DNA of 64,000 nt from Zobellia nedashkovskayae (lineage in GTDB: Bacteria > Bacteroidota > Bacteroidia > Flavobacteriales > Flavobacteriaceae): the NCBI RefSeq assembly GCF_015330125.1, contig NZ_JADDXR010000002.1, positions 682,001 through 746,000 of the forward strand. The letters run 5' to 3'. Position 1 is the stretch's first letter. Every line of letters starts with the position of its first letter. Both the position numbers and the translations under genes were made by a program. Of this stretch, positions 1 to 64,000 are shown one piece after another. Under the pieces are notes generated by a model. The model searched no databases. It saw only the letters and a program-made list of their open reading frames with translations, and was not told the origin of the DNA.

Positions 1-3000
1 CAGGTTTAAAATTGTGATTGTATACAAATCCTGTTGCAACGTTCTGGTCTTCTAAAGAAGCAATTTCAAAATCCCTATGATTGGTTTCGTTGTACGAATA
101 ATTAAAAGTGAAATTCTCTACATCGTAAAAATTAGCATCTGCCTCTTCTCCTCTATCCTTACGGACTCCGATAAAGTTTATACTCGTTCGTTTGGTGTAA
201 TCCTCTGCTTGTTCCTCAATGGCTTTCGCGTCTTCAGGATTATCCGCAGCATCAATCCTATCCTGCAATTTTAAATCATCATAAACGGGATCAAACTCTG
301 GGGTTATCATTTGTTCAGATATACCATAGTTAAACGGAAGCTGAATTCCCCATTTATTTGGAAGCAATTGACCTAGGTTCACATTGGTTACTAAATCGTA
401 AGAAAGAGCATCTTCACGAGCGCGTTCATTAGGCATTTGATCAATAGCACCAAAACCGGAGGTACTAGTACTACCCGTTGCTGAAACATTTGCAAAATCT
501 GCAAAATTGGCATCTACCGCAGCCAAAGCCGCCCATCCACCTTCATTATCCAAACCGGCCAAACGTAATTCATTAAACCAAACTTCACCTCTTGCGGGAG
601 TCCTACTAACATTTTTTACACCCACCATCATACTACGGATGCTTCCCAAAGACGGGTTACCTTGAATACCTATACGCAACCTACCTGGAGTTCTTGCAGA
701 AAGTGGGTCTTCCACCAGTTCTGCCTCACCATCAATAATTTCAAAATACCTTATTTGACTAAGGTCACTTCCTGCTATCCATTTCGACTTCACTTTATTA
801 AGATCTGCCAATACAATCTCCATTTGGTTATTATCTGGCCAAATAGCTTCTTCGGAACTAGCTCCAAAAGGTGTAAACTCCAATGGTATCTCTAGTTGAT
901 AGAAGTTTTCCGAGAAATCTGTTCCAATTCTAAGAAAACCAATCAAAGGTTCTTCAACATCATAATTATCGGTCTCTAAAATTTTCTCAGCATGTATAAA
1001 CATTTTCAATTTCTCATACTGGCGCACATCTATCTCAAGGTTTTTAAAAACACCTCTTGAATCTTGCGACTCTAGGTTTTCCACTACCAGCGACAGTGAC
1101 TGCTCATTCTGTTGAATAATTGTATTATTATTATTCAATTGTTCTCTAAGAACACCTGGTGGCAGAACATAGGGAATTGGTGTCCTGCTTTCATTTTCTT
1201 GAATATTTACAGCGTTTACATCTAAAGTAGTAGCGTCATCTTCCGGATCATCATTATCTATGTCAAGTGTCTTCGTATACGTTCTCCAATCCCCTCTTAC
1301 CAAATCAAGCGTTGCAAAACGCAAAAGTACATCGCTAGAAAAGCCCGTCATGTACATACGTAAAGAGCTTACCGAACGGAAATCTGTGATACCTCCTACT
1401 GCATCAGTAAAGTCACTTAATGGAATTTTATACTGAATCCATCGTGTACGCACCGTACTTTCATTTGGGATTCTCGTTCCTGAAAGCACCAGTGAATCAC
1501 GAATATCAGTTACATATTTATCATTAATAGTCGTGTTGGGTTTAATAGGAATTCTATATTCATAATAACTATTTACCGTATTCATGGTAAGGTCACGATC
1601 AATATCCTCAACGTCTGGCAATGTTGTAGACCCTCTATTATCATTAGTTACTTCTACCGGAGAGTTCCCTTGTGGGTTGTTAAAATTCAAGTAACGCTCT
1701 AAAATACCACCTTCCCTTTGCAAGAAATACTCATAGTTATCCAAAGCTGGATCTTCAGGATTGTCATTACCATAAATAGCCGCTTCAGCTGCATCATCTA
1801 GACCATCAAAACCTATATCTTGTTGGCCACGACTGTTTTCATCTACATCAAAAGCATACACTAAAGCCTGTGTTGCTGGAACCGGGCCCCAAATTGGATC
1901 TTCTGGCTTAATACTCCCCTGCCCATCAATAGGTAATCCGTTTTCATATTGTTTGAGACCATCAGATAAAATATCTTCGGAAATATTACCTAGATTAAAA
2001 ACCAATTCACCTTGGCTAGTAGCGGTTCCTTCCAAATAAGGATCCATCACCCAAAATTGTACAAACTCTACATTGGCTTGCTCAAAATTAGTACTGCTCA
2101 ACGATCGCATAATACCACCCCATTTCTGGTTGGGCCCTTCTGTATTAAAATTAGCATTTGCATTATAGGGTCCTTTTAATTCAGGATAATATGCCAAATC
2201 TAATGTAGTCTGTTGGCGTGTCTGCCCTTGCGCTACTTCAACCTGTGGAAAAACCTCATCTATAAATATTCTTCTTGTTGCGTTTGTTGAAATATCGTTA
2301 TCACTTATACTAGAAGGTCTTTGATTGGTATAAAAAACGGGATCTATACTATACCAAGCCGTTTTAGCTCTACCAAAACCAGTTTCCAATCCCTTTTGCG
2401 TGGGTGCGTCTAAAAATTCCACAGGAGTACTTGCTAATGCCCAGCCCAAAGAAGAACGAATATCTATCAGCGCCTGAGCTCCTTCAAAATCATCTAAATA
2501 GGTGGTTGTTTCTCCTTGAAAATCAGCATTTTTAGGTGAATTAGGCTTTAACCACGCTACTTCACCACGAACCGAAAGCATAGACGGCACGTCTGTATCT
2601 ATATTAGGAAGTTTGTTTACCAACCTGGTTAAAAAAGGAACTTCTGTTGAGAAATTTCCATTGAAACCAAATACGGTATTGTTTACAGGCTCTACTCCAA
2701 AATTGGACTTTTGTGTTAGTGGCCGTTCATTTAAATTCAATAAAGTGGCCCCCAAGACAAAATTCTTATTAAACTGATGTTCTACATTCACGCCTGTAAA
2801 ACGACGTGTTTGCTGACCGAATACAGCGTTATTTTCTACCGAAATATTAATTGGAGTATTTGAAGCTTCTAAACTCGGATCAAGAATCTGAACCGTACCC
2901 GCCTGATAATTTACGGTATAATCAATACCTTCTTGCAATTGTCTTCCACCAGCGGTAACACGAACCGACCCTCTTGGCACGTTAAAAGCACCTATAGGAA

Positions 3001-5104
3001 TACCATTGCTTCCCTCTGATTTATAAGTACCCTTAAGTAAAAACTTATCTTTTTCAGGATCCTGTAAAGCAGCTGATTTGGTCTGCACGTACATATCTCT
3101 AAATACATACTTTTTTTGGTTAGTGTTATACGTACTTTCCGTTTTATAATCTTCAACACCACCTAAACGATTAAATAAATACTCACCAAAAGGCTCTACT
3201 TTGGTGAAAATAATCTGGCCGTTTTGTGTGTCTACGGTAATACCAGGTACAAAGTCAAAAAATCCATCACCACCAGATTGCACATCATTATAGGCATTCA
3301 ACCTATCAAAATTAAAAACATTTAGCAGTATACGCTCTTGAAGAGGTTTGCCGCCATCTGTTTGGTTTGGAAAATCTTCTACCGGAGTAATATAATTTCT
3401 TGGTGTTGGGTTGGAATAAAGAATATTCATTTTAAAATCTTCTTCACTCAATCTAAAAGCACCCGTAGCATAAATGTTCTTCATCATCAAATCCCAGATA
3501 GGATCAGATACGTTGGTGATATTACTTTTCAGTAATTTGAGAATCAACGTGTTGTTTTCTATTATAGGATTATCAATAGCTCCCGAAACCGTAGTGGCAT
3601 CTAGTCCCCCATTGGCAAATTCCCCTACTTGATAAACTTTACCGTTATAGGTATATTGAAATGCAACAGCCAAAACCTCATCATTACTTAAACGTTGGTT
3701 CAATGAGATATAACCTAATTGCGAGTTAAATTGAAAATCTCTACTCTGTTCTAATTTTCTAGCATTTTCTAAATAGGCGTAATCAAAACCTTGATTAGGC
3801 AAGTACCCTGACACATTAAAACCCTGTTCTATAGTGGCTACATCACGAATACTTGTTGTTAGCGCTCCCCCTTTACCAATTAAAGATGGATCATAGTTGT
3901 TTGCGTTATTTCGTGGCAATTGATTTGGCTGTCCTGTATTAGTTTTAAAAAATGATGCAGGAGCATTTTGGCCAATTCTAGTGGTTTCATCTCCCGCAAC
4001 TAAGGGATCATATTCACCTAAATCCTGAATACCTACAATATTACGAACGTTTAAAGTTTGTTGGCTACGGTTGGTAACCCACACTTCTAAACGCGTAATC
4101 TGAACTTGACTTCTTATATAAGGATAGTTGACTAAAGCCGCATCGTAATTGTCCCTAAAGTATTGTGATAAGAAGAAATGCTTGTCTTCATCATATTGCA
4201 GAGCTGAAACAGAAAAATCATTAACTGTACCACCACCTTGTGCAACAACAGTATTATTTTGTGAACGTTGCTCTGAAAACACTGCTGTAACGGTAGTTTT
4301 ACCAAATTGAAGCTGAGTTTTAACCCCAAAAAGACTTTGTGCCCCAGTAATTAAAGAACTGTTAAGCGGCATGTTTACGTTACCTACTTCAATGGACTGT
4401 ATAATATCATCCTCAGTAGGTGTGTAATCTAATTTTACAATGTTCTGAAAATCGAAAGTGGCTTCTGTATCGTAGTTTGCGGTTACCTGTAATCGCTCTC
4501 CTATCTTGCCTAGCATACTCAAACTTATACGTTGATCAAAATCAAAAGAAAGATTGGTACGGTTTCTTGGGGATAAAGAAGGATTGTCGTTCTTCTGCCA
4601 GATAACCCCTAAATCCATTGCAACAGAACCCTGTGGTATTACCTCTATAGTATTACCTCCAAAAATAGATTGAAAGAAGTTGTTGTTTACATAAAAGTTA
4701 GGAAGTAAGTTTTTTCTAGCCTCTTCACTACCTTCTTTTTTACCTGAGTAAGCATCAGACTTTTCTTTAAAGTAGCCTTTAATTCCCTCTTGACGTACTA
4801 GTTCATAATACTGTTCCGGTGTTAGAATTACAGGATACCCAATATCAAAATCACCTACCTTCTCAGAATAGATGTACATGTTAAGGTTTGTGTCGTAATC
4901 GTATTTAGAAACAATACTTTCCGGATTTTCCATTTTGAGTTTACCCAAAGAAAAACCGGTCTTTACAGAATCCACTTCTTGCTCTTCCCTATCTTCATTT
5001 TCGGTTTCTTGAGCATACGATATACTGGAGGAAACAATCAAAAATAAAAATAGGAGTGTAAGCTTAAATGGTGATTTAAGAAATAGTTTGGCCCCTGTTT
5101 TCAA
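1..5104 (-). CDS. sprA: SprA, T9SS outer-membrane translocon / gliding protein (partial, C-terminus outside window)
   Basis: SprA is the giant outer-membrane barrel that forms the type IX secretion channel and is needed for gliding motility. About 1,700 codons lie in the window and the frame is still open at the left edge; SprA is usually about 2,400 residues, so roughly the last 700 are missing. I translated the reverse strand by hand: an N-terminal signal peptide (hydrophobic LLFLFLIVSSSISYAQ) is followed by long beta-rich sequence with repeated Asn/Gln/Thr-rich segments and motifs such as DDFEGAQ that I associate with SprA. The start is uncertain. I prefer the TTG at 5104, which gives MKTGAKLFLKSP before the signal peptide, because no ATG lies between it and the ruvA stop 5 nt upstream. 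The gene follows ruvA so closely that the two are probably cotranscribed. Identification rests on recognition of the family, not on a search. Confidence 0.9.
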   Translation of the reverse strand, partial: MKTGAKLFLKSPFKLTLLFLFLIVSSSISYAQETENEDREEQEVDSVKTGFSLGKLKMENPESIVSKYDYDTNLNMYIYSEKVGDFDIGYPVILTPEQYYELVRQEGIKGYFKEKSDAYSGKKEGSEEARKNLLPNFYVNNNFFQSIFGGNTIEVIPQGSVAMDLGVIWQKNDNPSLSPRNRTNLSFDFDQRISLSMLGKIGERLQVTANYDTEATFDFQNIVKLDYTPTEDDIIQSIEVGNVNMPLNSSLITGAQSLFGVKTQLQFGKTTVTAVFSEQRSQNNTVVAQGGGTVNDFSVSALQYDEDKHFFLSQYFRDNYDAALVNYPYIRSQVQITRLEVWVTNRSQQTLNVRNIVGIQDLGEYDPLVAGDETTRIGQNAPASFFKTNTGQPNQLPRNNANNYDPSLIGKGGALTTSIRDVATIEQGFNVSGYLPNQGFDYAYLENARKLEQSRDFQFNSQLGYISLNQRLSNDEVLAVAFQYTYNGKVYQVGEFANGGLDATTVSGAIDNPIIENNTLILKLLKSNITNVSDPIWDLMMKNIYATGAFRLSEEDFKMNILYSNPTPRNYITPVEDFPNQTDGGKPLQERILLNVFNFDRLNAYNDVQSGGDGFFDFVPGITVDTQNGQIIFTKVEPFGEYLFNRLGGVEDYKTESTYNTNQKKYVFRDMYVQTKSAALQDPEKDKFLLKGTYKSEGSNGIPIGAFNVPRGSVRVTAGGRQLQEGIDYTVNYQAGTVQILDPSLEASNTPINISVENNAVFGQQTRRFTGVNVEHQFNKNFVLGATLLNLNERPLTQKSNFGVEPVNNTVFGFNGNFSTEVPFLTRLVNKLPNIDTDVPSMLSVRGEVAWLKPNSPKNADFQGETTTYLDDFEGAQALIDIRSSLGWALASTPVEFLDAPTQKGLETGFGRAKTAWYSIDPVFYTNQRPSSISDNDISTNATRRIFIDEVFPQVEVAQGQTRQQTTLDLAYYPELKGPYNANANFNTEGPNQKWGGIMRSLSSTNFEQANVEFVQFWVMDPYLEGTATSQGELVFNLGNISEDILSDGLKQYENGLPIDGQGSIKPEDPIWGPVPATQALVYAFDVDENSRGQQDIGFDGLDDAAEAAIYGNDNPEDPALDNYEYFLQREGGILERYLNFNNPQGNSPVEVTNDNRGSTTLPDVEDIDRDLTMNTVNSYYEYRIPIKPNTTINDKYVTDIRDSLVLSGTRIPNESTVRTRWIQYKIPLSDFTDAVGGITDFRSVSSLRMYMTGFSSDVLLRFATLDLVRGDWRTYTKTLDIDNDDPEDDATTLDVNAVNIQENESRTPIPYVLPPGVLREQLNNNNTIIQQNEQSLSLVVENLESQDSRGVFKNLEIDVRQYEKLKMFIHAEKILETDNYDVEEPLIGFLRIGTDFSENFYQLEIPLEFTPFGASSEEAIWPDNNQMEIVLADLNKVKSKWIAGSDLSQIRYFEIIDGEAELVEDPLSARTPGRLRIGIQGNPSLGSIRSMMVGVKNVSRTPARGEVWFNELRLAGLDNEGGWAALAAVDANFADFANVSATGSTSTSGFGAIDQMPNERAREDALSYDLVTNVNLGQLLPNKWGIQLPFNYGISEQMITPEFDPVYDDLKLQDRIDAADNPEDAKAIEEQAEDYTKRTSINFIGVRKDRGEEADANFYDVENFTFNYSYNETNHRDFEIASLEDQNVATGFVYNHNFKP

Positions 5105-5109
5105 ACTTG

Positions 5110-5691
5110 TTATAAATTTTTAAGCGCAAGTTTAATTATGTTCTCTACGCTGAGCGAGGGATCTTGGGTAAGTACTTTATCAACTACCTTTTCGGCTTGT
5201 CTTCTTACAAAGCCAAGAACCTCTAAAGCAGATAACGCTTCTTCTTTATTAGTATTGTTCGCAAGTGCGGAAACTTCGCCTATATCGTAAACTTTTAAAA
5301 TCTTGTCACGAAGGTCTAGAATTACTCGTTGGGCAGTTTTGGCTCCTATGCCTTTGATAGACTGAATTGTTGGCACGTCCCCATTGGCAATAGCATCCCT
5401 AATTTGAGCGGGTTCCAATGAAGAAAGCATGGTTCTTGCCGTACTTGAACCAATACCGGAAACCGATAATAAAAGACGAAAAATTTCACGTTCCGACCTT
5501 TCAGAAAAACCGAATAACGTGTGTGAATCTTCCTTCACCTGTAGATGGGTGAATAAACTAATACTTTCTGAATCCCCTATCTTAGAAAAAGTATTCAAAG
5601 AAATATTAACAAAATAGCCCACTCCAGCACATTCTATTACTACATATGTTGGATTCTTTTCTACAAGTTTGCCTTTGAGGTGGGTTATCAT
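5110..5691 (-). CDS. ruvA: RuvA, Holliday junction branch-migration subunit
   Basis: RuvA binds four-way DNA junctions and loads the RuvB helicase rings that drive branch migration in recombination and repair. The 193-residue product has the usual length (E. coli 203). It begins MITHLKGKLVEKNPTYVVIE, the OB-fold domain I, followed by the tandem helix-hairpin-helix motifs of domain II (VSGIGSSTARTMLSS near residues 78-92 and IKGIGAKTAQRVILDL near 113-128) and a C-terminal three-helix domain III that contacts RuvB (EALSALEVLGF onward). It lies 60 nt downstream of maeB and ends 5 nt before the proposed sprA start. ruvB is in the same orientation but about 5 kb upstream, separated by queG, a transporter and maeB, instead of adjacent as in many bacteria. 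Confidence 0.97.
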   Translation of the reverse strand: MITHLKGKLVEKNPTYVVIECAGVGYFVNISLNTFSKIGDSESISLFTHLQVKEDSHTLFGFSERSEREIFRLLLSVSGIGSSTARTMLSSLEPAQIRDAIANGDVPTIQSIKGIGAKTAQRVILDLRDKILKVYDIGEVSALANNTNKEEALSALEVLGFVRRQAEKVVDKVLTQDPSLSVENIIKLALKNL

Positions 5692-5719
5692 GTTCGGTGT
5701 GGTTTTGAGGAGTTATTTT

Positions 5720-5740
5720 GTCCGGCCATTACAGCCGGAC
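5720..5740 (-). repeat. Perfect 7-bp hairpin in the maeB-ruvA spacer
   Basis: GTCCGGC and GCCGGAC flank a 7-nt loop, in a GC-rich patch between the maeB stop and the ruvA start. No T-run follows on the minus strand, so it is not a normal intrinsic terminator. It could be a processing or stability element that sets the ratio of maeB to ruvA-sprA mRNA. Confidence 0.5.
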
Positions 5741-5751
5741 GAATACTATTA

Positions 5752-8049
5752 TTAAGCCTTTGTTGATTTGGCTTTTTTTCTTTTTTCTCTTTCTTGGGCA
5801 TCTATAACCGCAACCGCCGTCATATTTACCATTTCATCTACACTTGCCCCTAATTGAAGGATATGAACTGATCTTCTTAAACCAACCATGATTGGGCCAA
5901 TACTATCCGCCTGGTTCAATTCTTTCAATAATTTATAAGTAATGTTTGCCGCTTCCAGGTTAGGAAAAATCAAGGTATTGACTTTTTTACCAGCAAGTTT
6001 AGAAAAAGGAAACTGACTCTGTAATAACTCTTTATTTAATGCAAAATCTGTTTGGATTTCACCATCAACGATTAAATCAGGATTTCTTTCATGTAAAATA
6101 CGAACCGCTTCTCTTACTTTTTTAGCATGAGGATGGCTAGATGAACCAAAGTTTGCATAAGACAATAACGCCAATACAGGTTCAAAACCAAAAGTAGCCG
6201 CAACATTAGCTGCATTCTGTGCTATTTCAGCGATCTCTTCTGCGTTTGGATCAATATTTATAGAAGTATCGGACAAGAACAAAGGTCCCTTATCTGTAAT
6301 CATGATGTTTACCGTAGATACCTTTTTAACGTTCGAAGCTCTCCCTATAACTTCAAAAATAGGTTTTACTACTGTTGGGTAGGCTCTTGAGTATCCAGAA
6401 ATCATTCCATCCGCATCACCTTCAAGCACCATCATAGCACCAAAGTAGTTACGCTGTCTCATTCTTATTTTAGCACTATAAAGTGTAGTACCACTTCTTT
6501 TTCTACTTTCCCAAAACTTGGTCGCGTAGCGAATATGTTTTTCATCAAACTCATTAGAAGTCGGGTCTAAAATTTCTATATCAGCATCAAAATCTATTTC
6601 CTTTTTTAGCTCAAGAATAACTTCTTTTCGTCCTAAAAGAATAGGTTCTGCAATACCTTCTTCATAAACGATCTGTGCTGTTTTAAGTACATCCAAATGA
6701 TCGGCCTCTGCAAAAACAATACGTTTTTTATTCATTTTGGCCCGGTTGTGCAACAAACGCACTACCTTATTATCATTACCAGAACGCTGTAACAATTCCT
6801 CTTTGTATCGGCCCCAATCATCAATAGGGTTCTTAGCCACACCACTATCCATTGCTGCTTTAGCTACGGCTGGTGGAATTTCAGCTATCAAACGTTGATC
6901 AAAAGGTTTTGGAATAATATATTCTTTACCAAAAGTCAACCTAGTTTCCCCATAAGCAATATTTACCTGCTCTGGAACAGGTTGCTTGGTAAGATCGGCC
7001 AATGCTTTTACAGCGGCCATTTTCATCTCTTCGTTAATAGTTGTAGCACGAACATCTAAAGCGCCTCTAAAAATAAAAGGAAAACCAAGTACATTATTCA
7101 CCTGATTAGGATGATCAGACCGTCCTGTAGCCATAATGATGTCTTTACGGGTCTTTACTGCTAAATCATAACTTACCTCTGGATCAGGGTTAGCCATGGC
7201 AAACACAATAGGGTTTTTGGCCATTGTCAGTAACATATCAGCCGTAACGATATCAGCAATAGATAATCCTACAAATACATCTGCATCTACCATTGCTTCA
7301 GAAAGCGTATCTATTTTTCTATCTGTAGCAAATTCTTTTTTAGAAGCAGATAGATTTTCAGCATCTTTTCTAATAACCCCCTTACTGTCTAACATGACAA
7401 TATTTTCGGCTTTGGCACCAAAAGCTTTATACAATTTGGTACAAGATACCGCTGCGGCACCAGCGCCACTTATTACAATCCGTGCCTCACTCATTTTCTT
7501 TTCAGATAATTCAAGGGCATTTAGCAATGCTGCGGCAGAAATAATTGCCGTTCCATGCTGATCATCATGCATTACCGGAATATCAAGCTCTTCTTTTAGC
7601 CTTCTTTCTATTTCAAAAGCTTCCGGGGCTTTTATATCTTCTAAATTGATTCCTCCAAAAGTTGGAGCTATCATTTTTACGGTCTCAACGAATTTATCTA
7701 CATCTTCAGTATCAACTTCAATATCAATCCCGTCTATATCAGCAAAAATCTTGAATAACAAACCTTTACCTTCCATAACAGGTTTAGAGGCTTCTGGACC
7801 AATATTTCCCAGACCCAAAACAGCCGTACCGTTAGATATGATAGCAACAAGGTTACCTTTAGACGTATACTTATATGCATTCTCTTTATCCTTCGCAATT
7901 TCAAGACAAGGTTCTGCTACACCTGGCGAATAGGCCAAAGCCAGATCGCGTTGTGTAGAATACGGTTTTGTAGGAACGATTTTTATTTTTCCAGGCTGCG
8001 GTTTAGCATGATATATCAATGCTTCCCTTCTCAGTTTTTCATTGCCCAT
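5752..8049 (-). CDS. maeB: NADP-dependent malic enzyme with C-terminal phosphotransacetylase-like domain
   Basis: The enzyme oxidatively decarboxylates malate to pyruvate, supplying NADPH and linking the TCA cycle to gluconeogenesis. The 765-residue product has the two-part MaeB layout: a malic enzyme core (about 1-430) with YSPGVAEPC near the start, VMHDDQHGTAI (metal and substrate site) and the dinucleotide-binding GAGAAAVSC; then a phosphate acetyl/butyryl-transferase-like domain (about 435-760), which in characterised MaeB proteins is regulatory and senses acetyl-CoA instead of catalysing transfer. The ATG start at 8049 is well placed. A TAAATTTG box (8079-8072) sits 22 nt upstream and matches the Bacteroidetes -7 element, although I see no good -33 partner. 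It precedes ruvA and sprA on the same strand. The family call is firm; NADP rather than NAD preference is inferred from the MaeB architecture. Confidence 0.96.
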   Translation of the reverse strand: MGNEKLRREALIYHAKPQPGKIKIVPTKPYSTQRDLALAYSPGVAEPCLEIAKDKENAYKYTSKGNLVAIISNGTAVLGLGNIGPEASKPVMEGKGLLFKIFADIDGIDIEVDTEDVDKFVETVKMIAPTFGGINLEDIKAPEAFEIERRLKEELDIPVMHDDQHGTAIISAAALLNALELSEKKMSEARIVISGAGAAAVSCTKLYKAFGAKAENIVMLDSKGVIRKDAENLSASKKEFATDRKIDTLSEAMVDADVFVGLSIADIVTADMLLTMAKNPIVFAMANPDPEVSYDLAVKTRKDIIMATGRSDHPNQVNNVLGFPFIFRGALDVRATTINEEMKMAAVKALADLTKQPVPEQVNIAYGETRLTFGKEYIIPKPFDQRLIAEIPPAVAKAAMDSGVAKNPIDDWGRYKEELLQRSGNDNKVVRLLHNRAKMNKKRIVFAEADHLDVLKTAQIVYEEGIAEPILLGRKEVILELKKEIDFDADIEILDPTSNEFDEKHIRYATKFWESRKRSGTTLYSAKIRMRQRNYFGAMMVLEGDADGMISGYSRAYPTVVKPIFEVIGRASNVKKVSTVNIMITDKGPLFLSDTSINIDPNAEEIAEIAQNAANVAATFGFEPVLALLSYANFGSSSHPHAKKVREAVRILHERNPDLIVDGEIQTDFALNKELLQSQFPFSKLAGKKVNTLIFPNLEAANITYKLLKELNQADSIGPIMVGLRRSVHILQLGASVDEMVNMTAVAVIDAQEREKRKKAKSTKA

Positions 8050-8168
8050 AAGTCCATTAGATTTTAGAAAACAAATTTAAGGGTATTCAACGGATAAGTA
8101 TAGTACGTGAACCGTATAAATTTCCAAGATACCGATTCGCTGCATTACAAAATCAGGTTTTAAACAAT

Positions 8169-9485
8169 TTATACCTCCTTATCAGCTTTTACGTTTAACC
8201 GTAATGAAAATACGCTGGCGAGAATAAAAAACGTACCTGCAAATAAAATAGCGTTCACGGCATTACCTCCTAGAAGGTTTTTAAAGATAGGTCCAAAAGT
8301 TACCGTTTCTATTCCCATGGGAATGACAATCATCATATTTAAAATACCCATATACACCCCTCTCCTGTCTTGTGGAACAATCTTGGCAACCATAGTATAA
8401 GGTATACCCATCATGGCGGCCCATCCTATACCAAAGAGCACCATTGGAAATAATACATAGATTGAATCGGAAATATACGGAATAGCAAAAAGTGCAAGAC
8501 CGGTTCCCAGTAAGCTTGCCGCATAGATTTTTTTACTTCCATATTTAAGGGCTAATGGAACCAAAGCCAGCGCCACAATCATAGTTGTAATATTGTAGGT
8601 AGTACTCATTTTTGCAGATTGAGCAGCGGCTTCCGAAAGATTAAAACCCATTGTACTCATAAACAAAGGAGTTATAAACTGCCAATACACAAAAAGGGCG
8701 TACCACTGAAAAAGGTAAACTACAGAAAGTTTCCACATAAAAGAAGGCATTTCTTTTATTGCTTTTGCTATCTCTACGAACGGCATATTGAACCGTTGAC
8801 CAAATGACATGGCCTTGTGTGCCTTTATCTCTTCGAATTCTTCTTCTGATGGTGGAATTTCAGGTGTTTTCAATACCGACCAAAGGATGGTAGCTACTGA
8901 TAAGAAGGCACCAATAAAAAAGGAATAGTACAACCATTTTGGAATGGAACCCGCCACATCAACAACATCATCTACACTGAACCAATCTTGAAATAAGAAA
9001 ATTGAGGCATTAGCCAAAACAATACCAGCACCTACAAATAGACTTTGCATTTGATACCCAAGACTTAATTGCTTTTCAGGTAATTTATCACCTACAAAAG
9101 CACGGTAAGGCTCCATAGCCATATTGTTCCCTACATCTAAAATCCACAGTAGACCTACGGCGAACCATAACGCTGGACTTAATGGAAATGCGAATAAACA
9201 GAGACTTCCTATAATGGCCCCAATCAAGAAAAACGGCTTACGCCTACCAAAACGAGGTGACCAGGTCTTATCTGATATAGCACCTATTATAGGTTGAATT
9301 ATTAAACCGGTTACCGGTCCGGCTATATTTAAAATAGGCAGCATATCTTCTGAAGCACCTAAAAACAGGAAAACAGGATTGATTGCAGTTTGCTGAAGTC
9401 CAAAACTAAACTGAATGCCTAAAAAGCCTACATTCATATTGAAAATCTGCCAAAAACTTAAGCTAGGTTTTTTAATAAAGTTCAT
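8169..9485 (-). CDS. MFS transporter, SLC45 / glycoside-pentoside-hexuronide-like
   Basis: An inner-membrane carrier of 438 residues with about 12 predicted membrane helices. The loop after helix 2 carries SDKTWSPRFGRRKPFFLIG, a version of the MFS signature D-x(2)-x-R-x-G-R-R seen in sucrose/maltose-type SLC45 proteins. In Bacteroidota, relatives often sit in alpha-glucan utilisation loci, but no glycosidase, SusCD pair or sugar regulator is nearby here, so the substrate cannot be told from context. A disaccharide or other sugar taken up with protons is the best guess. It is flanked by queG (121 nt upstream) and maeB (119 nt downstream) on the same strand. Helices and the MFS family are visible in the sequence; the substrate is inference. 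Confidence 0.85.
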   Translation of the reverse strand: MNFIKKPSLSFWQIFNMNVGFLGIQFSFGLQQTAINPVFLFLGASEDMLPILNIAGPVTGLIIQPIIGAISDKTWSPRFGRRKPFFLIGAIIGSLCLFAFPLSPALWFAVGLLWILDVGNNMAMEPYRAFVGDKLPEKQLSLGYQMQSLFVGAGIVLANASIFLFQDWFSVDDVVDVAGSIPKWLYYSFFIGAFLSVATILWSVLKTPEIPPSEEEFEEIKAHKAMSFGQRFNMPFVEIAKAIKEMPSFMWKLSVVYLFQWYALFVYWQFITPLFMSTMGFNLSEAAAQSAKMSTTYNITTMIVALALVPLALKYGSKKIYAASLLGTGLALFAIPYISDSIYVLFPMVLFGIGWAAMMGIPYTMVAKIVPQDRRGVYMGILNMMIVIPMGIETVTFGPIFKNLLGGNAVNAILFAGTFFILASVFSLRLNVKADKEV

Positions 9486-9606
9486 TCGAAGTTGGTTTTG
9501 GTCTAAAAACTACCTAACAATATAGGATAATAAATCCTCCACCGGAAAGAACTTAACAGGAAAATCTTAAAGATGACTAACTCTATCGTTTTCGTAGAGC
9601 GAACAA

Positions 9607-10527
9607 CTATTTTAAAAACTTTATGTTTCGCTGTAAACCTGAAAATTTTGTTCGTTTTACGGCAGACTTCTGAAAAACCTTTCTAAAAACATCCTCGGTA
9701 ATTTCTTCCCAATCTTTTTTCGACATAGACAGCAGTTCAGGATGTGGATTGAACAATGGTTCTTTATGAGGTTTAGAAAAACGATTCCACGGACACACAT
9801 CTTGACATACATCACAACCAAAGGCCCAATCATCAAACTTGCCTTCAAACTCCGTAGGAATCTCGTTTTTAAGCTCTATGGTAAAGTAAGAAATACATTT
9901 ACTTCCGTCAACCACATACGGCTCAACAATGGCCTCCGTTGGACAAGAATCTATACAGGCGGTACATGTACCGCAATGGTCCGTAACACGAGTATCATAT
10001 TCTAAATCCAAATCAACAATAAGTTCGGCAATAAAATAGAAGGATCCCACCTGCTGGGTAAGTAAATTGCTGTGTTTACCCATCCAACCCAATCCGCTTT
10101 TTGCAGCCCATGCCTTATCCAGTACGGGAGCAGAATCTACAAAAGCCCTACCCCCTACCTCGCCTATATTATCAGAGATAAAATTTTGAAGTTCACGCAA
10201 TTTTGATTTAATAACGTGGTGGTAATCGTGGCCGTAAGCGTACTTAGATATTTTATACGTCTCGCCTCCTTGTAATTCTTCAGGATAATAATTGAGCAAC
10301 AAAGAAATAACGGACTTAGCGCCATCTACCAATAAACGCGGATCTAGTCGTTTATCAAAATGGTTGGCCATGTACGACATTTCGCCGTTCATGTTATTAT
10401 TGAGCCATTTTTCAAGTCGAGGTGCTTCCTCTTCTAAGAAATCGGCTTTGGAAATACCACAAGACAAAAAACCGAGGCGTTTGGCTTCGGTCTTAATAAG
10501 TTCTGAGTATTTCTCTTTGGAGTTCAT
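9607..10527 (-). CDS. queG: QueG, epoxyqueuosine reductase
   Basis: QueG carries out the last step of queuosine synthesis, reducing epoxyqueuosine at the tRNA wobble position with cobalamin and two [4Fe-4S] clusters. The 306-residue protein has the expected conserved core [20 protein letters not shown] (the family's catalytic aspartate lies in this block) and two ferredoxin-like cysteine sets, [12 protein letters not shown] and [10 protein letters not shown]. It is shorter than E. coli QueG (379) and lacks the C-terminal HEAT-like repeats, as is common in Bacteroidota. The ATG at 10527 comes one base after the ruvB stop, so translation is probably coupled. The dependence on B12 is known for the family, not visible here. 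Confidence 0.95.
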
Positions 10528-10528
10528 A

Positions 10529-11551
10529 TTAAAACAACCCGGGTTGCACCCCTCCTTTGAGCCTTCCTAGGTGTTTATAGGCCAAATCGGTTACTTCGCG
10601 TCCACGTGGTGTTCGCATGATAAAACCTTGTTGTATCAAAAAAGGCTCATAGACTTCTTCAATAGTTTCAGCACTTTCAGAAACTGCCGTTGCCAGCGTA
10701 GTTATACCCACTGGTCCTCCTTTAAATTTATCTATTATTGTCGTTAGGATCTTATTATCCATCTCATCCAAACCGTGCGCATCAACATTCAAAGCTTTAA
10801 GGCTGTACTTGGAGATTTCCATATCTATATTTCCGTTACCCTTGATCTGTGCAAAATCCCGAACCCTTCTTAATAAGGCATTACAGATTCTAGGTGTTCC
10901 CCTACTTCTACCTGCAATTTCAATAGCTGCATCTTGATTAATCTCTACTTTCAATATTTCTGCACTACGTTCAACAATGGTAGAAAGCAACTCAGTAGAA
11001 TAATACTGCAAACGGCTTTGGATACCAAATCGTGCACGCATAGGCGCTGTTAACAACCCTGATCGGGTGGTGGCTCCTATAAGCGTAAACGGATTAAGGT
11101 TTATCTGTACTGACCGGGCATTAGGACCCGACTCAATCATGATATCAATTTTATAATCCTCCATGGCAGAATACAGGTACTCTTCTACAATCGGGCTCAA
11201 CCGGTGGATCTCATCTATAAAAAGAACATCGCGTTCATCGAGATTTGTAAGAAGACCCGCAAGATCTCCTGGTTTATCCAAAACAGGACCAGAAGTAATT
11301 TTGATTCCCACTCCTAATTCACTCGCCAGAATATGTGCCAAAGTGGTTTTACCTAAACCAGGAGGACCATGAAACAAAGTGTGATCTAACGCTTCGCCCC
11401 TTTGGTTGGCCGCTTCCACAAAAACCTTTAAATTCTCCAAAACCTGCTCTTGACCCGTAAAGTCATCAAAACTTATGGGGCGTAAAGCTCTTTCTATATC
11501 AAATTCCTCAGGAGTAAAATTCTCCCCTTCGGCGTCTAAGTACTCGTTCAT
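10529..11551 (-). CDS. ruvB: RuvB, Holliday junction helicase
   Basis: RuvB is the AAA+ motor that pumps DNA through the RuvA-bound junction. The 340-residue protein has the complete set of motifs: Walker [15 protein letters not shown], Walker [11 protein letters not shown], sensor 1 GATTRSGLL and the sensor 2 region [19 protein letters not shown], followed by a winged-helix domain ending in [15 protein letters not shown]. Length matches the family (E. coli 336). It is the first gene of a run of same-strand genes and diverges from the acyl-CoA oxidase gene across a 119-nt spacer. A TATCTTTG box (11566-11559), 7 nt upstream of the start codon, resembles the Bacteroidetes -7 element but is very close to the start and lacks a clear -33 element. 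Confidence 0.98.
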
Positions 11552-11670
11552 ATCAAAACAAAGATAGCAGAAAAAGAAACAAGCCCACTATACTTCATGA
11601 CCCTAATCTATCGTTTCCTATTTGGCTAGAAACCTACTTTTTGTGAAAATAATTTTCGTAATTTCATTCC

Positions 11671-13935
11671 ATGCAAGACTCCACTTACTCTTCAGAAATA
11701 CTTCAATACATTCCTTTCTACTATGTCATTTGGTCTGACGACCTGCTTACGGCATCAGAAATTAATGTAGTACAAAATGCTATAGATGCAGATAAAACCT
11801 TGTCCGAAAAAAGTCGGGCGCAATTGCTTGAATGGCTTGACACGAATAATCCACCTGCAAATTCAGAACTAAAAAAATGGAAACAAACAATTTCTAACTC
11901 GGCCGTAAAATTGGTTGAAAGTGAAACGTACCCTTTAGCAGCGTTCAGTCAAAAAGTAGTTTCCCATTACAAAGGTGAATGTCCATTTAACGAACAATTA
12001 AAATATATTGAAATACAGCTAGGCATTCAACCTAACCACTACAATCATCTTTTTGATGTGGAAGTAGCCCATGAAGCTACCTCCGACTTTTATAATGCAG
12101 ATGAGATTGATACTATTTTAAAAGGAAAGCATGTAAAAGTGGTTGATTATTTTAGAAAGGTGCTTGCAGACCCTATTTTTAAATGGGATGTTCATAGAAA
12201 CAAAGAAGACTTTAGGGAGGTTGTTCTAAACCAAGTAAAATTCTTAGCTGATAAAGGCTATGGCGCCATGGCATACCCAGAAGCATATGGCGGGACCAAC
12301 GATATGGAAGGCTACGCCTACATGTTCGAAAATATGATGTTTGTTGATGGTAGCCTGTCTATAAAATTCGGTGTTCAATTTGGACTCTTTGGCGGAAGTA
12401 TACAAAAATTAGGAACCAAAAAACACCACGACCAGTACTTAGCAAAAACAGGCAAGACCGAACTTTTGGGTTGTTTTGCCATGACTGAAACGGGTCATGG
12501 TTCCAATGTACGTGGTATTAAAACAACTGCAACGTACGACAACAAGACAAACCAAATCGTTATTCACACTCCAGGAAAAAACGACAACAAAGAATATATT
12601 GGAAATGCATTGCATTCCAAAATGGCCTCGGTATTCGCCCAACTTATTGTCAACGGAAAAAACGAAGGCGTACATGCTATTCTTGTTCCGCTTAGAAATG
12701 AGAAGCACGAGCTTCTACCAGGTGTAATTATAGAAGATAATGGTTACAAATTGGGTCTAAACGGAGTTGACAATGGTAAAATATGGTTTAACCAAGTTGC
12801 TGTACCCAGAGAAAATCTATTAAACAAATACGGAGACATCAAAGAAGATGGCACCTATTATTCTGACATCAAAAACCCAAATAAGCGCTTCTTTACCATG
12901 CTGGGGACTCTGGTTGGCGGAAGAATCTGTGTAGCACGAGCAGGTCTAGGAGGCGCCAAATTCTCTTTAGCCGTTGCTATTAAACACGCATTAAAGCGAA
13001 GACAGTTTAATGACAGCATAAAAGTGCAAGAAGACCTTTTAATGGACTACCCTACGCATCAATTGCGTCTCACACCTTTAGTGGCTAGCGCCTATGTGTA
13101 TCATGTTACTCTAGACAAGATGATGCAACAGTATTGCGACCCGTCTGAACCAGATAAGCGAAAAGTAGAAACCCAAGTAGCTGGACTAAAGTCCATAATT
13201 ACTTGGTACGCCAACGATACCATTCAAGAATGTCGTGAAGCTTGTGGCGGAAAAGGATACCTTTTAGAAAATAGAATAGCAGACCTAAAAGGCGATGTAG
13301 ACATCTTTACCACTTTTGAAGGTGATAATACGGTATTGCTATTATTGGCTGCAAAGGGAGTTCTATCTGACTTTAAATCTGAGTTTAATAGCGCTGGGTT
13401 CTCTGCCGTACTGAAAATACTAGGTATGCAGATAAATGATAAGTTAACGACCATTAACCCTATTTACACGAACAAGATAGATAAAGACCATCTGTACAAT
13501 CCTAAGTTTCATAAACACGCTTTTGATTACCATACGAGACGCCTTACCTATTCATTGGCTATGCGTATACGAGATTATATCAAAAAGGGAGTACCCTCAT
13601 ACCAAGCCTTTTTAAAAGTACAAAGTCATTTAGTTGCCTTAGGAAAAGCCTACAGTAACGAATTGGCCTATACTACATATTGTGACTTTGTAGAAACTAT
13701 AGAAGATGATAAGAATCGTGCTTTATTTCAGAAGTTAGGTACGCTTCATGCGTTACGTACTATACGACAAGATGCAGAGTGGTATCTAGAACAAGGTTAT
13801 ATTGGCGGAACCAAATCAAAGGCTATACGCCAACGAGTAGAACGCTTATGTACCGAGCTAAGACCTCATATTGAGGTACTGGTTGATGGTTTTGGTATTC
13901 CCGAGTACTGTATGAGTGCTCCTATAGCAAATTAA
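11671..13935 (+). CDS. Acyl-CoA oxidase / dehydrogenase family flavoprotein
   Basis: An FAD enzyme that introduces the trans-2 double bond into acyl-CoA, the first step of beta-oxidation. The flavin-binding middle domain is clear (GCFAMTETGHGSNV, residues 267-280), followed by RRQFNDS and ACGGKGYLLENRI in the C-terminal domain. The FEGDNTVLLLL motif near residue 550 is the acyl-CoA oxidase (ACOX) version and carries the likely catalytic glutamate. At 754 residues it is longer than most acyl-CoA dehydrogenases (about 380-600) and human-type ACOX (about 660); about 125 extra N-terminal residues have no motif I recognise. Whether it passes electrons to oxygen or to an electron-transfer flavoprotein cannot be told from sequence. 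It stands alone, divergent from ruvB and convergent with the next gene. Confidence 0.85.
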   Translation: MQDSTYSSEILQYIPFYYVIWSDDLLTASEINVVQNAIDADKTLSEKSRAQLLEWLDTNNPPANSELKKWKQTISNSAVKLVESETYPLAAFSQKVVSHYKGECPFNEQLKYIEIQLGIQPNHYNHLFDVEVAHEATSDFYNADEIDTILKGKHVKVVDYFRKVLADPIFKWDVHRNKEDFREVVLNQVKFLADKGYGAMAYPEAYGGTNDMEGYAYMFENMMFVDGSLSIKFGVQFGLFGGSIQKLGTKKHHDQYLAKTGKTELLGCFAMTETGHGSNVRGIKTTATYDNKTNQIVIHTPGKNDNKEYIGNALHSKMASVFAQLIVNGKNEGVHAILVPLRNEKHELLPGVIIEDNGYKLGLNGVDNGKIWFNQVAVPRENLLNKYGDIKEDGTYYSDIKNPNKRFFTMLGTLVGGRICVARAGLGGAKFSLAVAIKHALKRRQFNDSIKVQEDLLMDYPTHQLRLTPLVASAYVYHVTLDKMMQQYCDPSEPDKRKVETQVAGLKSIITWYANDTIQECREACGGKGYLLENRIADLKGDVDIFTTFEGDNTVLLLLAAKGVLSDFKSEFNSAGFSAVLKILGMQINDKLTTINPIYTNKIDKDHLYNPKFHKHAFDYHTRRLTYSLAMRIRDYIKKGVPSYQAFLKVQSHLVALGKAYSNELAYTTYCDFVETIEDDKNRALFQKLGTLHALRTIRQDAEWYLEQGYIGGTKSKAIRQRVERLCTELRPHIEVLVDGFGIPEYCMSAPIAN

Positions 13936-13952
13936 GCTATAATTTGGCATAA

Positions 13953-14774
13953 CTACTTTTCTTTAAGTAACTCTGAAGTATCTAAGAAATCAATGATTTC
14001 AATTTTGGATTCTCCATACAAATGTGTTTTAGCGCTACCACTAGAGGTAAGTTGTATGGTTTTGACAGGCCTCACATAAGCACTTGCAGATTCTTCTATA
14101 GTTAGATAAATAGCTTCTGCTTCTAACTTCTCGCCTTTCATTTTTGAATTTTCTAAAAGGTTGACATATAATTCATAGGTAGTCCCTTCGAGTATTGCCG
14201 TTGCATTTTTGTACATTTTAACATTACTCAAATCACTATTCGAAAATATTTTAACATCCACCCTATCTTTAAGTACCATGTTAACTTCTTGACCTCTTAG
14301 ATTAAATTCTCCTGAACTGTTCCCTTCCATATTAATATTGAAAACTTCTGCATCTGCATTCAAGTTCAATTTGGATGACTCATGCATATCTACATAAAGG
14401 TCTTTTGAAGTAATAGCTCCATCCATATCTATCTCCCCATCATACATCGTAATAGATTCAAGGTAAATATAATTAACCGTAATTTCCAACTTCTTCTTTC
14501 GGGTAATATTATAAAACGAGCTAATTTGTAAAACACTATCTTCTACCTTAAATCTAAGAACATCTATAAGATTATCATCTGCAGTAATTGCTATACCTTC
14601 TTCCGTAGAGTCGTGTAACCTTATTTCCAGATCATCTCGTAACTCAATAGCATGGAAAGGTGGTAATTCTTGGTATACATCTACTACTTCTTTGTTCCCC
14701 TTTATTTTTGGTTTTCGTTGAGAAAAGGCTTGAAACGAAATTATTAAAGCAAATAGAAAAACTGATATTTTCAT
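13953..14774 (-). CDS. Secreted head-GIN / DUF2807-like protein
   Basis: A 273-residue exported protein of unknown function. The start is set at the ATG at 14774, which gives MKISVFLFALIISFQAFSQ, a good signal peptide; an upstream in-frame start would add seven charged residues in front of it. The mature part resembles the DUF2807 putative adhesin fold: a bipartite pattern opening with FHAIELRDDLEIRLHDS and then repeated short beta strands containing Asn/Ser turns, as expected for a right-handed beta-helix. Such proteins are common in Bacteroidota, often several per genome, and none has a firm role that I know of. It is convergent with the acyl-CoA gene (17-nt gap) and lies beyond the cox terminator. 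No C-terminal T9SS sorting signal is apparent, so it is probably periplasmic or attached to the outer membrane. Confidence 0.65.
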   Translation of the reverse strand: MKISVFLFALIISFQAFSQRKPKIKGNKEVVDVYQELPPFHAIELRDDLEIRLHDSTEEGIAITADDNLIDVLRFKVEDSVLQISSFYNITRKKKLEITVNYIYLESITMYDGEIDMDGAITSKDLYVDMHESSKLNLNADAEVFNINMEGNSSGEFNLRGQEVNMVLKDRVDVKIFSNSDLSNVKMYKNATAILEGTTYELYVNLLENSKMKGEKLEAEAIYLTIEESASAYVRPVKTIQLTSSGSAKTHLYGESKIEIIDFLDTSELLKEK

Positions 14775-14877
14775 GGTATAGTGTCTTTGGTACAAGTGGG
14801 TTAGGTTAATAACTTATAATCTGCGAATGTATCTTTTATTGTTCTTATCCGGAAATGATCTCAAATAAATGTATCAA

Positions 14878-14912
14878 AAAAAATGCCTAACTATAAAAGT
14901 TAGGCATTTTTA
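14878..14912 (-). terminator. Intrinsic terminator of the act-cox operon
   Basis: A 13-bp perfect stem (AAAATGCCTAACT and its complement) has a 5-nt loop. On the minus strand it is followed by a run of eight to nine T. It lies about 20 nt after the coxA stop, so it ends the transcript that begins upstream of actA. Confidence 0.9.
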
Positions 14913-14930
14913 TTTGAGTTAATCTATAAT

Positions 14931-16760
14931 TTAATGCTGAAGCTCTTCTTCATCTTTCTGTAAAGGCAATGTTTGAGGGACAAAATCCTGTCCTGGAATA
15001 ATATACTCATCATTCTCATCTACCTTACTATAATCATAAGCCCAACGGTGAACTTCAGGAATAGCACCAGGCCAGTTACCATGGATATGCTCTTGTGGAG
15101 TAGTCCATTCCAAAGTAGTTGCTTGCCATGGATTTCTAGGCCCTACCTTACCGTAGAAAATGCTTCTTACAAAGTTAAACACAAATATAAGTTGTGCACT
15201 AGCCGTAATTATTGCAAACACGGTCATCAATACTTGAATATCTGTCAATTCATCAAACATTGGGAAAGCTGTATTCTCATAGTAACGTCTTGGAACCCCT
15301 GCCATACCAACAAAGTGCATTGGAAAGAATATACCATACGATCCAACAGCAGTAATCCAGAAATGGATATACCCTAAGTTCTTGTTCATCATTTTACCTT
15401 CGAACATTATAGGGAACCAGTGGTAAATACCAGCAAACATCCCGTATAGTGCAGATATACCCATTACCAAGTGGAAGTGAGCAATTACAAAATAGGTATC
15501 ATGAACATTAATATCTAATGTACTATCACCTAACACAATACCCGTAAGACCCCCAGTAATAAAGGTAGAAACCATACCTATTGAAAACAGCATGGCCGGA
15601 TTCAATTGTAGGTTACCTTTCCAAAGTGTAGTAATCCAGTTAAAGGCTTTTACTGCAGATGGTATAGCAATTAATAATGTAGTAAATGTAAATACCGATC
15701 CTAAGAACGGGTTCATACCAGAGATAAACATATGGTGACCCCAAACAATTGTAGATAAGAAGGCAATTGCCAAAATAGAGGCAATCATTGCACGATATCC
15801 AAAAATAGGTTTTCTAGCATTTACTGCCATTACCTCAGATACAATACCCATTGCTGGTAAGATTACAATATAAACCTCAGGGTGACCCAAAAACCAGAAA
15901 AGGTGTTCATATAATACGGGAGAACCACCTTGGTAATGTAAAACTTCACCTTGTATGAATATATCGGACAAGAAGAAAGATGTACCAAAACTTCTATCCA
16001 TTATCAACAATAATGCTGCTGACAATAATACTGGAAATGATATAATACCAATAATAGCTGTTACAAAAAATGCCCAAATAGTTAAAGGTAATCTTGTCAT
16101 AGACATCCCTTTCGTACGAAGGTTAATTACCGTTACCACGTAATTCAAAGACCCTATAAGTGATGAAGCAATAAATATTGCCATTGCTACCAACCAAAGC
16201 GTCATACCCATACCAGAACCTGGTTGAGCCATAGGTAAAGCACTTAATGGAGGATAAATTGTCCATCCTGCAGCAGCTGGACCAGCTTCCAAAAACAAGG
16301 AAGATAACATTATGACACATGAAACGAAAAACATCCAAAAGGATAGCATATTCATAAAACCAGATGCCATATCTCTTGCACCAATCTGCAACGGAATAAG
16401 GAGGTTACTAAATGTACCACTCAAGCCTTGAGTTAATACAAAGAATACCATGATAGTTCCGTGTATAGTAACTAATGCTAAATACACGTCAGCATCCATA
16501 ACACCTTCAGGTGCCCATTTACCCAATAAAGCTTCGAAAACAGAAAAAGATTCTCCAGGCCAAGCCAATTGCATACGAAACAAAAGAGACATTGCAATAC
16601 CAATTGCCCCCATAACGAATACACCAAGAATCAAATACTGTTTAGAGATCATTTTATGATCCTGACTAAATATATATTTGGTTACAAAGGTTTGTTTGTG
16701 GTGATGCTCATGATCGTCATGTGCATGATCATCAACCTGTGCATTTGCAGTAACAGACAT
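14931..16760 (-). CDS. coxA: Cytochrome c oxidase subunit I
   Basis: This is the catalytic subunit of the haem-copper oxidase that reduces O2 to water and pumps protons. The 609-residue protein has about 12 helices and every ligand: H100 (low-spin haem, with H430), H428 (high-spin haem), and the CuB histidines H293 and H342/H343. Tyr297 in HPEVY is the residue cross-linked to His293, and the Glu of the same motif (E295) marks an A1-type D channel. K371 in IPSAVKAF is in the expected place for the K channel. The N-terminus is unusual, with six His in residues 12-21 (DHAHDDHEHHH). It is the last gene of the act-cox operon, 75 nt after coxB. In Flavobacterium-type organisms ACIII and an aa3 oxidase form a supercomplex, which the gene order supports. 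Confidence 0.97.
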   Translation of the reverse strand: MSVTANAQVDDHAHDDHEHHHKQTFVTKYIFSQDHKMISKQYLILGVFVMGAIGIAMSLLFRMQLAWPGESFSVFEALLGKWAPEGVMDADVYLALVTIHGTIMVFFVLTQGLSGTFSNLLIPLQIGARDMASGFMNMLSFWMFFVSCVIMLSSLFLEAGPAAAGWTIYPPLSALPMAQPGSGMGMTLWLVAMAIFIASSLIGSLNYVVTVINLRTKGMSMTRLPLTIWAFFVTAIIGIISFPVLLSAALLLIMDRSFGTSFFLSDIFIQGEVLHYQGGSPVLYEHLFWFLGHPEVYIVILPAMGIVSEVMAVNARKPIFGYRAMIASILAIAFLSTIVWGHHMFISGMNPFLGSVFTFTTLLIAIPSAVKAFNWITTLWKGNLQLNPAMLFSIGMVSTFITGGLTGIVLGDSTLDINVHDTYFVIAHFHLVMGISALYGMFAGIYHWFPIMFEGKMMNKNLGYIHFWITAVGSYGIFFPMHFVGMAGVPRRYYENTAFPMFDELTDIQVLMTVFAIITASAQLIFVFNFVRSIFYGKVGPRNPWQATTLEWTTPQEHIHGNWPGAIPEVHRWAYDYSKVDENDEYIIPGQDFVPQTLPLQKDEEELQH

Positions 16761-16835
16761 ATTTGTTATTCTTTAATTTTAAAATTTTCTTTTAAAGCTC
16801 CTCCCGACTACCTCTTACTAATACGTTAGTGCGTA

Positions 16836-17939
16836 TTAATGACTAGCTGTAGCGGACTCAATATTCTTGAATTCATCTGTTGATGCTTGACCCATCACAT
16901 TTTGCCCGAAGGTTTTCTGTTCGGCTATCCAAGCATCATACTCCTCTTGCGTCTCTACAATGATCTTCATTTGCATGTTGTAGTGAGACTTTCCACATAT
17001 TTTATTACAAAGAAGAATATAATCAAATTCCCAAGGGTCTGAATTATCTTCCCCATTTGCTGCTCTTTCAGCTCTGATTACATTGGTACGTTTTACCTTA
17101 TCTGCTACATCCGGATTCTGTCGCATCTGTTCCGTAGTAAATATAGGTGTAAAAGAAAATTGCGTAATCATACCTGGAACACAATTCATCTGAGCCCTAA
17201 AATGGGGCATATATGCAGAGTGTAATACATCTTGAGAACGCATTTTAAAGTTTACTTTTCTACCTACAGGTAAATGAAGCTCTTTAACAATAATATCATC
17301 GGCCGCATACGTATCAGATTCATCTAAACCAAGAACATTGGCTTTGTCTATATCAATCATTCTAACATTAGCTTTACCAAGAACGTTATCTTCACCACCA
17401 TATCTGGCTGTCCAGTTAAATTGTTGCGCATAAAGCTCCACAATTAAAGGATCATCGTCATCGTTGATATCCATAATGGTTGTCCAAGTGTACAAACCCC
17501 AAAGAATAAGACCTGATAAAACAATAACTGGAATGATAGTCCATATAAATTCCAAACGATCACTGTCTGCAAAGAAAAGAGCTCTATTACCCTTTACACC
17601 ACGATATTTATAACCAAAATAATGTAATAGTCCCTGCGTAAGTGTTTGAACCATAAAGATGATAACAAAAGACACCAACATTAAGGAATCATACTCGGCA
17701 CCATGTGCAGAACCTGCTTCAGGAAGCAAGAATTTAGAATATTTCCAGAAACTGAAAATTGTAATTCCATAGATGAAGATAAGAAAAGCAAACAGAAGGT
17801 ATCCGTTCGTTTTGTTATCCGAATCGTTGGCTATTTGAGAATTTTCGGCCTTGAGCTGTGACAATTCGAAAATCTTCGTCATTTGCCATATCGCTATCGC
17901 GACAAGGGCCAAAACCACTAAAGTCAATAATGTAGTCAT
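16836..17939 (-). CDS. coxB: Cytochrome c oxidase subunit II (CuA)
   Basis: This subunit accepts electrons at the binuclear CuA centre and passes them to CoxA. The 367-residue protein has four hydrophobic segments (near the N-terminus, residues 47-65, 82-105 and 129-150), two more than the classical two-helix subunit II, as is usual in Bacteroidota. The CuA site is recognisable: the first His in DVLHSAYMPHF, then CNKICGKSHYNMQM supplying two Cys, His and Met. The usual Glu between the cysteines, which ligates only through its backbone carbonyl, is Lys here. There is no fused haem c domain. It starts 30 nt after actF and precedes coxA. The inverted repeat TAATACG/CGTATTA (16819-16838) covers the stop codon. 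Confidence 0.95.
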   Translation of the reverse strand: MTTLLTLVVLALVAIAIWQMTKIFELSQLKAENSQIANDSDNKTNGYLLFAFLIFIYGITIFSFWKYSKFLLPEAGSAHGAEYDSLMLVSFVIIFMVQTLTQGLLHYFGYKYRGVKGNRALFFADSDRLEFIWTIIPVIVLSGLILWGLYTWTTIMDINDDDDPLIVELYAQQFNWTARYGGEDNVLGKANVRMIDIDKANVLGLDESDTYAADDIIVKELHLPVGRKVNFKMRSQDVLHSAYMPHFRAQMNCVPGMITQFSFTPIFTTEQMRQNPDVADKVKRTNVIRAERAANGEDNSDPWEFDYILLCNKICGKSHYNMQMKIIVETQEEYDAWIAEQKTFGQNVMGQASTDEFKNIESATASH

Positions 17940-17969
17940 CGTATGTTCTACTATTATACGTTAAAAATA

Positions 17970-19322
17970 CTAATAATGAAAATGTCTGCTTTCTTCAATA
18001 AACGGATTCCGTTTAGGTTGTAAAGGTGCATTTGTTAAAGCACGGAACACCCAGAAAATAAATAAGCCTGCAAAGAAAAGTACAGCTCCTATTTCAGGAA
18101 TACCTATAAACCACTGATCACCTACCGTTGATGGCATAATCATATTGAAAATATCCATGTAGTGCCCTCCAAGAATAACAACACCTGCCATAATAACAAA
18201 CCAATTAAGACGTTTGTAATCGCTATTCATTAAAAGTAATACAGGGAACAAAAAGTTCATTGCAATCATTCCGAAGAATGGTAATCTATAATCTTCTATT
18301 CTTGTTATGAAGTAGGTAATCTCTTCAGGAATGTTTGAATACCAAATCAACATAAATTGCGAGAACCAAAGGTACGTCCAAAAAATACTGATACCGAACA
18401 TGAATTTAGCTAAATCGTGTATATGGCTATCATTAACATCTGGCAAATACCCTCTAGACTTTAAGTATATAGTTACCATGGCAATTACAGTAATTCCCGA
18501 TACAAACATACTAGCAAACACATACCATCCGAACAATGTACTGAACCAGTGCGGGTCAACACTCATAATCCAGTCCCATGACATAATTGATTCTGAAATC
18601 AAATAAAACACCAAGAAAGCAGCAGATATTCTGAAATTCAATTTAAAACTAGAGTTGTCATCGGACTCATCTTGTTTTAATGATAATTTTCTAGAGTATT
18701 CTCTGTAAAATATCCATCCTCCTAAAAACACAGCTGCACGAATCAAAAAGAACGTAGGGTTTAAGTAACCTGACTTCCCTTGTAGAAGATGATCATTTGC
18801 AACAACATCTGCATCTGCCCAAACAAACAAGTGGTTCATATGAAACATAGACAACGCTAAAATCACAAACACAATGATACCACCAGGTACCAAATAAGAC
18901 GTTATGCCTTCCATTACTCTAAAAAGTAATGGCGACCAACCCGCTTGGGCCGCCCTCTGTATTGCATAAAAAGCCAATACACCTAAAGCAATCATAAAGA
19001 AAAAGAATGCGGCTACATATAATGCTGCCCATGGCTTGTTCTGTAATTGATGTAAAAGATGTTCGTCGTGCGAAGAATCATGTGACTCTCCATGTGCTTC
19101 CGCTGCTTCTCCATGAGCTCCCGCAGAAACTTCATGAGCAGTAACCTCATGGGCATCAACAGCACCATGTGCATCTCCATGCCCATCACCATGACTGGCA
19201 ACTATAGCTTTTGCCTCCTCAACTGTACTAGGTGCCGATATGAATCCGATAGCAATACCTAGTATCCCAAGAGCCATTAAAATAAAGGAACCGATCTTTA
19301 ATTTGTTTGAAAACGTATACAT
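17970..19322 (-). CDS. actF: Alternative complex III subunit ActF (quinol:cytochrome c oxidoreductase membrane subunit)
   Basis: ActF is an integral membrane subunit of alternative complex III, related to ActC but smaller in its quinone-site features. The 450-residue protein has about ten hydrophobic helices. After the first helix (residues 10-30) comes a segment of about 50 residues with eleven histidines in HGD/AHG/SHD patterns, then the second helix begins near residue 98. This His-rich insert is not needed for the ActF fold and may bind metal ions. It lies between actE and coxB in the operon. The call rests on position and on overall resemblance to flavobacterial ActF (FMIALGVLAFYAIQ, then a long helical body ending in a short PLQPKRNPFIEES tail). 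Confidence 0.92.
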   Translation of the reverse strand: MYTFSNKLKIGSFILMALGILGIAIGFISAPSTVEEAKAIVASHGDGHGDAHGAVDAHEVTAHEVSAGAHGEAAEAHGESHDSSHDEHLLHQLQNKPWAALYVAAFFFFMIALGVLAFYAIQRAAQAGWSPLLFRVMEGITSYLVPGGIIVFVILALSMFHMNHLFVWADADVVANDHLLQGKSGYLNPTFFLIRAAVFLGGWIFYREYSRKLSLKQDESDDNSSFKLNFRISAAFLVFYLISESIMSWDWIMSVDPHWFSTLFGWYVFASMFVSGITVIAMVTIYLKSRGYLPDVNDSHIHDLAKFMFGISIFWTYLWFSQFMLIWYSNIPEEITYFITRIEDYRLPFFGMIAMNFLFPVLLLMNSDYKRLNWFVIMAGVVILGGHYMDIFNMIMPSTVGDQWFIGIPEIGAVLFFAGLFIFWVFRALTNAPLQPKRNPFIEESRHFHY

Positions 19323-19338
19323 ATCCCTTTTCTAAGTA

Positions 19339-19899
19339 TTATTTAGTTAAGTCTTGTTTCAATTTCATCACGTACTCTGAAACTTGCCACATCTCTTTTG
19401 TATTCATCTGAGATGCATAAGAACCCATAGAGTTCAATCCGTAATGAATGGTATGGTAAGTAGTACCAATTGTAATGTTTCTGGCTGGATCTGAATATTT
19501 CGGAACTCCCAAAATCTTCTCTCTCTTAACCAGTGTACCTTGTCCATCTCCCTTATCTCCATGGCAAATAGCACAATATATGGTATACAACTGACCACCA
19601 ACGGCCAAATCTTCCTCCATATTCAAAGAATCTAAAGGGCTACTTTGAATTCTTGCCAACTCTTTACCCTCAGGTGTATTTTCATACCCATAAGGTATCC
19701 ATCCACGTGAAATTGTATTTGCCGGTGGAACCATAGCTTCTTGACCATTTGGAAGAAAACCTACCTCTCCGTAAGCCTCGTAACCTACCGGTTCGTACAT
19801 GTTAGGCATATATTGATAGTTGGGACTGTTCTTATCGGCACATGCCGTAACACACAGTAGCAACCCAAAAACGATTCCTATTTTGCTAAAACTGTTCAT
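19339..19899 (-). CDS. actE: Alternative complex III cytochrome c subunit ActE
   Basis: ActE is a small membrane-anchored monohaem cytochrome c and the likely exit point for electrons from complex III toward the oxidase. The 186-residue precursor starts MNSFSKIGIVFGLLLCVTAC, a lipoprotein signal with a cysteine at the end of the hydrophobic run. The single haem motif is CAICH near residue 115, within a class I cytochrome c fold (GGQLYTIYCAICHGDKGDG), and the distal Met is probably the one in GLNSMGSYASQM. It follows actD by 2 nt, so the two are translationally coupled. Confidence 0.95.
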   Translation of the reverse strand: MNSFSKIGIVFGLLLCVTACADKNSPNYQYMPNMYEPVGYEAYGEVGFLPNGQEAMVPPANTISRGWIPYGYENTPEGKELARIQSSPLDSLNMEEDLAVGGQLYTIYCAICHGDKGDGQGTLVKREKILGVPKYSDPARNITIGTTYHTIHYGLNSMGSYASQMNTKEMWQVSEYVMKLKQDLTK

Positions 19900-19901
19900 A
19901 T

Positions 19902-20432
19902 TTAATGACTGGTTTTTTCAACTATGTTTATCTCTACTGCCCCTGTATCCAACAACAGATCCTTCAATTCTTTCTCATTATCGTGAATATCGATTTCCAT
20001 TAAAAAATGGTCGTCAGTAGTACGAACATCTGGATTTTCAGCTTCTTTAAAAGGCCACAGACGGCTTCTCATATAAAAGGTAATTACCATTAAGTGAGCC
20101 GCAAAGAATACCGTAAGTTCGAACATAATTGGAACGAAAGACGGCATATTCTCTATGTAACTAAAACTAGGCTTACCACCAATGTCCTGAGGCCAATCCT
20201 CTATCATGATATAATTCATCATAAGAGTAGCTACAGAAAGACCAATACAGCCATAAATGAAAGATGTTATGGCAATACGTGTTGGAGCCAGACCCATGGC
20301 TTTGTCCAAACCATGAACAGGAAATGGACAATAAACTTCTTCGATGTGATGCTTGGCTGCCTTTACCCGTTTAACGGCAAGCATTAGCACGTCATCATCA
20401 TCATAATATGCATGTATCGCTTTAGATGCCAT
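19902..20432 (-). CDS. actD: Alternative complex III subunit ActD (DUF3341)
   Basis: ActD is a small accessory membrane subunit of alternative complex III with no cofactor. The 176-residue protein matches the DUF3341 pattern: a soluble N-terminal part with VYCPFPVHGLDKAMGL, a helical hairpin (about residues 53-73 and 99-118) and a charged C-terminal tail. It is packed between actC and actE with 2-nt gaps on both sides. The assignment is secure from context and the conserved CPFPVHG segment. Confidence 0.94.
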   Translation of the reverse strand: MASKAIHAYYDDDDVLMLAVKRVKAAKHHIEEVYCPFPVHGLDKAMGLAPTRIAITSFIYGCIGLSVATLMMNYIMIEDWPQDIGGKPSFSYIENMPSFVPIMFELTVFFAAHLMVITFYMRSRLWPFKEAENPDVRTTDDHFLMEIDIHDNEKELKDLLLDTGAVEINIVEKTSH

Positions 20433-20434
20433 AG

Positions 20435-22186
20435 CTATTGTTTCTTATTGTTTAATAATATTGCTTGACCTGCCCAATCATCTCTTTGCGCCCTACCTGG
20501 GAACGATTCGGTAATTGAATCTAACAAATCATACTCTTTATTGGTCATTCTACCTACCTGGGCAAAAGTGAAAATTCCAATTCCATTAAGAGTTGCTTCC
20601 ATCTGTGGCCCAACACCTTTAATTTCTTTAAGATTATCTGCCGTCTCTTTAGTAGCATCAAATTTACCGATAGTACTTAAAAGCTCCGATACACTTTCGC
20701 TAGTATCTTGCTGAGGAACAACTTCACCCATCAAAACATCATCAGTAATAACTTCCTCTTTTGTAGTCGTTTCAGTTAATTTAGTAATCTGATATAATGG
20801 CTGACCCGCATCTCTCAATTTCTTGTACTTGCTTCCAGACGATTTCAAAATAGATTTAACCTCTGCCTGAGCAATTACCGGGAACGTTCTAGCGTACAGT
20901 AAGAACAATACAAAGAAGAATCCAATAGTACCTACAAAGATTCCTATATCCACAAACGTTGGTGAGAACATCGTCCAAGAAGATGGAAGGTAATCACGGT
21001 GAAGCGAAGTAACGATAATTACAAAACGTTCAAACCACATACCTATGTTCACTACAATAGAAATTGCAAATGAGAACATGATACTCGTACGTAATTTTTT
21101 GAACCACATAAACTGTGGAGAGAATACATTACAAGTCATCATTGACCAATATGCCCACCAGTAAGGTCCGGTTGCTCTGTTCAAGAATGCGTATTGTTCG
21201 TACTCTACACCAGAATACCAAGCCATAAAAAGTTCTGTTATGTAAGCACAACCTACAATAGAACCTGTTAACATGATAACGATGTTCATTAACTCAATAT
21301 GTTGAACAGTAATATAATCTTCTAAATGACACACTTTACGCATGATAATCAAAAGCGTGTTCACCATTGCAAATCCAGAGAAAATTGCACCAGCAACAAA
21401 GTATGGAGGGAATATAGTTGTATGCCATCCTGGTATTACTGCAGTTGCAAAGTCAAAAGATACAATGGTATGTACAGAAAGTACAAGTGGCGTAGCCAAA
21501 CCAGCCAAAACCAATGATACTTCTTCAAAACGCTGCCAATCTTTTGCTCTACCACTCCATCCAAAACTTAAGAGACCATATATCTTCTTTTGGAAAGGAA
21601 GTACCGCTCTATCACGAATCATCGCAAAATCAGGAAGCAAACCTGTCCACCAGAAAACCAATGATACAGATAAATAAGTTGAAATTGCAAATACATCCCA
21701 AAGTAACGGTGAGTTAAAGTTCACCCATAGTGAACCAAATTGGTTAGGAATAGGTAATACCCAGTACGCCAACCAAGGACGACCCATGTGAATAATTGGG
21801 AACAGACCCGCCTGAACAACAGAGAAAATAGTCATAGCCTCCGCTGAACGGTTAATAGCCATTCTCCATTTTTGACGGAACAATAATAGTACAGCGGATA
21901 TTAGAGTACCCGCGTGACCGATACCTACCCACCAAACAAAGTTGGTAATATCCCAAGCCCAGTTCACGGTCTTGTTCAAACCCCATGTTCCAATACCGGT
22001 AGAGACTGTATAAATAATACAACCAACACCCCAAAGAAATGCCACTAAGGCAATGGAAAACACAATCCACCAATGCTTATTGGCCCTACCCTCAACCGGA
22101 GCGGCAATATCCACACTAACATCGTGGTAGCCTTTATCCCCGACAACTAAGGGCTTTCGTATAGGTGCTTCGTAATGCGACGCCAT
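20435..22186 (-). CDS. actC: Alternative complex III quinol-binding subunit ActC (NrfD/PsrC family) with C-terminal HhH tail
   Basis: ActC is the NrfD-like membrane subunit that holds the menaquinol oxidation site. The first 460 or so of the 583 residues form ten helices, with conserved segments such as FVWWVGIGHAGTLISAVLLL and PLLWDVFAISTYL. After a low-complexity linker rich in Thr/Glu/Asp, residues 517-583 form a compact domain: LKEIKGVGPQMEATLNGIGI, then FTFAQVGRM and SFPGRAQRDDWAGQA. This is a helix-hairpin-helix/H3TH-type unit (COG3743-like) that is not part of the core NrfD fold. A similar tail occurs on RpsB in this window. The gene starts 35 nt after actB and is followed after 2 nt by actD. 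Confidence 0.95.
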   Translation of the reverse strand: MASHYEAPIRKPLVVGDKGYHDVSVDIAAPVEGRANKHWWIVFSIALVAFLWGVGCIIYTVSTGIGTWGLNKTVNWAWDITNFVWWVGIGHAGTLISAVLLLFRQKWRMAINRSAEAMTIFSVVQAGLFPIIHMGRPWLAYWVLPIPNQFGSLWVNFNSPLLWDVFAISTYLSVSLVFWWTGLLPDFAMIRDRAVLPFQKKIYGLLSFGWSGRAKDWQRFEEVSLVLAGLATPLVLSVHTIVSFDFATAVIPGWHTTIFPPYFVAGAIFSGFAMVNTLLIIMRKVCHLEDYITVQHIELMNIVIMLTGSIVGCAYITELFMAWYSGVEYEQYAFLNRATGPYWWAYWSMMTCNVFSPQFMWFKKLRTSIMFSFAISIVVNIGMWFERFVIIVTSLHRDYLPSSWTMFSPTFVDIGIFVGTIGFFFVLFLLYARTFPVIAQAEVKSILKSSGSKYKKLRDAGQPLYQITKLTETTTKEEVITDDVLMGEVVPQQDTSESVSELLSTIGKFDATKETADNLKEIKGVGPQMEATLNGIGIFTFAQVGRMTNKEYDLLDSITESFPGRAQRDDWAGQAILLNNKKQ

Positions 22187-22221
22187 ATAATTCTATTATA
22201 GTTGTTTACTTAAATACGGTT

Positions 22222-25200
22222 TTATGCTTCGATCGTGTTCCTAACCTTAACATGATAGAACACATTTGGTTTAGTTCCCACATGCTCCAATAAATGGTAC
22301 ATACGGTTACTTTCTACCAATTCGGAAACTTCACTTTCCTTATCATTAACATCTCCAAAGACTATTGCTCCTGTACCACATGCAGATGAACACGCTGTCT
22401 GAAACTCTTCATCTTTAACAAGACGTCCATCCCTTTTAGCATCTAAGATAGACTTTTGAGTCTTCTGAATACACATAGAACATTTTTCTATAACCCCTCT
22501 TGAACGAACGTTTACATCAGGATTCAATACCATCTTGCCCAAGTCATTGTTCATGTGGTAATCAAACTCGTCATTGTTGTTATACAAGAACCAGTTGAAC
22601 CTACGAACTTTGTATGGACAGTTGTTAGCACAGTATCTTGTACCTACACAACGGTTATACGCCATATGATTCTGACCTTGACGGCTATGTGATGTTGCCG
22701 CAACCGGACAAACCGTTTCACATGGTGCGTGATTACAGTGCTGACACATTACTGGCTGAAAAGCTACTTGCGGATTAGCTGCTGGATGCTCCAACTCACC
22801 AAAGCCACTTAAAGAACCTTTATCACCTGTTAAACCATCAAATTCATCTTTCTTGATATTATCTCCCTCAAAAGTATCTTCTGAAGAATAATATCTATCG
22901 ATACGCAACCAGTGCATATCCCTACTCTTTCTAACTTCTTCCTTACCTACCACCGGAACGTTGTTCTCTGCATGACAAGCAATAACACAAGCACCACAAC
23001 CGGTACATGCATTTAAGTCTATTGACATGTTAAAGTGATGACCGATAGAACGATCAAAACTATCCCATAAATCTACAGATGTAGCAGGAACCTCTTGATG
23101 GTCTAATGACACCACAGGTTGCTCGTTCCATTCTGCGTGATCTTTTGTATTAAATATCTCTAAGGTAGTCTCCTTAATGATATCTCCTCTACCCATTAAA
23201 GTCTTATGCAACTGAATACATGCAAATTCATGCATTCCAGAAGCCTTCTCTATAGTTGCAGCTTGCACACTATTAAAGTCTTGATATAAAGGATAAGCAT
23301 TTACACCAGTCTGCATCTCAGTTTTCATACCAACTTTTCTTCCGTAACCGAAAGAAAGACCGATAGAACCAATAGCTTGACCTGGCTGGATGATTACAGG
23401 AATATTATTTACTACAACACCATTTACGGTAACATTGGCATAACTACCATCTAAACCACCGTTAGCCACATGCTCGTTTACAAAACCTAAACGCTCTGCA
23501 TCTGCCTTAGAAACAGTAACATAGTTATCCCAAGATACTCTAGTAATAGGATCAGGGAATTCTTGTAACCAAGGGTTATTTGCTTGTTGTCCAGCACCCA
23601 TACCCGTTTTAGAGTACAAAGTAAGCTCAACACCACCACCACTTGTAGCGTTAACCAAGCTATTAATTGCGGTTGCAATAGGAATTCCTGATTGCGCAAC
23701 AACTTCCTCTACAACATCAACAGCTTCTTTATCTACTTCAGCAGAAACTGTATTCTCAGGATCAGCATCAGTACTAGAAGCCAAAGTCATACCTGCAGCA
23801 GAATAAACACCATCATGAAGTGCTTTGTTCCAATCGTTACCAGCCAAAATTGACTGAGTCCAAGTTTCCTTTACGTATTCGTAGTATGATTTATCGCTAC
23901 CTAACCAAGTTAATAAAGCTGTTTGAAACTGTCTTGTATCAAAAAGCTCTTTAATAGTTGGTTGAACCAAACTGTATTGCCCTTTCTTGATCTGAGTATC
24001 ACCCCATGATTCTAGGAAGTGGTTAGCAGATGCGGTATACTGAGCAACTTCCGTAGTTTCGTTCCAGTTATTAGAAAACACAACCGAAAGACCTACTTTC
24101 TCAACACCTTCTTTGAAATCTGCCGCATTTGGCAAAGTATACATAGGGTTGACACCATCTACTAATAACGCACCAACTTTGCCCGCTTTCATATCAGAAA
24201 TCAACTTCTGTACCGCCATAACATTACCTTGTCTAACATAACGAGGAGAAGCAGCATCAAATGCTTTACTTCCCAACATTTCGTTTATTGCAAGCACAAC
24301 CGTTTGGGCGTTTATATCATCTAGACCTGTAACAATTACAGCTCCACTTTTATTTTTTCGTATTTCAGCAGCAACGTCGTCAATAGTCTTTTGAACATTC
24401 TCAGAAAGTTCACCACCAACACTTGTTCCGTTTAACTTAGCATACAACTGAGCCAAAGCTATTTTCTGTTGCATTGGAGTTAAAGGCACACGCTTATCAG
24501 CATTGGCACCACTCAAACTCATATTCGCCTCAAACTGTACGTGACGAGACATTTTACCGTTTTTAGGCACTCTACCTTTTGCATAACCGCCATCATAGCC
24601 ACCACCTTGCCAATCCCCTAAGAAATCCGCTCCGAAAGAAACTATAAGTTCAGCTTTTTCAAAATCGTAATCTGCCAATGCACGCTCACCGTATTTTGCT
24701 TCAAAAGCACTAGCCGCTGCATCCTCTGAAATAGCATCATAAACCACATGGTTTACATTACTATATTCAGCCTTTAAGTCACCAATTAGTCTATCCGTAG
24801 AAGGACTAGCATAAGTTTGAGTCAACAATGCAATTTGCTGACCTGAGCCTTTAAGACTTCCCAACTTTGCTTTAACGGCCGCATCTAAAACAGACCATTC
24901 AGTAGGCTCACCATTTGCCATGGGACCCTGTAAGCGCGTACTATCATATAATGAAAGTACAGATGCCTGAACTCTAGCATTTGCAGAACCCGCTACTTTA
25001 GCATCTTTATTATTTTCAACTTTAATTGGACGACCTTCTCTTGTCTTTATAAGAATACTTGCAAAATCAAAACCGTTTGCTATAGTAGTCGCATAAAAAT
25101 TTGCAACACCAGGAATAATATTTTCCGGCTGAACAACATAAGGAATAGATTTATGCACAGGTCCTTCACAGGCAGCCAATGAAGCGGCTGCTGTACTAAA

Positions 25201-25380
25201 ACCTACGTACTTGAGGAAATCTCTTCTGTTAGTAGATGTAGCGGATAGACTTTCTTTGTCACCCAAAAAATCATCTACAGGAATCGGTTCAACAAACTCG
25301 TTCTGCTTTAGCGTCTCAACAATGGAATCGTTCGGATTTAACTCCGCCTCGTTCTTCCAATATTTTTTGTTTGATGCCAT
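22222..25380 (-). CDS. actB: Alternative complex III subunit ActB (molybdopterin-oxidoreductase-like plus Fe-S domain)
   Basis: ActB is the large peripheral subunit of alternative complex III, a fusion of a molybdopterin-oxidoreductase fold (ActB1, known in this complex to lack the Mo cofactor) and a ferredoxin-like domain (ActB2). Among 1,052 residues the Tat-type motif NRRDFLKYVGF starts at residue 51 instead of at the N-terminus, the layout of the TAT-variant molybdopterin oxidoreductase family; a Cys at 71 could be lipidated. Iron-sulphur cysteines lie in CTGCGACVIAC (792-802), CQHCNHAPCETVC (879-891), CVGTRYCANNC (911-921) and a split set at 967-1001 (CSMC and CSSAC), enough for four clusters that form a wire to ActA. 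It follows actA by 34 nt. Confidence 0.96.
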   Translation of the reverse strand: MASNKKYWKNEAELNPNDSIVETLKQNEFVEPIPVDDFLGDKESLSATSTNRRDFLKYVGFSTAAASLAACEGPVHKSIPYVVQPENIIPGVANFYATTIANGFDFASILIKTREGRPIKVENNKDAKVAGSANARVQASVLSLYDSTRLQGPMANGEPTEWSVLDAAVKAKLGSLKGSGQQIALLTQTYASPSTDRLIGDLKAEYSNVNHVVYDAISEDAAASAFEAKYGERALADYDFEKAELIVSFGADFLGDWQGGGYDGGYAKGRVPKNGKMSRHVQFEANMSLSGANADKRVPLTPMQQKIALAQLYAKLNGTSVGGELSENVQKTIDDVAAEIRKNKSGAVIVTGLDDINAQTVVLAINEMLGSKAFDAASPRYVRQGNVMAVQKLISDMKAGKVGALLVDGVNPMYTLPNAADFKEGVEKVGLSVVFSNNWNETTEVAQYTASANHFLESWGDTQIKKGQYSLVQPTIKELFDTRQFQTALLTWLGSDKSYYEYVKETWTQSILAGNDWNKALHDGVYSAAGMTLASSTDADPENTVSAEVDKEAVDVVEEVVAQSGIPIATAINSLVNATSGGGVELTLYSKTGMGAGQQANNPWLQEFPDPITRVSWDNYVTVSKADAERLGFVNEHVANGGLDGSYANVTVNGVVVNNIPVIIQPGQAIGSIGLSFGYGRKVGMKTEMQTGVNAYPLYQDFNSVQAATIEKASGMHEFACIQLHKTLMGRGDIIKETTLEIFNTKDHAEWNEQPVVSLDHQEVPATSVDLWDSFDRSIGHHFNMSIDLNACTGCGACVIACHAENNVPVVGKEEVRKSRDMHWLRIDRYYSSEDTFEGDNIKKDEFDGLTGDKGSLSGFGELEHPAANPQVAFQPVMCQHCNHAPCETVCPVAATSHSRQGQNHMAYNRCVGTRYCANNCPYKVRRFNWFLYNNNDEFDYHMNNDLGKMVLNPDVNVRSRGVIEKCSMCIQKTQKSILDAKRDGRLVKDEEFQTACSSACGTGAIVFGDVNDKESEVSELVESNRMYHLLEHVGTKPNVFYHVKVRNTIEA

Positions 25381-25414
25381 ACGTTTTTATGTAATTAGCT
25401 ACTTTCTAGTTCGA

Positions 25415-26770
25415 TTAATAATGACACTTTCCACATTCCAAACCACCCATTTGTGCGGCCGTCAACTTTTCAACACCATATTTCTTGGAAAGCTCGGTAT
25501 GAATTTTATCGTAGTATGCGTTACCCTCAACTTTAATTTCAGTCTCACGGTGACAGTTAATACACCAACCCATAGTCAAAGGAGAGAATTGATACATAAC
25601 CTCCATTTCCTCTACAGGACCATGACACTGCTGGCATTCAATTCCAGCAACACTTACGTGCTGAGAGTGATTAAAATATGCAAAGTCTGGCAAATTATGA
25701 ATACGCACCCATTCAACCGGCTTGCTTTCACCTGTATATTTTTGATTCTCCTCATCCCACCCTACAGCGGCATATAACTTCTTAATCTCTTTGTTATAAT
25801 CAACACCATACTCACGCTTACCTTCTTCCAAGGTCTCGTCAGCAACTTGATAAATTGATTTATGACAATTCATACACACATTAAGTGCAGGAATACCGGA
25901 AGTCTTAGATACCCGCGCAGAAGAGTGACAGTACTTACATTCTATTTTATTATCACCAGCATGAATACGGTGAGAATAATGAATTGGCTGTATTGGCTGA
26001 TAGCCTTGATCAACACCAACTTGCATCATCCAACCATAAGCAAAATAAGCACTACCCAATAATAGAAAAATAACGGTTACCAAAACTAAAAACTGATTTT
26101 TAGCAAAAGCTTTCCACAAAGGCAATCGTTTTGCAGACGCTTCATCTTCTAAAACAACTCCGTTTGCCTCTGCAATTCTTCTAAGGGTTTTATTCACCAA
26201 GAACAACATCCCAACCAAAAGTGCAAACACAAGTGCAAGAGCACCCAAAATAACTTCGTTTGATATTCCTCCTGAAGCAGCAGCGCCCGAAGCAGCTGCA
26301 GCATCTTCACCAGCAGCGGCCGGAGCAGCTGTTTTTGGCGGAGCAGCCGTGTAAGCTAAAATATTATCTATATCCTCATTAGAAAACGTTGGAAAAGGAG
26401 TCATTGCCGCTTGATTGTACTCAGCGTACACCTTTTTAGCATAAGCATCTCCCGAAGCAATTAAACCTGGGCTGTTTTTAATCCACTTGTATAACCACTC
26501 ACGATCTAAACCTTCATCGTCGGACAACCTAGTCTCTACATTAGCTAGAGCCGGCCCGGTCATTTTACGATTCAAAGCGTGACAAGCAGCACAGTTTTGA
26601 TTAAATAGCGCTTTCCCTTTTGCAGGATCTCCCGCACCAGCAGCCTCAGTAGCAGCTTCGTCTGCAGCACCGTCTTCTTGAGCAGATATAGAAACGGAAA
26701 ATAACAGGAAAACAAATAGAGTTACACCTAAAACCTTAGAAATCGAATGGCGGTACGGAACCTTTTTCAT
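25415..26770 (-). CDS. actA: Alternative complex III multihaem cytochrome c ActA (monohaem plus pentahaem)
   Basis: ActA carries the haem chain that takes electrons from the ActB clusters. I set the start at the ATG at 26770 (MKKVPYRHS...), which places a signal peptide (LGVTLFVFLLFSVSISAQ) at the N-terminus; the upstream in-frame start adds 14 non-signal residues. Six CXXCH motifs are present: CAACH in an N-terminal monohaem class I domain, then CKYCH, CMNCH, CQQCH, CINCH and CGKCH in the pentahaem part. An Ala-rich linker and a membrane helix (VILGALALVFALLVGMLFLV) separate the two parts, and a second helix follows. The pentahaem part is standard for ActA; the fused monohaem domain could dock the oxidase. 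First gene of the operon. Confidence 0.94.
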   Translation of the reverse strand: MKKVPYRHSISKVLGVTLFVFLLFSVSISAQEDGAADEAATEAAGAGDPAKGKALFNQNCAACHALNRKMTGPALANVETRLSDDEGLDREWLYKWIKNSPGLIASGDAYAKKVYAEYNQAAMTPFPTFSNEDIDNILAYTAAPPKTAAPAAAGEDAAAASGAAASGGISNEVILGALALVFALLVGMLFLVNKTLRRIAEANGVVLEDEASAKRLPLWKAFAKNQFLVLVTVIFLLLGSAYFAYGWMMQVGVDQGYQPIQPIHYSHRIHAGDNKIECKYCHSSARVSKTSGIPALNVCMNCHKSIYQVADETLEEGKREYGVDYNKEIKKLYAAVGWDEENQKYTGESKPVEWVRIHNLPDFAYFNHSQHVSVAGIECQQCHGPVEEMEVMYQFSPLTMGWCINCHRETEIKVEGNAYYDKIHTELSKKYGVEKLTAAQMGGLECGKCHY

Positions 26771-26857
26771 ATGAATCTTATTTCTATCGATATTTTGGCA
26801 CGATAATTTCATTTAGAGAAATACTTATATTGTTATTATCAGTGCTAAAATCGAAGG

Positions 26858-26886
26858 CAAAAATAAGCATTAGACTTTATTTTGAA
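26858..26886 (-). promoter_or_regulatory. Candidate promoter of the act-cox operon
   Basis: On the minus strand TATTTTTG (26865-26858) matches the Bacteroidetes -7 consensus TAnnTTTG. A TTC (26886-26884), one base off the TTG -33 element, lies 18 nt upstream. The predicted leader to the actA ATG is about 80 nt. Confidence 0.45.
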
Positions 26887-26944
26887 AATGTTAACGGATC
26901 TATAATGCACAATTTATAATTATTCTAAATAAAACGCGGCTCTA

Positions 26945-26972
26945 TTGATTACTTACGAATAAACTACTTTTG
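26945..26972 (+). promoter_or_regulatory. Bacteroidetes-type promoter of the SPOR gene
   Basis: TTG (26945-26947), 17 nt, then TACTTTTG (26965-26972), an exact TAnnTTTG -7 element. The last bases of the -7 box include the TTG that would start a longer reading frame, so translation must begin downstream, at the ATG at 27006. Confidence 0.6.
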
Positions 26973-27005
26973 CATAAAATATTAAAACCCAATTATTTCA
27001 CTACA

Positions 27006-27377
27006 ATGAAGACAATTTTTGTACTTAGTTTCACCATGGCGTCTTTAACATTTAGTTATGCCCAACAAGGCCAAATTAACATTGAACAAGACGAAAAAAT
27101 CACGGATTTAATCGAAATATACAAGACTTCAAACGAAAGTTCGGATTATTATCGCATTCAAGTCGGCTTTGGCTCTTACAGCAAAGCACAAAATCTCCAA
27201 AATAATGTGGAGCAAGATTTTCCAGACCTTCCCTCCAAAATTGATTTTGATTCCCCCACATATCGAGTTAGAGTGGGTAGATTCCAAAACCAGTTAGATG
27301 CCGAAAGAAAATTTAAAGAAGTCCGGAAAAAATATCCTGACGCCATGTTATTAAAACCAAAAAAATCGACCCGTTAA
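27006..27377 (+). CDS. Small secreted SPOR-domain protein
   Basis: SPOR domains bind denuded peptidoglycan glycan strands, mostly at division sites. The 123-residue product has a signal peptide (MKTIFVLSFTMASLTFSYAQ), a short linker and one SPOR repeat: YYRIQVGFGSYSKAQNLQNN, then YRVRVGRFQNQLDAERKF, with the expected RIQVG...VRVGRF pair of strands. I moved the start to the ATG at 27006 because the promoter -7 box overlaps the upstream TTG. The gene diverges from actA and converges with infB. Its TAA stop lies in the loop of the terminator that follows. Its precise role in this organism is unknown; the fold assignment is good. Confidence 0.8.
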   Translation: MKTIFVLSFTMASLTFSYAQQGQINIEQDEKITDLIEIYKTSNESSDYYRIQVGFGSYSKAQNLQNNVEQDFPDLPSKIDFDSPTYRVRVGRFQNQLDAERKFKEVRKKYPDAMLLKPKKSTR

Positions 27378-27391
27378 GGTCGATTTTTTTT
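27361..27391. terminator. Bidirectional terminator between the SPOR gene and infB
   Basis: AATCGACC and GGTCGATT form an 8-bp core extended by A:T pairs, with loop CGTTAA that contains the stop codon of the SPOR gene. T-runs follow on the plus strand (nine T) and, less strongly, on the minus strand. Confidence 0.85.
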
Positions 27392-27438
27392 TACAATTTA
27401 TTATTAGATAAGCTCTCAATCGTATTCTAAACCTAGGT

Positions 27439-30351
27439 TTATTTAGACTTCAGCTTCTTTTTAACCTCTACTTCTCTGAAAGTCTCTACAATATCTCCTT
27501 CCATTATTTCATTGAAGTTCTTCACCTGAAGACCACAATCATAACCTTTGGCTACTTCCTTAACATCATCCTTGAAACGTTTCAAAGAAGATAGCTCTCC
27601 AGTATGAACAACAACACCATCTCGTATAAGACGCATTCCTGCAGAACGGTATATCTTACCTGTTGTAACCATACAACCAGCAATTGTACCAACTTTTGAT
27701 ATTTTAAAGGTCTCTCTAATCTCTGCAGTACCAGTAATCTCCTCTTTTATCTCTGGAGAAAGCATTCCCTCCATAGCGTCTTTAAGGTCATTAATAGCAT
27801 CGTATATAATAGAGTACATTCTGATATCAATTTCCTCTTTCTCTGCTACATCTCTAGCATTACCCATTGGCCTTACATTAAAGCCGATAATAATTGCGTC
27901 AGACGCAGAAGCTAGCAACACATCAGATTCGGTAATAGCACCAACACCTTTATGTATAATATTAACTTGAATTTCTTCTGTAGATAATTTCTGGAAAGAA
28001 TCGGTTAATGCTTCAACAGATCCATCAACATCACCTTTCAAGATAATGTTCAGCTCTTTAAAGTCACCTAAAGCAATTCTTCTTCCAATTTCATCTAGAG
28101 TAATATGACGTTGAGTTCTAACTGACTGCTCACGTTGCAATTGCGAACGCTTGGTAGCAATCTGTTTAGCTTCTCTCTCATCCTCAAGTACATGAAACTT
28201 ATCACCTGCTTGTGGCGCACCATCAAGACCTAAAATAGATATTGGTGTAGCTGGACCAGCTTCTTTAACGATATTTCCACGTTCATCCTGCATGGCCTTA
28301 ACTTTACCACTATTGGTACCCGCCAAAACGTAATCACCAATTTTAAGGGTTCCGCCTTGAACTAATATAGTAGAGACGTAACCACGTCCTTTATCCAAAA
28401 ATGCTTCAACAACAGTACCGTTAGCTCTCTTATTGGGGTTAGATTTAAGCTCTAATAATTCAGCTTCTAGCAATACTTTTTCAAGTAATTCTTTTACTCC
28501 TTCACCAGTTTTTGCTGAAATATCCTGTGATTGAATCTTACCGCCCCAATCTTCCACCAACAAATTCATCTGCGCTAAGCTGTCCTTAATTTTCTCAGGA
28601 TTCGCTGCCGGTCTATCAATTTTGTTTATTGCAAATACAATTGGCACACCCGCTGCTTGCGCATGGCTAATTGCTTCTTTCGTCTGTGGCATGATTGAAT
28701 CATCCGCAGCAATTACAATAACCGCAATATCCGTAACCTGAGCACCCCTTGCCCGCATAGCGGTAAAGGCTTCGTGACCTGGTGTATCCAAAAATGTAAT
28801 TTTCTGACCACCTTCTAGCGTAACACCATAAGCACCAATGTGCTGTGTAATTCCACCACTTTCTCCTGCAATTACGTTAGCCTGTCTAACATAATCCAAT
28901 AAAGATGTTTTACCGTGATCTACATGCCCCATTACTGTGACAATAGGTGCACGTGGCTTTAAATCTTCCGGAGCATCTGCTTCAACTTCTATAGACTCTT
29001 CAAGGTCTGCTGTAACAAATTCCACTTCAAAACCAAACTCTTCCGCAACAATAGATAAAGTTTCAGCATCTAGACGTTGGTTCATCGTAACCATAATACC
29101 AAGAGACATACATGCCGAAATAATTTCGGTTGTAGAAACTTCCATCATAGTAGCAACCTCACCTACGGTTACAAACTCTGTAACCTTCAACACTTTGCTC
29201 TCTAATTCTTGCTGCTCAAGATCTTTTTCCGTTTGTTGACGGTGTTGATCCCTTTTATCTCTTCTGTACTTAGCTCCTTTACCTTTTTTAGATTTACCCT
29301 GTAATTTCTCTAAGGTCTCTCTAATCTGTTTTTGTACGTCTACTTCAGTAGGCTCTACCTTAGGAGCTCCAAAACGTGAATTTCCTCCACCTGGACTTTT
29401 CCTAGCTGCTGGACCAGTACCACGAGGTCTTGGTGCATTAGGCTTGGCATTACTACCAGGGCTACTTACTATACGTCTTCTTCTCTTCTTACGATCAGCA
29501 TTAGAATCAGAACCCGCCTTAGCATCTTCTTTCTTCTTCTTAGGTTTATTGAACTGGGAAAGGTCAATTTTAGCCGTAATCTTAGGACCTGTAAGTTTCT
29601 TGTATTTTGTGGTTAAGACACCATCATCCTTTTTATCTTCAGAACCTTCTTCTGTTGACGCTTCTGCCGCAGGAGCTTCGGTTTTTACCTGCTCTACTTT
29701 CTTTTCTTCAGGAGCTTTAGGCTTTTCCTCAACGGGAGCTGGCTTAGCTTTTGGTTTCTTAACAGCATCAAGATCAATTTTTGCAATGACCTTAGGCTTT
29801 TCAACTATATTTTTAGCAGGCTTATCTTCAACAACAGGTTGTTGTTTCTGTTCTACCTTCTTTGGTTGCTCTACCTCTTTTGGTTTCTCAACCTCGGCGA
29901 CAACTTCTTTCTCTATCTTCTCTACTTCTTCTACTTTTTCCTCAACGGGATCAGTAGTAGCATCAACTTTAGGCTTCTTATCAGCATCAAGATCAATTTT
30001 GCCAACTGTCTTAGGCCCCTGAAGCTCAACTTTGCCAACCAGAGTTTTCTCCGCCTCAGCAGCACGTTTTTCTCTAGCTGTACGTCTATCTTCTTGCTCT
30101 TGCTCTAACTGCAATCGCAAAGCCTCTTTTTCCTTACGCTTTTCTTCACCTACTTCTTTGGAGGCGACTTTTTTGCTCTTATCGGTCTGAAATTCTCCTT
30201 GAAGTACTTCGTAAACCTTATCGGAAATCTTTGTAGTAGGTCGCGCATCGATATCATGCCCTTTTGAGGCAAGAAAATCAACAGCCCTATCCAAAGAAAT
30301 ATTAAACTCTTTGAGGACCTTATTAAGCCTAATTTTTGCAATGTCTGCCAT
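27439..30351 (-). CDS. infB: Translation initiation factor IF-2
   Basis: IF-2 is the GTPase that brings initiator tRNA to the 30S subunit and promotes 50S joining. The 970-residue protein has a long N-terminal extension and then the GTPase core, with G1 [13 protein letters not shown]3 DTPGHEAF and G4 NKID, followed by the C-terminal domains. The extension (about 60-390) is Lys/Glu/Pro-rich and carries a repeated unit: GKVELQGPK (106), [12 protein letters not shown] (118), [12 protein letters not shown] (190) and [13 protein letters not shown] (260). A basic [11 protein letters not shown] segment precedes the core. It is the last gene of rimP-nusA-infB. A structured 121-nt spacer separates it from nusA. 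Confidence 0.98.
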
Positions 30352-30393
30352 AAATACTTTCTCCTAATTCTCTTTAATCCTTGCTAATATACA

Positions 30394-30468
30394 GAACTCC
30401 AATGGGGTTTTACAATCCAACACATTAGCAGAATTTTCCGCTAAAGTATTAAAACCCGTGACGAGTTC
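30394..30468 (-). promoter_or_regulatory. Structured RNA leader in the nusA-infB spacer
   Basis: Three nested inverted repeats fold into one long arm on the minus-strand RNA: GAACUC/GAGUUC (30468-30463 with 30399-30394), GGGUUUUA/UAAAACCC (30457-30450 with 30412-30405), and the apical UUAGCGG/CUGCUAA (30444-30438 with 30431-30425) with a 6-nt loop. The apical stem needs one G-U pair that works only on this strand. It ends about 43 nt before the infB ATG and has no T-run, so control of infB translation or mRNA processing is more likely than termination. Confidence 0.55.
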
Positions 30469-30472
30469 ATAG

Positions 30473-31705
30473 CTAATCTTCTAATTCTTCTTTCAGAATA
30501 CGCACAACTTCTGAAATAGTTTCCTCTTCCAAGTCGGTACGTTTTACTAAATCAGCTACATCTTGCTCTAAAATACTACGAGCTGTATCTAATCCTATTT
30601 TCTTGAATTCTTCAATAATCCAAGCATCAATCTCATCTCTAAACTCTGTCAACTCAACATCTTCCTCAACACCTTCTCTAAACACATCTATCTCATAACC
30701 AGTTAACTGACCAGCTAATCGAATGTTATGCCCACCACGACCAATAGCTTTAGAAACCTCTTCAGGTCTTAAGTAGACTTGCGCCGTCATCTTCTCGTCA
30801 TTCAACTTCACAGAAGACACTCTTGCAGGACTCAACGCCCTAGTCACCATTAACTGCGGGTTGGCAGTCCAATTGATAACATCAATATTTTCATTACCCA
30901 ATTCACGAACTATCCCGTGAATCCTAGAACCTTTCATACCTACACAGGCTCCTACAGGATCAATACGGTCATCATATGAATCAACAGCAACCTTTGCTTT
31001 TTCACCTGGTATACGAACAACCTTTTTGACTGTAATAAGACCGTCGTAAACTTCTGGAATTTCTTGAAAAAATAATTGTTCCAAAAATTTAGGAGAGCTC
31101 CTAGACATAATAATCGTTGGTTTGCTACCCTTTAACTCTACACTCTCGATTACACCACGAACATTATCTCCTTTTCTAAAGAAGTCAGATGGTATCTGTC
31201 TATCTTTTGGTAAAATAATCTCATTACCCTCATCATCTAACAAAATAATTGCTTTATGACGAATATGATGCACCTCTGCAGTATAAATCTCACCCTCAAG
31301 TTCCTTAAAGTGCTTGTAAATGGTTGTATTATCGTGCTCGTGAATTTTTGAAATCAAGTTTTGACGAAGCGCCAAAATAGCTCTTCTTCCCAAATCTATA
31401 AGCTTCACCTCTTCAGAAACATCTTCACCAACTTCAAAATCCGGCTCAATTTTACGTGCCTCCGTAAGTGATATCTCTTCGTTTGGCTCTTCTACCTCAC
31501 CATCTTCTACAACTATACGGTTTCTCCAAATCTCTAAATCACCTTTATCAGGGTTGATAATGATGTCAAAATTGTCATCAGAACCAAATTTCTTCTTAAG
31601 AGCACTTCGGAAAACATCTTCCAAAATGGCCATTAAGGTTACTCTATCTATGTATTTGTCGTCTTTAAATTCCGAAAAAGACTCAATCAGTGCAATATTT
31701 TCCAT
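30473..31705 (-). CDS. nusA: Transcription factor NusA
   Basis: NusA binds RNA polymerase and nascent RNA and modulates pausing, termination and antitermination. The 410-residue protein has the NusA N-terminal domain (MENIALIESFSEFKDDKYID), an S1 domain (about 135-200) and two KH domains (CVGMKGSRIHGIVRELG near 255 and AIGRGGHNIRLAGQLTG near 320). It ends soon after the second KH domain with an acidic tail, so it lacks the acidic repeats of E. coli NusA (495 residues), as is normal in Bacteroidota. It follows rimP by 16 nt and precedes infB. Confidence 0.97.
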   Translation of the reverse strand: MENIALIESFSEFKDDKYIDRVTLMAILEDVFRSALKKKFGSDDNFDIIINPDKGDLEIWRNRIVVEDGEVEEPNEEISLTEARKIEPDFEVGEDVSEEVKLIDLGRRAILALRQNLISKIHEHDNTTIYKHFKELEGEIYTAEVHHIRHKAIILLDDEGNEIILPKDRQIPSDFFRKGDNVRGVIESVELKGSKPTIIMSRSSPKFLEQLFFQEIPEVYDGLITVKKVVRIPGEKAKVAVDSYDDRIDPVGACVGMKGSRIHGIVRELGNENIDVINWTANPQLMVTRALSPARVSSVKLNDEKMTAQVYLRPEEVSKAIGRGGHNIRLAGQLTGYEIDVFREGVEEDVELTEFRDEIDAWIIEEFKKIGLDTARSILEQDVADLVKRTDLEEETISEVVRILKEELED

Positions 31706-31721
31706 TATGCTACTATTACCT

Positions 31722-32183
31722 TTAAAATTTTAAAATGACTTTTGCTTCTTTAATATCAGAAAAATTGATTTGCTCTTTTTTCTGAACTGTAACTTTCCCT
31801 TTTCCAATAGGTTTGGGCTCCCGTGCCTTCCATTCCAGCACAATACCTTCATCGTTAGTTCCGGTTAAATTCCCCTCAAACTCACCCCCTTGGGTTCTTA
31901 CCGCAAGCTTTCGACCAATATTCTTTACGTACTGCCTTGGCATTACTAGTGGGGATGCCGCTCCCGAGGAAGTAACCTCTAACGAAAAATCATACTCCTC
32001 TCGATCTAATTCATTCTCGATTGCCCGACTAATTCTAACACAATCTTGCACTGTCACCCCTTCATCACCATCCAAAACCACCCTAATGGTATTGTCCGCT
32101 AACATCGAAAATTCGATTAAAAACAATGAGCCATCTTCTTCCAGGGCATCACTTAAAAGGGTTTCAACCTTACTCTTCAACAT
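31722..32183 (-). CDS. rimP: Ribosome maturation factor RimP
   Basis: RimP assists maturation of the 30S subunit. The 153-residue protein has the usual two-domain shape: an N-terminal alpha/beta domain containing VTVQDCVRISRAIENELD, the signature SLEVTSSGAASPLVMPRQY (normally SLEVSSPG-x-x-RPL), and an SH3-like C-terminal domain (GEFEGNLTGTNDEGIVLEW). In the signature the usual Pro-Gly after the serines is SGA and the Arg before Pro-Leu is Ser, a mild divergence. First gene of rimP-nusA-infB. Confidence 0.93.
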   Translation of the reverse strand: MLKSKVETLLSDALEEDGSLFLIEFSMLADNTIRVVLDGDEGVTVQDCVRISRAIENELDREEYDFSLEVTSSGAASPLVMPRQYVKNIGRKLAVRTQGGEFEGNLTGTNDEGIVLEWKAREPKPIGKGKVTVQKKEQINFSDIKEAKVILKF

Positions 32184-32251
32184 AACATTTAGAAATAAAA
32201 AAGAGGACTAAATTGTCCCCTCATGAATACTTTTATATCCTTTCAGTCCCG

Positions 32252-32280
32252 CAAATATACAATTTTTTTGTTTCCCGCAA
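32252..32280 (-). promoter_or_regulatory. Promoter of the rimP-nusA-infB operon
   Basis: On the minus strand TTG (32280-32278), 18 nt, then TATATTTG (32259-32252), an exact TAnnTTTG -7 element. The predicted leader to rimP is about 60 nt. Confidence 0.65.
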
Positions 32281-32374
32281 TATCCGATTCACCTAAAGAG
32301 TTCTATATCATATCAATTCATGCTAAATTAACGATTTAATAGTACTTTTAAACATCTCAACCAAACTAATAACC

Positions 32375-33748
32375 ATGGAAATACTCTCATCTTATAATAT
32401 GATTATTGGCGCTTCCGCCATAGTCATTATCTCTTTTTGGTTCAACGGCATCTCAAAAAAAACCAACATCCCGTCCGTTCTCATGCTAATTGTTTTGGGT
32501 GTTGCCCTTCAATTTGGTCTTAAATATGTTATTGGAACCGAAATAGACTTCGAGAAAAATCTTCGTGGCACTTTAGAGATAATAGGTACTGTTGGATTGA
32601 TTATGATTGTACTTGAAGCCGCCCTAGAGCTTGAGCTAAAACGCGAAAAACTAATACCCATACTTAAATCTATGGCTATTGCCCTTATAGGTCTTGTTGC
32701 TTCTGCCTGGGTAGCCGCCCTAGTACTTTATCAGTTTATTGACGGTATGACTATGCAGTCCGCATGGCTATACGCCACCCCCCTTTCCATTCTATCGAGC
32801 GCTATAATCATCCCCAGTGTCAGTAGCCTAAAGGAGGACAAGAAGGAATTCCATATTTACGAAAGTACCTTTTCAGACATCATGGGTATTATGATGTTCT
32901 ATTTCCTTACAGGAGGACTAGACCCTGAAACTGATTCTGGGCCCGTTGCTTTTGCAGGAAACATTGTCCTAACCATAGTTATTGCCATAATTGCCAGTTA
33001 TGCACTAGTACTCATTTTTCAGAAAATTAAAAGTCAGGCTAAACAATTTTTATTAATAGCCGTATTACTTCTTTTATATGCTATTGGGAAAAAGATGCAC
33101 CTCTCCTCACTTATCATAATTTTGATATTTGGCTTGGTGATTGCGAACGTAAAATTGTTTTTTCCCGGTAAGACCGCCATTTTTCTTGAAAAGGAAAAAA
33201 TGCAACAGGTTTTTCACGAACTACATATCATTACCCTAGAAACAGCGTTTGTAGTCCGTACTTTTTTCTTCGTGATTTTTGGAGTTACAATCGTACTTGC
33301 CTCGCTTATGAGTCTTAATGTTGCTATGGTGAGTATTCTGATTATCGCATCTATATATGTTATTCGGTTCCTTATTTTAAGAATTTTTATCGGAAAAGAT
33401 ATTTTACCACAGGCTTTTATAGCCCCAAGAGGGTTGATTACCATATTATTGTTCTATGCTATTCCCACAGAAGCAGAAGTTGCAGGGTTTGAATCTGGAA
33501 TTCTGTTGTTTGTTATTATTGCCACAAGTTTAATTATGACCTGGGCCATGATACGGGACAAAAAGAAAATGGGTACGATGCTAGATGAGATTGATGAAGA
33601 AATTTTAGCCCGTAATGAAGCCGAAGATCAACTTAACGAACATAACTCCGAAACTCTAGAAACAGAACTAAACGAAGAAACCATAAAAAATAAGGAAGAC
33701 ACTCCCGGAGAGATAGAAGGCACAGGACTGGACAACACTCCTATTTAG
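32375..33748 (+). CDS. Cation:proton antiporter (CPA1, NhaP-like)
   Basis: An inner-membrane antiporter exchanging Na+ or K+ for H+. The 457-residue protein has about 12 hydrophobic segments (to about residue 395), including IIGTVGLIMIVLEAALELEL, the helix 3 region typical of NhaP/CPA1 proteins, and PLSILSSAIIIPSVSSL and APRGLITILLFYAIP, which correspond to the unwound-helix core. The last 60 residues are a very acidic hydrophilic tail with no domain I recognise. The gene is single, with its own terminator, and diverges from rimP over a 191-nt spacer. The ion cannot be told from sequence. Confidence 0.88.
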   Translation: MEILSSYNMIIGASAIVIISFWFNGISKKTNIPSVLMLIVLGVALQFGLKYVIGTEIDFEKNLRGTLEIIGTVGLIMIVLEAALELELKREKLIPILKSMAIALIGLVASAWVAALVLYQFIDGMTMQSAWLYATPLSILSSAIIIPSVSSLKEDKKEFHIYESTFSDIMGIMMFYFLTGGLDPETDSGPVAFAGNIVLTIVIAIIASYALVLIFQKIKSQAKQFLLIAVLLLLYAIGKKMHLSSLIIILIFGLVIANVKLFFPGKTAIFLEKEKMQQVFHELHIITLETAFVVRTFFFVIFGVTIVLASLMSLNVAMVSILIIASIYVIRFLILRIFIGKDILPQAFIAPRGLITILLFYAIPTEAEVAGFESGILLFVIIATSLIMTWAMIRDKKKMGTMLDEIDEEILARNEAEDQLNEHNSETLETELNEETIKNKEDTPGEIEGTGLDNTPI

Positions 33749-33760
33749 TGTGAAAAACAA

Positions 33761-33790
33761 AAAACCCGATACTTTGCAGTATCGGGTTTT
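33761..33790. terminator. Bidirectional terminator between the antiporter and tRNA-Gln
   Basis: A perfect 13-bp stem (AAAACCCGATACT and its complement) with a 4-nt loop TTGC. T-rich sequence follows on both strands. It serves the antiporter on the plus strand and the tRNA on the minus strand. Confidence 0.88.
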
Positions 33791-33800
33791 AAAATTTCTG

Positions 33801-33872
33801 TTGGCCTACTAGGACTCGAACCTAGAACGACTGTACCAAAAACAGCTGTGTTGCCAATTACACCATAGGCCA
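33801..33872 (-). tRNA. tRNA-Gln (anticodon TTG)
   Basis: The minus strand folds as a cloverleaf. The acceptor stem TGGCCTA/TAGGCCA is followed by discriminator A. The D arm is GTGTAATTGGCAACAC. The anticodon stem GCTGT/ACAGT holds loop TTTTGGT (anticodon TTG). The T arm is CTAGG-TTCGAGT-CCTAG. The 3' CCA is not encoded. Confidence 0.95.
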
Positions 33873-33914
33873 TTACCGTAAATATCGCTGAAACAAGTTC
33901 AGCATTTGAGCGTG

Positions 33915-33945
33915 CAAATTTAAAACAAAGTTTTGTTTACACAAA
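33915..33945 (-). promoter_or_regulatory. Promoter of tRNA-Gln
   Basis: On the minus strand TTTG (33945-33942), 19 nt, then TAAATTTG (33922-33915), a full match to the Bacteroidetes promoter. It lies about 43 nt before the tRNA 5' end. The rest of the 297-nt gap to 34169 shows nothing else I can support, except a weak TAAATTCG box at 34137-34144 upstream of the next gene. Confidence 0.7.
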
Positions 33946-34169
33946 CATTTTTTACAACAAAAAATCAAAATCCTCACAACTCACAGATTTCCAGCATTAT
34001 AAAATTAACAAATAAATTCATTTCTATCCAGCAAGACCAGCTCACAAGGCGGTAACTGTGTGCAAATCTATATTCATCTTACAAAGAGCTTGTTAAAGGT
34101 TTATCAAAAATGACCATCCATATCTATATTAATTAGTAAATTCGCCGCATTGGTTAAACCTCATAGTAC

Positions 34170-37100
34170 ATGTTTTCAAAGAACTTCGAAAAATGGGACA
34201 ATCTTCTTGGATGGTCCGTCTTTTTTATAGCCCTAATTACCTATGCAATCACTGTTGAACCCACGAACAGCTTTTGGGATGCCGGTGAATACATTGCCAC
34301 TTCGGCAAAACTTCAGGTAGGTCACCCACCCGGAGCACCGTTGCTTCAAATGATCGGCGCCTTTTTTGCAATGTTCGCTATTGAACCCGATCAAGTGGCT
34401 CGCATGGTGAACTACGTTTCTGGTGTATCAAGCGCATTTACTATTCTTTTTATGTTTTGGACGATTACCAATCTTACCCAAAAACTTATAAAAAGTAAAG
34501 ATGATGTTATAACGAATAGTAAGGCTATCGCCATTTTTGGTAGCGGTATTGTTGGTTCTCTTGCCTTCACCTTTTCTGATAGTTTTTGGTTTAACGCAGT
34601 AGAGACAGAAGTTTACTCCACAGCTAGCCTACTCATGGCTCTATTGCTTTGGCTAGGTCTAAAATGGACAGATGATCTTGAAAACCCGAGAGGAAACAAA
34701 TGGATTGTTCTTATTTCGTATGTAGTGGGACTTACTTTTGGTGTTCAGTTTATGGGCTTTTTAGCCATACCATCAATTGGATTACTTTTCTATTTTAAAA
34801 AGTACAAAACAACGACCGTAAAGAACTTTCTAATTGCGAATATTGCCGTAATTGCGGTATTAATGTTGGTTTACAAATTCTCGCTAACCTATGTTTTAAA
34901 CCTTTTTGGTTGGGCAGAAGTCTTCTTTATCAACAATATTGGTCTTCCATTCAACTCAGGAACTATAATTATGGGGCTCATATTTATAGCCGCATTCTAT
35001 TTTGGATTAAACTACACCCGAAAGAATAATTTTAAAATAGCAAATACCATTGTTCTTTGTTTGATGTTTCTATTCTTAGGTTTTTCTTCTTGGATGATGC
35101 TTCCTATTCGTGCAAATGCAAGAGTAGTCATTAACGAAAATAACCCAGAAGACGCACGTGCTTTGCTAGCCTATTACAATCGTGAACAATACCCAGGTGT
35201 TGACAGTCCCGTTTACGGAACCTACTACTCCAATACTTTTGGAGCAGGTGGCGAAGACAAAGACGAGGCCCCTAAATATGAAAAAGACGAAAAAACAGGT
35301 AAATACGTAATTGTAAATTACTACAAAGGAGCCATACCGGGAGATGACCCTAAACATATTGGCTTTTTACCACGTATGTGGAGCGGTCAGAATGCAGAAA
35401 ATTACATGCGGTATTTTGGCCCATTAGATTTTAAGATGACACAATCTAATGAAGAGCTAAGAAAAGCGGTATCCCAAGTAAAAGATGGTTTTGCCAATGG
35501 CGAAATAGATGCCGAACAATATATTAGCTTCCTAAGAAGGTTTAGTGATTACATTGAAGTACAGCCACCATCAGTTTGGCAAAACGTAAAGTACATGGTG
35601 CAATTTCAGTTTGGATACATGTACTGGCGTTATTTTATGTGGAATTTTACAGGAAAAAACAATGACGTTCAAGGTCGCTACAACGGAAACGGAGAATGGC
35701 TCAGCGGAATTGACTTAGTTGATAGCCCTCGTTTGGGGAGCCAAGACAACTTACCTGATGAAGTTAAGAATAACAAAGCCAGAAATACTTATTTCTTTTT
35801 ACCCCTTATATTAGGTATTGTGGGCATCTTGTTTCAAATAAGTAAAAACCCAAAACAGTTTTGGGTACTTTTAATATTCTTTTTATTCACTGGTCTCGCT
35901 ATACAATTTTATACCAATCCATACATCTTTCAGCCGCGTGAGCGAGATTACTCGCTCGTTGGTTCTTTTTATGTTTTTGGAATATGGATAGGTCTTGGGG
36001 TTTATGGCCTTTTTGATGAACTTAAAAAATACCTCACTCCAAAAATATTGGCACCAGCAGTAACTATAACCTGCCTTTTGGCCGTTCCTACGGTAATGGC
36101 AATACAGAACTGGGATGACCACGATAGATCTAATCGTTTTACCGCTAATTCATCGGCTAAAGCTTATTTAGATTCTTGCCAAGAAGATACTGGCGCTATA
36201 CTCTTTACTATTGGAGATAATGATACCTTCCCGCTTTGGTATGCTCAAGAAATTGAGGGTTATCGGACAGATGTGCGTATTATCTGTACCAGCCTTTTTG
36301 AAACAGATTGGTATATAGACCAGATGAAGAGAAAGGCTTACGAGAGCGAAGCCATACCTTCACAAATTGCCCACGACAAGTACCGTTGGGGATCTCGTGA
36401 CGTACTATACTACCAAACGGTAGATCCACTTTTCAACAAAAAAATATCTGAAAGCCGTTGGTCTATTCAAGATTTCATAAAGTGGGTAGATAGTGACAAT
36501 CCCCAGACGAAATTGAAATACATTTTAGAAAGGCAAGAGAACATTGATTTAGATGCTTATTCCGAAAGTAGCCAAAACATTGTTTATTACCCTACGAACC
36601 TGCTCCGTATACCGGTAAACAAAAAGAATGTTCTAGAAAGTGGACTGGTAAAAGAGAAGGATTCTGCGTTAATCGTTGACTATATAGATATTGACCTACC
36701 TAAAAGCGCAATTACCAAAAAGAGCATGATGATGTTAGACATCATAGCTAATAATGACTGGAAACGCCCTATTTACTTCTCTGGAGGTAGTTTTGATGAT
36801 GCCGAATTTATTTGGATGAAAGACTATTTACAATTAGATGGAATGGCCTACAAATTGGTACCGATTAAAACAGAACGAAGAAATTCTTTTGAAATGGGCC
36901 GTATAGATTCTGACCTAATGTACGACGTAGTCACCAATTGGGATTGGGGTAACTCTGGCGAAGACATCTACCATGATCCGCAAACGCGTATTCAAGGGCT
37001 GTCTTACCGTAGCAACTTAGCTAGACTACTTGAGCAGCTATTGAAAGAAGATGACATAGAGAGGGCAAAAAACATCATAGACATCTCTATTAAAAACCTT

Positions 37101-37553
37101 CCGGTAGAAGATTTTGGATACTACACCTTTGTTGAACCTTTTGTTGATGGTTATTACAAAGTTGGCGAAACAACAAAAGCACGAGAGCTTTTTGGAAAAT
37201 TAAAATACATCTACCAAGATCGTCTGGATTACTACTCAGGTATTCCTTTGGAAGAGCAGTACGAGAAAATAGACGAAATCATAGCCGACATGGAAGGATA
37301 TAGAAGAAACATAGATATCCTAATAGGCAATAATGATCGTGATATGGCTGAGAAAGAAACCTTAATATTCAATGAATATATAGACAAGTTTCAGCACTTC
37401 TATAAAGATAATATTCTAAAGGAAGATGATATGGAGCCTAGTCAAAACCCTGACTTAGAAGATAGCGTTTCTATTTCGGACACCACTGCTATAGATGCCG
37501 CTACCACAGAGGAAAAGACATTGGATACCACTCTAGTACCAAGCACCAATTAA
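34170..37553 (+). CDS. DUF2723 membrane protein, protein-mannosyltransferase-like
   Basis: A very large (1,127 residues) polytopic inner-membrane protein with a GT-C glycosyltransferase layout. The N-terminus carries the DUF2723 hallmark VEPTNSFWDAGEYIATSAKL followed by LQVGHPPGAPLLQM (about residues 29-63); the acidic pair in this first external loop corresponds to the catalytic region of protein O-mannosyltransferases. About 12 helices follow to residue 660, interrupted by a soluble insert at about 330-510. A soluble C-terminal half holds FTIGDNDTFPLWYAQE and repeated Trp/Tyr-rich motifs. The last 40 residues are acidic and Ser/Thr-rich. Bacteroidota are known for general O-glycosylation of exported proteins, and a role there is plausible but not shown. 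Single gene with a strong terminator. Confidence 0.85.
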   Translation: MFSKNFEKWDNLLGWSVFFIALITYAITVEPTNSFWDAGEYIATSAKLQVGHPPGAPLLQMIGAFFAMFAIEPDQVARMVNYVSGVSSAFTILFMFWTITNLTQKLIKSKDDVITNSKAIAIFGSGIVGSLAFTFSDSFWFNAVETEVYSTASLLMALLLWLGLKWTDDLENPRGNKWIVLISYVVGLTFGVQFMGFLAIPSIGLLFYFKKYKTTTVKNFLIANIAVIAVLMLVYKFSLTYVLNLFGWAEVFFINNIGLPFNSGTIIMGLIFIAAFYFGLNYTRKNNFKIANTIVLCLMFLFLGFSSWMMLPIRANARVVINENNPEDARALLAYYNREQYPGVDSPVYGTYYSNTFGAGGEDKDEAPKYEKDEKTGKYVIVNYYKGAIPGDDPKHIGFLPRMWSGQNAENYMRYFGPLDFKMTQSNEELRKAVSQVKDGFANGEIDAEQYISFLRRFSDYIEVQPPSVWQNVKYMVQFQFGYMYWRYFMWNFTGKNNDVQGRYNGNGEWLSGIDLVDSPRLGSQDNLPDEVKNNKARNTYFFLPLILGIVGILFQISKNPKQFWVLLIFFLFTGLAIQFYTNPYIFQPRERDYSLVGSFYVFGIWIGLGVYGLFDELKKYLTPKILAPAVTITCLLAVPTVMAIQNWDDHDRSNRFTANSSAKAYLDSCQEDTGAILFTIGDNDTFPLWYAQEIEGYRTDVRIICTSLFETDWYIDQMKRKAYESEAIPSQIAHDKYRWGSRDVLYYQTVDPLFNKKISESRWSIQDFIKWVDSDNPQTKLKYILERQENIDLDAYSESSQNIVYYPTNLLRIPVNKKNVLESGLVKEKDSALIVDYIDIDLPKSAITKKSMMMLDIIANNDWKRPIYFSGGSFDDAEFIWMKDYLQLDGMAYKLVPIKTERRNSFEMGRIDSDLMYDVVTNWDWGNSGEDIYHDPQTRIQGLSYRSNLARLLEQLLKEDDIERAKNIIDISIKNLPVEDFGYYTFVEPFVDGYYKVGETTKARELFGKLKYIYQDRLDYYSGIPLEEQYEKIDEIIADMEGYRRNIDILIGNNDRDMAEKETLIFNEYIDKFQHFYKDNILKEDDMEPSQNPDLEDSVSISDTTAIDAATTEEKTLDTTLVPSTN

Positions 37554-37580
37554 GTTCATCCGCATTTAAGCGAACTAAAA

Positions 37581-37619
37581 AACGCCGCTACATAATGAAT
37601 GTAGCGGCGTTTTTTTTAT
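37581..37619 (+). terminator. Intrinsic terminator of the DUF2723 gene
   Basis: A 13-bp perfect stem (AACGCCGCTACAT and its complement) with a 5-nt loop is followed by a run of T on the plus strand. The upstream A-run would also let it act on the minus strand for the thioredoxin-like gene. Confidence 0.92.
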
Positions 37620-37679
37620 TTTAATATGAAGAGGATAAAATTACCCTGAGACTTCATGAGAAATAATATTATTAAAGCA

Positions 37680-37976
37680 CTATAGGTATTCGTTTAGAAT
37701 CCCAATAAGCGTATTAGCATCTTGCTCACCACTCTGGCGCCATACCATTTCGCCTTTCTTGTAAATCATTAAAGTAGGCAACCCTTTAACACGAAGTGCC
37801 TGGGCAAGCTCTTTATTCTTATCTACATCAATTTTTATAACCTTGCCTTTATCACCTAAGGCAGCAGCTACATCGCGTAGAACGGCATGCATTGCATTAG
37901 ATTGCTCGTTCCAATCCGCATAAAAATCCAAAAGAACAGGAATTTTTAAATCTATTAGTTCACCAAACTTTGACAT
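37680..37976 (-). CDS. Thioredoxin-fold protein lacking the CXXC active site
   Basis: A 98-residue cytoplasmic protein that follows the thioredoxin pattern along its whole length: VLLDFYADW, then a helix, VIKIDVDKNKELAQAL, VKGLPTLMIYKKGE (with the cis-Pro) and a final helix. At the place of WCGPC it reads WNEQS (residues 22-26), so both redox cysteines are gone and the protein contains no cysteine at all. It cannot be a disulphide reductase; binding or chaperone-type roles are possible. A TACTTTTG box (38006-37999) lies just upstream on the minus strand, without a clear -33 element. Confidence 0.85.
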   Translation of the reverse strand: MSKFGELIDLKIPVLLDFYADWNEQSNAMHAVLRDVAAALGDKGKVIKIDVDKNKELAQALRVKGLPTLMIYKKGEMVWRQSGEQDANTLIGILNEYL

Positions 37977-38072
37977 AAGTAGTTATTGGGTTAGGAGCCA
38001 AAAGTAAGAAAAATTGTTAAATTGCCACCTATAGCCCCAATTTTATAGACTTTTGGAGGCGTTAAAATCGTG

Positions 38073-39296
38073 TTAAGCTTTCTTTTTAAGCGTAATTACC
38101 GTTATCTCAGGCCAAATACCAACTCTACCCGGATACCCTAAAAAGCCAAAACCTCTGTTGACATTTATATACTGACCCAGCTCTTTATATATACCTGCCC
38201 AATATCTATAACGCCATTTTACAGGACTCCATTTTATCCAACCAGGTATTTCAATACCAAACTGCATACCATGTGTATGGCCGCTTAATGTAAGGTGATA
38301 ATGATACTCATCATGCAATACCACATCTTCCCAATGAGATGGGTCATGACTCATCAGTATTTTAAAATCGTCTTTATTAATATCAGCAACTGCTTTTTTA
38401 AGGTCACCTGCTTTTTTGAAGCCGCCACGACCCCAATTTTCTACACCTACTAAAGCAATCTTATCATCGCCTCTCTTTAAATATCGGTTTTCGTTCAATA
38501 AGAGGTCAAAACCTATATTACGTTGAAGGGTTTTCAAATCCTCTAAATTCTGATGCTTCGCCTCTTCTGTATCCCAATCTACATAATCTCCATAATCATG
38601 GTTTCCTAAAATTGAAAACTTACCGTCTTTCGCATCAAGAGTTGCAAAAAGGTCCGCCCAAGGTTCCATTTCGGTAGCCATATTATTTACCAAATCACCG
38701 GTAAAAAGAATAACATCACTTTTCTGCTTATTCACAAGGTCAATAGCATATTCAATCTTCTTTCTATTATCAAAACTACCACTATGTACATCGGATATTT
38801 GGGTGATTTGATAGCCATCAAAACCATCGGGCAAATCATCAAACTCCAAATTATATTTAAGAACCTTAAAATTATACTTCCCTTTGTACATCCCATAAAG
38901 TAAGGCACCAAAAGGAATTGCCGCCAGACCAAGACCAATCATACTTAAGAATTTCCTGCGTTCGGGGAAGGTGAATTGCTTTGATTCTCCTGAAAATTTA
39001 TAATAAACACTTGATAAAAACCTGAATATATCTTCCGAAAACAAGAACAAAATAGTCACTAACTCAAAAGACAGAACGGTTAACAAAAATCCAAAAGCAT
39101 AGCTTTTTGGCCTACTAAGCACCCTTCCTTCTTCCTCTCCAAATGTAAATTGATAGATAAAATTCCCAAGTACCACAACAGCTACCGTTATAAAAAGGTA
39201 GTATACCCAAGGGTATCTGGTTACGGTTTTTAGAGCCTGCAAAGTATAGAGGCCCAACACAAAATAAGCGATAACAAATATAATCCAACGTAGCAT
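38073..39296 (-). CDS. Membrane-anchored metallophosphoesterase (YkuE/YaeI-like)
   Basis: A calcineurin-type phosphoesterase of 407 residues. The N-terminal 135 residues contain four membrane helices; the catalytic domain follows. Metal ligands are complete: ISDVHSG (D-x-H), FTGDLVNN (GD), LGNHDYG (GNHD), SHDPSHW and LSGHTHGMQFG (GHTH). Relatives include YkuE and UDP-diacylglucosamine phosphatase-like enzymes, so a lipid or cell-envelope substrate is possible, but none can be named. It is followed after about 96 nt by the thioredoxin-like gene. A TACCTTTG box (39309-39302) lies 6 nt from the start. Confidence 0.88.
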   Translation of the reverse strand: MLRWIIFVIAYFVLGLYTLQALKTVTRYPWVYYLFITVAVVVLGNFIYQFTFGEEEGRVLSRPKSYAFGFLLTVLSFELVTILFLFSEDIFRFLSSVYYKFSGESKQFTFPERRKFLSMIGLGLAAIPFGALLYGMYKGKYNFKVLKYNLEFDDLPDGFDGYQITQISDVHSGSFDNRKKIEYAIDLVNKQKSDVILFTGDLVNNMATEMEPWADLFATLDAKDGKFSILGNHDYGDYVDWDTEEAKHQNLEDLKTLQRNIGFDLLLNENRYLKRGDDKIALVGVENWGRGGFKKAGDLKKAVADINKDDFKILMSHDPSHWEDVVLHDEYHYHLTLSGHTHGMQFGIEIPGWIKWSPVKWRYRYWAGIYKELGQYINVNRGFGFLGYPGRVGIWPEITVITLKKKA

Positions 39297-39344
39297 AGAT
39301 ACAAAGGTATTTTAATCTGGTATGAGGATCACCCCATTTAGAGT

Positions 39345-40067
39345 TTATTTAACCCTATTTACTATATTCACGATTGTTTCTGAGTCGGTTACGGCAATTT
39401 CTGTGTCTCGCAAAAAGGAAGAAGAATTCATGGAAACCTTACTAGTATTGGGCAAGGTTCTTGAAAATTTTGTTCCCGAAAGATGAACAGCCTTGAATCC
39501 TCCATTTTTAAAATCCATAACATTGGTTGGTCTCACTCCTCCACCAGGCATTATAGTACATGTTGAAGCTTTCTTATGAAGCCTGTTCAAAAGGTCTAAT
39601 CCTTCAGGAGCGGATTTTTGTTGCCCTGACGTTAATATATAATCTACATTTAAAGCTTCCAATTGGGACAAGGTTTCAAAAGGCTCTTTCACCCAATCAA
39701 ATGCCCTGTGAAAAGTAAACTTTAAGTTCCCGGAAGCTTTAATCAGCTCTTCCGTTCGGTCTATATCCAACGAAAAATCCGTTTTTAAAACACCTGAAAC
39801 AATTCCCTCAAACCCCAATTCTACACATAAGGCAATATCTTCCTTCATAATTTTCAACTCATCGGCAGGATAGGTAAAATCTCCACTACGCGGGCGTATC
39901 AAAATATGAATAGGGATTGAAATTCGCTCACGCACGCTTTTTAACAAACCATATGATGGAGTAATTCCACCCACAGCAAGTTCAGAGCAAAGCTCTATAC
40001 GGTGGGCACCAGCCTTTTGAGCATTTAATGCAGATTGCAAGGAATTGGCACAGACTTCTACTAGCAT
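39345..40067 (-). CDS. cutC: CutC family protein
   Basis: A cytoplasmic TIM-barrel protein of 240 residues, historically linked to copper homeostasis, although that function is debated. The N-terminus LVEVCANSLQSALNAQKAGA with HRIELCSELAVGGITPSYGL is the family signature, followed by IHILIRPRSGDFTY, FHRAFDW and ILTSGQQKSAPEGL. It diverges from the glycosylasparaginase gene. The same pairing occurs in other flavobacteria as far as I recall, but the functional link is unclear. Confidence 0.93.
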   Translation of the reverse strand: MLVEVCANSLQSALNAQKAGAHRIELCSELAVGGITPSYGLLKSVRERISIPIHILIRPRSGDFTYPADELKIMKEDIALCVELGFEGIVSGVLKTDFSLDIDRTEELIKASGNLKFTFHRAFDWVKEPFETLSQLEALNVDYILTSGQQKSAPEGLDLLNRLHKKASTCTIMPGGGVRPTNVMDFKNGGFKAVHLSGTKFSRTLPNTSKVSMNSSSFLRDTEIAVTDSETIVNIVNRVK

Positions 40068-40131
40068 TTTACTTATATTTAATGCCTAAGTGGCATTTTA
40101 AAACTACACCTAAAATAGAAATCTCAAGACC

Positions 40132-41124
40132 ATGCAAAGAAGAAAGTTCTTAAAAAATTCGACCGCCGCAACGGCCGGTCTAATTTCAGCTCCTTTATTG
40201 GCTGCCCAAAACAATATATCTCCCGCCCTATCAACGAATGAAATAACACCCATAAAACCTATAGTAATATGTACTTGGGATTTTTTTAATGCATCTTCAA
40301 AAGCATGGGACGTATTAAAAGATGGCGGCTCTTCATTAGATGCCGTAACCGAAGGAGTAATGGTAGAAGAGAATGATGTAGACAACCAAACCGTTGGTGT
40401 TGGCGGAAGACCTGACCGGGACGGCAATGTTACTTTGGATTCCTGTATTATGGACAAAGATGGTAATTGTGGTGCTGTACTGGCCATGCAAAATATTGCC
40501 AATCCTATTTTAGTTGCTCGCAAGGTTATGGAAGAAACTCCACATGTCATGCTTGCCGGAAAAGGTGCAGAACAATTTGCTTATGAAATGGGATTTAAAA
40601 AAACCAATCTTCTTACCGAAAAATCAAAACAAGAATGGATGGAATGGAAGAAGACCTCACAATACAAACCCATTATTAACATTGAGAACCATGATACCAT
40701 AGGTATGCTCGCCATTGATGCTAACGGCGATATTTCCGGTGCTTGTACCACAAGTGGTATGGGATATAAAATGGCTGGCCGAGTAGGCGACTCCCCAATT
40801 ATTGGAGCTGGACTTTTTGTTGATAATGAAGTTGGCGGAGCTACTGCAACAGGTGTAGGCGAAGAGGTTGTTCGCACGGTAGGCAGCTTTCTTATTGTTG
40901 AATTAATGCGACAAGGGAAATCTCCCCAAGAAGCTTGTAAGGAAGGTGTAGAGCGTATTATGGCCAAGAATAAAGGCCGAGATGATTTTCAGATCGGGTT
41001 TATAGCTATTAATAAAAAAGGAGAAACTGGTGGTTATTGTGTTCATTCAGGATTCACATATCGGTCATACTCTGAAGAAGAACATGTAAATACCCCAGTT
41101 AATTCTTTTTACAAGAAGGAGTAA
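40132..41124 (+). CDS. N4-(beta-N-acetylglucosaminyl)-L-asparaginase (glycosylasparaginase), Tat-exported
   Basis: An Ntn-hydrolase that splits the GlcNAc-Asn linkage of N-glycopeptides after the protein part has been degraded. The 330-residue precursor begins with a twin-arginine signal (QRRKFLKNSTAATAGLISAP), so it is folded before export to the periplasm. The autocatalytic cleavage site is in NHDTIGMLAID, where the Thr becomes the N-terminal nucleophile of the beta subunit; SGMGYKMAGRVGDSPIIGAG and GGATATGVGEEVVR supply substrate-binding residues. The flavobacterial enzyme from Elizabethkingia is the best known homologue. It is followed by a CBM9-like protein on the same strand. Confidence 0.94.
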   Translation: MQRRKFLKNSTAATAGLISAPLLAAQNNISPALSTNEITPIKPIVICTWDFFNASSKAWDVLKDGGSSLDAVTEGVMVEENDVDNQTVGVGGRPDRDGNVTLDSCIMDKDGNCGAVLAMQNIANPILVARKVMEETPHVMLAGKGAEQFAYEMGFKKTNLLTEKSKQEWMEWKKTSQYKPIINIENHDTIGMLAIDANGDISGACTTSGMGYKMAGRVGDSPIIGAGLFVDNEVGGATATGVGEEVVRTVGSFLIVELMRQGKSPQEACKEGVERIMAKNKGRDDFQIGFIAINKKGETGGYCVHSGFTYRSYSEEEHVNTPVNSFYKKE

Positions 41125-41188
41125 AACTGTATTTATATATTATGGCAAAATTGGATGAGAATATAAAAATATTGGTAAACATGAATTC

Positions 41189-41890
41189 ATGAAATATTTG
41201 TTAGGTTTTATGCTGTTATGTTATTTACCAATATTGGCGCAAACCAAAACCTACGTAGTTCGTAAAACTCCCAATGATTTCTTAGTTACCGGAGATGGTT
41301 CTGCCAAGGAATGGGAGAATGCCATAGTACTTAGTGATTTTTCAAATCAATACCAACCCAAAAATTTACCTGAAACCAATTTTAAGGCCTTATGGTCAAC
41401 TACTCATTTATATTTTCTTTACTACGTTGAAGATCATGAGATAATAACCCAACAAAGAGGTATTGAAGAATTAGATACTGCTAAATCAGACCGTGTTGAA
41501 ATATTCTTTAAGCCTGACGATGAAACCAAACCCTATTATTCTCTTGAAATGGATGCACTAGGAAGACATTTAGATTCAGATGCGGATTTTTATAAAAACA
41601 ATATTGATTTAGATTGGGATTGGCCTACCAATGATTTTGTCTTGAAAGCATCACAACATTCAAAAGGCTATACAGTAGAAGGGTCAATAAGCTTAGAATC
41701 GCTTCGTACATTGGGTATTTATAAAGACGATGGATTTTTAAACACCGGATTATATAGAGGTGAATATTACAGTAACGCCGATAATAAAGTTTCTATAAAA
41801 TGGATTAGCTGGGTAGTTACCAGTACTGAAAGACCCAACTTTCACGTTCCGAACTCTTTTGGAATTCTTAAACTAGAGACCCTAGAATGA
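41189..41890 (+). CDS. Secreted CBM9-like carbohydrate-binding protein
   Basis: A 233-residue exported protein with signal peptide MKYLLGFMLLCYLPILAQ. The rest follows the carbohydrate-binding module 9 / DOMON-like pattern: FKALWSTTHLYFLYYVEDHE, SDRVEIFFKPDD and YSLEMDALGR, followed by VEGSISLESL, typical of CBM9-like domains that stand alone or are attached to glycoside hydrolases. No catalytic domain is present. It lies 64 nt after the glycosylasparaginase and could share its transcript, so a role in handling glycans or glycopeptides is plausible inference. Confidence 0.75.
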   Translation: MKYLLGFMLLCYLPILAQTKTYVVRKTPNDFLVTGDGSAKEWENAIVLSDFSNQYQPKNLPETNFKALWSTTHLYFLYYVEDHEIITQQRGIEELDTAKSDRVEIFFKPDDETKPYYSLEMDALGRHLDSDADFYKNNIDLDWDWPTNDFVLKASQHSKGYTVEGSISLESLRTLGIYKDDGFLNTGLYRGEYYSNADNKVSIKWISWVVTSTERPNFHVPNSFGILKLETLE

Positions 41891-42084
41891 AGGATATTAT
41901 GCAAAAGTAATCACAAATTTTTCCGCATCTAATTTATAACTTTTTACAAAAAAGGAAAATAGCTTTTATTGTGCATTCACTCCACATTCATATATTAGGG
42001 GGTATATAATATAAGATCATATAGATAATCCTCAAAAAATTTATATCAAATCTTAAAACATTAAAAAGAGTTCAAAAACTTAAC

Positions 42085-42092
42085 TAGCTTTG
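42085..42092 (+). promoter_or_regulatory. Promoter -7 element of polA
   Basis: TAGCTTTG matches TAnnTTTG exactly, but no TTG lies at the -33 position. Transcription would start close to 42100, leaving a leader of about 15 nt before the ATG at 42115. The rest of the 41891-42114 gap is AT-rich, with no feature I can support. Confidence 0.4.
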
Positions 42093-42114
42093 GAACCTTT
42101 TGAAAAACTATAAA

Positions 42115-44955
42115 ATGCCAGAACAAAAACGACTTTTCTTACTAGACGCTTACGCACTTATTTTTCGGGGTTACTATGCCCTTATAAAAAACCCAAGAAT
42201 AAATTCTAAGGGTATGGACACTTCCGCTATTATGGGTTTTATGAATTCACTTTTTGATGTTATCAAACGTGAAAAACCTGACCACTTGGCTGTTTGCTTC
42301 GATAAAGGAGGAAGCGCCGAGCGAACAGAATTATTTCCGGAGTACAAGGCAAACCGAAATGAGACACCTGATGCCATAAAAATTGCCGTACCTTATATAC
42401 AAGACATACTCAAGGCCATGCATATTCCATCTGTTGTTCTTGAAGGATGGGAAGCAGATGACATTATTGGCACCTTGGCAAAACAAGCTGAAAAAGAAGA
42501 TTACAAAGTTTTCATGGTTACTCCTGATAAAGATTTTGGTCAGTTGGTTTCGGAAAACATATTCATGTATCGCCCAGCAAGAATGGGTAACGGTATAGAA
42601 ATATGGGGAATTCCAGAAATACAAAAACGTTTTGGCGTGGAACGTCCCGAACAGGTAATTGATTACTTGGGAATGATGGGTGATGCGAGTGATAACATAC
42701 CGGGATTACCGGGGGTTGGTGACAAAACCGCTAAGAAATTTATTGAACAATTTGGCTCTATGGAAGGCCTTTTAGCTAATACCGATAAGCTGAAAGGTAA
42801 AATGAAAGAAAAAGTTGAAGATAATAAGGAACTAGGTCTTCTTTCCAAAAAGCTTGCTACCATTTGTATCGAATGCGATGTTACCTTCAATGCAGAAGAT
42901 TACGAAATGTCCGTTCCCGACAGCGAGAAAGTACAAGTCATTTTTGAAGAACTTGAATTTAGAAGGTTAAAAGATCAGTTCATAAAAATATTTTCGGGAG
43001 AAGCAGAACCCCAGACACAAGTAACTAGCACTGATACCGCAAAAAAAGAAGCAGTAACATCATCATCTGCCGGTAGCGGACAATTCTCTCTTTTCGGTGG
43101 CGATGGAGCAAGTGCTGCTACAATAACAGACAGCTCTAGTAGAAAAACGATTAAGGACATATCTCATGTTTACCAAAGTGTGGCTCCTAGCATGGCCATG
43201 AAACTATTTGTTCAAAATTTGATGAAACAGACTTCCGTTTGTTTTGATACGGAAACCACTTCGTTAAATCCGTTGGAGGCCCAACTTGTAGGTATTGCTT
43301 TTTCTTGGGAGGCCACAAAAGGATATTATATTCCATTTCCAGAAGACAAGGGAGAAGCCCAAGAACTTATAGAAATTTTACGCCCTTTCTTTGAGGCAGA
43401 AAACATTGAAAAAATAGGTCAAAACCTCAAATATGATATCAAGGTTTTAGATAAGTATGCTATTAAAGTAAAAGGAATGTTCTTTGATACTATGTTGGCG
43501 CATTACCTTATTAATCCTGATATGCGCCACAATATGGATGTACTTTCAGAAACATATTTGAACTACACCCCTATTTCAATAACCGAACTCATTGGAAAAA
43601 AAGGCAAGAACCAATTGAACATGCGCGATGTTCCCTTGGAAAAGCAAACAGAATACGCAGTAGAAGATGCCGATGTTACCTATCAATTGGCTGAACACTT
43701 CAGACCTGAGCTTGCGGAAGCAAAGACAGACGTGCTTTTTAAAGATATTGAAATACCATTGCTACACGTTTTGGCGGATATGGAACTAGAAGGCATCAAT
43801 CTAGATGAGAAATTCTTGAATTCCCTTTCCGAAGACCTTAATAACGATATAAAAAATCTGGAAGAAAAAATCTATGAAGCAGCTGGTGAAGAGTTTAATA
43901 TAGCATCACCAAAGCAACTAGGCGAAATTCTCTTCAGCAAAATGAAATTGGTAGATAAGCCTAAAAAAACCAAAACAGGTCAGTTTTCTACAGCCGAAGA
44001 TGTACTTTCTTATCTAGCTAAGGACCATGAAATCATTAAAAATGTATTGGATTACCGAGGGCTAGCAAAGCTAAAAAGCACCTATGTAGATGCATTGCCA
44101 GAACAAGTAGAACCAACAACAGGAAGAGTACATACGGATTATATGCAAACTGTAGCCGCTACCGGCCGATTGAGCAGTAACAATCCAAACCTACAGAACA
44201 TTCCGATTCGCACGGAAAGAGGTCGCCAAGTCCGAAAAGCCTTTGTACCTCGTGACGAAAATTATATTTTATTGGCAGCGGATTATTCCCAAATAGAATT
44301 ACGGATTATTGCTGCATTAAGCGAAGAAACCACCATGATTGAAGCTTTCAAAAATGGCGAAGATATTCACGCTTCTACTGCTTCAAAAGTATTTAATGTG
44401 CCTATTGAAGAAGTTACCCGAGAGCAGCGTAGCAATGCCAAGACCGTTAACTTCGGAATCATTTATGGAGTTTCCGCCTTTGGATTGAGCAACCAAACCG
44501 ACTTATCCCGTTCGGAAGCCAAAGAGCTTATTGACACCTATTACAAAACCTATCCAAAGCTTCGTAGCTACATGAGCGATCAAGTAAATTTTGCTCGAGA
44601 TAATGGCTATGTACAAACCGTTTTAGGCCGAAGACGTTATTTAAAAGATATCAACGGAAGTAATGCCATAGTACGTGGAGCTGCAGAACGTAATGCGGTT
44701 AACGCACCTATACAGGGTAGTGCTGCGGATATTATAAAGATTGCGATGATTAACATCCATAAAAAACTTGATGAAGGCAACTACAAATCCAAAATGCTTT
44801 TACAGGTACATGATGAATTGGTATTCGATATTTTCAAACCGGAATTAGATGAGTTAAAAGGTGTCATAAAATCTGAAATGGAGAATGCTTACAAATTATC
44901 GGTGCCATTAGACGTAGAAGTTGGTATTGGGCAAGATTGGCTGGAGGCGCATTGA
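42115..44955 (+). CDS. polA: DNA polymerase I
   Basis: DNA polymerase I fills gaps and removes RNA primers. I chose the ATG at 42115 (MPEQKRLFLLDAYALIFRGY) over an in-frame TTG at 42100, which falls at the predicted transcription start. The 946-residue protein has all three activities: the 5' nuclease (about 1-290, with DKDFGQLV and GDASDNIPGLPGVGDKTAKK), an intact 3'-5' exonuclease (CFDTETTSLNP, GQNLKYDIKVLD and YAVEDADV), and the polymerase domain (NPNLQNIPIRTERGRQ, DYSQIELRI, the O helix RSNAKTVNFGIIYG with Phe at the ddNTP-discriminating site, and QVHDELVFD). Single gene, followed by the small CTD protein. Confidence 0.98.
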   Translation: MPEQKRLFLLDAYALIFRGYYALIKNPRINSKGMDTSAIMGFMNSLFDVIKREKPDHLAVCFDKGGSAERTELFPEYKANRNETPDAIKIAVPYIQDILKAMHIPSVVLEGWEADDIIGTLAKQAEKEDYKVFMVTPDKDFGQLVSENIFMYRPARMGNGIEIWGIPEIQKRFGVERPEQVIDYLGMMGDASDNIPGLPGVGDKTAKKFIEQFGSMEGLLANTDKLKGKMKEKVEDNKELGLLSKKLATICIECDVTFNAEDYEMSVPDSEKVQVIFEELEFRRLKDQFIKIFSGEAEPQTQVTSTDTAKKEAVTSSSAGSGQFSLFGGDGASAATITDSSSRKTIKDISHVYQSVAPSMAMKLFVQNLMKQTSVCFDTETTSLNPLEAQLVGIAFSWEATKGYYIPFPEDKGEAQELIEILRPFFEAENIEKIGQNLKYDIKVLDKYAIKVKGMFFDTMLAHYLINPDMRHNMDVLSETYLNYTPISITELIGKKGKNQLNMRDVPLEKQTEYAVEDADVTYQLAEHFRPELAEAKTDVLFKDIEIPLLHVLADMELEGINLDEKFLNSLSEDLNNDIKNLEEKIYEAAGEEFNIASPKQLGEILFSKMKLVDKPKKTKTGQFSTAEDVLSYLAKDHEIIKNVLDYRGLAKLKSTYVDALPEQVEPTTGRVHTDYMQTVAATGRLSSNNPNLQNIPIRTERGRQVRKAFVPRDENYILLAADYSQIELRIIAALSEETTMIEAFKNGEDIHASTASKVFNVPIEEVTREQRSNAKTVNFGIIYGVSAFGLSNQTDLSRSEAKELIDTYYKTYPKLRSYMSDQVNFARDNGYVQTVLGRRRYLKDINGSNAIVRGAAERNAVNAPIQGSAADIIKIAMINIHKKLDEGNYKSKMLLQVHDELVFDIFKPELDELKGVIKSEMENAYKLSVPLDVEVGIGQDWLEAH

Positions 44956-44960
44956 CATAC

Positions 44961-45004
44961 AAAACCCGCTGTTTCACAACAATTATTCGTTGAACGGGCT
45001 TTTC
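44961..45004 (+). terminator. Possible weak terminator after polA
   Basis: AAAACCCG and CGGGCTTTT enclose an imperfect inner stem (GTTTCACAAC against GTTGAAC). The T-run after it is only four bases, so efficiency would be low. Confidence 0.4.
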
Positions 45005-45056
45005 AGAGGTATTTTTACGGTCCTATATTATATCAAATAGGGTTATAATTTACTCA

Positions 45057-45404
45057 ATGAAAATATTAGCATCACTTTTTATCATTCTTTTTTTCGTCTG
45101 TAACAGCCAAGCACAGGATGGCACAGAACGTAGTATTGGTCACAACACAACTGTGTCTTTAGAGAAAAAAGTAAAGGTCTTTCCAAACCCTGCAAGTAAT
45201 GTAGTAAATCTTCTAGGCCTAAAAAATACATCTAAAGCAGATATATCTATAATGGATATTTACGGTAACACTGTACTTTCCCATTCTTGGGAGATTCGTA
45301 GAAACGCAATTAGCATTCCTGTATCTTCACTTGATTCTGGAGCATACATTATTACCATACATTCTAATGAACAAAAAGTTCATACCAAATTTTACAAACA
45401 ATAA
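45057..45404 (+). CDS. Minimal T9SS C-terminal sorting-domain protein
   Basis: A 115-residue protein made of a signal peptide (MKILASLFIILFFVCNSQAQ), about 18 linker residues and one type A T9SS sorting domain: VKVFPNPASNVVNLLGL, ADISIMDIYGNTVLSHSW, then ISIPVSSLDSGAYIITIHS and a final KFYKQ. These blocks are the normal signature of domains at the C-terminus of large secreted enzymes or adhesins. Here there is almost no cargo. It may be a small surface protein, a remnant of a larger gene, or a regulator or decoy for the secretion machinery. The frame is intact and I see no sign of an upstream truncated gene in the 100 nt after polA. Confidence 0.8.
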   Translation: MKILASLFIILFFVCNSQAQDGTERSIGHNTTVSLEKKVKVFPNPASNVVNLLGLKNTSKADISIMDIYGNTVLSHSWEIRRNAISIPVSSLDSGAYIITIHSNEQKVHTKFYKQ

Positions 45405-45611
45405 AGCGCTATAATACTTTTAGCTTTTTGATGTATTCCATATAATAAGGTATAATCTGAATTGGATTATAAGATACCTCTCCTCACTACTATTGCATCA
45501 AATAATTCTCAATTACCAAGAAACATTCGTTCTAAGTCTTAGTTTTTATCTAAATTCGCCCAAGAAATTGAACAAGAGCGTTTTTAACTAAAAATAATAG
45601 TGAAACACCAC

Positions 45612-45641
45612 TTGTTTTTCAATAGAATTAGTGTACATTTG
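45612..45641 (+). promoter_or_regulatory. Promoter of rplM-rpsI
   Basis: TTG (45612-45614), 19 nt, then TACATTTG (45634-45641): a full match to the Bacteroidetes promoter. The 46-nt leader contains the self-complementary CCCGTTTAACGGG, a possible ribosomal-protein leader hairpin. Upstream, 45405-45611 holds only a weak inverted repeat (TATAATC/GATTATA around 45461). Confidence 0.75.
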
Positions 45642-45687
45642 CAGCCCGTTTAACGGGATTGAAGTGTTTAATTAAAAAGTAACCGTA

Positions 45688-46143
45688 GTGGATACATTAA
45701 GTTATAAGACCGTTTCTGCCAATAAAGCAACCGTTGATAAGCAATGGCTATTAGTTGATGCAGAAGGAGAGACTTTAGGCCGCATGGCTTCTAAAGTCGC
45801 CAAAATGCTTAGAGGAAAACATAAGCCAAATTTCACCCCTCATGTTGATTGTGGTGATAATGTGATTGTTATCAATGCTGAGAAAATCAATTTGACCGGA
45901 AACAAATGGGATGATAAAACCTATTTGCGTTACACAGGTTACCCTGGTGGCCAACGTGCGACTTCTGTGAAAGAGCTTTTGGCCAAGAAACCTGAGCAAA
46001 TCGTAGAAAAAGCGGTTAAAGGAATGCTTCCAAAAAACAGACTAGGTGCTGAACTTTTCAGAAACCTTAAAGTTTTTGTTGGAACTGCTCATGATCACGA
46101 AGCACAAAAACCACAGGTTATCAATTTAAAAGAATTTAAGTAA
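45688..46143 (+). CDS. rplM: 50S ribosomal protein L13
   Basis: An early-assembling protein of the large subunit. The 151-residue protein contains [20 protein letters not shown], the family signature [19 protein letters not shown] and [14 protein letters not shown], and is full length. The start is GTG at 45688, 47 nt after the promoter -7 box. It overlaps rpsI by one base (TAATG), which couples translation of the two, the standard rplM-rpsI arrangement. Confidence 0.98.
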
Positions 46144-46529
46144 TGGAGATCATTCATAAAATCGGCAGAAGAAAGACAGCGGTTGCTCGTGTGTATGTTT
46201 CAGAAGGAAAAGGAAACATTACCGTAAACCAGAGAGATCTTAACGATTATTTCCCAACAGCGACTCTTCAGTACAAGGTTAAACAACCTTTTGCTCTTAC
46301 CGAAAACGAAGAAGCTTACGATGTAAGTGTAAACGTATACGGTGGTGGTATTACTGGTCAAGCAGAAGCTATACGCTTAGCTCTTTCTAGAGTTATGTGT
46401 GAGATTGACGAGGAGCACAGACTAGTTCTTAAACCAGAAGGTTTATTAACTCGTGACCCTAGAATGGTAGAACGTAAGAAATTCGGTCAGAAGAAAGCCC
46501 GTAAGAAATTCCAGTTCTCTAAACGTTAA
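46143..46529 (+). CDS. rpsI: 30S ribosomal protein S9
   Basis: S9 sits at the 30S head, and its C-terminal tail reaches the P-site tRNA. The 128-residue product begins [19 protein letters not shown] and has GGGITGQAEAIRLALSRVMC and the conserved end GLLTRDPRMVERKKFGQKKA followed by RKKFQFSKR, with the final Lys-Arg that contacts tRNA. It starts on the last base of the rplM stop and is followed directly by a strong terminator. Confidence 0.98.
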   Translation: MEIIHKIGRRKTAVARVYVSEGKGNITVNQRDLNDYFPTATLQYKVKQPFALTENEEAYDVSVNVYGGGITGQAEAIRLALSRVMCEIDEEHRLVLKPEGLLTRDPRMVERKKFGQKKARKKFQFSKR

Positions 46530-46549
46530 TATTACAATACGATTATATC

Positions 46550-46582
46550 GATACCCGCCCTTTGGTGGGTATCATTTTTTAT
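46550..46582 (+). terminator. Intrinsic terminator after rplM-rpsI
   Basis: A 10-bp stem GATACCCGCC/GGTGGGTATC with loop CTTT is followed by T-rich sequence. It separates rpsI from the rpsB leader. Confidence 0.9.
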
Positions 46583-46659
46583 ATTTTTTAATCAAAGTTC
46601 ATTGAAAGTTCGCTCTAAGCGGATAAATTAAATACTATTTTCTTTTAGAGAATAGTTAT

Positions 46660-46788
46660 TCGGGAGACCTAAGAACATCTCATGTTTAAAGGCACCGATA
46701 GTTTAGCATCTAAATGCTTGAGGCTTTCCTTTTTTAAAGGAATACCACTTAGGCATTGCCAATTCATAAGAACGTAAACTAAATTCAA
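46660..46788 (+). promoter_or_regulatory. Structured rpsB leader, possible S2 autoregulatory RNA
   Basis: Between the rpsI terminator and rpsB lies a leader with several inverted repeats: AACAT-CTC-ATGTT (46674-46686), AGCAT-CTAA-ATGCT (46705-46718) and TCCTTT-TTT-AAAGGA (46728-46741). CCTAAG (46668-46673) can pair with CTTAGG (46748-46753), and GGCA (46691-46694) with TGCC (46757-46760); these two pairings cross, as in a pseudoknot. rpsB leaders of other bacteria are autoregulated by S2, so this is a candidate. No promoter of the TAnnTTTG type is evident. Confidence 0.4.
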
Positions 46789-47907
46789 ATGGCGAAAGTC
46801 GAAGTAAAACAGTTATTAGAAGCAGGTGTACATTTTGGTCACCTTACACGAAAGTGGAACCCTAACATGGCGCCCTACATCTACATGGAGCGTAACGGTA
46901 TTCACGTTATCAATCTTTACAAAACAGTTGCAAAATTAGACGAGGCTAATGAGGCCCTTCAGAAAATTGCCGCATCTGGAAGAAAAATTCTTTTCGTAGC
47001 TACAAAAAAACAAGCAAAAGATATCGTTGCTGAGAAAGTAGCAAACGTAAACATGCCTTACATCACAGAAAGATGGCCTGGTGGTATGTTGACCAATTTT
47101 GTTACTATCCGTAAGGCGGTAAAGAAAATGGCAACTATTGACCGTATGAAAAAAGACGGTACATTCATGACTTTGTCTAAAAAAGAACGTCTACAAGTTG
47201 ATCGTCTTCGTTCTAAACTAGAAAAAAACTTAGGTTCTATTTCTGAAATGACACGTCTACCTGGCGCTTTGTTCATTGTTGATACTATGCGTGAGCACAT
47301 TGCTGTTAAGGAAGCTCAGAAATTGAACATTCCTATTTTTGCAATGGTAGATACTAACTCTGACCCAAGAGATGTTGATTATTTGATTCCATCTAACGAT
47401 GATGCTTCAAAATCAATCGATATTATCATGACAGAGGTAACCAATGCAATTGCAGAAGGTCTTGCTGAGCGTAAATCTGAAAAACAATCAGGCAAAGAAG
47501 GTTCTGATGAGCCTAAAGCTGAGAAAAAAGAAAAAGCTGCTGCTAAACCTACTCCAGAAGCAGTAGATACTAAACCTGCACCAGTTGTTGCTAAAACACC
47601 TGAACCTACAGTAAATGTTGAGGCTACAAAAGAAGCAGTAGCAGCAGATAGCACACCGGTTGACCTTACTAAAGTAGAAGGTATTGGCCCAAAAGCCGCT
47701 GAAGCATTGGTTAACGCTGGTTTTGATTCTTACGCTAAATTAGCTGAAGGCAATCCAGAAAAAATCAAAGAAATCCTTACTGAGGCAAGTTCTAGAATGG
47801 CACACCTTGATCCAACTTCATGGCCAAAGCAAGCTAAAATGGCTGCCGATGGTAATTGGGATGAACTTAAAGTATGGCAAGACAATACTAAAGGAGGTGT
47901 AGAGTAA
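46789..47907 (+). CDS. rpsB: 30S ribosomal protein S2 with C-terminal helix-hairpin-helix extension
   Basis: S2 joins the small subunit late and helps to bind S1. Residues 1 to about 230 are ordinary S2: VKQLLEAGVHFGHLTRKWNP, IYMERNGIHVINLYKT, RWPGGMLTNFVTIRKAV and FAMVDTNSDPRDVDYLIPSN. The protein then continues to 372 residues against about 240 in E. coli. A linker rich in Lys, Glu, Pro and Ala (about 235-290) leads to a compact domain, LTKVEGIGPKAAEALVNAGF then SYAKLAEGNPEKI and WPKQAKMA (292-372), of the same helix-hairpin-helix type as the ActC tail. The function of the extension is unknown; it is predicted to reach away from the ribosome. It is followed by tsf. Confidence 0.97.
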   Translation: MAKVEVKQLLEAGVHFGHLTRKWNPNMAPYIYMERNGIHVINLYKTVAKLDEANEALQKIAASGRKILFVATKKQAKDIVAEKVANVNMPYITERWPGGMLTNFVTIRKAVKKMATIDRMKKDGTFMTLSKKERLQVDRLRSKLEKNLGSISEMTRLPGALFIVDTMREHIAVKEAQKLNIPIFAMVDTNSDPRDVDYLIPSNDDASKSIDIIMTEVTNAIAEGLAERKSEKQSGKEGSDEPKAEKKEKAAAKPTPEAVDTKPAPVVAKTPEPTVNVEATKEAVAADSTPVDLTKVEGIGPKAAEALVNAGFDSYAKLAEGNPEKIKEILTEASSRMAHLDPTSWPKQAKMAADGNWDELKVWQDNTKGGVE

Positions 47908-47947
47908 TTTCTATTCTACCTTATAGTAAATAAAATAATAACATAAC

Positions 47948-47994
47948 ATTTGCTTTAAGATAGCGCTGAGAATTCACTCTATCTTAGAGCAAAT
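47948..47994 (+). repeat. 16-bp hairpin between rpsB and tsf
   Basis: 47948-47963 pairs with 47979-47994 over 16 bp, with one U-G wobble that is allowed only on the transcribed strand, and a 15-nt loop. No T-run follows. It lies 18 nt before the tsf start and could tune tsf translation or protect the upstream rpsB message. Confidence 0.7.
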
Positions 47995-48012
47995 TGAAAA
48001 ATAGGACACAAG

Positions 48013-48978
48013 ATGGCAAAAATTACAGCCGCAGAAGTAAATAAATTAAGAAAAGCTACAGGCGCAGGAATGATGGACTGCAAAAATGCCTTAGTTGAAG
48101 CTGAAGGAGATTTTGACAAAGCAATTGAAGGTCTTCGTAAAAAAGGACAGAAAGTAGCTGCAAAAAGAGCCGACAGAGATTCATCTGAAGGTGCTGCAGT
48201 TTCTAAATTGAATGCTGACCAAACAGTTGGTGTTGCAATCGTATTAGGTTGTGAAACTGATTTTGTTGGAAAAAACGAAAACTTTTTAGCACTAGCGAAT
48301 CAAATTGCTGATATAGCTTTAAACTGTGATTCTAAAGAAGCTCTTTTAGAAGCGGATTTTGGAGGAATGACTGTTGCTGAAAAATTAATTGAGCAAACAG
48401 GAGTTATTGGTGAGAAATTAGAAATCACCGCTTTTGAAAAACTAGAAGCTCCTTATGTTGGGACTTATGTTCACATTAACAAAATTGCTGCTTTAGTTGG
48501 TCTATCATCTAAAGTAGATTCTGCTGAAATTCTTGCAAAAGATGTTTCTATGCAAGTAGCTTCAATGGGTGCAACAACTTTGTCTTACAAAGATTTTGAT
48601 CCTGCCTTCGTTGCTGCTGAAACAGAAGCTAGAATTGCTGTTATTGAAAAAGACAACGAAGAACTTGGTCGTTTAGGAAAAACGCTTAAAAACGTTCCTA
48701 AATATATTTCAATGGCTCAATTAACTGATGAAGTTATGGCTCAAGCTGAAGAAGATGCGAAAGCACAATTGAAAGCTGAAGGCAAGCCAGAGCAAATCTG
48801 GGATAAAATTGTTCCCGGTAAAATAGAAAGATTTGTTTCTGATAACACTACTTTAGATCAAGAACAATGTTTATTGGACCAAAATTTCATCAAAGATGAG
48901 AAAATCAACGTTGCAAAATACGTTGCTTCTTACGGAGATGTTTCTGTTACAGGCTTTAAGCGTGCGACAGTAGGATAA
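48013..48978 (+). CDS. tsf: Elongation factor Ts
   Basis: EF-Ts is the nucleotide exchange factor for EF-Tu. The 321-residue protein shows the N-terminal UBA-like module AEVNKLRKATGAGMMDCKNA followed by LVEAEGDFDKAIEGLRKKG, and the exchange motif GCETDFVGKNENF, and ends with ...VSVTGFKRATVG. It is somewhat longer than E. coli EF-Ts (283), with added residues in the central region, common in this phylum. It follows rpsB after a 105-nt spacer with a hairpin and is ended by the terminator at 49003. Confidence 0.98.
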   Translation: MAKITAAEVNKLRKATGAGMMDCKNALVEAEGDFDKAIEGLRKKGQKVAAKRADRDSSEGAAVSKLNADQTVGVAIVLGCETDFVGKNENFLALANQIADIALNCDSKEALLEADFGGMTVAEKLIEQTGVIGEKLEITAFEKLEAPYVGTYVHINKIAALVGLSSKVDSAEILAKDVSMQVASMGATTLSYKDFDPAFVAAETEARIAVIEKDNEELGRLGKTLKNVPKYISMAQLTDEVMAQAEEDAKAQLKAEGKPEQIWDKIVPGKIERFVSDNTTLDQEQCLLDQNFIKDEKINVAKYVASYGDVSVTGFKRATVG

Positions 48979-49002
48979 TCCTATATCAATCTAATTCAAT
49001 AG

Positions 49003-49042
49003 AAACCGCATTAACTTAATCGTTAGTGCGGTTTTATTTTTT
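49003..49042 (+). terminator. Intrinsic terminator after tsf
   Basis: A 13-bp stem AAACCGCATTAAC/GTTAGTGCGGTTT with one T-G pair and a 6-nt loop, followed by ATTTTTT-rich sequence. Confidence 0.9.
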
Positions 49043-49072
49043 AATGCATTTACTTTTTTGAGTATTGCAAAT

Positions 49073-49107
49073 AAAAAACCGCCATACTTAAGTATGACGG
49101 TTTTTTT
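49073..49107 (-). terminator. Intrinsic terminator of the M61 peptidase gene
   Basis: A nearly perfect palindrome centred on CATACTTAAGTATG, with flanking AAAACCG/CGGTTTT arms. T-runs on both sides let it stop transcription in either direction, but only the minus-strand gene still needs it here. Confidence 0.85.
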
Positions 49108-49131
49108 ATCCTTTACATTTTCTTTTTACCA

Positions 49132-51000
49132 CTACCCTTTCATCCAGACTTCTCGCAATTTTATTGCTTCAGCACTAGCATTTTCAACAGAGGTGATAGT
49201 TTCAACATTTAAAGTTGGACTACCTACTTTTCCTTCTAGTTCAATCTCTTCATCACCTCGTTTAACTGTCATTTTAATCTCAGTATCCGGAGACCAGCCA
49301 AAACTCTTACCAATAATAGGACGTATAGATTCTAAGGTTACAGGCTCATCATTAATGCTTTTGATAACATCACCACCTACGGCTCCCAAATCTTTAAAAA
49401 AGCTATTAAGCTCTATTCCTTTTCGCACAAAAACAATGGTTTCATCACCTTGGTCAACATCAATAAAAGGATCTTCACCGTTTAAGAAATAACCTGTTTC
49501 CTGCTCTACTAAATCAGCTTTCAAGCCTACTTTAGACAAATAATCATTATAATTAATAGGTGTATTACCAATAACGTAAGTATCGAAAAAACCGCGGATT
49601 TCAGGATAAGTCATGGATACAATTTCATCAATCAACTTATCATCTTCAAAAGGAGTATTGTTCCCGTACTTTTTTGTTAGTTCCTTCATTAACCAAAGCA
49701 CTCCTTTTTCGCCATTACTCAACTCACGTAACTGAATATCCAATACCATATTAATAAGAGCTCCTTTTTCATATACATTGGCATAGTTCTTTTTATAAGG
49801 CTCTTCTAATATATTTTTGCTCATCTCAGTGAAGGACATTGCATCGTCATATAATTTTGCATTATTGACCTTATCCATCATCCGTTGATAAAACTCAGCT
49901 TCATCAATAAGACCTTGCTGAATTTGAAAAAGATTAGCGAAATATTCCGTTGTTCCTTCATACATCCATAAATGTTGAGACATTTTAGGATCGTTAAAAT
50001 CAAAATACTGAACTTCTTTAGAGTGTACACTCAACGGAGTAACAATATGAAAAAATTCATGAGAAACTACATCTACCATAGCCTGCTCCAACCTTTCCTT
50101 TGGCATTGCCTCAGGCAATACAACTACAGTAGAAGTATGATGCTCTAAAGCTCCAAAACCAGAAGCATCATCTGCTTCCATAGTAGATAAGTATAATAGA
50201 ATATTATATATTTTGGTGCCATCAATATCACCTAAAAAAGTCTTCTGAGCACCCATCATTTTTTCCATTCGGTCTTTTAAACTCAAAGCCGAATAAATTC
50301 CGGTTGGCGAATACACGCTTAATGTTACCGTAATTCCATTTATCTCAAAGGTCTCCGTGTTTGGTTTCGCATAAAGAATTGGATTATCAATCACATCAAA
50401 ATACCTGTTAGCCGTAAAGACATCAACGTTAGCTACTGATGTTTCTAACTTTTTAGTAGTTAAAGATGTTGACGCTATTAAATCTGCAGGTCTTGTAATG
50501 GATAATTGGTAGGGTACTTCCTTTAAGGTATTAAAATACCCTACAAAGCCATGCAGATTAAGCATAAAAGTCTTTCCTGCATTTATATTGGTTCCTGACG
50601 GAGAAAAAACCTTGCTCTTTACTTCGCCTTCCGTATCATACGTATCATTCACAAAATAAGTAACCTTATCCAGATTTGTTCCATTGGAAATTTTCCATGT
50701 ATTGTCATCTGTTTTAGAAAAAGCTAGTTCTTTTCCATCATAATCAAAAGCTTTAAACCCCTCTATATACTGTCCATAGTTATCGGTACTGTACGTGCCA
50801 GGTACAGTTTTAGGTATGTAAAATGAAACTTCATCTGTTGTAAAAGCACCAGGATCTACTGTTACAGAAACTTTATCATCTACTACATTTTTCAAATCCA
50901 ACGTAGCCAATACTGGTGTCTTATCAGCTGTTAAAGCAGTTTTTGTTGCCCCACAACTAGCTATTAGTATAGCAAAGGCAAGTAAGGGTAATTTTCTCAT
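49132..51000 (-). CDS. M61 family metallopeptidase with C-terminal PDZ domain (lipoprotein)
   Basis: A glycyl-aminopeptidase-like zinc peptidase of 622 residues. The N-terminus LPLLAFAILIASCGATKT has a lipobox-like end (IASC), so it is probably a periplasmic or outer-membrane lipoprotein. An N-terminal beta domain precedes the catalytic core, which has GALEHHTSTVV, the zinc motif HEFFH (about residue 315) and the downstream Glu in LWMYEGTTEYFANL. A PDZ-like domain (about 515-600, with GAVGGDVIKSINDEPVTLES) completes the typical architecture. It lies inverted between tsf and pyrH, which are neighbours in many bacteria. Its substrates are unknown. Confidence 0.9.
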   Translation of the reverse strand: MRKLPLLAFAILIASCGATKTALTADKTPVLATLDLKNVVDDKVSVTVDPGAFTTDEVSFYIPKTVPGTYSTDNYGQYIEGFKAFDYDGKELAFSKTDDNTWKISNGTNLDKVTYFVNDTYDTEGEVKSKVFSPSGTNINAGKTFMLNLHGFVGYFNTLKEVPYQLSITRPADLIASTSLTTKKLETSVANVDVFTANRYFDVIDNPILYAKPNTETFEINGITVTLSVYSPTGIYSALSLKDRMEKMMGAQKTFLGDIDGTKIYNILLYLSTMEADDASGFGALEHHTSTVVVLPEAMPKERLEQAMVDVVSHEFFHIVTPLSVHSKEVQYFDFNDPKMSQHLWMYEGTTEYFANLFQIQQGLIDEAEFYQRMMDKVNNAKLYDDAMSFTEMSKNILEEPYKKNYANVYEKGALINMVLDIQLRELSNGEKGVLWLMKELTKKYGNNTPFEDDKLIDEIVSMTYPEIRGFFDTYVIGNTPINYNDYLSKVGLKADLVEQETGYFLNGEDPFIDVDQGDETIVFVRKGIELNSFFKDLGAVGGDVIKSINDEPVTLESIRPIIGKSFGWSPDTEIKMTVKRGDEEIELEGKVGSPTLNVETITSVENASAEAIKLREVWMKG

Positions 51001-51153
51001 TGTATATATTTTAATACTTTATTGTAAGTAATACCCTAGTTTTTGAAGGGGTTGCAAGATTATAAAATTTAACAGAATACCACATCATTATTAGGAAATA
51101 ATTAAGGTTAACTTTATCTGCGGTTTCAAAAACAAACCCTAATATTTTTTGAT

Positions 51154-51161
51154 TATTTTTG
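51154..51161 (+). promoter_or_regulatory. Promoter -7 element of pyrH-frr
   Basis: TATTTTTG matches TAnnTTTG and lies 19 nt before the pyrH ATG. I found no TTG at the right distance for a -33 element. The remaining 51001-51153 region shows nothing further. Confidence 0.4.
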
Positions 51162-51180
51162 CCTCAACGAAATACTAGCC

Positions 51181-51888
51181 ATGCAATATAAAAGAATTCT
51201 CTTAAAATTAAGCGGTGAAGCCTTAATGGGTGAAAAGCAATACGGAATAGACTCCAAACGCCTAGCGGAATATGCTGAAGAAATTAAAGATGTAGCAGCA
51301 AAAGGTATTGAAGTTGCCATAGTTATAGGCGGCGGAAATATTTTTAGAGGCCTCACAGGTGCCGCCACAGGTATGGATCGTGTTCAAGGAGACCATATGG
51401 GCATGCTTGCTACGGTTATAAATGGTCTTGCTCTGCAAAGTGCGCTTGAAATGCAAGGTGTGCAAACAAGATTACAATCTGCTATTCAAATTAATGAGGT
51501 AGCCGAACCTTTTATTAGAAGACGTGCCATGCGTCATTTAGAAAAAGGCCGAGTTGTTATTTTTGGAGGAGGAACAGGAAACCCTTATTTTACAACTGAT
51601 TCTGCAGCCGTTTTACGCGCTATAGAAATTGAAGCCGATGTAATTCTTAAAGGTACTCGTGTAGATGGAATCTATACTTCAGACCCCGAAAAAGATAAGA
51701 ACGCGACTAAATTTGATACTATCTCTTTTGCAGATGTACTTTTAAAGGGTCTAAAAGTAATGGACACCACTGCTTTTACCTTGAGCCAAGAGAACGAACT
51801 ACCTATTGTAGTTTTTGACATGAACAAAACAGGTAACCTAATGAAGTTAATAGAAGGTGAAAATATTGGCACAGTCGTAAATATCTAA
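51181..51888 (+). CDS. pyrH: UMP kinase
   Basis: PyrH phosphorylates UMP to UDP in pyrimidine synthesis. The 235-residue hexameric-type bacterial kinase starts [20 protein letters not shown] and has [20 protein letters not shown], then [20 protein letters not shown] in the nucleotide site. Length and motifs are standard. It is followed by frr after 37 nt, the conserved pyrH-frr pair. Confidence 0.98.
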
Positions 51889-51925
51889 CCTTAATTTATT
51901 TTTATTTGCATATTATATTTGAATT

Positions 51926-52483
51926 ATGAACGAAGATATACAGTTTATACTTGACTCCTCTAAGGAAAGCATGGATGCTGCAATGAGGCATTTAGAAAAG
52001 GAATTTGTTAAAATACGTGCTGGAAAAGCAAGCCCCGCAATGCTTTCTTCCGTTATGGTAGAATATTATGGATCACAGACGCCCTTATCTCAGGTAGCGA
52101 ATATAAACACCCCTGATGGTCGTACTATTTCCGTACAACCTTGGGAGAAGAACATGTTACATGAGATTGAAAAGGCAATCATGAATTCTAACTTAGGTTT
52201 CAACCCTATGAACAATGGTGATTTCGTAATCATCAATGTACCACCACTGACCGAGGAAAGAAGAATTCAATTAACAAAACAAGCTAAAGCCGAAGCTGAA
52301 GATGCTAAAGTAGGTATCCGTAGTGCTCGCCAAGATGCCAATAAAGAAATTCGCGACCTTGAAGACGTTTCAGAAGATTTACAAAAAAATGCTGAAGTCG
52401 ATATTCAAGCACTTACAGATAAATATATCAAGAAAATAGACGCATTCTTGGTTGTCAAAGAAGCAGAGATAATGAAAATCTAG
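51926..52483 (+). CDS. frr: Ribosome recycling factor
   Basis: RRF, with EF-G, splits post-termination ribosomes. The 185-residue protein has exactly the E. coli length. Markers are FVKIRAGKASPAMLSSVMVE, YYGSQTPLSQVANINTPD, RTISVQPWEKNMLHEIEKAI and IINVPPLTEERRIQLTKQA. It is cotranscribed with pyrH and ended by the terminator at 52505. Confidence 0.98.
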   Translation: MNEDIQFILDSSKESMDAAMRHLEKEFVKIRAGKASPAMLSSVMVEYYGSQTPLSQVANINTPDGRTISVQPWEKNMLHEIEKAIMNSNLGFNPMNNGDFVIINVPPLTEERRIQLTKQAKAEAEDAKVGIRSARQDANKEIRDLEDVSEDLQKNAEVDIQALTDKYIKKIDAFLVVKEAEIMKI

Positions 52484-52504
52484 TTTTAGATTTTCTCTTA
52501 AAAT

Positions 52505-52535
52505 AAAAAAGCAGCCCACATGGCTGCTTTTTTTT
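52505..52535 (+). terminator. Intrinsic terminator after pyrH-frr
   Basis: AAAAGCAGCC and GGCTGCTTTT pair around loop CACAT, followed by a run of T. Confidence 0.92.
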
Positions 52536-52593
52536 ATTCAGCACCAATAAGTTAATTAAATATCACATTTTAGGAACACACCTAATCATTATA

Positions 52594-52601
52594 TACCTTT
52601 G
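52594..52601 (+). promoter_or_regulatory. Promoter -7 element of the RND transporter gene
   Basis: TACCTTTG matches TAnnTTTG and lies 19 nt before the ATG. The sequence about 19 nt upstream reads TTTAGG, one base away from a TTG -33 element. Confidence 0.45.
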
Positions 52602-52620
52602 CGCTCGGAAAAATTGAACG

Positions 52621-55017
52621 ATGGCAGCCAAACATAAACAAGGTTTTTGGGAGAAAACAGCAAGCATAATTCTCCGTAACCGCATATTGATACTTATTTT
52701 AATTGCTGCATTCACCGTTTTCTTGGGTATGCAATGGAAAAATATGCGCTTCAGCAATACCCAGGCAAATCTATTACCAGACGACCACCCTGTTAACTTG
52801 GAATATCGGGATTTCTTAGATCAGTTTGGCGAAGAAGGTAATGCCATTGTATTTGCAATTCATGATTCTACACTCTTCACCCCTACCAATATTAACAGAT
52901 GGAACAAATTCAGTAAGCAACTTGCCGCTTTTCCTGAAGTAGATTTTGTTCTCTCTTTAGATAATCTTCAAGAACTTAAAAAAGATAACGTAAATCAGAA
53001 GTTCATTCTTGAACCTCTCATTAGTTCTGAAATAAAGACCAAGAAAGAAATAGATAGCATAAAAAATCATCTATTTAAAGACCTACCTTTTTACGACAAT
53101 CTCCTGTTCAATAAAGAAACGGGAACGGTTAGGACCATAGCAAATATGGATGGAGACATCATCAACACCAGTGTCCGCAAAGATTTCATTCTAGAAGACC
53201 TTAACCATCTTATTGACAATTTTGAGGCAGAAACAGGGTTAGATGTACGGGTATCCGGTATGCCGTACATCCGAACCATGAACTCCCAAAACATCATTGA
53301 TGAAATAGGAAAGTTCATTTTGGCAGCTCTTGGAGTCACCTCTCTAATTTTCTTTTTCTTCTTTAGGAGTTTCCGAGCCACCCTTATATCCATGTGTGTT
53401 GTAATCATTGGAGTAATGTGGGCTTTTGGTATTCTAGGTCTCTTACAGTATGAGATAACAGTACTTACTGCTTTAATCCCTCCTCTCATTATTGTTATAG
53501 GTATCCCCAACTGTATCTTTCTGATTAATAAATACCAGCAAGAAGTTAAAAAACATGGGAATCAAGCTCTTTCTCTACAACGTGTAATATCTAAAATAGG
53601 TAACGCTACGCTGATGACAAACATGACTACAGCGTCTGGTTTTGCCACTTTTATAATCACGGATAGCAAGCTACTTAAGGAATTTGGTATCGTAGCCTCC
53701 ATTAACATTATTGGTATTTTCATACTATCACTTTTGATAATACCTATTATCTACAGCTTTTTATCCCTTCCAAAAACAAGACATTTAAAGCATCTTAACA
53801 AACGCTGGATAGATGCCTTTGTAAATAAGATGGAACATATAGTTAGACACCGCAGGATTGCTGTCTACATCGTTTCTTTGATTCTTCTTATCACCAGTAT
53901 TATTGGTATTTACCAAATAGAAATTTCCGGAAGCCCTATAGAAGATATGCCCAAGAACGCCCAGTTCTTTAAAGACATTCGCTTTTTCGAAAAAGAATTT
54001 GATGGTATTATGCCTATTGAAATAGTCGTGGATACTAAAAAACCTAAAGGTGTTTTGAAACCTGCCAATTTAAAACGCTTAGACCAATTAAGCGAGGTCG
54101 TTACGGATATACCCGAGCTTTCAAAACCTATTTCGGTCGTAAACTTAGTTAAGTATTCAAAGCAGGCCTTTTATAACGGCATACCCAAATATTATCAATT
54201 ACCCACTGCCCAAGAAAACAACTTTATAATGAAAGTTGCCCAAAATTCTGATGGAAACGGCAACCTGCTTAAAAACTTTGTAGACAGTACCGGTCAGACT
54301 GCCCGAATCACCACTTTTATGAAGGACGTGAAAACGGACCGTATGGAGCAAATTGAGGAAAGGCTTAATGAAAATATAAACAAAATCTTCCCTCCAGACC
54401 GCTACAATGTATATATGACGGGAAGTGCGCTTTTATTTCTGAAAGGCACAAAATATCTGGTAAAAAATCTAATCCTCTCATTGGCTTTTGCAATCTTCTT
54501 GATTGCGCTATTTATGGCCTATCTTTTTAGGTCGTTTAGAATGATTATAATTTCATTGATTCCAAACTTGCTTCCTCTGGTCATAACTGCAGGTATTATG
54601 GGCTTTGTAGGCGTACCTATTAAACCTTCTACTATTTTGGTATTTAGTATTGCTTTTGGAATTTCGGTAGATGATACTATTCACTTTTTGGCAAAATACA
54701 GGCAAGAACTTATTGCAAACAAATGGCAAATTAAGAAATCTGTTTACGCTTCGCTTCGTGAAACAGGGGTAAGTATGTTCTATACTTCAATTGTTCTTTT
54801 CTTTGGTTTCTCCGTTTTTATCATTTCAAACTTTGGAGGTACTGTAGCACTTGGCGCACTAGTTTCGGCCACATTAATGTTTGCTATGTTGGCTAATCTT
54901 ATTCTTTTACCATCGTTATTACTATCCTTGGAAAGGAATATTGCAAGTAAAAAAATATTAAAAAAACCACAAATAGACATTCTTCCGCAAGGCGAAGACG
55001 AAGTAGGAGAAAATTGA
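52621..55017 (+). CDS. RND superfamily transporter (MMPL/patched-like)
   Basis: A 798-residue inner-membrane exporter built from two similar halves: a membrane helix, a periplasmic domain and a five- to six-helix bundle, repeated. The halves are seen at residues about 20-40 / 225-385 and about 415-435 / 625-775. The bundles carry the sterol-sensing-domain-like pattern (GIPNCIFLINKYQ in half one, AFGISVDDTIHFLAKYRQEL in half two, with the Asp pair typical of proton-coupled RND pumps). It lacks the long docking domains of tripartite efflux pumps, and no membrane-fusion or TolC gene is nearby. Candidate cargoes are lipids or hopanoid-like molecules, by analogy with MMPL/HpnN proteins; this is inference. 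Confidence 0.85.
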   Translation: MAAKHKQGFWEKTASIILRNRILILILIAAFTVFLGMQWKNMRFSNTQANLLPDDHPVNLEYRDFLDQFGEEGNAIVFAIHDSTLFTPTNINRWNKFSKQLAAFPEVDFVLSLDNLQELKKDNVNQKFILEPLISSEIKTKKEIDSIKNHLFKDLPFYDNLLFNKETGTVRTIANMDGDIINTSVRKDFILEDLNHLIDNFEAETGLDVRVSGMPYIRTMNSQNIIDEIGKFILAALGVTSLIFFFFFRSFRATLISMCVVIIGVMWAFGILGLLQYEITVLTALIPPLIIVIGIPNCIFLINKYQQEVKKHGNQALSLQRVISKIGNATLMTNMTTASGFATFIITDSKLLKEFGIVASINIIGIFILSLLIIPIIYSFLSLPKTRHLKHLNKRWIDAFVNKMEHIVRHRRIAVYIVSLILLITSIIGIYQIEISGSPIEDMPKNAQFFKDIRFFEKEFDGIMPIEIVVDTKKPKGVLKPANLKRLDQLSEVVTDIPELSKPISVVNLVKYSKQAFYNGIPKYYQLPTAQENNFIMKVAQNSDGNGNLLKNFVDSTGQTARITTFMKDVKTDRMEQIEERLNENINKIFPPDRYNVYMTGSALLFLKGTKYLVKNLILSLAFAIFLIALFMAYLFRSFRMIIISLIPNLLPLVITAGIMGFVGVPIKPSTILVFSIAFGISVDDTIHFLAKYRQELIANKWQIKKSVYASLRETGVSMFYTSIVLFFGFSVFIISNFGGTVALGALVSATLMFAMLANLILLPSLLLSLERNIASKKILKKPQIDILPQGEDEVGEN

Positions 55018-55041
55018 GGTTGATTTAACCAGTCATAAGCA

Positions 55042-55071
55042 TTGATTCTTTTTATCAAAAACTTATCTTTG
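55042..55071 (+). promoter_or_regulatory. Promoter of asnS-rpoN
   Basis: TTG (55042-55044), 19 nt, then TATCTTTG (55064-55071): a full match to the Bacteroidetes promoter. Transcription would start near 55078, so the in-frame TTG at 55042 is the -33 element and not a start codon. Confidence 0.78.
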
Positions 55072-55095
55072 GCAATCAATTTTCAAGTGACTACA

Positions 55096-56529
55096 ATGAA
55101 CTCTTACAGCGTAAAAGAACTACTTTCAGAAAACCTCTTATTACAAGAAGTAACCATAAATGGATGGGTAAAAACATTCAGAAGCAATCGTTTTATAGCT
55201 CTAAACGATGGATCAACTATTAATAACATACAGTGTGTTGTAGATTTTGAGTCATTTGATGAGGATGTTCTAAAACAGGTAAATACGGGTGCCGCTGTAA
55301 AAATTACCGGAACTTTGGTAGAGAGCCAAGGCAAGGGTCAAAAAGTAGAAATCCAAGTAACCGGTCTTACGATTCATGGTGGTGCTGATCCGGAAACGTA
55401 CCCAATTCAACCTAAAAAGCACTCGTTAGAGTTTTTAAGAGAGAAAGCACATTTACGCATACGGACCAATACATTTGCTGCGATAATGCGTGTCCGATCC
55501 GCATTATCTTTTGGAGTTCACCAATATTTTCAACAAAACGGCTTCAACTATTTTCATGCTCCCATCATTACCGGTTCTGATGCCGAAGGTGCCGGAGAGA
55601 TGTTTAAGGTAAGTACGCTAGATAGCAAAAATCCTCCATTAACTGAGGATGGAAATATTGATTATAAGGAAGATTTTTTCGGAAAGGAAACCAATCTGAC
55701 CGTTTCTGGTCAATTGGAAGCTGAAACCTATGCTATGGCATTAGGTAAGGTTTATACTTTTGGACCAACGTTTCGTGCGGAAAACAGTAATACCTCTAGA
55801 CACTTAGCCGAGTTTTGGATGATAGAGCCAGAAATGGCCTTTTTTGACCTTAACGACAATATGGATCTTGCCGAAGATTTTATAAAAAACGTCATTAAGT
55901 ATGTTTTAGAGAACTGCCAAGACGACCTTCAGTTTTTAGAAAAACGACTTTTAGACGAAGAGAAAACTAAACCTCAGGCCGAAAGAAGCGAAATGCCGTT
56001 AATCGAAAAGCTTAAATTTGTTTCGGAAAACAGTTTTAAAAGAGTTACCTATACAGAGGCTATTGACATTTTAAGAAATAGCAAACCCAATAAAAAGAAA
56101 AAATTCAAATACCCTATTAATGAATGGGGAGCGGACTTACAAAGTGAACACGAACGCTTTTTAGTTGAAAAACACTTTAAGTGTCCTGTTATTTTGTTTG
56201 ACTATCCCGCAACGATTAAAGCATTCTACATGCGTCTAAACGAAGACGGAAAGACCGTTCGCGCTATGGATATTCTTTTCCCAGGTATTGGGGAAATAGT
56301 AGGAGGCTCACAACGAGAAGAACGCTTAGACGTCTTAAAAGAAAAAATGGCCGCATTAGGTATTGACGAGGAAGAACTTTGGTGGTACCTAGACCTTAGA
56401 AAGTTTGGTAGCGCTGTTCATAGTGGTTTTGGACTTGGTTTTGAGCGTTTGGTGCTTTTTGCTACCGGCATGGGTAATATTCGCGACGTCATCCCATTCC
56501 CACGAACGCCTCAAAATGCAGAATTTTAG
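55096..56529 (+). CDS. asnS: Asparaginyl-tRNA synthetase
   Basis: This class II enzyme charges tRNA-Asn. Start set at the ATG at 55096 ([20 protein letters not shown]); the longer frame from 55042 begins inside the promoter. The 477-residue protein has the N-terminal OB anticodon-binding domain ([20 protein letters not shown]) and the class II core: motif 2 [20 protein letters not shown] and motif 3 [21 protein letters not shown] lysine-rich insert near residue 335 ([14 protein letters not shown]) is typical of Bacteroidota AsnRS. It is followed by rpoN after 42 nt on the same strand. Confidence 0.98.
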
Positions 56530-56571
56530 CTAGAATTCGTTAACTTAGAAGGCAAGCTATATTAGATCTCA

Positions 56572-58035
56572 ATGCTAAAACAACACTTACAGTTTAAATT
56601 ATCACAGAAGCTATCTCCACAGCAGATACAGCTTATGAAGTTGATTCAATTGCCCACACAGGCATTTGAGCAACGACTTAAGCAAGAACTGGAAGAGAAC
56701 CCAGCATTGGAAGGCGGGAAAGAGGAGTCAGACTCAATTGATGATGAGTTTGAGGACTCTTATGATGATAGCAACGAATCTGACAGTGAGATTATCGCTA
56801 CTGATGATATTAACATTGATGACTACCTAAGTGACGATGAAATTCCGGATTACCGCACCAAAACCAATAACTACAGTGCAGACGATGAGGAAAAGAATGT
56901 ACCATATGCTGCAGGAACTTCATTCAATCAATATTTATTAAACCAACTTAACACGGTTTATCTAAATGATGAAGAATGGAGCATTGCAGAGTTTCTAGTG
57001 GGTAGTGTAGACGAAAGCGGCTATATCCGAAGGCCTATTGCAGATATTACTGATGACCTTGCTTTTACCCAAAATATCTACACCGAAGAAAAAACCATAG
57101 AAAAGGTTTTAAAATTAGTTCAAAAGTTAGATCCTCCCGGTGTTGCTGCACGCTCACTTGAAGAATGCCTTATAATTCAACTAAAACGGAAAGAGGCAAC
57201 TCCCAATATTGAACTAGCCATTACTATTCTTGAAAAATCTTTTGAACAGTTTACAAAAAAGCATTACAAGAAACTTATTCAGAAATACAATATTTCAGAA
57301 GAACAGTTAAGAGATGCTATCTCTGAAATTGAAAAATTAAACCCAAAACCAGGTGGCTCTTATTCTGGAAACAACCGTGTAGTAGAGCATGTAGTTCCTG
57401 ATTTTTCCATTCGCATTGTAGATGGAGAATTAGAACTTACCTTAAATGGAAGAAATGCTCCAGAATTGCATGTATCTAGAGAATACAACAACATGCTAAA
57501 AGGGTATAAGGACGCTAAGAAAAAATCAAAATCACAGAAAGATACCGTACTTTTTATTAAGCAGAAACTAGATGCTGCAAAATGGTTTATAGACGCTATT
57601 AGACAGCGGCAACAGACCTTGTTCATTACAATGAACTCCATTATGCATTACCAATCCGAGTACTTTCTTACCGGTGACGAACGCAATCTTCGCCCAATGA
57701 TCCTAAAAGACATTGCAGACGAGATTCAGATGGATGTTTCAACGGTATCGCGAGTTGCCAATAGCAAATATGTTGACACTCCTTACGGTACCAAATTAAT
57801 CAAGGAATTCTTCTCAGAATCGATGAAAAACGACCAAGGTGAGGATGTCTCAACAAAAGAAATCAAGAAGATTCTTGAAACAGTGATTGGCGAAGAGTCC
57901 AAGAAAAAGCCACTTACAGACGATAAATTAGCAGCTATACTTAAAGAAAAAGGATATCCCATAGCACGAAGAACTGTCGCAAAATACAGAGAACAACTAG
58001 ACATTCCCGTTGCAAGATTGCGCAAACAAATTTAA
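56572..58035 (+). CDS. rpoN: RNA polymerase sigma-54 factor
   Basis: Sigma-54 directs polymerase to -24/-12 promoters and needs an AAA+ activator. The 487-residue protein has region I LQFKLSQKLSPQQIQLMKLI (activator-interacting), an acidic low-complexity region II (about 50-120), the core-binding region III and the C-terminal DNA-binding part with the RpoN box ARRTVAKYRE near residue 470. It follows asnS and overlaps the next gene by one base (TAATG). No activator gene is nearby. Confidence 0.97.
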   Translation: MLKQHLQFKLSQKLSPQQIQLMKLIQLPTQAFEQRLKQELEENPALEGGKEESDSIDDEFEDSYDDSNESDSEIIATDDINIDDYLSDDEIPDYRTKTNNYSADDEEKNVPYAAGTSFNQYLLNQLNTVYLNDEEWSIAEFLVGSVDESGYIRRPIADITDDLAFTQNIYTEEKTIEKVLKLVQKLDPPGVAARSLEECLIIQLKRKEATPNIELAITILEKSFEQFTKKHYKKLIQKYNISEEQLRDAISEIEKLNPKPGGSYSGNNRVVEHVVPDFSIRIVDGELELTLNGRNAPELHVSREYNNMLKGYKDAKKKSKSQKDTVLFIKQKLDAAKWFIDAIRQRQQTLFITMNSIMHYQSEYFLTGDERNLRPMILKDIADEIQMDVSTVSRVANSKYVDTPYGTKLIKEFFSESMKNDQGEDVSTKEIKKILETVIGEESKKKPLTDDKLAAILKEKGYPIARRTVAKYREQLDIPVARLRKQI

Positions 58036-58640
58036 TGAAGGTTTTTCTAAAGGTTATATCCTATATTTTCCACCCTTTGTTCATCCCGATAGCAGGCACT
58101 CTAGCCTACTTTCTAATTACACCAAAATATAGTCCTTTAGCCATTCAAGGCACCACTATTTTACCTACTTTCATCCTTACCGTAATCATTCCAATAATTG
58201 CTTATTTTATACTAAGAAATTTAGGCATGGCGCAAAGTATTTTTATGTCCACGGTAAAGGAACGCAGATACCCGTTATATATTCATATTATATTACTCCT
58301 ATTTGTTATCTATAAAGTTATACCAAATTCAAATACTGTTGAGCTACATTTCTACTTTATTGGCCTGATCATATCGGCATTAACAACATTATTACTGTTA
58401 ATCTTGAAGTTCAAAGTGAGCATTCACGTTATGGGCATGGGAAGTCTTCTCATGTTTTTAGTAGCAATGAGTATTCACTTTGAAGTGAACATAACTCTAG
58501 GTTTAAGTATTTTTACTTTACTAACGGGACTTGTAGCCACTTCCAGATTGTACTTGAAATCACATACACCAATTGAAGTTGTCCTTGGCCTCTTCATTGG
58601 TCTTCTCTCCCAATTACTTACCGTCCGTTTCTGGTTGTAG
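58035..58640 (+). CDS. Multi-pass membrane protein, degenerate PAP2-like
   Basis: A 201-residue protein with about six membrane helices. The last part, SRLYLKSHTPIEVVLGLFIG, resembles the third motif of PAP2-type lipid phosphatases (S-R-x-Y-x(3)-H-x(2)-x-D-V-x-x-G-x-x-x-G); the usual Asp after His is Glu here. The first two motifs (K-x(6)-R-P and P-S-G-H) are not clear; only KVSIHVMGMGSLL vaguely recalls the second. It may be an inactive relative or an enzyme with altered chemistry. Translation is probably coupled to rpoN through the TAATG overlap. It converges with the outer-membrane barrel gene. Confidence 0.6.
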   Translation: MKVFLKVISYIFHPLFIPIAGTLAYFLITPKYSPLAIQGTTILPTFILTVIIPIIAYFILRNLGMAQSIFMSTVKERRYPLYIHIILLLFVIYKVIPNSNTVELHFYFIGLIISALTTLLLLILKFKVSIHVMGMGSLLMFLVAMSIHFEVNITLGLSIFTLLTGLVATSRLYLKSHTPIEVVLGLFIGLLSQLLTVRFWL

Positions 58641-58663
58641 ATAGTTCTTTTGCCAAGATTAAA

Positions 58664-59350
58664 CTACAAAATATAAAAAATGAGTCCAATTCTAAGGGCT
58701 TTCGCATTCAGGCTTTCCGACCCGACCACAACATTATCATTAAAAAGGCTAGTTAACGAATAATACGCATGAAGATTAAAAGTATTATACCCAAAATTTA
58801 AGGTCAATCCATATTGAAAACTTCTAATGTCTTCATTATAAAATGATACTTTTCCTGAATCAGTAGGCACCAGCTTTGATCGCCCTCCAAATACGTAACC
58901 CAATTTCATTCCGGCGTATAATCTCCAAAATTTATACTCAGATGCCGTAGAGTTTCTCCAACGCAATTCAAAAGGAACCTCTAGCATATGTGTTTCTACC
59001 TTATTCCTATTGAAATCATCATCTTCAAGAATACTATATAAATTACCGGAGGATGTCTCCTCTGCCATAAGATTGGAGTAATAAGAATATACACCGTAAC
59101 CTACACCAATACCCATAGCGGTAGTCCGGCTTTGATTTAATGGAATATCTTTTATAAAACCTGCCTGTAGACCATAGGAAAGATTACGTTGGCTTACACC
59201 CTCGGGTTGATTTAGAAGAAAGTTATAAGTGATTCCAATATAGAACTGATCCTCTAAGTACTTGGAGTCAACATTCGTTGAATCAATACCAGACTGAGCA
59301 ACTGCACCTGTACAGCACAAAAAAAGTAATCCACATAAATAACGCATCAT
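58664..59350 (-). CDS. Outer-membrane beta-barrel protein (PorT-like)
   Basis: A protein of about 228 residues with signal peptide MMRYLCGLLFLCCTGAVAQ and alternating beta strands ending in RIGLIFYIL, a typical barrel C-terminus. VEVPFELRWRN-type segments (here LEVPFELRWRN) and YAGMKLGYVFGGRS resemble the PorT/outer-membrane beta-barrel family of Bacteroidota. I set the start at the ATG at 59350, because the upstream TTG adds six residues ahead of the signal peptide; the ATG at 59347 is equally possible. It lies just beyond the terminator of the exbBD operon, so it needs its own promoter, which I could not place. Not confidently the T9SS PorT itself. Confidence 0.65.
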   Translation of the reverse strand: MMRYLCGLLFLCCTGAVAQSGIDSTNVDSKYLEDQFYIGITYNFLLNQPEGVSQRNLSYGLQAGFIKDIPLNQSRTTAMGIGVGYGVYSYYSNLMAEETSSGNLYSILEDDDFNRNKVETHMLEVPFELRWRNSTASEYKFWRLYAGMKLGYVFGGRSKLVPTDSGKVSFYNEDIRSFQYGLTLNFGYNTFNLHAYYSLTSLFNDNVVVGSESLNAKALRIGLIFYIL

Positions 59351-59365
59351 AAAGTCAAAATTAAG

Positions 59366-59403
59366 CAAATAAAAAGCGCCTCGGAAAAAATTCCGAGGCG
59401 CTT
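59366..59403 (-). terminator. Intrinsic terminator of the exbB-exbD operon
   Basis: A perfect 13-bp stem AAGCGCCTCGGAA/TTCCGAGGCGCTT with a 4-nt loop. On the minus strand it is followed by TTTATTT. It lies 22 nt after the second exbD stop. Confidence 0.92.
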
Positions 59404-59425
59404 GTACTTACAAGTTTAAGAACTA

Positions 59426-59908
59426 CTACTGCAAGTTATTGAAAGCATCACCATCATAAGTCGTATAATTGACTTTAAGTGCATTTACTTCTCTTAACTG
59501 CAACTTAATATCGGATATCAATCCCATATTCGCATTCCTATCTACTTTTAAAGCTGTAGTCAAAACGTTTTGAATTTCCTGCGGCTTCTTTGCTCTTTCA
59601 GATAAAATGTAATCACCAACTTCGTTAGGAGATGAAAATTTGTCATTCAATTGAATTCTAGCTTCTTCTCCAAATTGAGCTTTATACTGTGAAGTTGGTT
59701 GCCCAACATAAATGTATATAACCCTATCCTTCTTTTCCAATTTCTTGGTCTCACTAGCATTTGGCAAAGTATTCTCTACTTTCAAAGAGCTATCTTTCAT
59801 AACCGTTACGGTCATAAAGAAGAATAAAAGCATAAATACAATATCAGGTAACGATGCAGTGTTCACAGCTGGTAAACCGGCATCCTTTTTCTTTGCAAAC
59901 TTTGACAT
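59426..59908 (-). CDS. exbD: ExbD/TolR family protein (second copy)
   Basis: A single-helix protein that, with ExbB, converts proton flow into mechanical work on TonB. The 160-residue product has an N-terminal membrane helix PDIVFMLLFFFMTVTVM with the essential Asp at position 22 and a periplasmic domain (about 50-160). It follows the first exbD by 23 nt. Two different ExbD proteins in one operon is the common flavobacterial arrangement, suggesting a mixed ExbD dimer in the motor; this last point is inference. Confidence 0.92.
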   Translation of the reverse strand: MSKFAKKKDAGLPAVNTASLPDIVFMLLFFFMTVTVMKDSSLKVENTLPNASETKKLEKKDRVIYIYVGQPTSQYKAQFGEEARIQLNDKFSSPNEVGDYILSERAKKPQEIQNVLTTALKVDRNANMGLISDIKLQLREVNALKVNYTTYDGDAFNNLQ

Positions 59909-59931
59909 ATTATATTCTGTTTTAGCTCTTA

Positions 59932-60558
59932 TTAATTACTTGTACCTGTCTCAGCTTCTGACAACTTCTGTGGAAACAACTCTTGAATCCGCTTAACCTT
60001 TTCTTTGAGATCCTCTTTTCTACTAGGTTCGGTCTCAGGATTAAGATATTCTGCTTCCATATCAGTAAAGTTTCTCTTATACAAACGCTGTGCTTCACGA
60101 TTTCTAAGGTCGTTGTAAGCACCTACCAATTCATTCTGAACTGTAATATAAGTACTATACTTTGTTTCACGATCGTTCTTCAAAGATATAATAGCCTTTG
60201 CTGGATTGTCAGATGACTCGGACAGTCTTTTACCTTTACAGTAGCTACAGTAATCTGCAGAACCTGATGGGGCTCCTCCGTTATCCAAGAAAGCCATAGC
60301 CTTCTCTCGTAACTTTTTGATATCGATAAGCTCGTCTTCAACTAACAACTGACCATTACGGTTAATATTAACCGTAAATATATTCTTCTGCTTAATAACT
60401 GGCGGTTCTTCCGTAGGCGGCTCAATAGGTGGCAACATACGATCTAAACCTGCATCAGTCTCAATGGTCGTTGTGACCAAGAAAAATATAAGTAGCAAGA
60501 ATGCTATGTCTGCCATTGATCCGGCGTTTACCTCTGCTGGTCCTCCTCTTCTAGACAT
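59932..60558 (-). CDS. exbD: ExbD/TolR family protein (first copy) with a CXXC-containing insert
   Basis: The 208-residue first ExbD has the membrane helix AGSMADIAFLLLIFFLVTTT with the essential Asp at 17, then the periplasmic fold (FTVNINRNGQLLVEDELIDI). Compared with standard ExbD (about 140 residues) it has an insert near 93-118 with DYCSYCKGK (Cys 104 and Cys 107) and a long charged C-terminal tail (about 150-208). In the periplasm the CXXC pair could form a disulphide or bind metal. It lies 15 nt after the small membrane gene and 23 nt before the second exbD. Confidence 0.92.
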   Translation of the reverse strand: MSRRGGPAEVNAGSMADIAFLLLIFFLVTTTIETDAGLDRMLPPIEPPTEEPPVIKQKNIFTVNINRNGQLLVEDELIDIKKLREKAMAFLDNGGAPSGSADYCSYCKGKRLSESSDNPAKAIISLKNDRETKYSTYITVQNELVGAYNDLRNREAQRLYKRNFTDMEAEYLNPETEPSRKEDLKEKVKRIQELFPQKLSEAETGTSN

Positions 60559-60573
60559 AATTTAGTTCTTTAT

Positions 60574-61014
60574 TTATTTAATCATTTTTTTCACACCACC
60601 CGCAAGCATAGCTCCTACAGCTACAAGAGTCAATATGAAAAATACATTTAGACCAGCACCGATTTTCTTAATTTCAGATTCATCGGTTTCTATGCCTCTT
60701 TTTGCCATTTCTTCGATACTAACATCTGTACCGCTAGCCATAACAAAACCAATTCCGACAACTAAAAGAAAACCAACTAGTATAAAAAGACTTTTCTTTA
60801 AATTCGCAGGATTTGACAAAAGGTTCTTGAGGGCAAACGCCACACTAAAAACTACAGCTACGCCTAAAAGCAACCATGTAATAGCGAACATTGCATTAAG
60901 AGCCCCATTATTGGCTGCCTCAGCAGCCGGCATTTCAGCCTCTGGAAGCATGAACCACAAGGCAGCGCCTATTAAGCCCACAACAACCAAAATAATCTTT
61001 ACAATTTTGTGCAT
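60574..61014 (-). CDS. Small four-helix membrane protein in the exbB-exbD operon
   Basis: A 146-residue protein that I do not recognise as a named family. It has four hydrophobic helices (about 4-23, 43-63, 73-93 and 121-142); helices 1-2 and 3-4 are joined by short acidic loops (EAEMPAAEAANNG and GTDVSIEEMAKRGIETDESE). It lies between exbB and exbD with gaps of 24 and 15 nt, so it is almost certainly part of the same transcript and probably of the same energising complex. I recall the same gene order in other flavobacteria, which would make it an accessory subunit of the motor. Confidence 0.7.
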   Translation of the reverse strand: MHKIVKIILVVVGLIGAALWFMLPEAEMPAAEAANNGALNAMFAITWLLLGVAVVFSVAFALKNLLSNPANLKKSLFILVGFLLVVGIGFVMASGTDVSIEEMAKRGIETDESEIKKIGAGLNVFFILTLVAVGAMLAGGVKKMIK

Positions 61015-61038
61015 AATTTAAGGTATTATGTGTGCGAC

Positions 61039-61785
61039 TTATTTTTTGTGATCCACCAACATATCTATCAAAACGATAGAAGAGTCTTCCATATCATTAA
61101 CAATGCTATCAATTTTAGCAATGATGTAATTATAAAAGATTTGAAGGATAATAGCAGTAATAAGACCAAATACAGTTGTTAATAATGCAACCTGGATATC
61201 ACCTGCAATAAGAGATGCACTAAGGTTACCAACAGCACTAATCTTTTGGAAGGCCTGAATCATACCAATTACCGTACCCATGAAACCAAGCATAGGCGCA
61301 ACAGCAATAAATAAGCCTAACCAAGAAACGTTCTTCTCTAATTGACCCATTTGAACACCACCATAAGCTACAACAGCTTTCTCAGCAGATTCGATACTTT
61401 CTCCTGCTCTATCCAAACCTTGATAGTATATAGAAGCAACAGGACCTTTTGTATTTCTACAAACTTCTTTAGCAGCTTCAACACCACCCGAGGCCAATGC
61501 ATCTTCTACTTGTTGTTTTAGCTTACCAGTATTAGTGGTTGCCATGTTTAAATAAATAATTCTTTCAATTGCAACTGCCAAACCAAGAATCAAACACAAA
61601 AGAACAATACCCATAAAGCCGGCACCACCTTGTATAAACATTTCTTTCAACATCTGTGTAAAACCTACTTCGGCTTCAGCAGGTGCATCTTGCATCATTG
61701 TTGCTGTAGTTGCCATTGCGTTAACAGTATTTGTACTCATTACAAACAACCCGCCCACGGCTAGGATAGAGGATAATTTTTTCAT
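61039..61785 (-). CDS. exbB: ExbB / MotA-TolQ family proton channel
   Basis: ExbB is the proton-channel scaffold of the TonB energising complex. The 248-residue protein has an N-terminal signal-like helix (SSILAVGGLFVMSTNTVNA), then the three helices of the family: FMGIVLLCLILGLAVAIERI, LFIAVAPMLGFMGTVIGMI and VALLTTVFGLITAIILQIFY, with the Thr/Gly-rich helix faces that line the pore. It starts an operon exbB-hyp-exbD-exbD. A structured, GC-rich leader lies upstream (61835-61954). Confidence 0.95.
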   Translation of the reverse strand: MKKLSSILAVGGLFVMSTNTVNAMATTATMMQDAPAEAEVGFTQMLKEMFIQGGAGFMGIVLLCLILGLAVAIERIIYLNMATTNTGKLKQQVEDALASGGVEAAKEVCRNTKGPVASIYYQGLDRAGESIESAEKAVVAYGGVQMGQLEKNVSWLGLFIAVAPMLGFMGTVIGMIQAFQKISAVGNLSASLIAGDIQVALLTTVFGLITAIILQIFYNYIIAKIDSIVNDMEDSSIVLIDMLVDHKK

Positions 61786-61834
61786 TTGTTCAAACTTAAA
61801 TTAGTTATTTAATAGGGTTAAAGATAAAAAAAAA

Positions 61835-61954
61835 TCACAATAAAAAAAGTAAAACTTCGTTGCATCGGAGAAGTGGGGCCCAAATAGGGGTCATGACATC
61901 GAAACGGGCTGTTACACCAGTGCCTCTGCCTGACATAATCAAGCACAGACTTCT
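61835..61954 (-). other. GC-rich structured block in the exbB leader: candidate attenuator, small RNA or short ORF
   Basis: 61861-61940 is about 54% G+C within very AT-rich flanks. On the minus-strand RNA, AGAAGU (61954-61949) can pair with ACUUCU (61874-61869), closing a domain of about 86 nt. Inside is a 7-bp stem UGCUUGA/UCAGGCA (61945-61939 with 61933-61927), whose G-U pair works only on this strand. ACUUC (61874-61870) can instead pair with GAAGU (61858-61854), followed by a U-rich tract, like a terminator. The two pairings exclude each other. The same strand also has a 33-codon ORF (61936-61835). The block ends about 50 nt before exbB and lies about 75 nt after tRNA-Ser. Confidence 0.45.
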
Positions 61955-62029
61955 ATTTTGCATATAAAAACTAAACTTACAAATATTTCCAGTCTAAACT
62001 AATTAATACTGAAAAATCTTTTTGTTCTG

Positions 62030-62117
62030 CAGAGAGGAAGGGATTCGAACCCTCGATACACTTTTGGTGTATACACACTTTCCAGGCGTGCGCCTTCGAC
62101 CACTCGGCCACCTCTCT
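62030..62117 (-). tRNA. tRNA-Ser (anticodon GGA)
   Basis: A minus-strand class II tRNA with a long variable arm. Acceptor stem AGAGAGG/CCTCTCT with discriminator G; anticodon stem CACGC/GTGTG holding loop CTGGAAA (anticodon GGA); variable arm ATACAC/GTGTAT; T arm AGGG-TTCGAAT-CCCT. The 3' CCA is not encoded. No exact TAnnTTTG promoter was found upstream. Confidence 0.95.
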
Positions 62118-62225
62118 AAATTTCACTTATCCTTTAGTTTAAACAATAAACTAACTAAACAAGATCACCTTTTTTACGGGGTGGCCAAATAACAAAAAAA
62201 ATGTTAGTTGATGAAATTAAAACTG

Positions 62226-63260
62226 CTAATTTTCTTGAATTTCACCACGTAGTGAAGTCTCAAATATACTTTTAAACAATTTGACCGAAACATTATTACC
62301 CAGAAGATACATTAACTTAGCAACAGCAGCCTCAGTCGTAATGTCTTTACCATTAATTACTTGCAATTCTTCTAACTGCTTACTGGTTTCATAGCGACCC
62401 ATAGAAACGCTGCCTCCTGAACATTGCGTAACATTAATAATATGAATGTTATTTTCTTTTGCCTTTCTGAGAATATTGATCATCCAAGGCTCATTTGGAG
62501 CATTTCCTGCACCATATGTTTCCAAAATAAGTCCTTTTAAACCCGGAATACTGACTACACCTTGCAAAACAGCCGGACCAATACCGGGAAACAACTTCAG
62601 GATAGCCACATTGGTATCCATATGTTTATGTGCTTTGAACTTTTTACGCTTCACATAAGGTAACAAATATTCTTCACTAACCTTTAAGTATACCCCAGAC
62701 TCTATTAATTCAGGATAATTAAGTGAGGCAAATGCCTGAAAGTGCTCCGCATTAATTTTTGTAGTACGATTGGCACGATACAATTTATACTCAAAATAGA
62801 GGCCTACCTCTTGCACCACAGGTTTTTTATTATGCTGCAAAGCAGCAATCTGAATTGAGGTAATAAGATTTTCCTTTGCATCTGTTCGCAAATCCCCAAT
62901 AGGCAATTGAGAACCGGTAAAAATAACGGGTTTCCCTAAATTTTCTAGCATAAAACTTAAAGCAGATGCCGTATAACTCATTGTATCACTGCCATGTAAT
63001 ACAACAAAACCATCATGAGTATCATAATTTTCTTCAATAATAGTTGCTATTTCAGCCCAATGCGCAGGATTCATATTAGACGAATCTATTGGCACATCAA
63101 AAGAAACCGAATTAATATGACAATCCAACAGCTTAAGCTCCGGTATATTTTTAAGCAGTTTATCAAAATTAAAAGCCTTTAACGCGCCAGATTCATAATC
63201 TTTGACCATACCTATAGTACCGCCGGTATATATTAAAAGGATGCTACTTTTATCTGTCAA
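62226..63260 (-). CDS. ansA: Type I (cytoplasmic) L-asparaginase
   Basis: The enzyme hydrolyses asparagine to aspartate and ammonia. The 344-residue protein has both catalytic threonine motifs, LLIYTGGTIGM (residues 8-18) and VLHGSDTMSYTASAL (about 88-102), followed by FTGSQLPIGDLRTDAKEN. There is no signal peptide, and the length fits the type I class. The start is taken as TTG at 63260: no ATG is near and the first motif follows directly. It lies 51 nt after tatD on the same strand. Confidence 0.94.
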   Translation of the reverse strand: MTDKSSILLIYTGGTIGMVKDYESGALKAFNFDKLLKNIPELKLLDCHINSVSFDVPIDSSNMNPAHWAEIATIIEENYDTHDGFVVLHGSDTMSYTASALSFMLENLGKPVIFTGSQLPIGDLRTDAKENLITSIQIAALQHNKKPVVQEVGLYFEYKLYRANRTTKINAEHFQAFASLNYPELIESGVYLKVSEEYLLPYVKRKKFKAHKHMDTNVAILKLFPGIGPAVLQGVVSIPGLKGLILETYGAGNAPNEPWMINILRKAKENNIHIINVTQCSGGSVSMGRYETSKQLEELQVINGKDITTEAAVAKLMYLLGNNVSVKLFKSIFETSLRGEIQEN

Positions 63261-63311
63261 ACCTAGAATGTTTAATTTTTTACTAAAATAATTGAGTGCA
63301 ACTGAGCGTTT

Positions 63312-64000
63312 TTAAATTCCAAATACTTTCTTTGAATTCATCGTAGTGTAATCCGCTACAGCCTCAGCAGAAATATCATAAATATCTGCAAGTTTCTCTG
63401 CAACATTTACAAGATATGCACTTTCATTTCGTTTTCCACGGTAAGGAACTGGTGCTAAATAAGGTGAATCCGTCTCAAGAACAATATTTTCTATTGGAAT
63501 TTCCGCTAAGAATTTATCTATTTTTCCATTCTTAAATGTAACAACACCCCCAATACCAAGTTTCATGTTATAAGATATCGCTTTTTTTGCTTGTTCAACA
63601 TCACCAGTGAAACAATGAAAAATACCGAACAAATCGGCTCCCTTTTCACTTTCCAAAACCTCAAATACTTCATCAAAAGCATCACGACAATGAATAACTA
63701 TAGGTAATTTGTACTTTTTAGCCAACTGTATCTGCGCACGAAAGGCTTCCTGCTGCTCTTTCAAAAAAGTTTTGTCCCAATATAGATCAATGCCAATTTC
63801 ACCTACAGCATAAAATTTTCGCTGCTCAAGCATCTCTTTTACATGCCTCAATTCCTCTTTATAATTTTCTTTTACATGCGTAGGATGCAAGCCCATCATT
63901 AAAAAAATATTGTCCCGAAAAGACTTCTCTAAATCAAACATAGATTCCGTATAAGTTGAATCTATAGCTGGAATGAAAAACCGCTTAACACCAAGAGCTA
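63312..64000 (-). CDS. TatD family metal-dependent hydrolase (partial, N-terminus outside window)
   Basis: A TIM-barrel DNase/hydrolase of the TatD family, a group with 3'-5' exonuclease activity in DNA repair. The frame runs off the right edge: upstream of an internal ATG at 63941 it reads ALGVKRFFIPAIDSTYTESM in the same frame, so the true start and the metal-binding D-T-H-x-H motif are outside. Present are MGLHPTHVKE, VGEIGIDLYWDKT (Glu ligand), VIHCRDAFDE (His ligand), IFHCFTGD (His ligand) and ETDSPYLAPVPYRGKRNES (Asp ligand). About 230 residues are visible of about 255 expected. Confidence 0.94.
   Translation of the reverse strand, partial: ALGVKRFFIPAIDSTYTESMFDLEKSFRDNIFLMMGLHPTHVKENYKEELRHVKEMLEQRKFYAVGEIGIDLYWDKTFLKEQQEAFRAQIQLAKKYKLPIVIHCRDAFDEVFEVLESEKGADLFGIFHCFTGDVEQAKKAISYNMKLGIGGVVTFKNGKIDKFLAEIPIENIVLETDSPYLAPVPYRGKRNESAYLVNVAEKLADIYDISAEAVADYTTMNSKKVFGI

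What the first reader, a model, noticed from the sequence alone, without database searches (positions are those of the whole stretch)
61835..61954. Candidate new regulatory RNA upstream of the exbB-exbD (TonB energiser) operon
Seen: an isolated block of about 54% G+C in AT-rich sequence; a closing stem AGAAGU/ACUUCU around about 74 nt; an internal 7-bp stem with a G-U pair valid only on the minus strand; and an alternative pairing of the same ACUUC with a downstream GAAGU followed by U-rich sequence. Mutually exclusive pairings next to an operon start are the architecture of attenuators and riboswitches. Inference: the block senses something linked to TonB-dependent uptake (metal, haem, cobalamin or another TonB substrate). 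I do not recognise a known riboswitch class. The stems are short, and it could instead be a small RNA transcribed separately.
Basis: partly seen in the sequence, partly recalled or inferred. Interest (0 to 1): 0.72.

Follow-up and report, generated by a model that had tools for sequence, protein, structure and literature searches.

The report
New rod-shaped RNA before exbB
Between a serine tRNA gene and the TonB-energiser operon, six related genera of Flavobacteriaceae carry an apparently uncatalogued structured RNA of roughly 126 letters whose ends and length are nearly fixed while its middle changes almost completely, which looks like a separate small RNA rather than a riboswitch.

Summary
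The minus strand at about 61842-61967 carries a structured RNA. It is present in 9 of 9 held genomes of the window's genus and 3 of 3 of Euzebyella's. A covariance model from those 12 found four further genera, each hit lying between tRNA-Ser(GGA) and exbB. A re-trained model also found G411, a held-out species of one of these. In all, 6 of 237 sampled genera matched, and carriers form one clade on an exbB tree (support 0.997). The stem joining the RNA ends shows strong covariation: 9 pairs with changes on both sides, against 3.7 in shuffles, 0 of 500. Length is nearly constant (136-140 nt from the -7-like box to the U-run) and the ends are conserved, but the interior is almost unrelated between genera. 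That is the reverse of a riboswitch. The proposed attenuator pairing has probability at most 0.03. Rfam gave no credible match. Best reading: a lineage-specific small RNA gene with its own -7-like box and U-run. Expression, targets and function are untested.

The parts
61842..61967 (-). Candidate small RNA, about 126 nt, from the predicted start 61967 (plus or minus a few bases) to the U-run
   Evidence: Present in 9 congeners and 3 Euzebyella genomes; covariance-model hits in 4 further genera, all between tRNA-Ser and exbB; folds from +1
61972..61979 (-). TAAGTTTA, candidate sigma-A -7 box (TAnnTTTG; 7 of 8 here, 8 of 8 in G376 and G425)
   Evidence: TAAGTTT[A/G] in 9 of the 10 representatives listed (G318 differs); consensus from PMC9723704 (passages)
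61949..61954 (-). 5' arm of closing helix P0 (AGAAGU)
   Evidence: Helix 3: 96.7% of cells paired in 15 distinct rows, all 6 pairs with a change on both sides
61869..61874 (-). 3' arm of closing helix P0 (ACUUCU)
   Evidence: (65 of 66 cells paired over 11 rows; 8 of 5000 shuffles reach it)
61959..61962 (-). 5' arm of outer helix P00 (UGCA)
   Evidence: 81.7% of cells paired in 15 rows; register differs in G376 and G425
61861..61864 (-). 3' arm of outer helix P00 (UGCA)
61938..61944 (-). 5' arm of hairpin P1 (GCUUGAU), window genus
   Evidence: 98.4% of cells paired, only one-sided changes; 55 of 56 pairs on the minus strand
61928..61934 (-). 3' arm of hairpin P1 (GUCAGGC), window genus
61916..61921 (-). 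5' arm of hairpin P2, window genus
   Evidence: 79.6% of cells paired, 2 pairs with double change
61904..61909 (-). 3' arm of hairpin P2, window genus
61880..61886 (-). UAUUUGG, invariant in the 9 congeners, unexplained
   Evidence: absent from the 3 Euzebyella copies
61842..61858 (-). GAAGUUUUACUUUUUUU: weak hairpin and U-run, candidate terminator; partly present also in relatives without the RNA
61986..62015 (-). Hairpin H0 just after tRNA-Ser (UUUUCAGU/ACUGGAAA); tRNA terminator, processing signal or operator
   Evidence: 8 pairs, invariant in 9 congeners; consensus z -1.97, 8 of 200; a predicted hairpin of other sequence at the same place in the 8 non-congener representatives (no shuffled control there)
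62030..62117 (-). tRNA-Ser(GGA)
   Evidence: Rfam RF00005, 56 bits; ARAGORN
61039..61785 (-). exbB (Pfam MotA_ExbB, 98.6 bits)
61819..61826 (-). TATCTTTA, candidate exbB-proximal -7 box, independent of the RNA
   Evidence: present in 57 of 57 short-gap and 19 of 19 long-gap loci

Best explanation
The block is a gene for a small noncoding RNA of about 126 nt on the minus strand. Shown: conservation, strand, fixed position, near-constant length, and covarying base pairing of the two ends. Inferred: it arose once, in the ancestor of six Flavobacteriaceae genera, in the gap between tRNA-Ser(GGA) and exbB; transcription starts about five bases after the -7-like box TAAGTTT[A/G] and stops at the U-run that precedes the exbB-proximal promoter region. 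The 5' and 3' ends pair into a closing stem, which in Euzebyella and G018 continues as a long imperfect rod. In the window's genus the interior may instead form two hairpins and expose an invariant UAUUUGG. Because position, length and the closing stem are kept while the interior is replaced between genera, the conserved part is probably a scaffold (terminator, stability, protein binding) and the interior a fast-changing part. The likeliest function is a trans-acting regulatory RNA or a protein-binding rod RNA, not a ligand sensor for exbB.
For: Present in 9 of 9 congeners and in all 3 Euzebyella genomes held; a DNA search matched 2 of these 3, and the third was read at its exbB. Model R2, built only from these 12, hit four further genera at E 1.9e-9 to 4.0e-4; all four lie between tRNA-Ser(GGA) and exbB. 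Model R3 also found G411, not in its training set, at the same place. Closing stem over 15 distinct rows: 95.0% of cells paired, 9 pairs with a change on both sides (shuffles 3.7), covariation score 0.302 (shuffles 0.173), each 0 of 500. On the MAFFT alignment A6, not fitted to the structure: 96.3% paired and covariation score both 0 of 500. Lengths from box to U-run: 138 in 11 of 12, 137-140 in the other five. Euzebyella copies fold at z -4.3, -3.9 and -3.2, G018 at z -5.0. The 11 carriers form one clade among 32 exbB sequences, support 0.997. No frame is open in all 8 distinct congener rows, though one minus frame is open in 5 of 8.
Against: No expression data were available, so transcript, start and end are inferred. 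No clear -33 TTG was seen by eye, and G318 lacks a good -7 box. Single-sequence folding is not better than shuffles for the window's copy (z -0.97 and -0.76) or G318 (z -0.4), and weak for G219 (z -1.5). Within the genus alone covariation is weak (scores reached by 40, 18 and 33 of 500 shuffles), and RNAalifold's covariation term was not better than in shuffles. In A6 the number of pairs with double change (3) was reached by 36 of 500 shuffles. The four distant rows of A7 were aligned by the model, which leans towards the structure. Two-hairpin and rod folds of the window's interior compete. Some other regions scored too in the control run: two of four other intergenic regions, and the tRNA-block spacer (minus z -2.9). 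No target was sought genome-wide.
Confidence: 0.62

Rival explanations
1. It is the 3' trailer of the tRNA-Ser precursor: tRNA-Ser, hairpin H0 and the rod are made as one transcript that ends at the U-run, and the rod is a by-product or a processed tRNA-linked RNA.
For: Directly downstream of tRNA-Ser on the same strand in every copy looked at; H0 bridges the two; in 57 of 76 relatives the tRNA lies only 73-86 nt from exbB, 29 of these 57 with the AAGTTTTA tract; the 5' strand of a further helix lies in the -7-like box itself.
Against: A near-consensus -7 box sits at a fixed distance from the rod. A mere trailer would not need near-constant length and covarying ends.
Confidence: 0.17
2. It is a cis-acting leader of exbB (riboswitch, attenuator or protein-controlled leader) read from the upstream promoter.
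For: Immediately upstream of exbB in every copy looked at; ACUUC can pair either with GGAAGU or with GAAGU in all 8 distinct congener rows.
Against: Interior unrelated between genera. Alternative pairing probability 0.00-0.03. GAAGTTTTA occurs in 5 of 57 loci without room for the RNA. exbB-proximal TATCTTTA is in all 76 loci. UAUUUGG does not pair with the exbB start (the duplex energies printed there had no control and were not used). 57 of 76 relatives have exbB without room for the block.
Confidence: 0.12
3. It is a second, diverged 6S-like RNA that imitates a promoter for RNA polymerase.
For: Rod of about 125 nt with fast sequence change; shape rather than sequence is kept.
Against: 6S-Flavo is present elsewhere in this genome (95.4 bits). 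No 6S match here or in the relatives scanned. No constant large central bubble was seen by eye.
Confidence: 0.05
4. No RNA function: a spacer with conserved DNA signals at both ends and neutral filler.
For: Flanks are more conserved than the interior; 18 of 76 other named relatives carry inserts in the same gap without a significant match to the models.
Against: Covariation of the ends at 0 of 500, strand-specific G-U conservation, consensus-fold z -4.6, near-constant length.
Confidence: 0.04

Closest known systems
6S-Flavo RNA (Rfam RF01685)
   Same: Flavobacterial, about 110 nt, rod-like; single match in this genome
   Different: This genome has a true 6S-Flavo at another place; no model match here or in the relatives scanned
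Rfp18 and other independent transcribed regions of Flavobacterium psychrophilum (PMC9723704; abstract and passages seen)
   Same: Structured intergenic small RNA of the same bacterial family; Rfp18 is conserved in its genus and its deletion lowers two metalloprotease mRNAs
   Different: Rfp18's sequence and position were not available to compare; homology not tested
Flavo-1 motif (Rfam; Weinberg 2010, as cited in PMC9723704)
   Same: Structured motif widespread in Flavobacteriaceae, function unclear
   Different: No Rfam match to it at E up to 5 in the 531-bp stretch
Riboswitches and transcription attenuators (as a kind)
   Same: Upstream of an operon, closing stem, alternative pairing drawable
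   Different: Ends conserved and core variable, the reverse of an aptamer; alternative pairing negligible

Membership tests
Riboswitch / attenuator of exbB | Aptamer core conserved among homologues | tested here: not met
   Interior almost unrelated between genera, ends conserved; R1, which includes the genus interior, hit only the window's genus in 199 genomes
Riboswitch / attenuator of exbB | Mutually exclusive pairing that switches a terminator or start site | tested here: not met
   ACUUC/GAAGU 0.00-0.03 in 9 genomes; UAUUUGG-start pairing 0.000. Equilibrium folding only; ligand- or co-transcriptional switching not tested
Riboswitch / attenuator of exbB | Lies in the mRNA leader of the regulated gene | not testable with these tools
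   No RNA-seq; exbB-proximal TATCTTTA in 76 of 76 loci suggests a separate start
Bacterial small RNA gene (kind) | Intergenic, noncoding, conserved structure | tested here: met
Bacterial small RNA gene (kind) | Own promoter and terminator | tested here: inconclusive
   TAAGTTT[A/G] box in 9 of 10 representatives and a U-run; no -33 seen; no mapping
Bacterial small RNA gene (kind) | Discrete transcript acting on targets | not testable with these tools
6S RNA / 6S-Flavo | Match to the family model | tested here: not met
   true copy elsewhere
Bacterial SRP RNA | Match to the family model | tested here: not met
   True copy elsewhere, 48.5 bits; none here
Rfp18 | Sequence homology | not tested
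   Sequence not given in the passages seen

The most novel reading that the evidence does not exclude
A family of RNAs in which selection fixes length, closing stem and position but lets the roughly 80-nt interior be replaced almost wholesale between sister genera. It would be a shape-selected rod RNA, or a standard scaffold carrying a fast-evolving specificity region, such as one chasing changing targets or mobile elements.
Probability: 0.22. Interest if true: 0.75.

Novelty: new member of a known kind. Interest (0 to 1): 0.5.

Why it matters
To my knowledge few small RNAs of Flavobacteriaceae outside Flavobacterium are characterised. This one comes with covariance models, 16 aligned copies in six genera, a single inferred origin and exact coordinates, so it can be tested directly. 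A fixed scaffold with a rapidly replaced interior would be an unusual way for an RNA to evolve. It also shows that a riboswitch-like look next to a TonB operon can mislead.

Tried and rejected
Riboswitch or attenuator: rejected on interior variability, negligible alternative pairing and a partner that occurs without the RNA. Known RNAs: Rfam at the gathering threshold gave only tRNA here; at E up to 5, besides tRNA-overlapping matches, it gave only weak ones far below their gathering scores. 6S-Flavo and SRP lie elsewhere. Small protein: no frame open in all 8 distinct congener rows, one minus frame open in 5 of 8. Plus-strand RNA: disfavoured. Two weak hits of the first genome search were treated as chance: L010 lies inside an ORF and L011 just before one, neither with a tRNA-Ser. 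The 18 named long-gap loci other than Euzebyella gave no significant model match; the best was Kriegella aquimaris at E 0.11 (R2) and 0.083 (R3), and a short-gap Maribacter locus scored nearly the same (0.17 and 0.13), so I take these as noise. A pairing of UAUUUGG with the exbB start looked possible by eye but has probability 0.000; the uncontrolled duplex energies in the same call (-23.9 to -29.7 kcal/mol) were not interpreted. An arm-permutation test on Euzebyella marina alone was only suggestive (1384 of 20000). My first register for the outermost helix was wrong by one column and was corrected. Literature: five searches for an RNA at this place or in this genus showed none in their listings; one search listed 20 of 19,630 papers and one search listed 6 of 75; only PMC9723704 was opened (passages). 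Most subscription papers are not held.

Full report
WHERE IT LIES. On the minus strand the order is asparaginase (62226-63260), tRNA-Ser(GGA) (62030-62117), the block, exbB (61039-61785) and, further on, two ExbD-type genes. The genus is not named by the tools. I think it is Zobellia: one congener (G005) is a single contig of 5,521,712 bases, which I recall as the size of Z. galactanivorans, and no Zobellia appears among named exbB relatives although near records may be left out. A paper search for that number found nothing, so this is inference.

THE OBSERVATION. The G+C of 61864-61954 is 0.516, against 0.16 and 0.21 in the flanks and 0.377 for the window. Single-sequence folding gives no clear support (z about -1). 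Comparison does. The block is found in 9 of 9 held genomes of the genus. The intergenic region 61786-62226, which includes the tRNA, is 85-97% identical in 8 congeners. Of the four other intergenic regions measured, one (52484-52621) is also conserved (76-91%); the other three are 50-58% in the two most divergent congeners. RNAalifold with column shuffles gives z -4.61 for the minus strand (1 of 400) and z -4.95 for the inner part (0 of 400), against -2.5 and -2.1 for the plus strand. Controls: six coding windows on both strands reach at most z -1.9. Two of the four other intergenic regions score strongly on both strands; 52484-52621 contains a terminator-like hairpin, the other, 64558-64673, was not inspected. 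The other two score nothing. tRNA-Ser scores -2.0 and -2.4, the tRNA-block spacer -1.5 and -2.9; the exbB leader has only 2 distinct rows and scores nothing.

STRAND. The changes in the 7-bp stem are mainly G-C to G-U and U-A to U-G. They keep 55 of 56 pairs as minus-strand RNA but only 38 of 56 as plus-strand RNA (8 distinct rows).

AN INSERTION IN A CONSERVED GAP. One search kept the best 80 of 568 named exbB relatives. The tRNA-Ser was found in the stretch held for 76 of them (four dropped: L030, L034, L078, L099). In 57 of the 76 the gap from tRNA-Ser to exbB is only 73-86 nt; in 19 it is 156-570 nt. The exbB-proximal TATCTTTA is in all 76. Only one of the 19, Euzebyella marina, looked homologous. 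Its block has the same ends and a quite different interior, and folds as a long rod, z -4.0.

THE FAMILY. The genus of E. marina has three genomes in the collection; the DNA search matched two, and reading the region upstream of exbB shows the RNA in all three. The window genus alone gave model R1, which hit nothing outside the genus in 199 genomes (2 of 199, both congeners) and missed E. marina. Model R2, from the 12 copies with only the closing stem as structure, searched 299 genomes of the family: 8 have a match, in 6 of 236 genera. Four are new genera (G257, G018, G219, G318; E 1.9e-9 to 4.0e-4). All four lie between tRNA-Ser(GGA) and exbB, which chance matches would not do. Model R3 with these added gave 11 of 397 genomes, still 6 of 237 genera; G411, not used in training, lies at the same place. 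These large searches use strict filters that lose weak matches, so absence elsewhere is not proven. On an exbB tree of 32 chosen sequences (11 carriers, 21 others) the carriers are one clade, support 0.997, so one origin is likely.

ANATOMY. From the box TAAGTTT[A/G] to the end of the U-run the length is 138 nt in 11 of 12 copies and 136 in E. marina; the other five have 137-140. The closing stem was tested at three levels. Within the genus, whole structure: 96.2% of cells paired (11 of 500 shuffles), covariation score only slightly above shuffles (33 of 500). With Euzebyella, on a MAFFT alignment: 96.3% paired, 0 of 500; three pairs with double change (36 of 500); covariation score 0 of 500. 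With all six genera: 95.0% paired, nine pairs with double change against 3.7, all five measures 0 of 500; here the four distant rows were aligned by the model, a bias towards the structure, and G411 was not included. In P0 all six pairs change on both sides somewhere. Folded from the predicted start, all ten representatives listed pair bases near their 5' end with bases just before or within the GAAG that precedes the U-tract.

THE INTERIOR. In the window's genus two hairpins (P1, P2) and an invariant UAUUUGG can be drawn, and a rod competes with them. In Euzebyella it is a long rod (z -4.3, -3.9, -3.2); G018 also (z -5.0), G257 z -2.1, G219 z -1.5, G318 z -0.4. Between genera I saw no shared interior sequence by eye.

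MECHANISM. Shown: a structured, strand-specific RNA element with fixed ends, near-constant length and fixed place. Inferred: transcription from TAAGTTT[A/G] (TAnnTTTG is the sigma-A -7 consensus at -12 to -5 in F. psychrophilum, PMC9723704, passages seen), giving a start near 61967, and termination at the U-run. No -33 element was recognised by eye, and G318's box is poor, so processing from the tRNA-Ser transcript remains the main rival. A helix using the bases of the box itself also exists on paper and would favour that rival. A predicted hairpin H0 lies between tRNA and box in all ten representatives, with differing sequence; it may end or process the tRNA transcript or be an operator.

WHY NOT A RIBOSWITCH. 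The interior is variable and the ends constant. ACUUC/GAAGU has probability 0.00-0.03 in 9 genomes. GAAGTTTTA is also found in 5 of 57 loci without room for the RNA. UAUUUGG does not pair with the exbB start. These are equilibrium folds; switching by a ligand was not tested.

NOVELTY. At gathering thresholds Rfam matched only tRNAs in the window and in seven relatives' loci. In the E-value scans the matches overlapping the RNA were rliE (E 1.2, plus strand) and SCARNA7 (E 2.5), far below their gathering scores, and snoR111 (E 4.6) in E. marina. Paper searches showed no description of an RNA at this place in their listings, two of them capped. The kind, a small structured RNA gene, is known; the family appears new.

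Noticed in passing
window 52484-52621: Intergenic region between two plus-strand genes (51926-52483 and 52621-55017) is conserved in congeners (76-91%) and scores on both strands; it holds a strong GCAGCC/GGCTGC hairpin between A- and T-runs, a likely bidirectional terminator.
   Followed up: partly
L035 (MAG SZUA-72), between tRNA-Ser and exbB: A second copy of the tRNA 3' end (AATCCCTTCCTCTCTGC) lies about 140 nt downstream of the tRNA, as if a mobile element had integrated at tRNA-Ser and left (by eye).
   Followed up: no
18 named loci, among them L026, L027, L031, L033, L036, L038, L044, L054: The same tRNA-Ser to exbB gap carries inserts without a significant match to the RNA models (gap 156-570 nt); some are strongly folded (L026 z -6.2, L027 z -7.1, L035 z -5.0), and in L033 and L054 the insert contains repeats by eye.
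   Followed up: partly
window 61786-61860: The exbB leader is almost perfectly identical in all 9 congeners (2 distinct rows for 61786-61856); reason unknown.
   Followed up: no
window 61880-61886: UAUUUGG is invariant in the genus inside an otherwise variable stretch and remains unexplained.
   Followed up: partly
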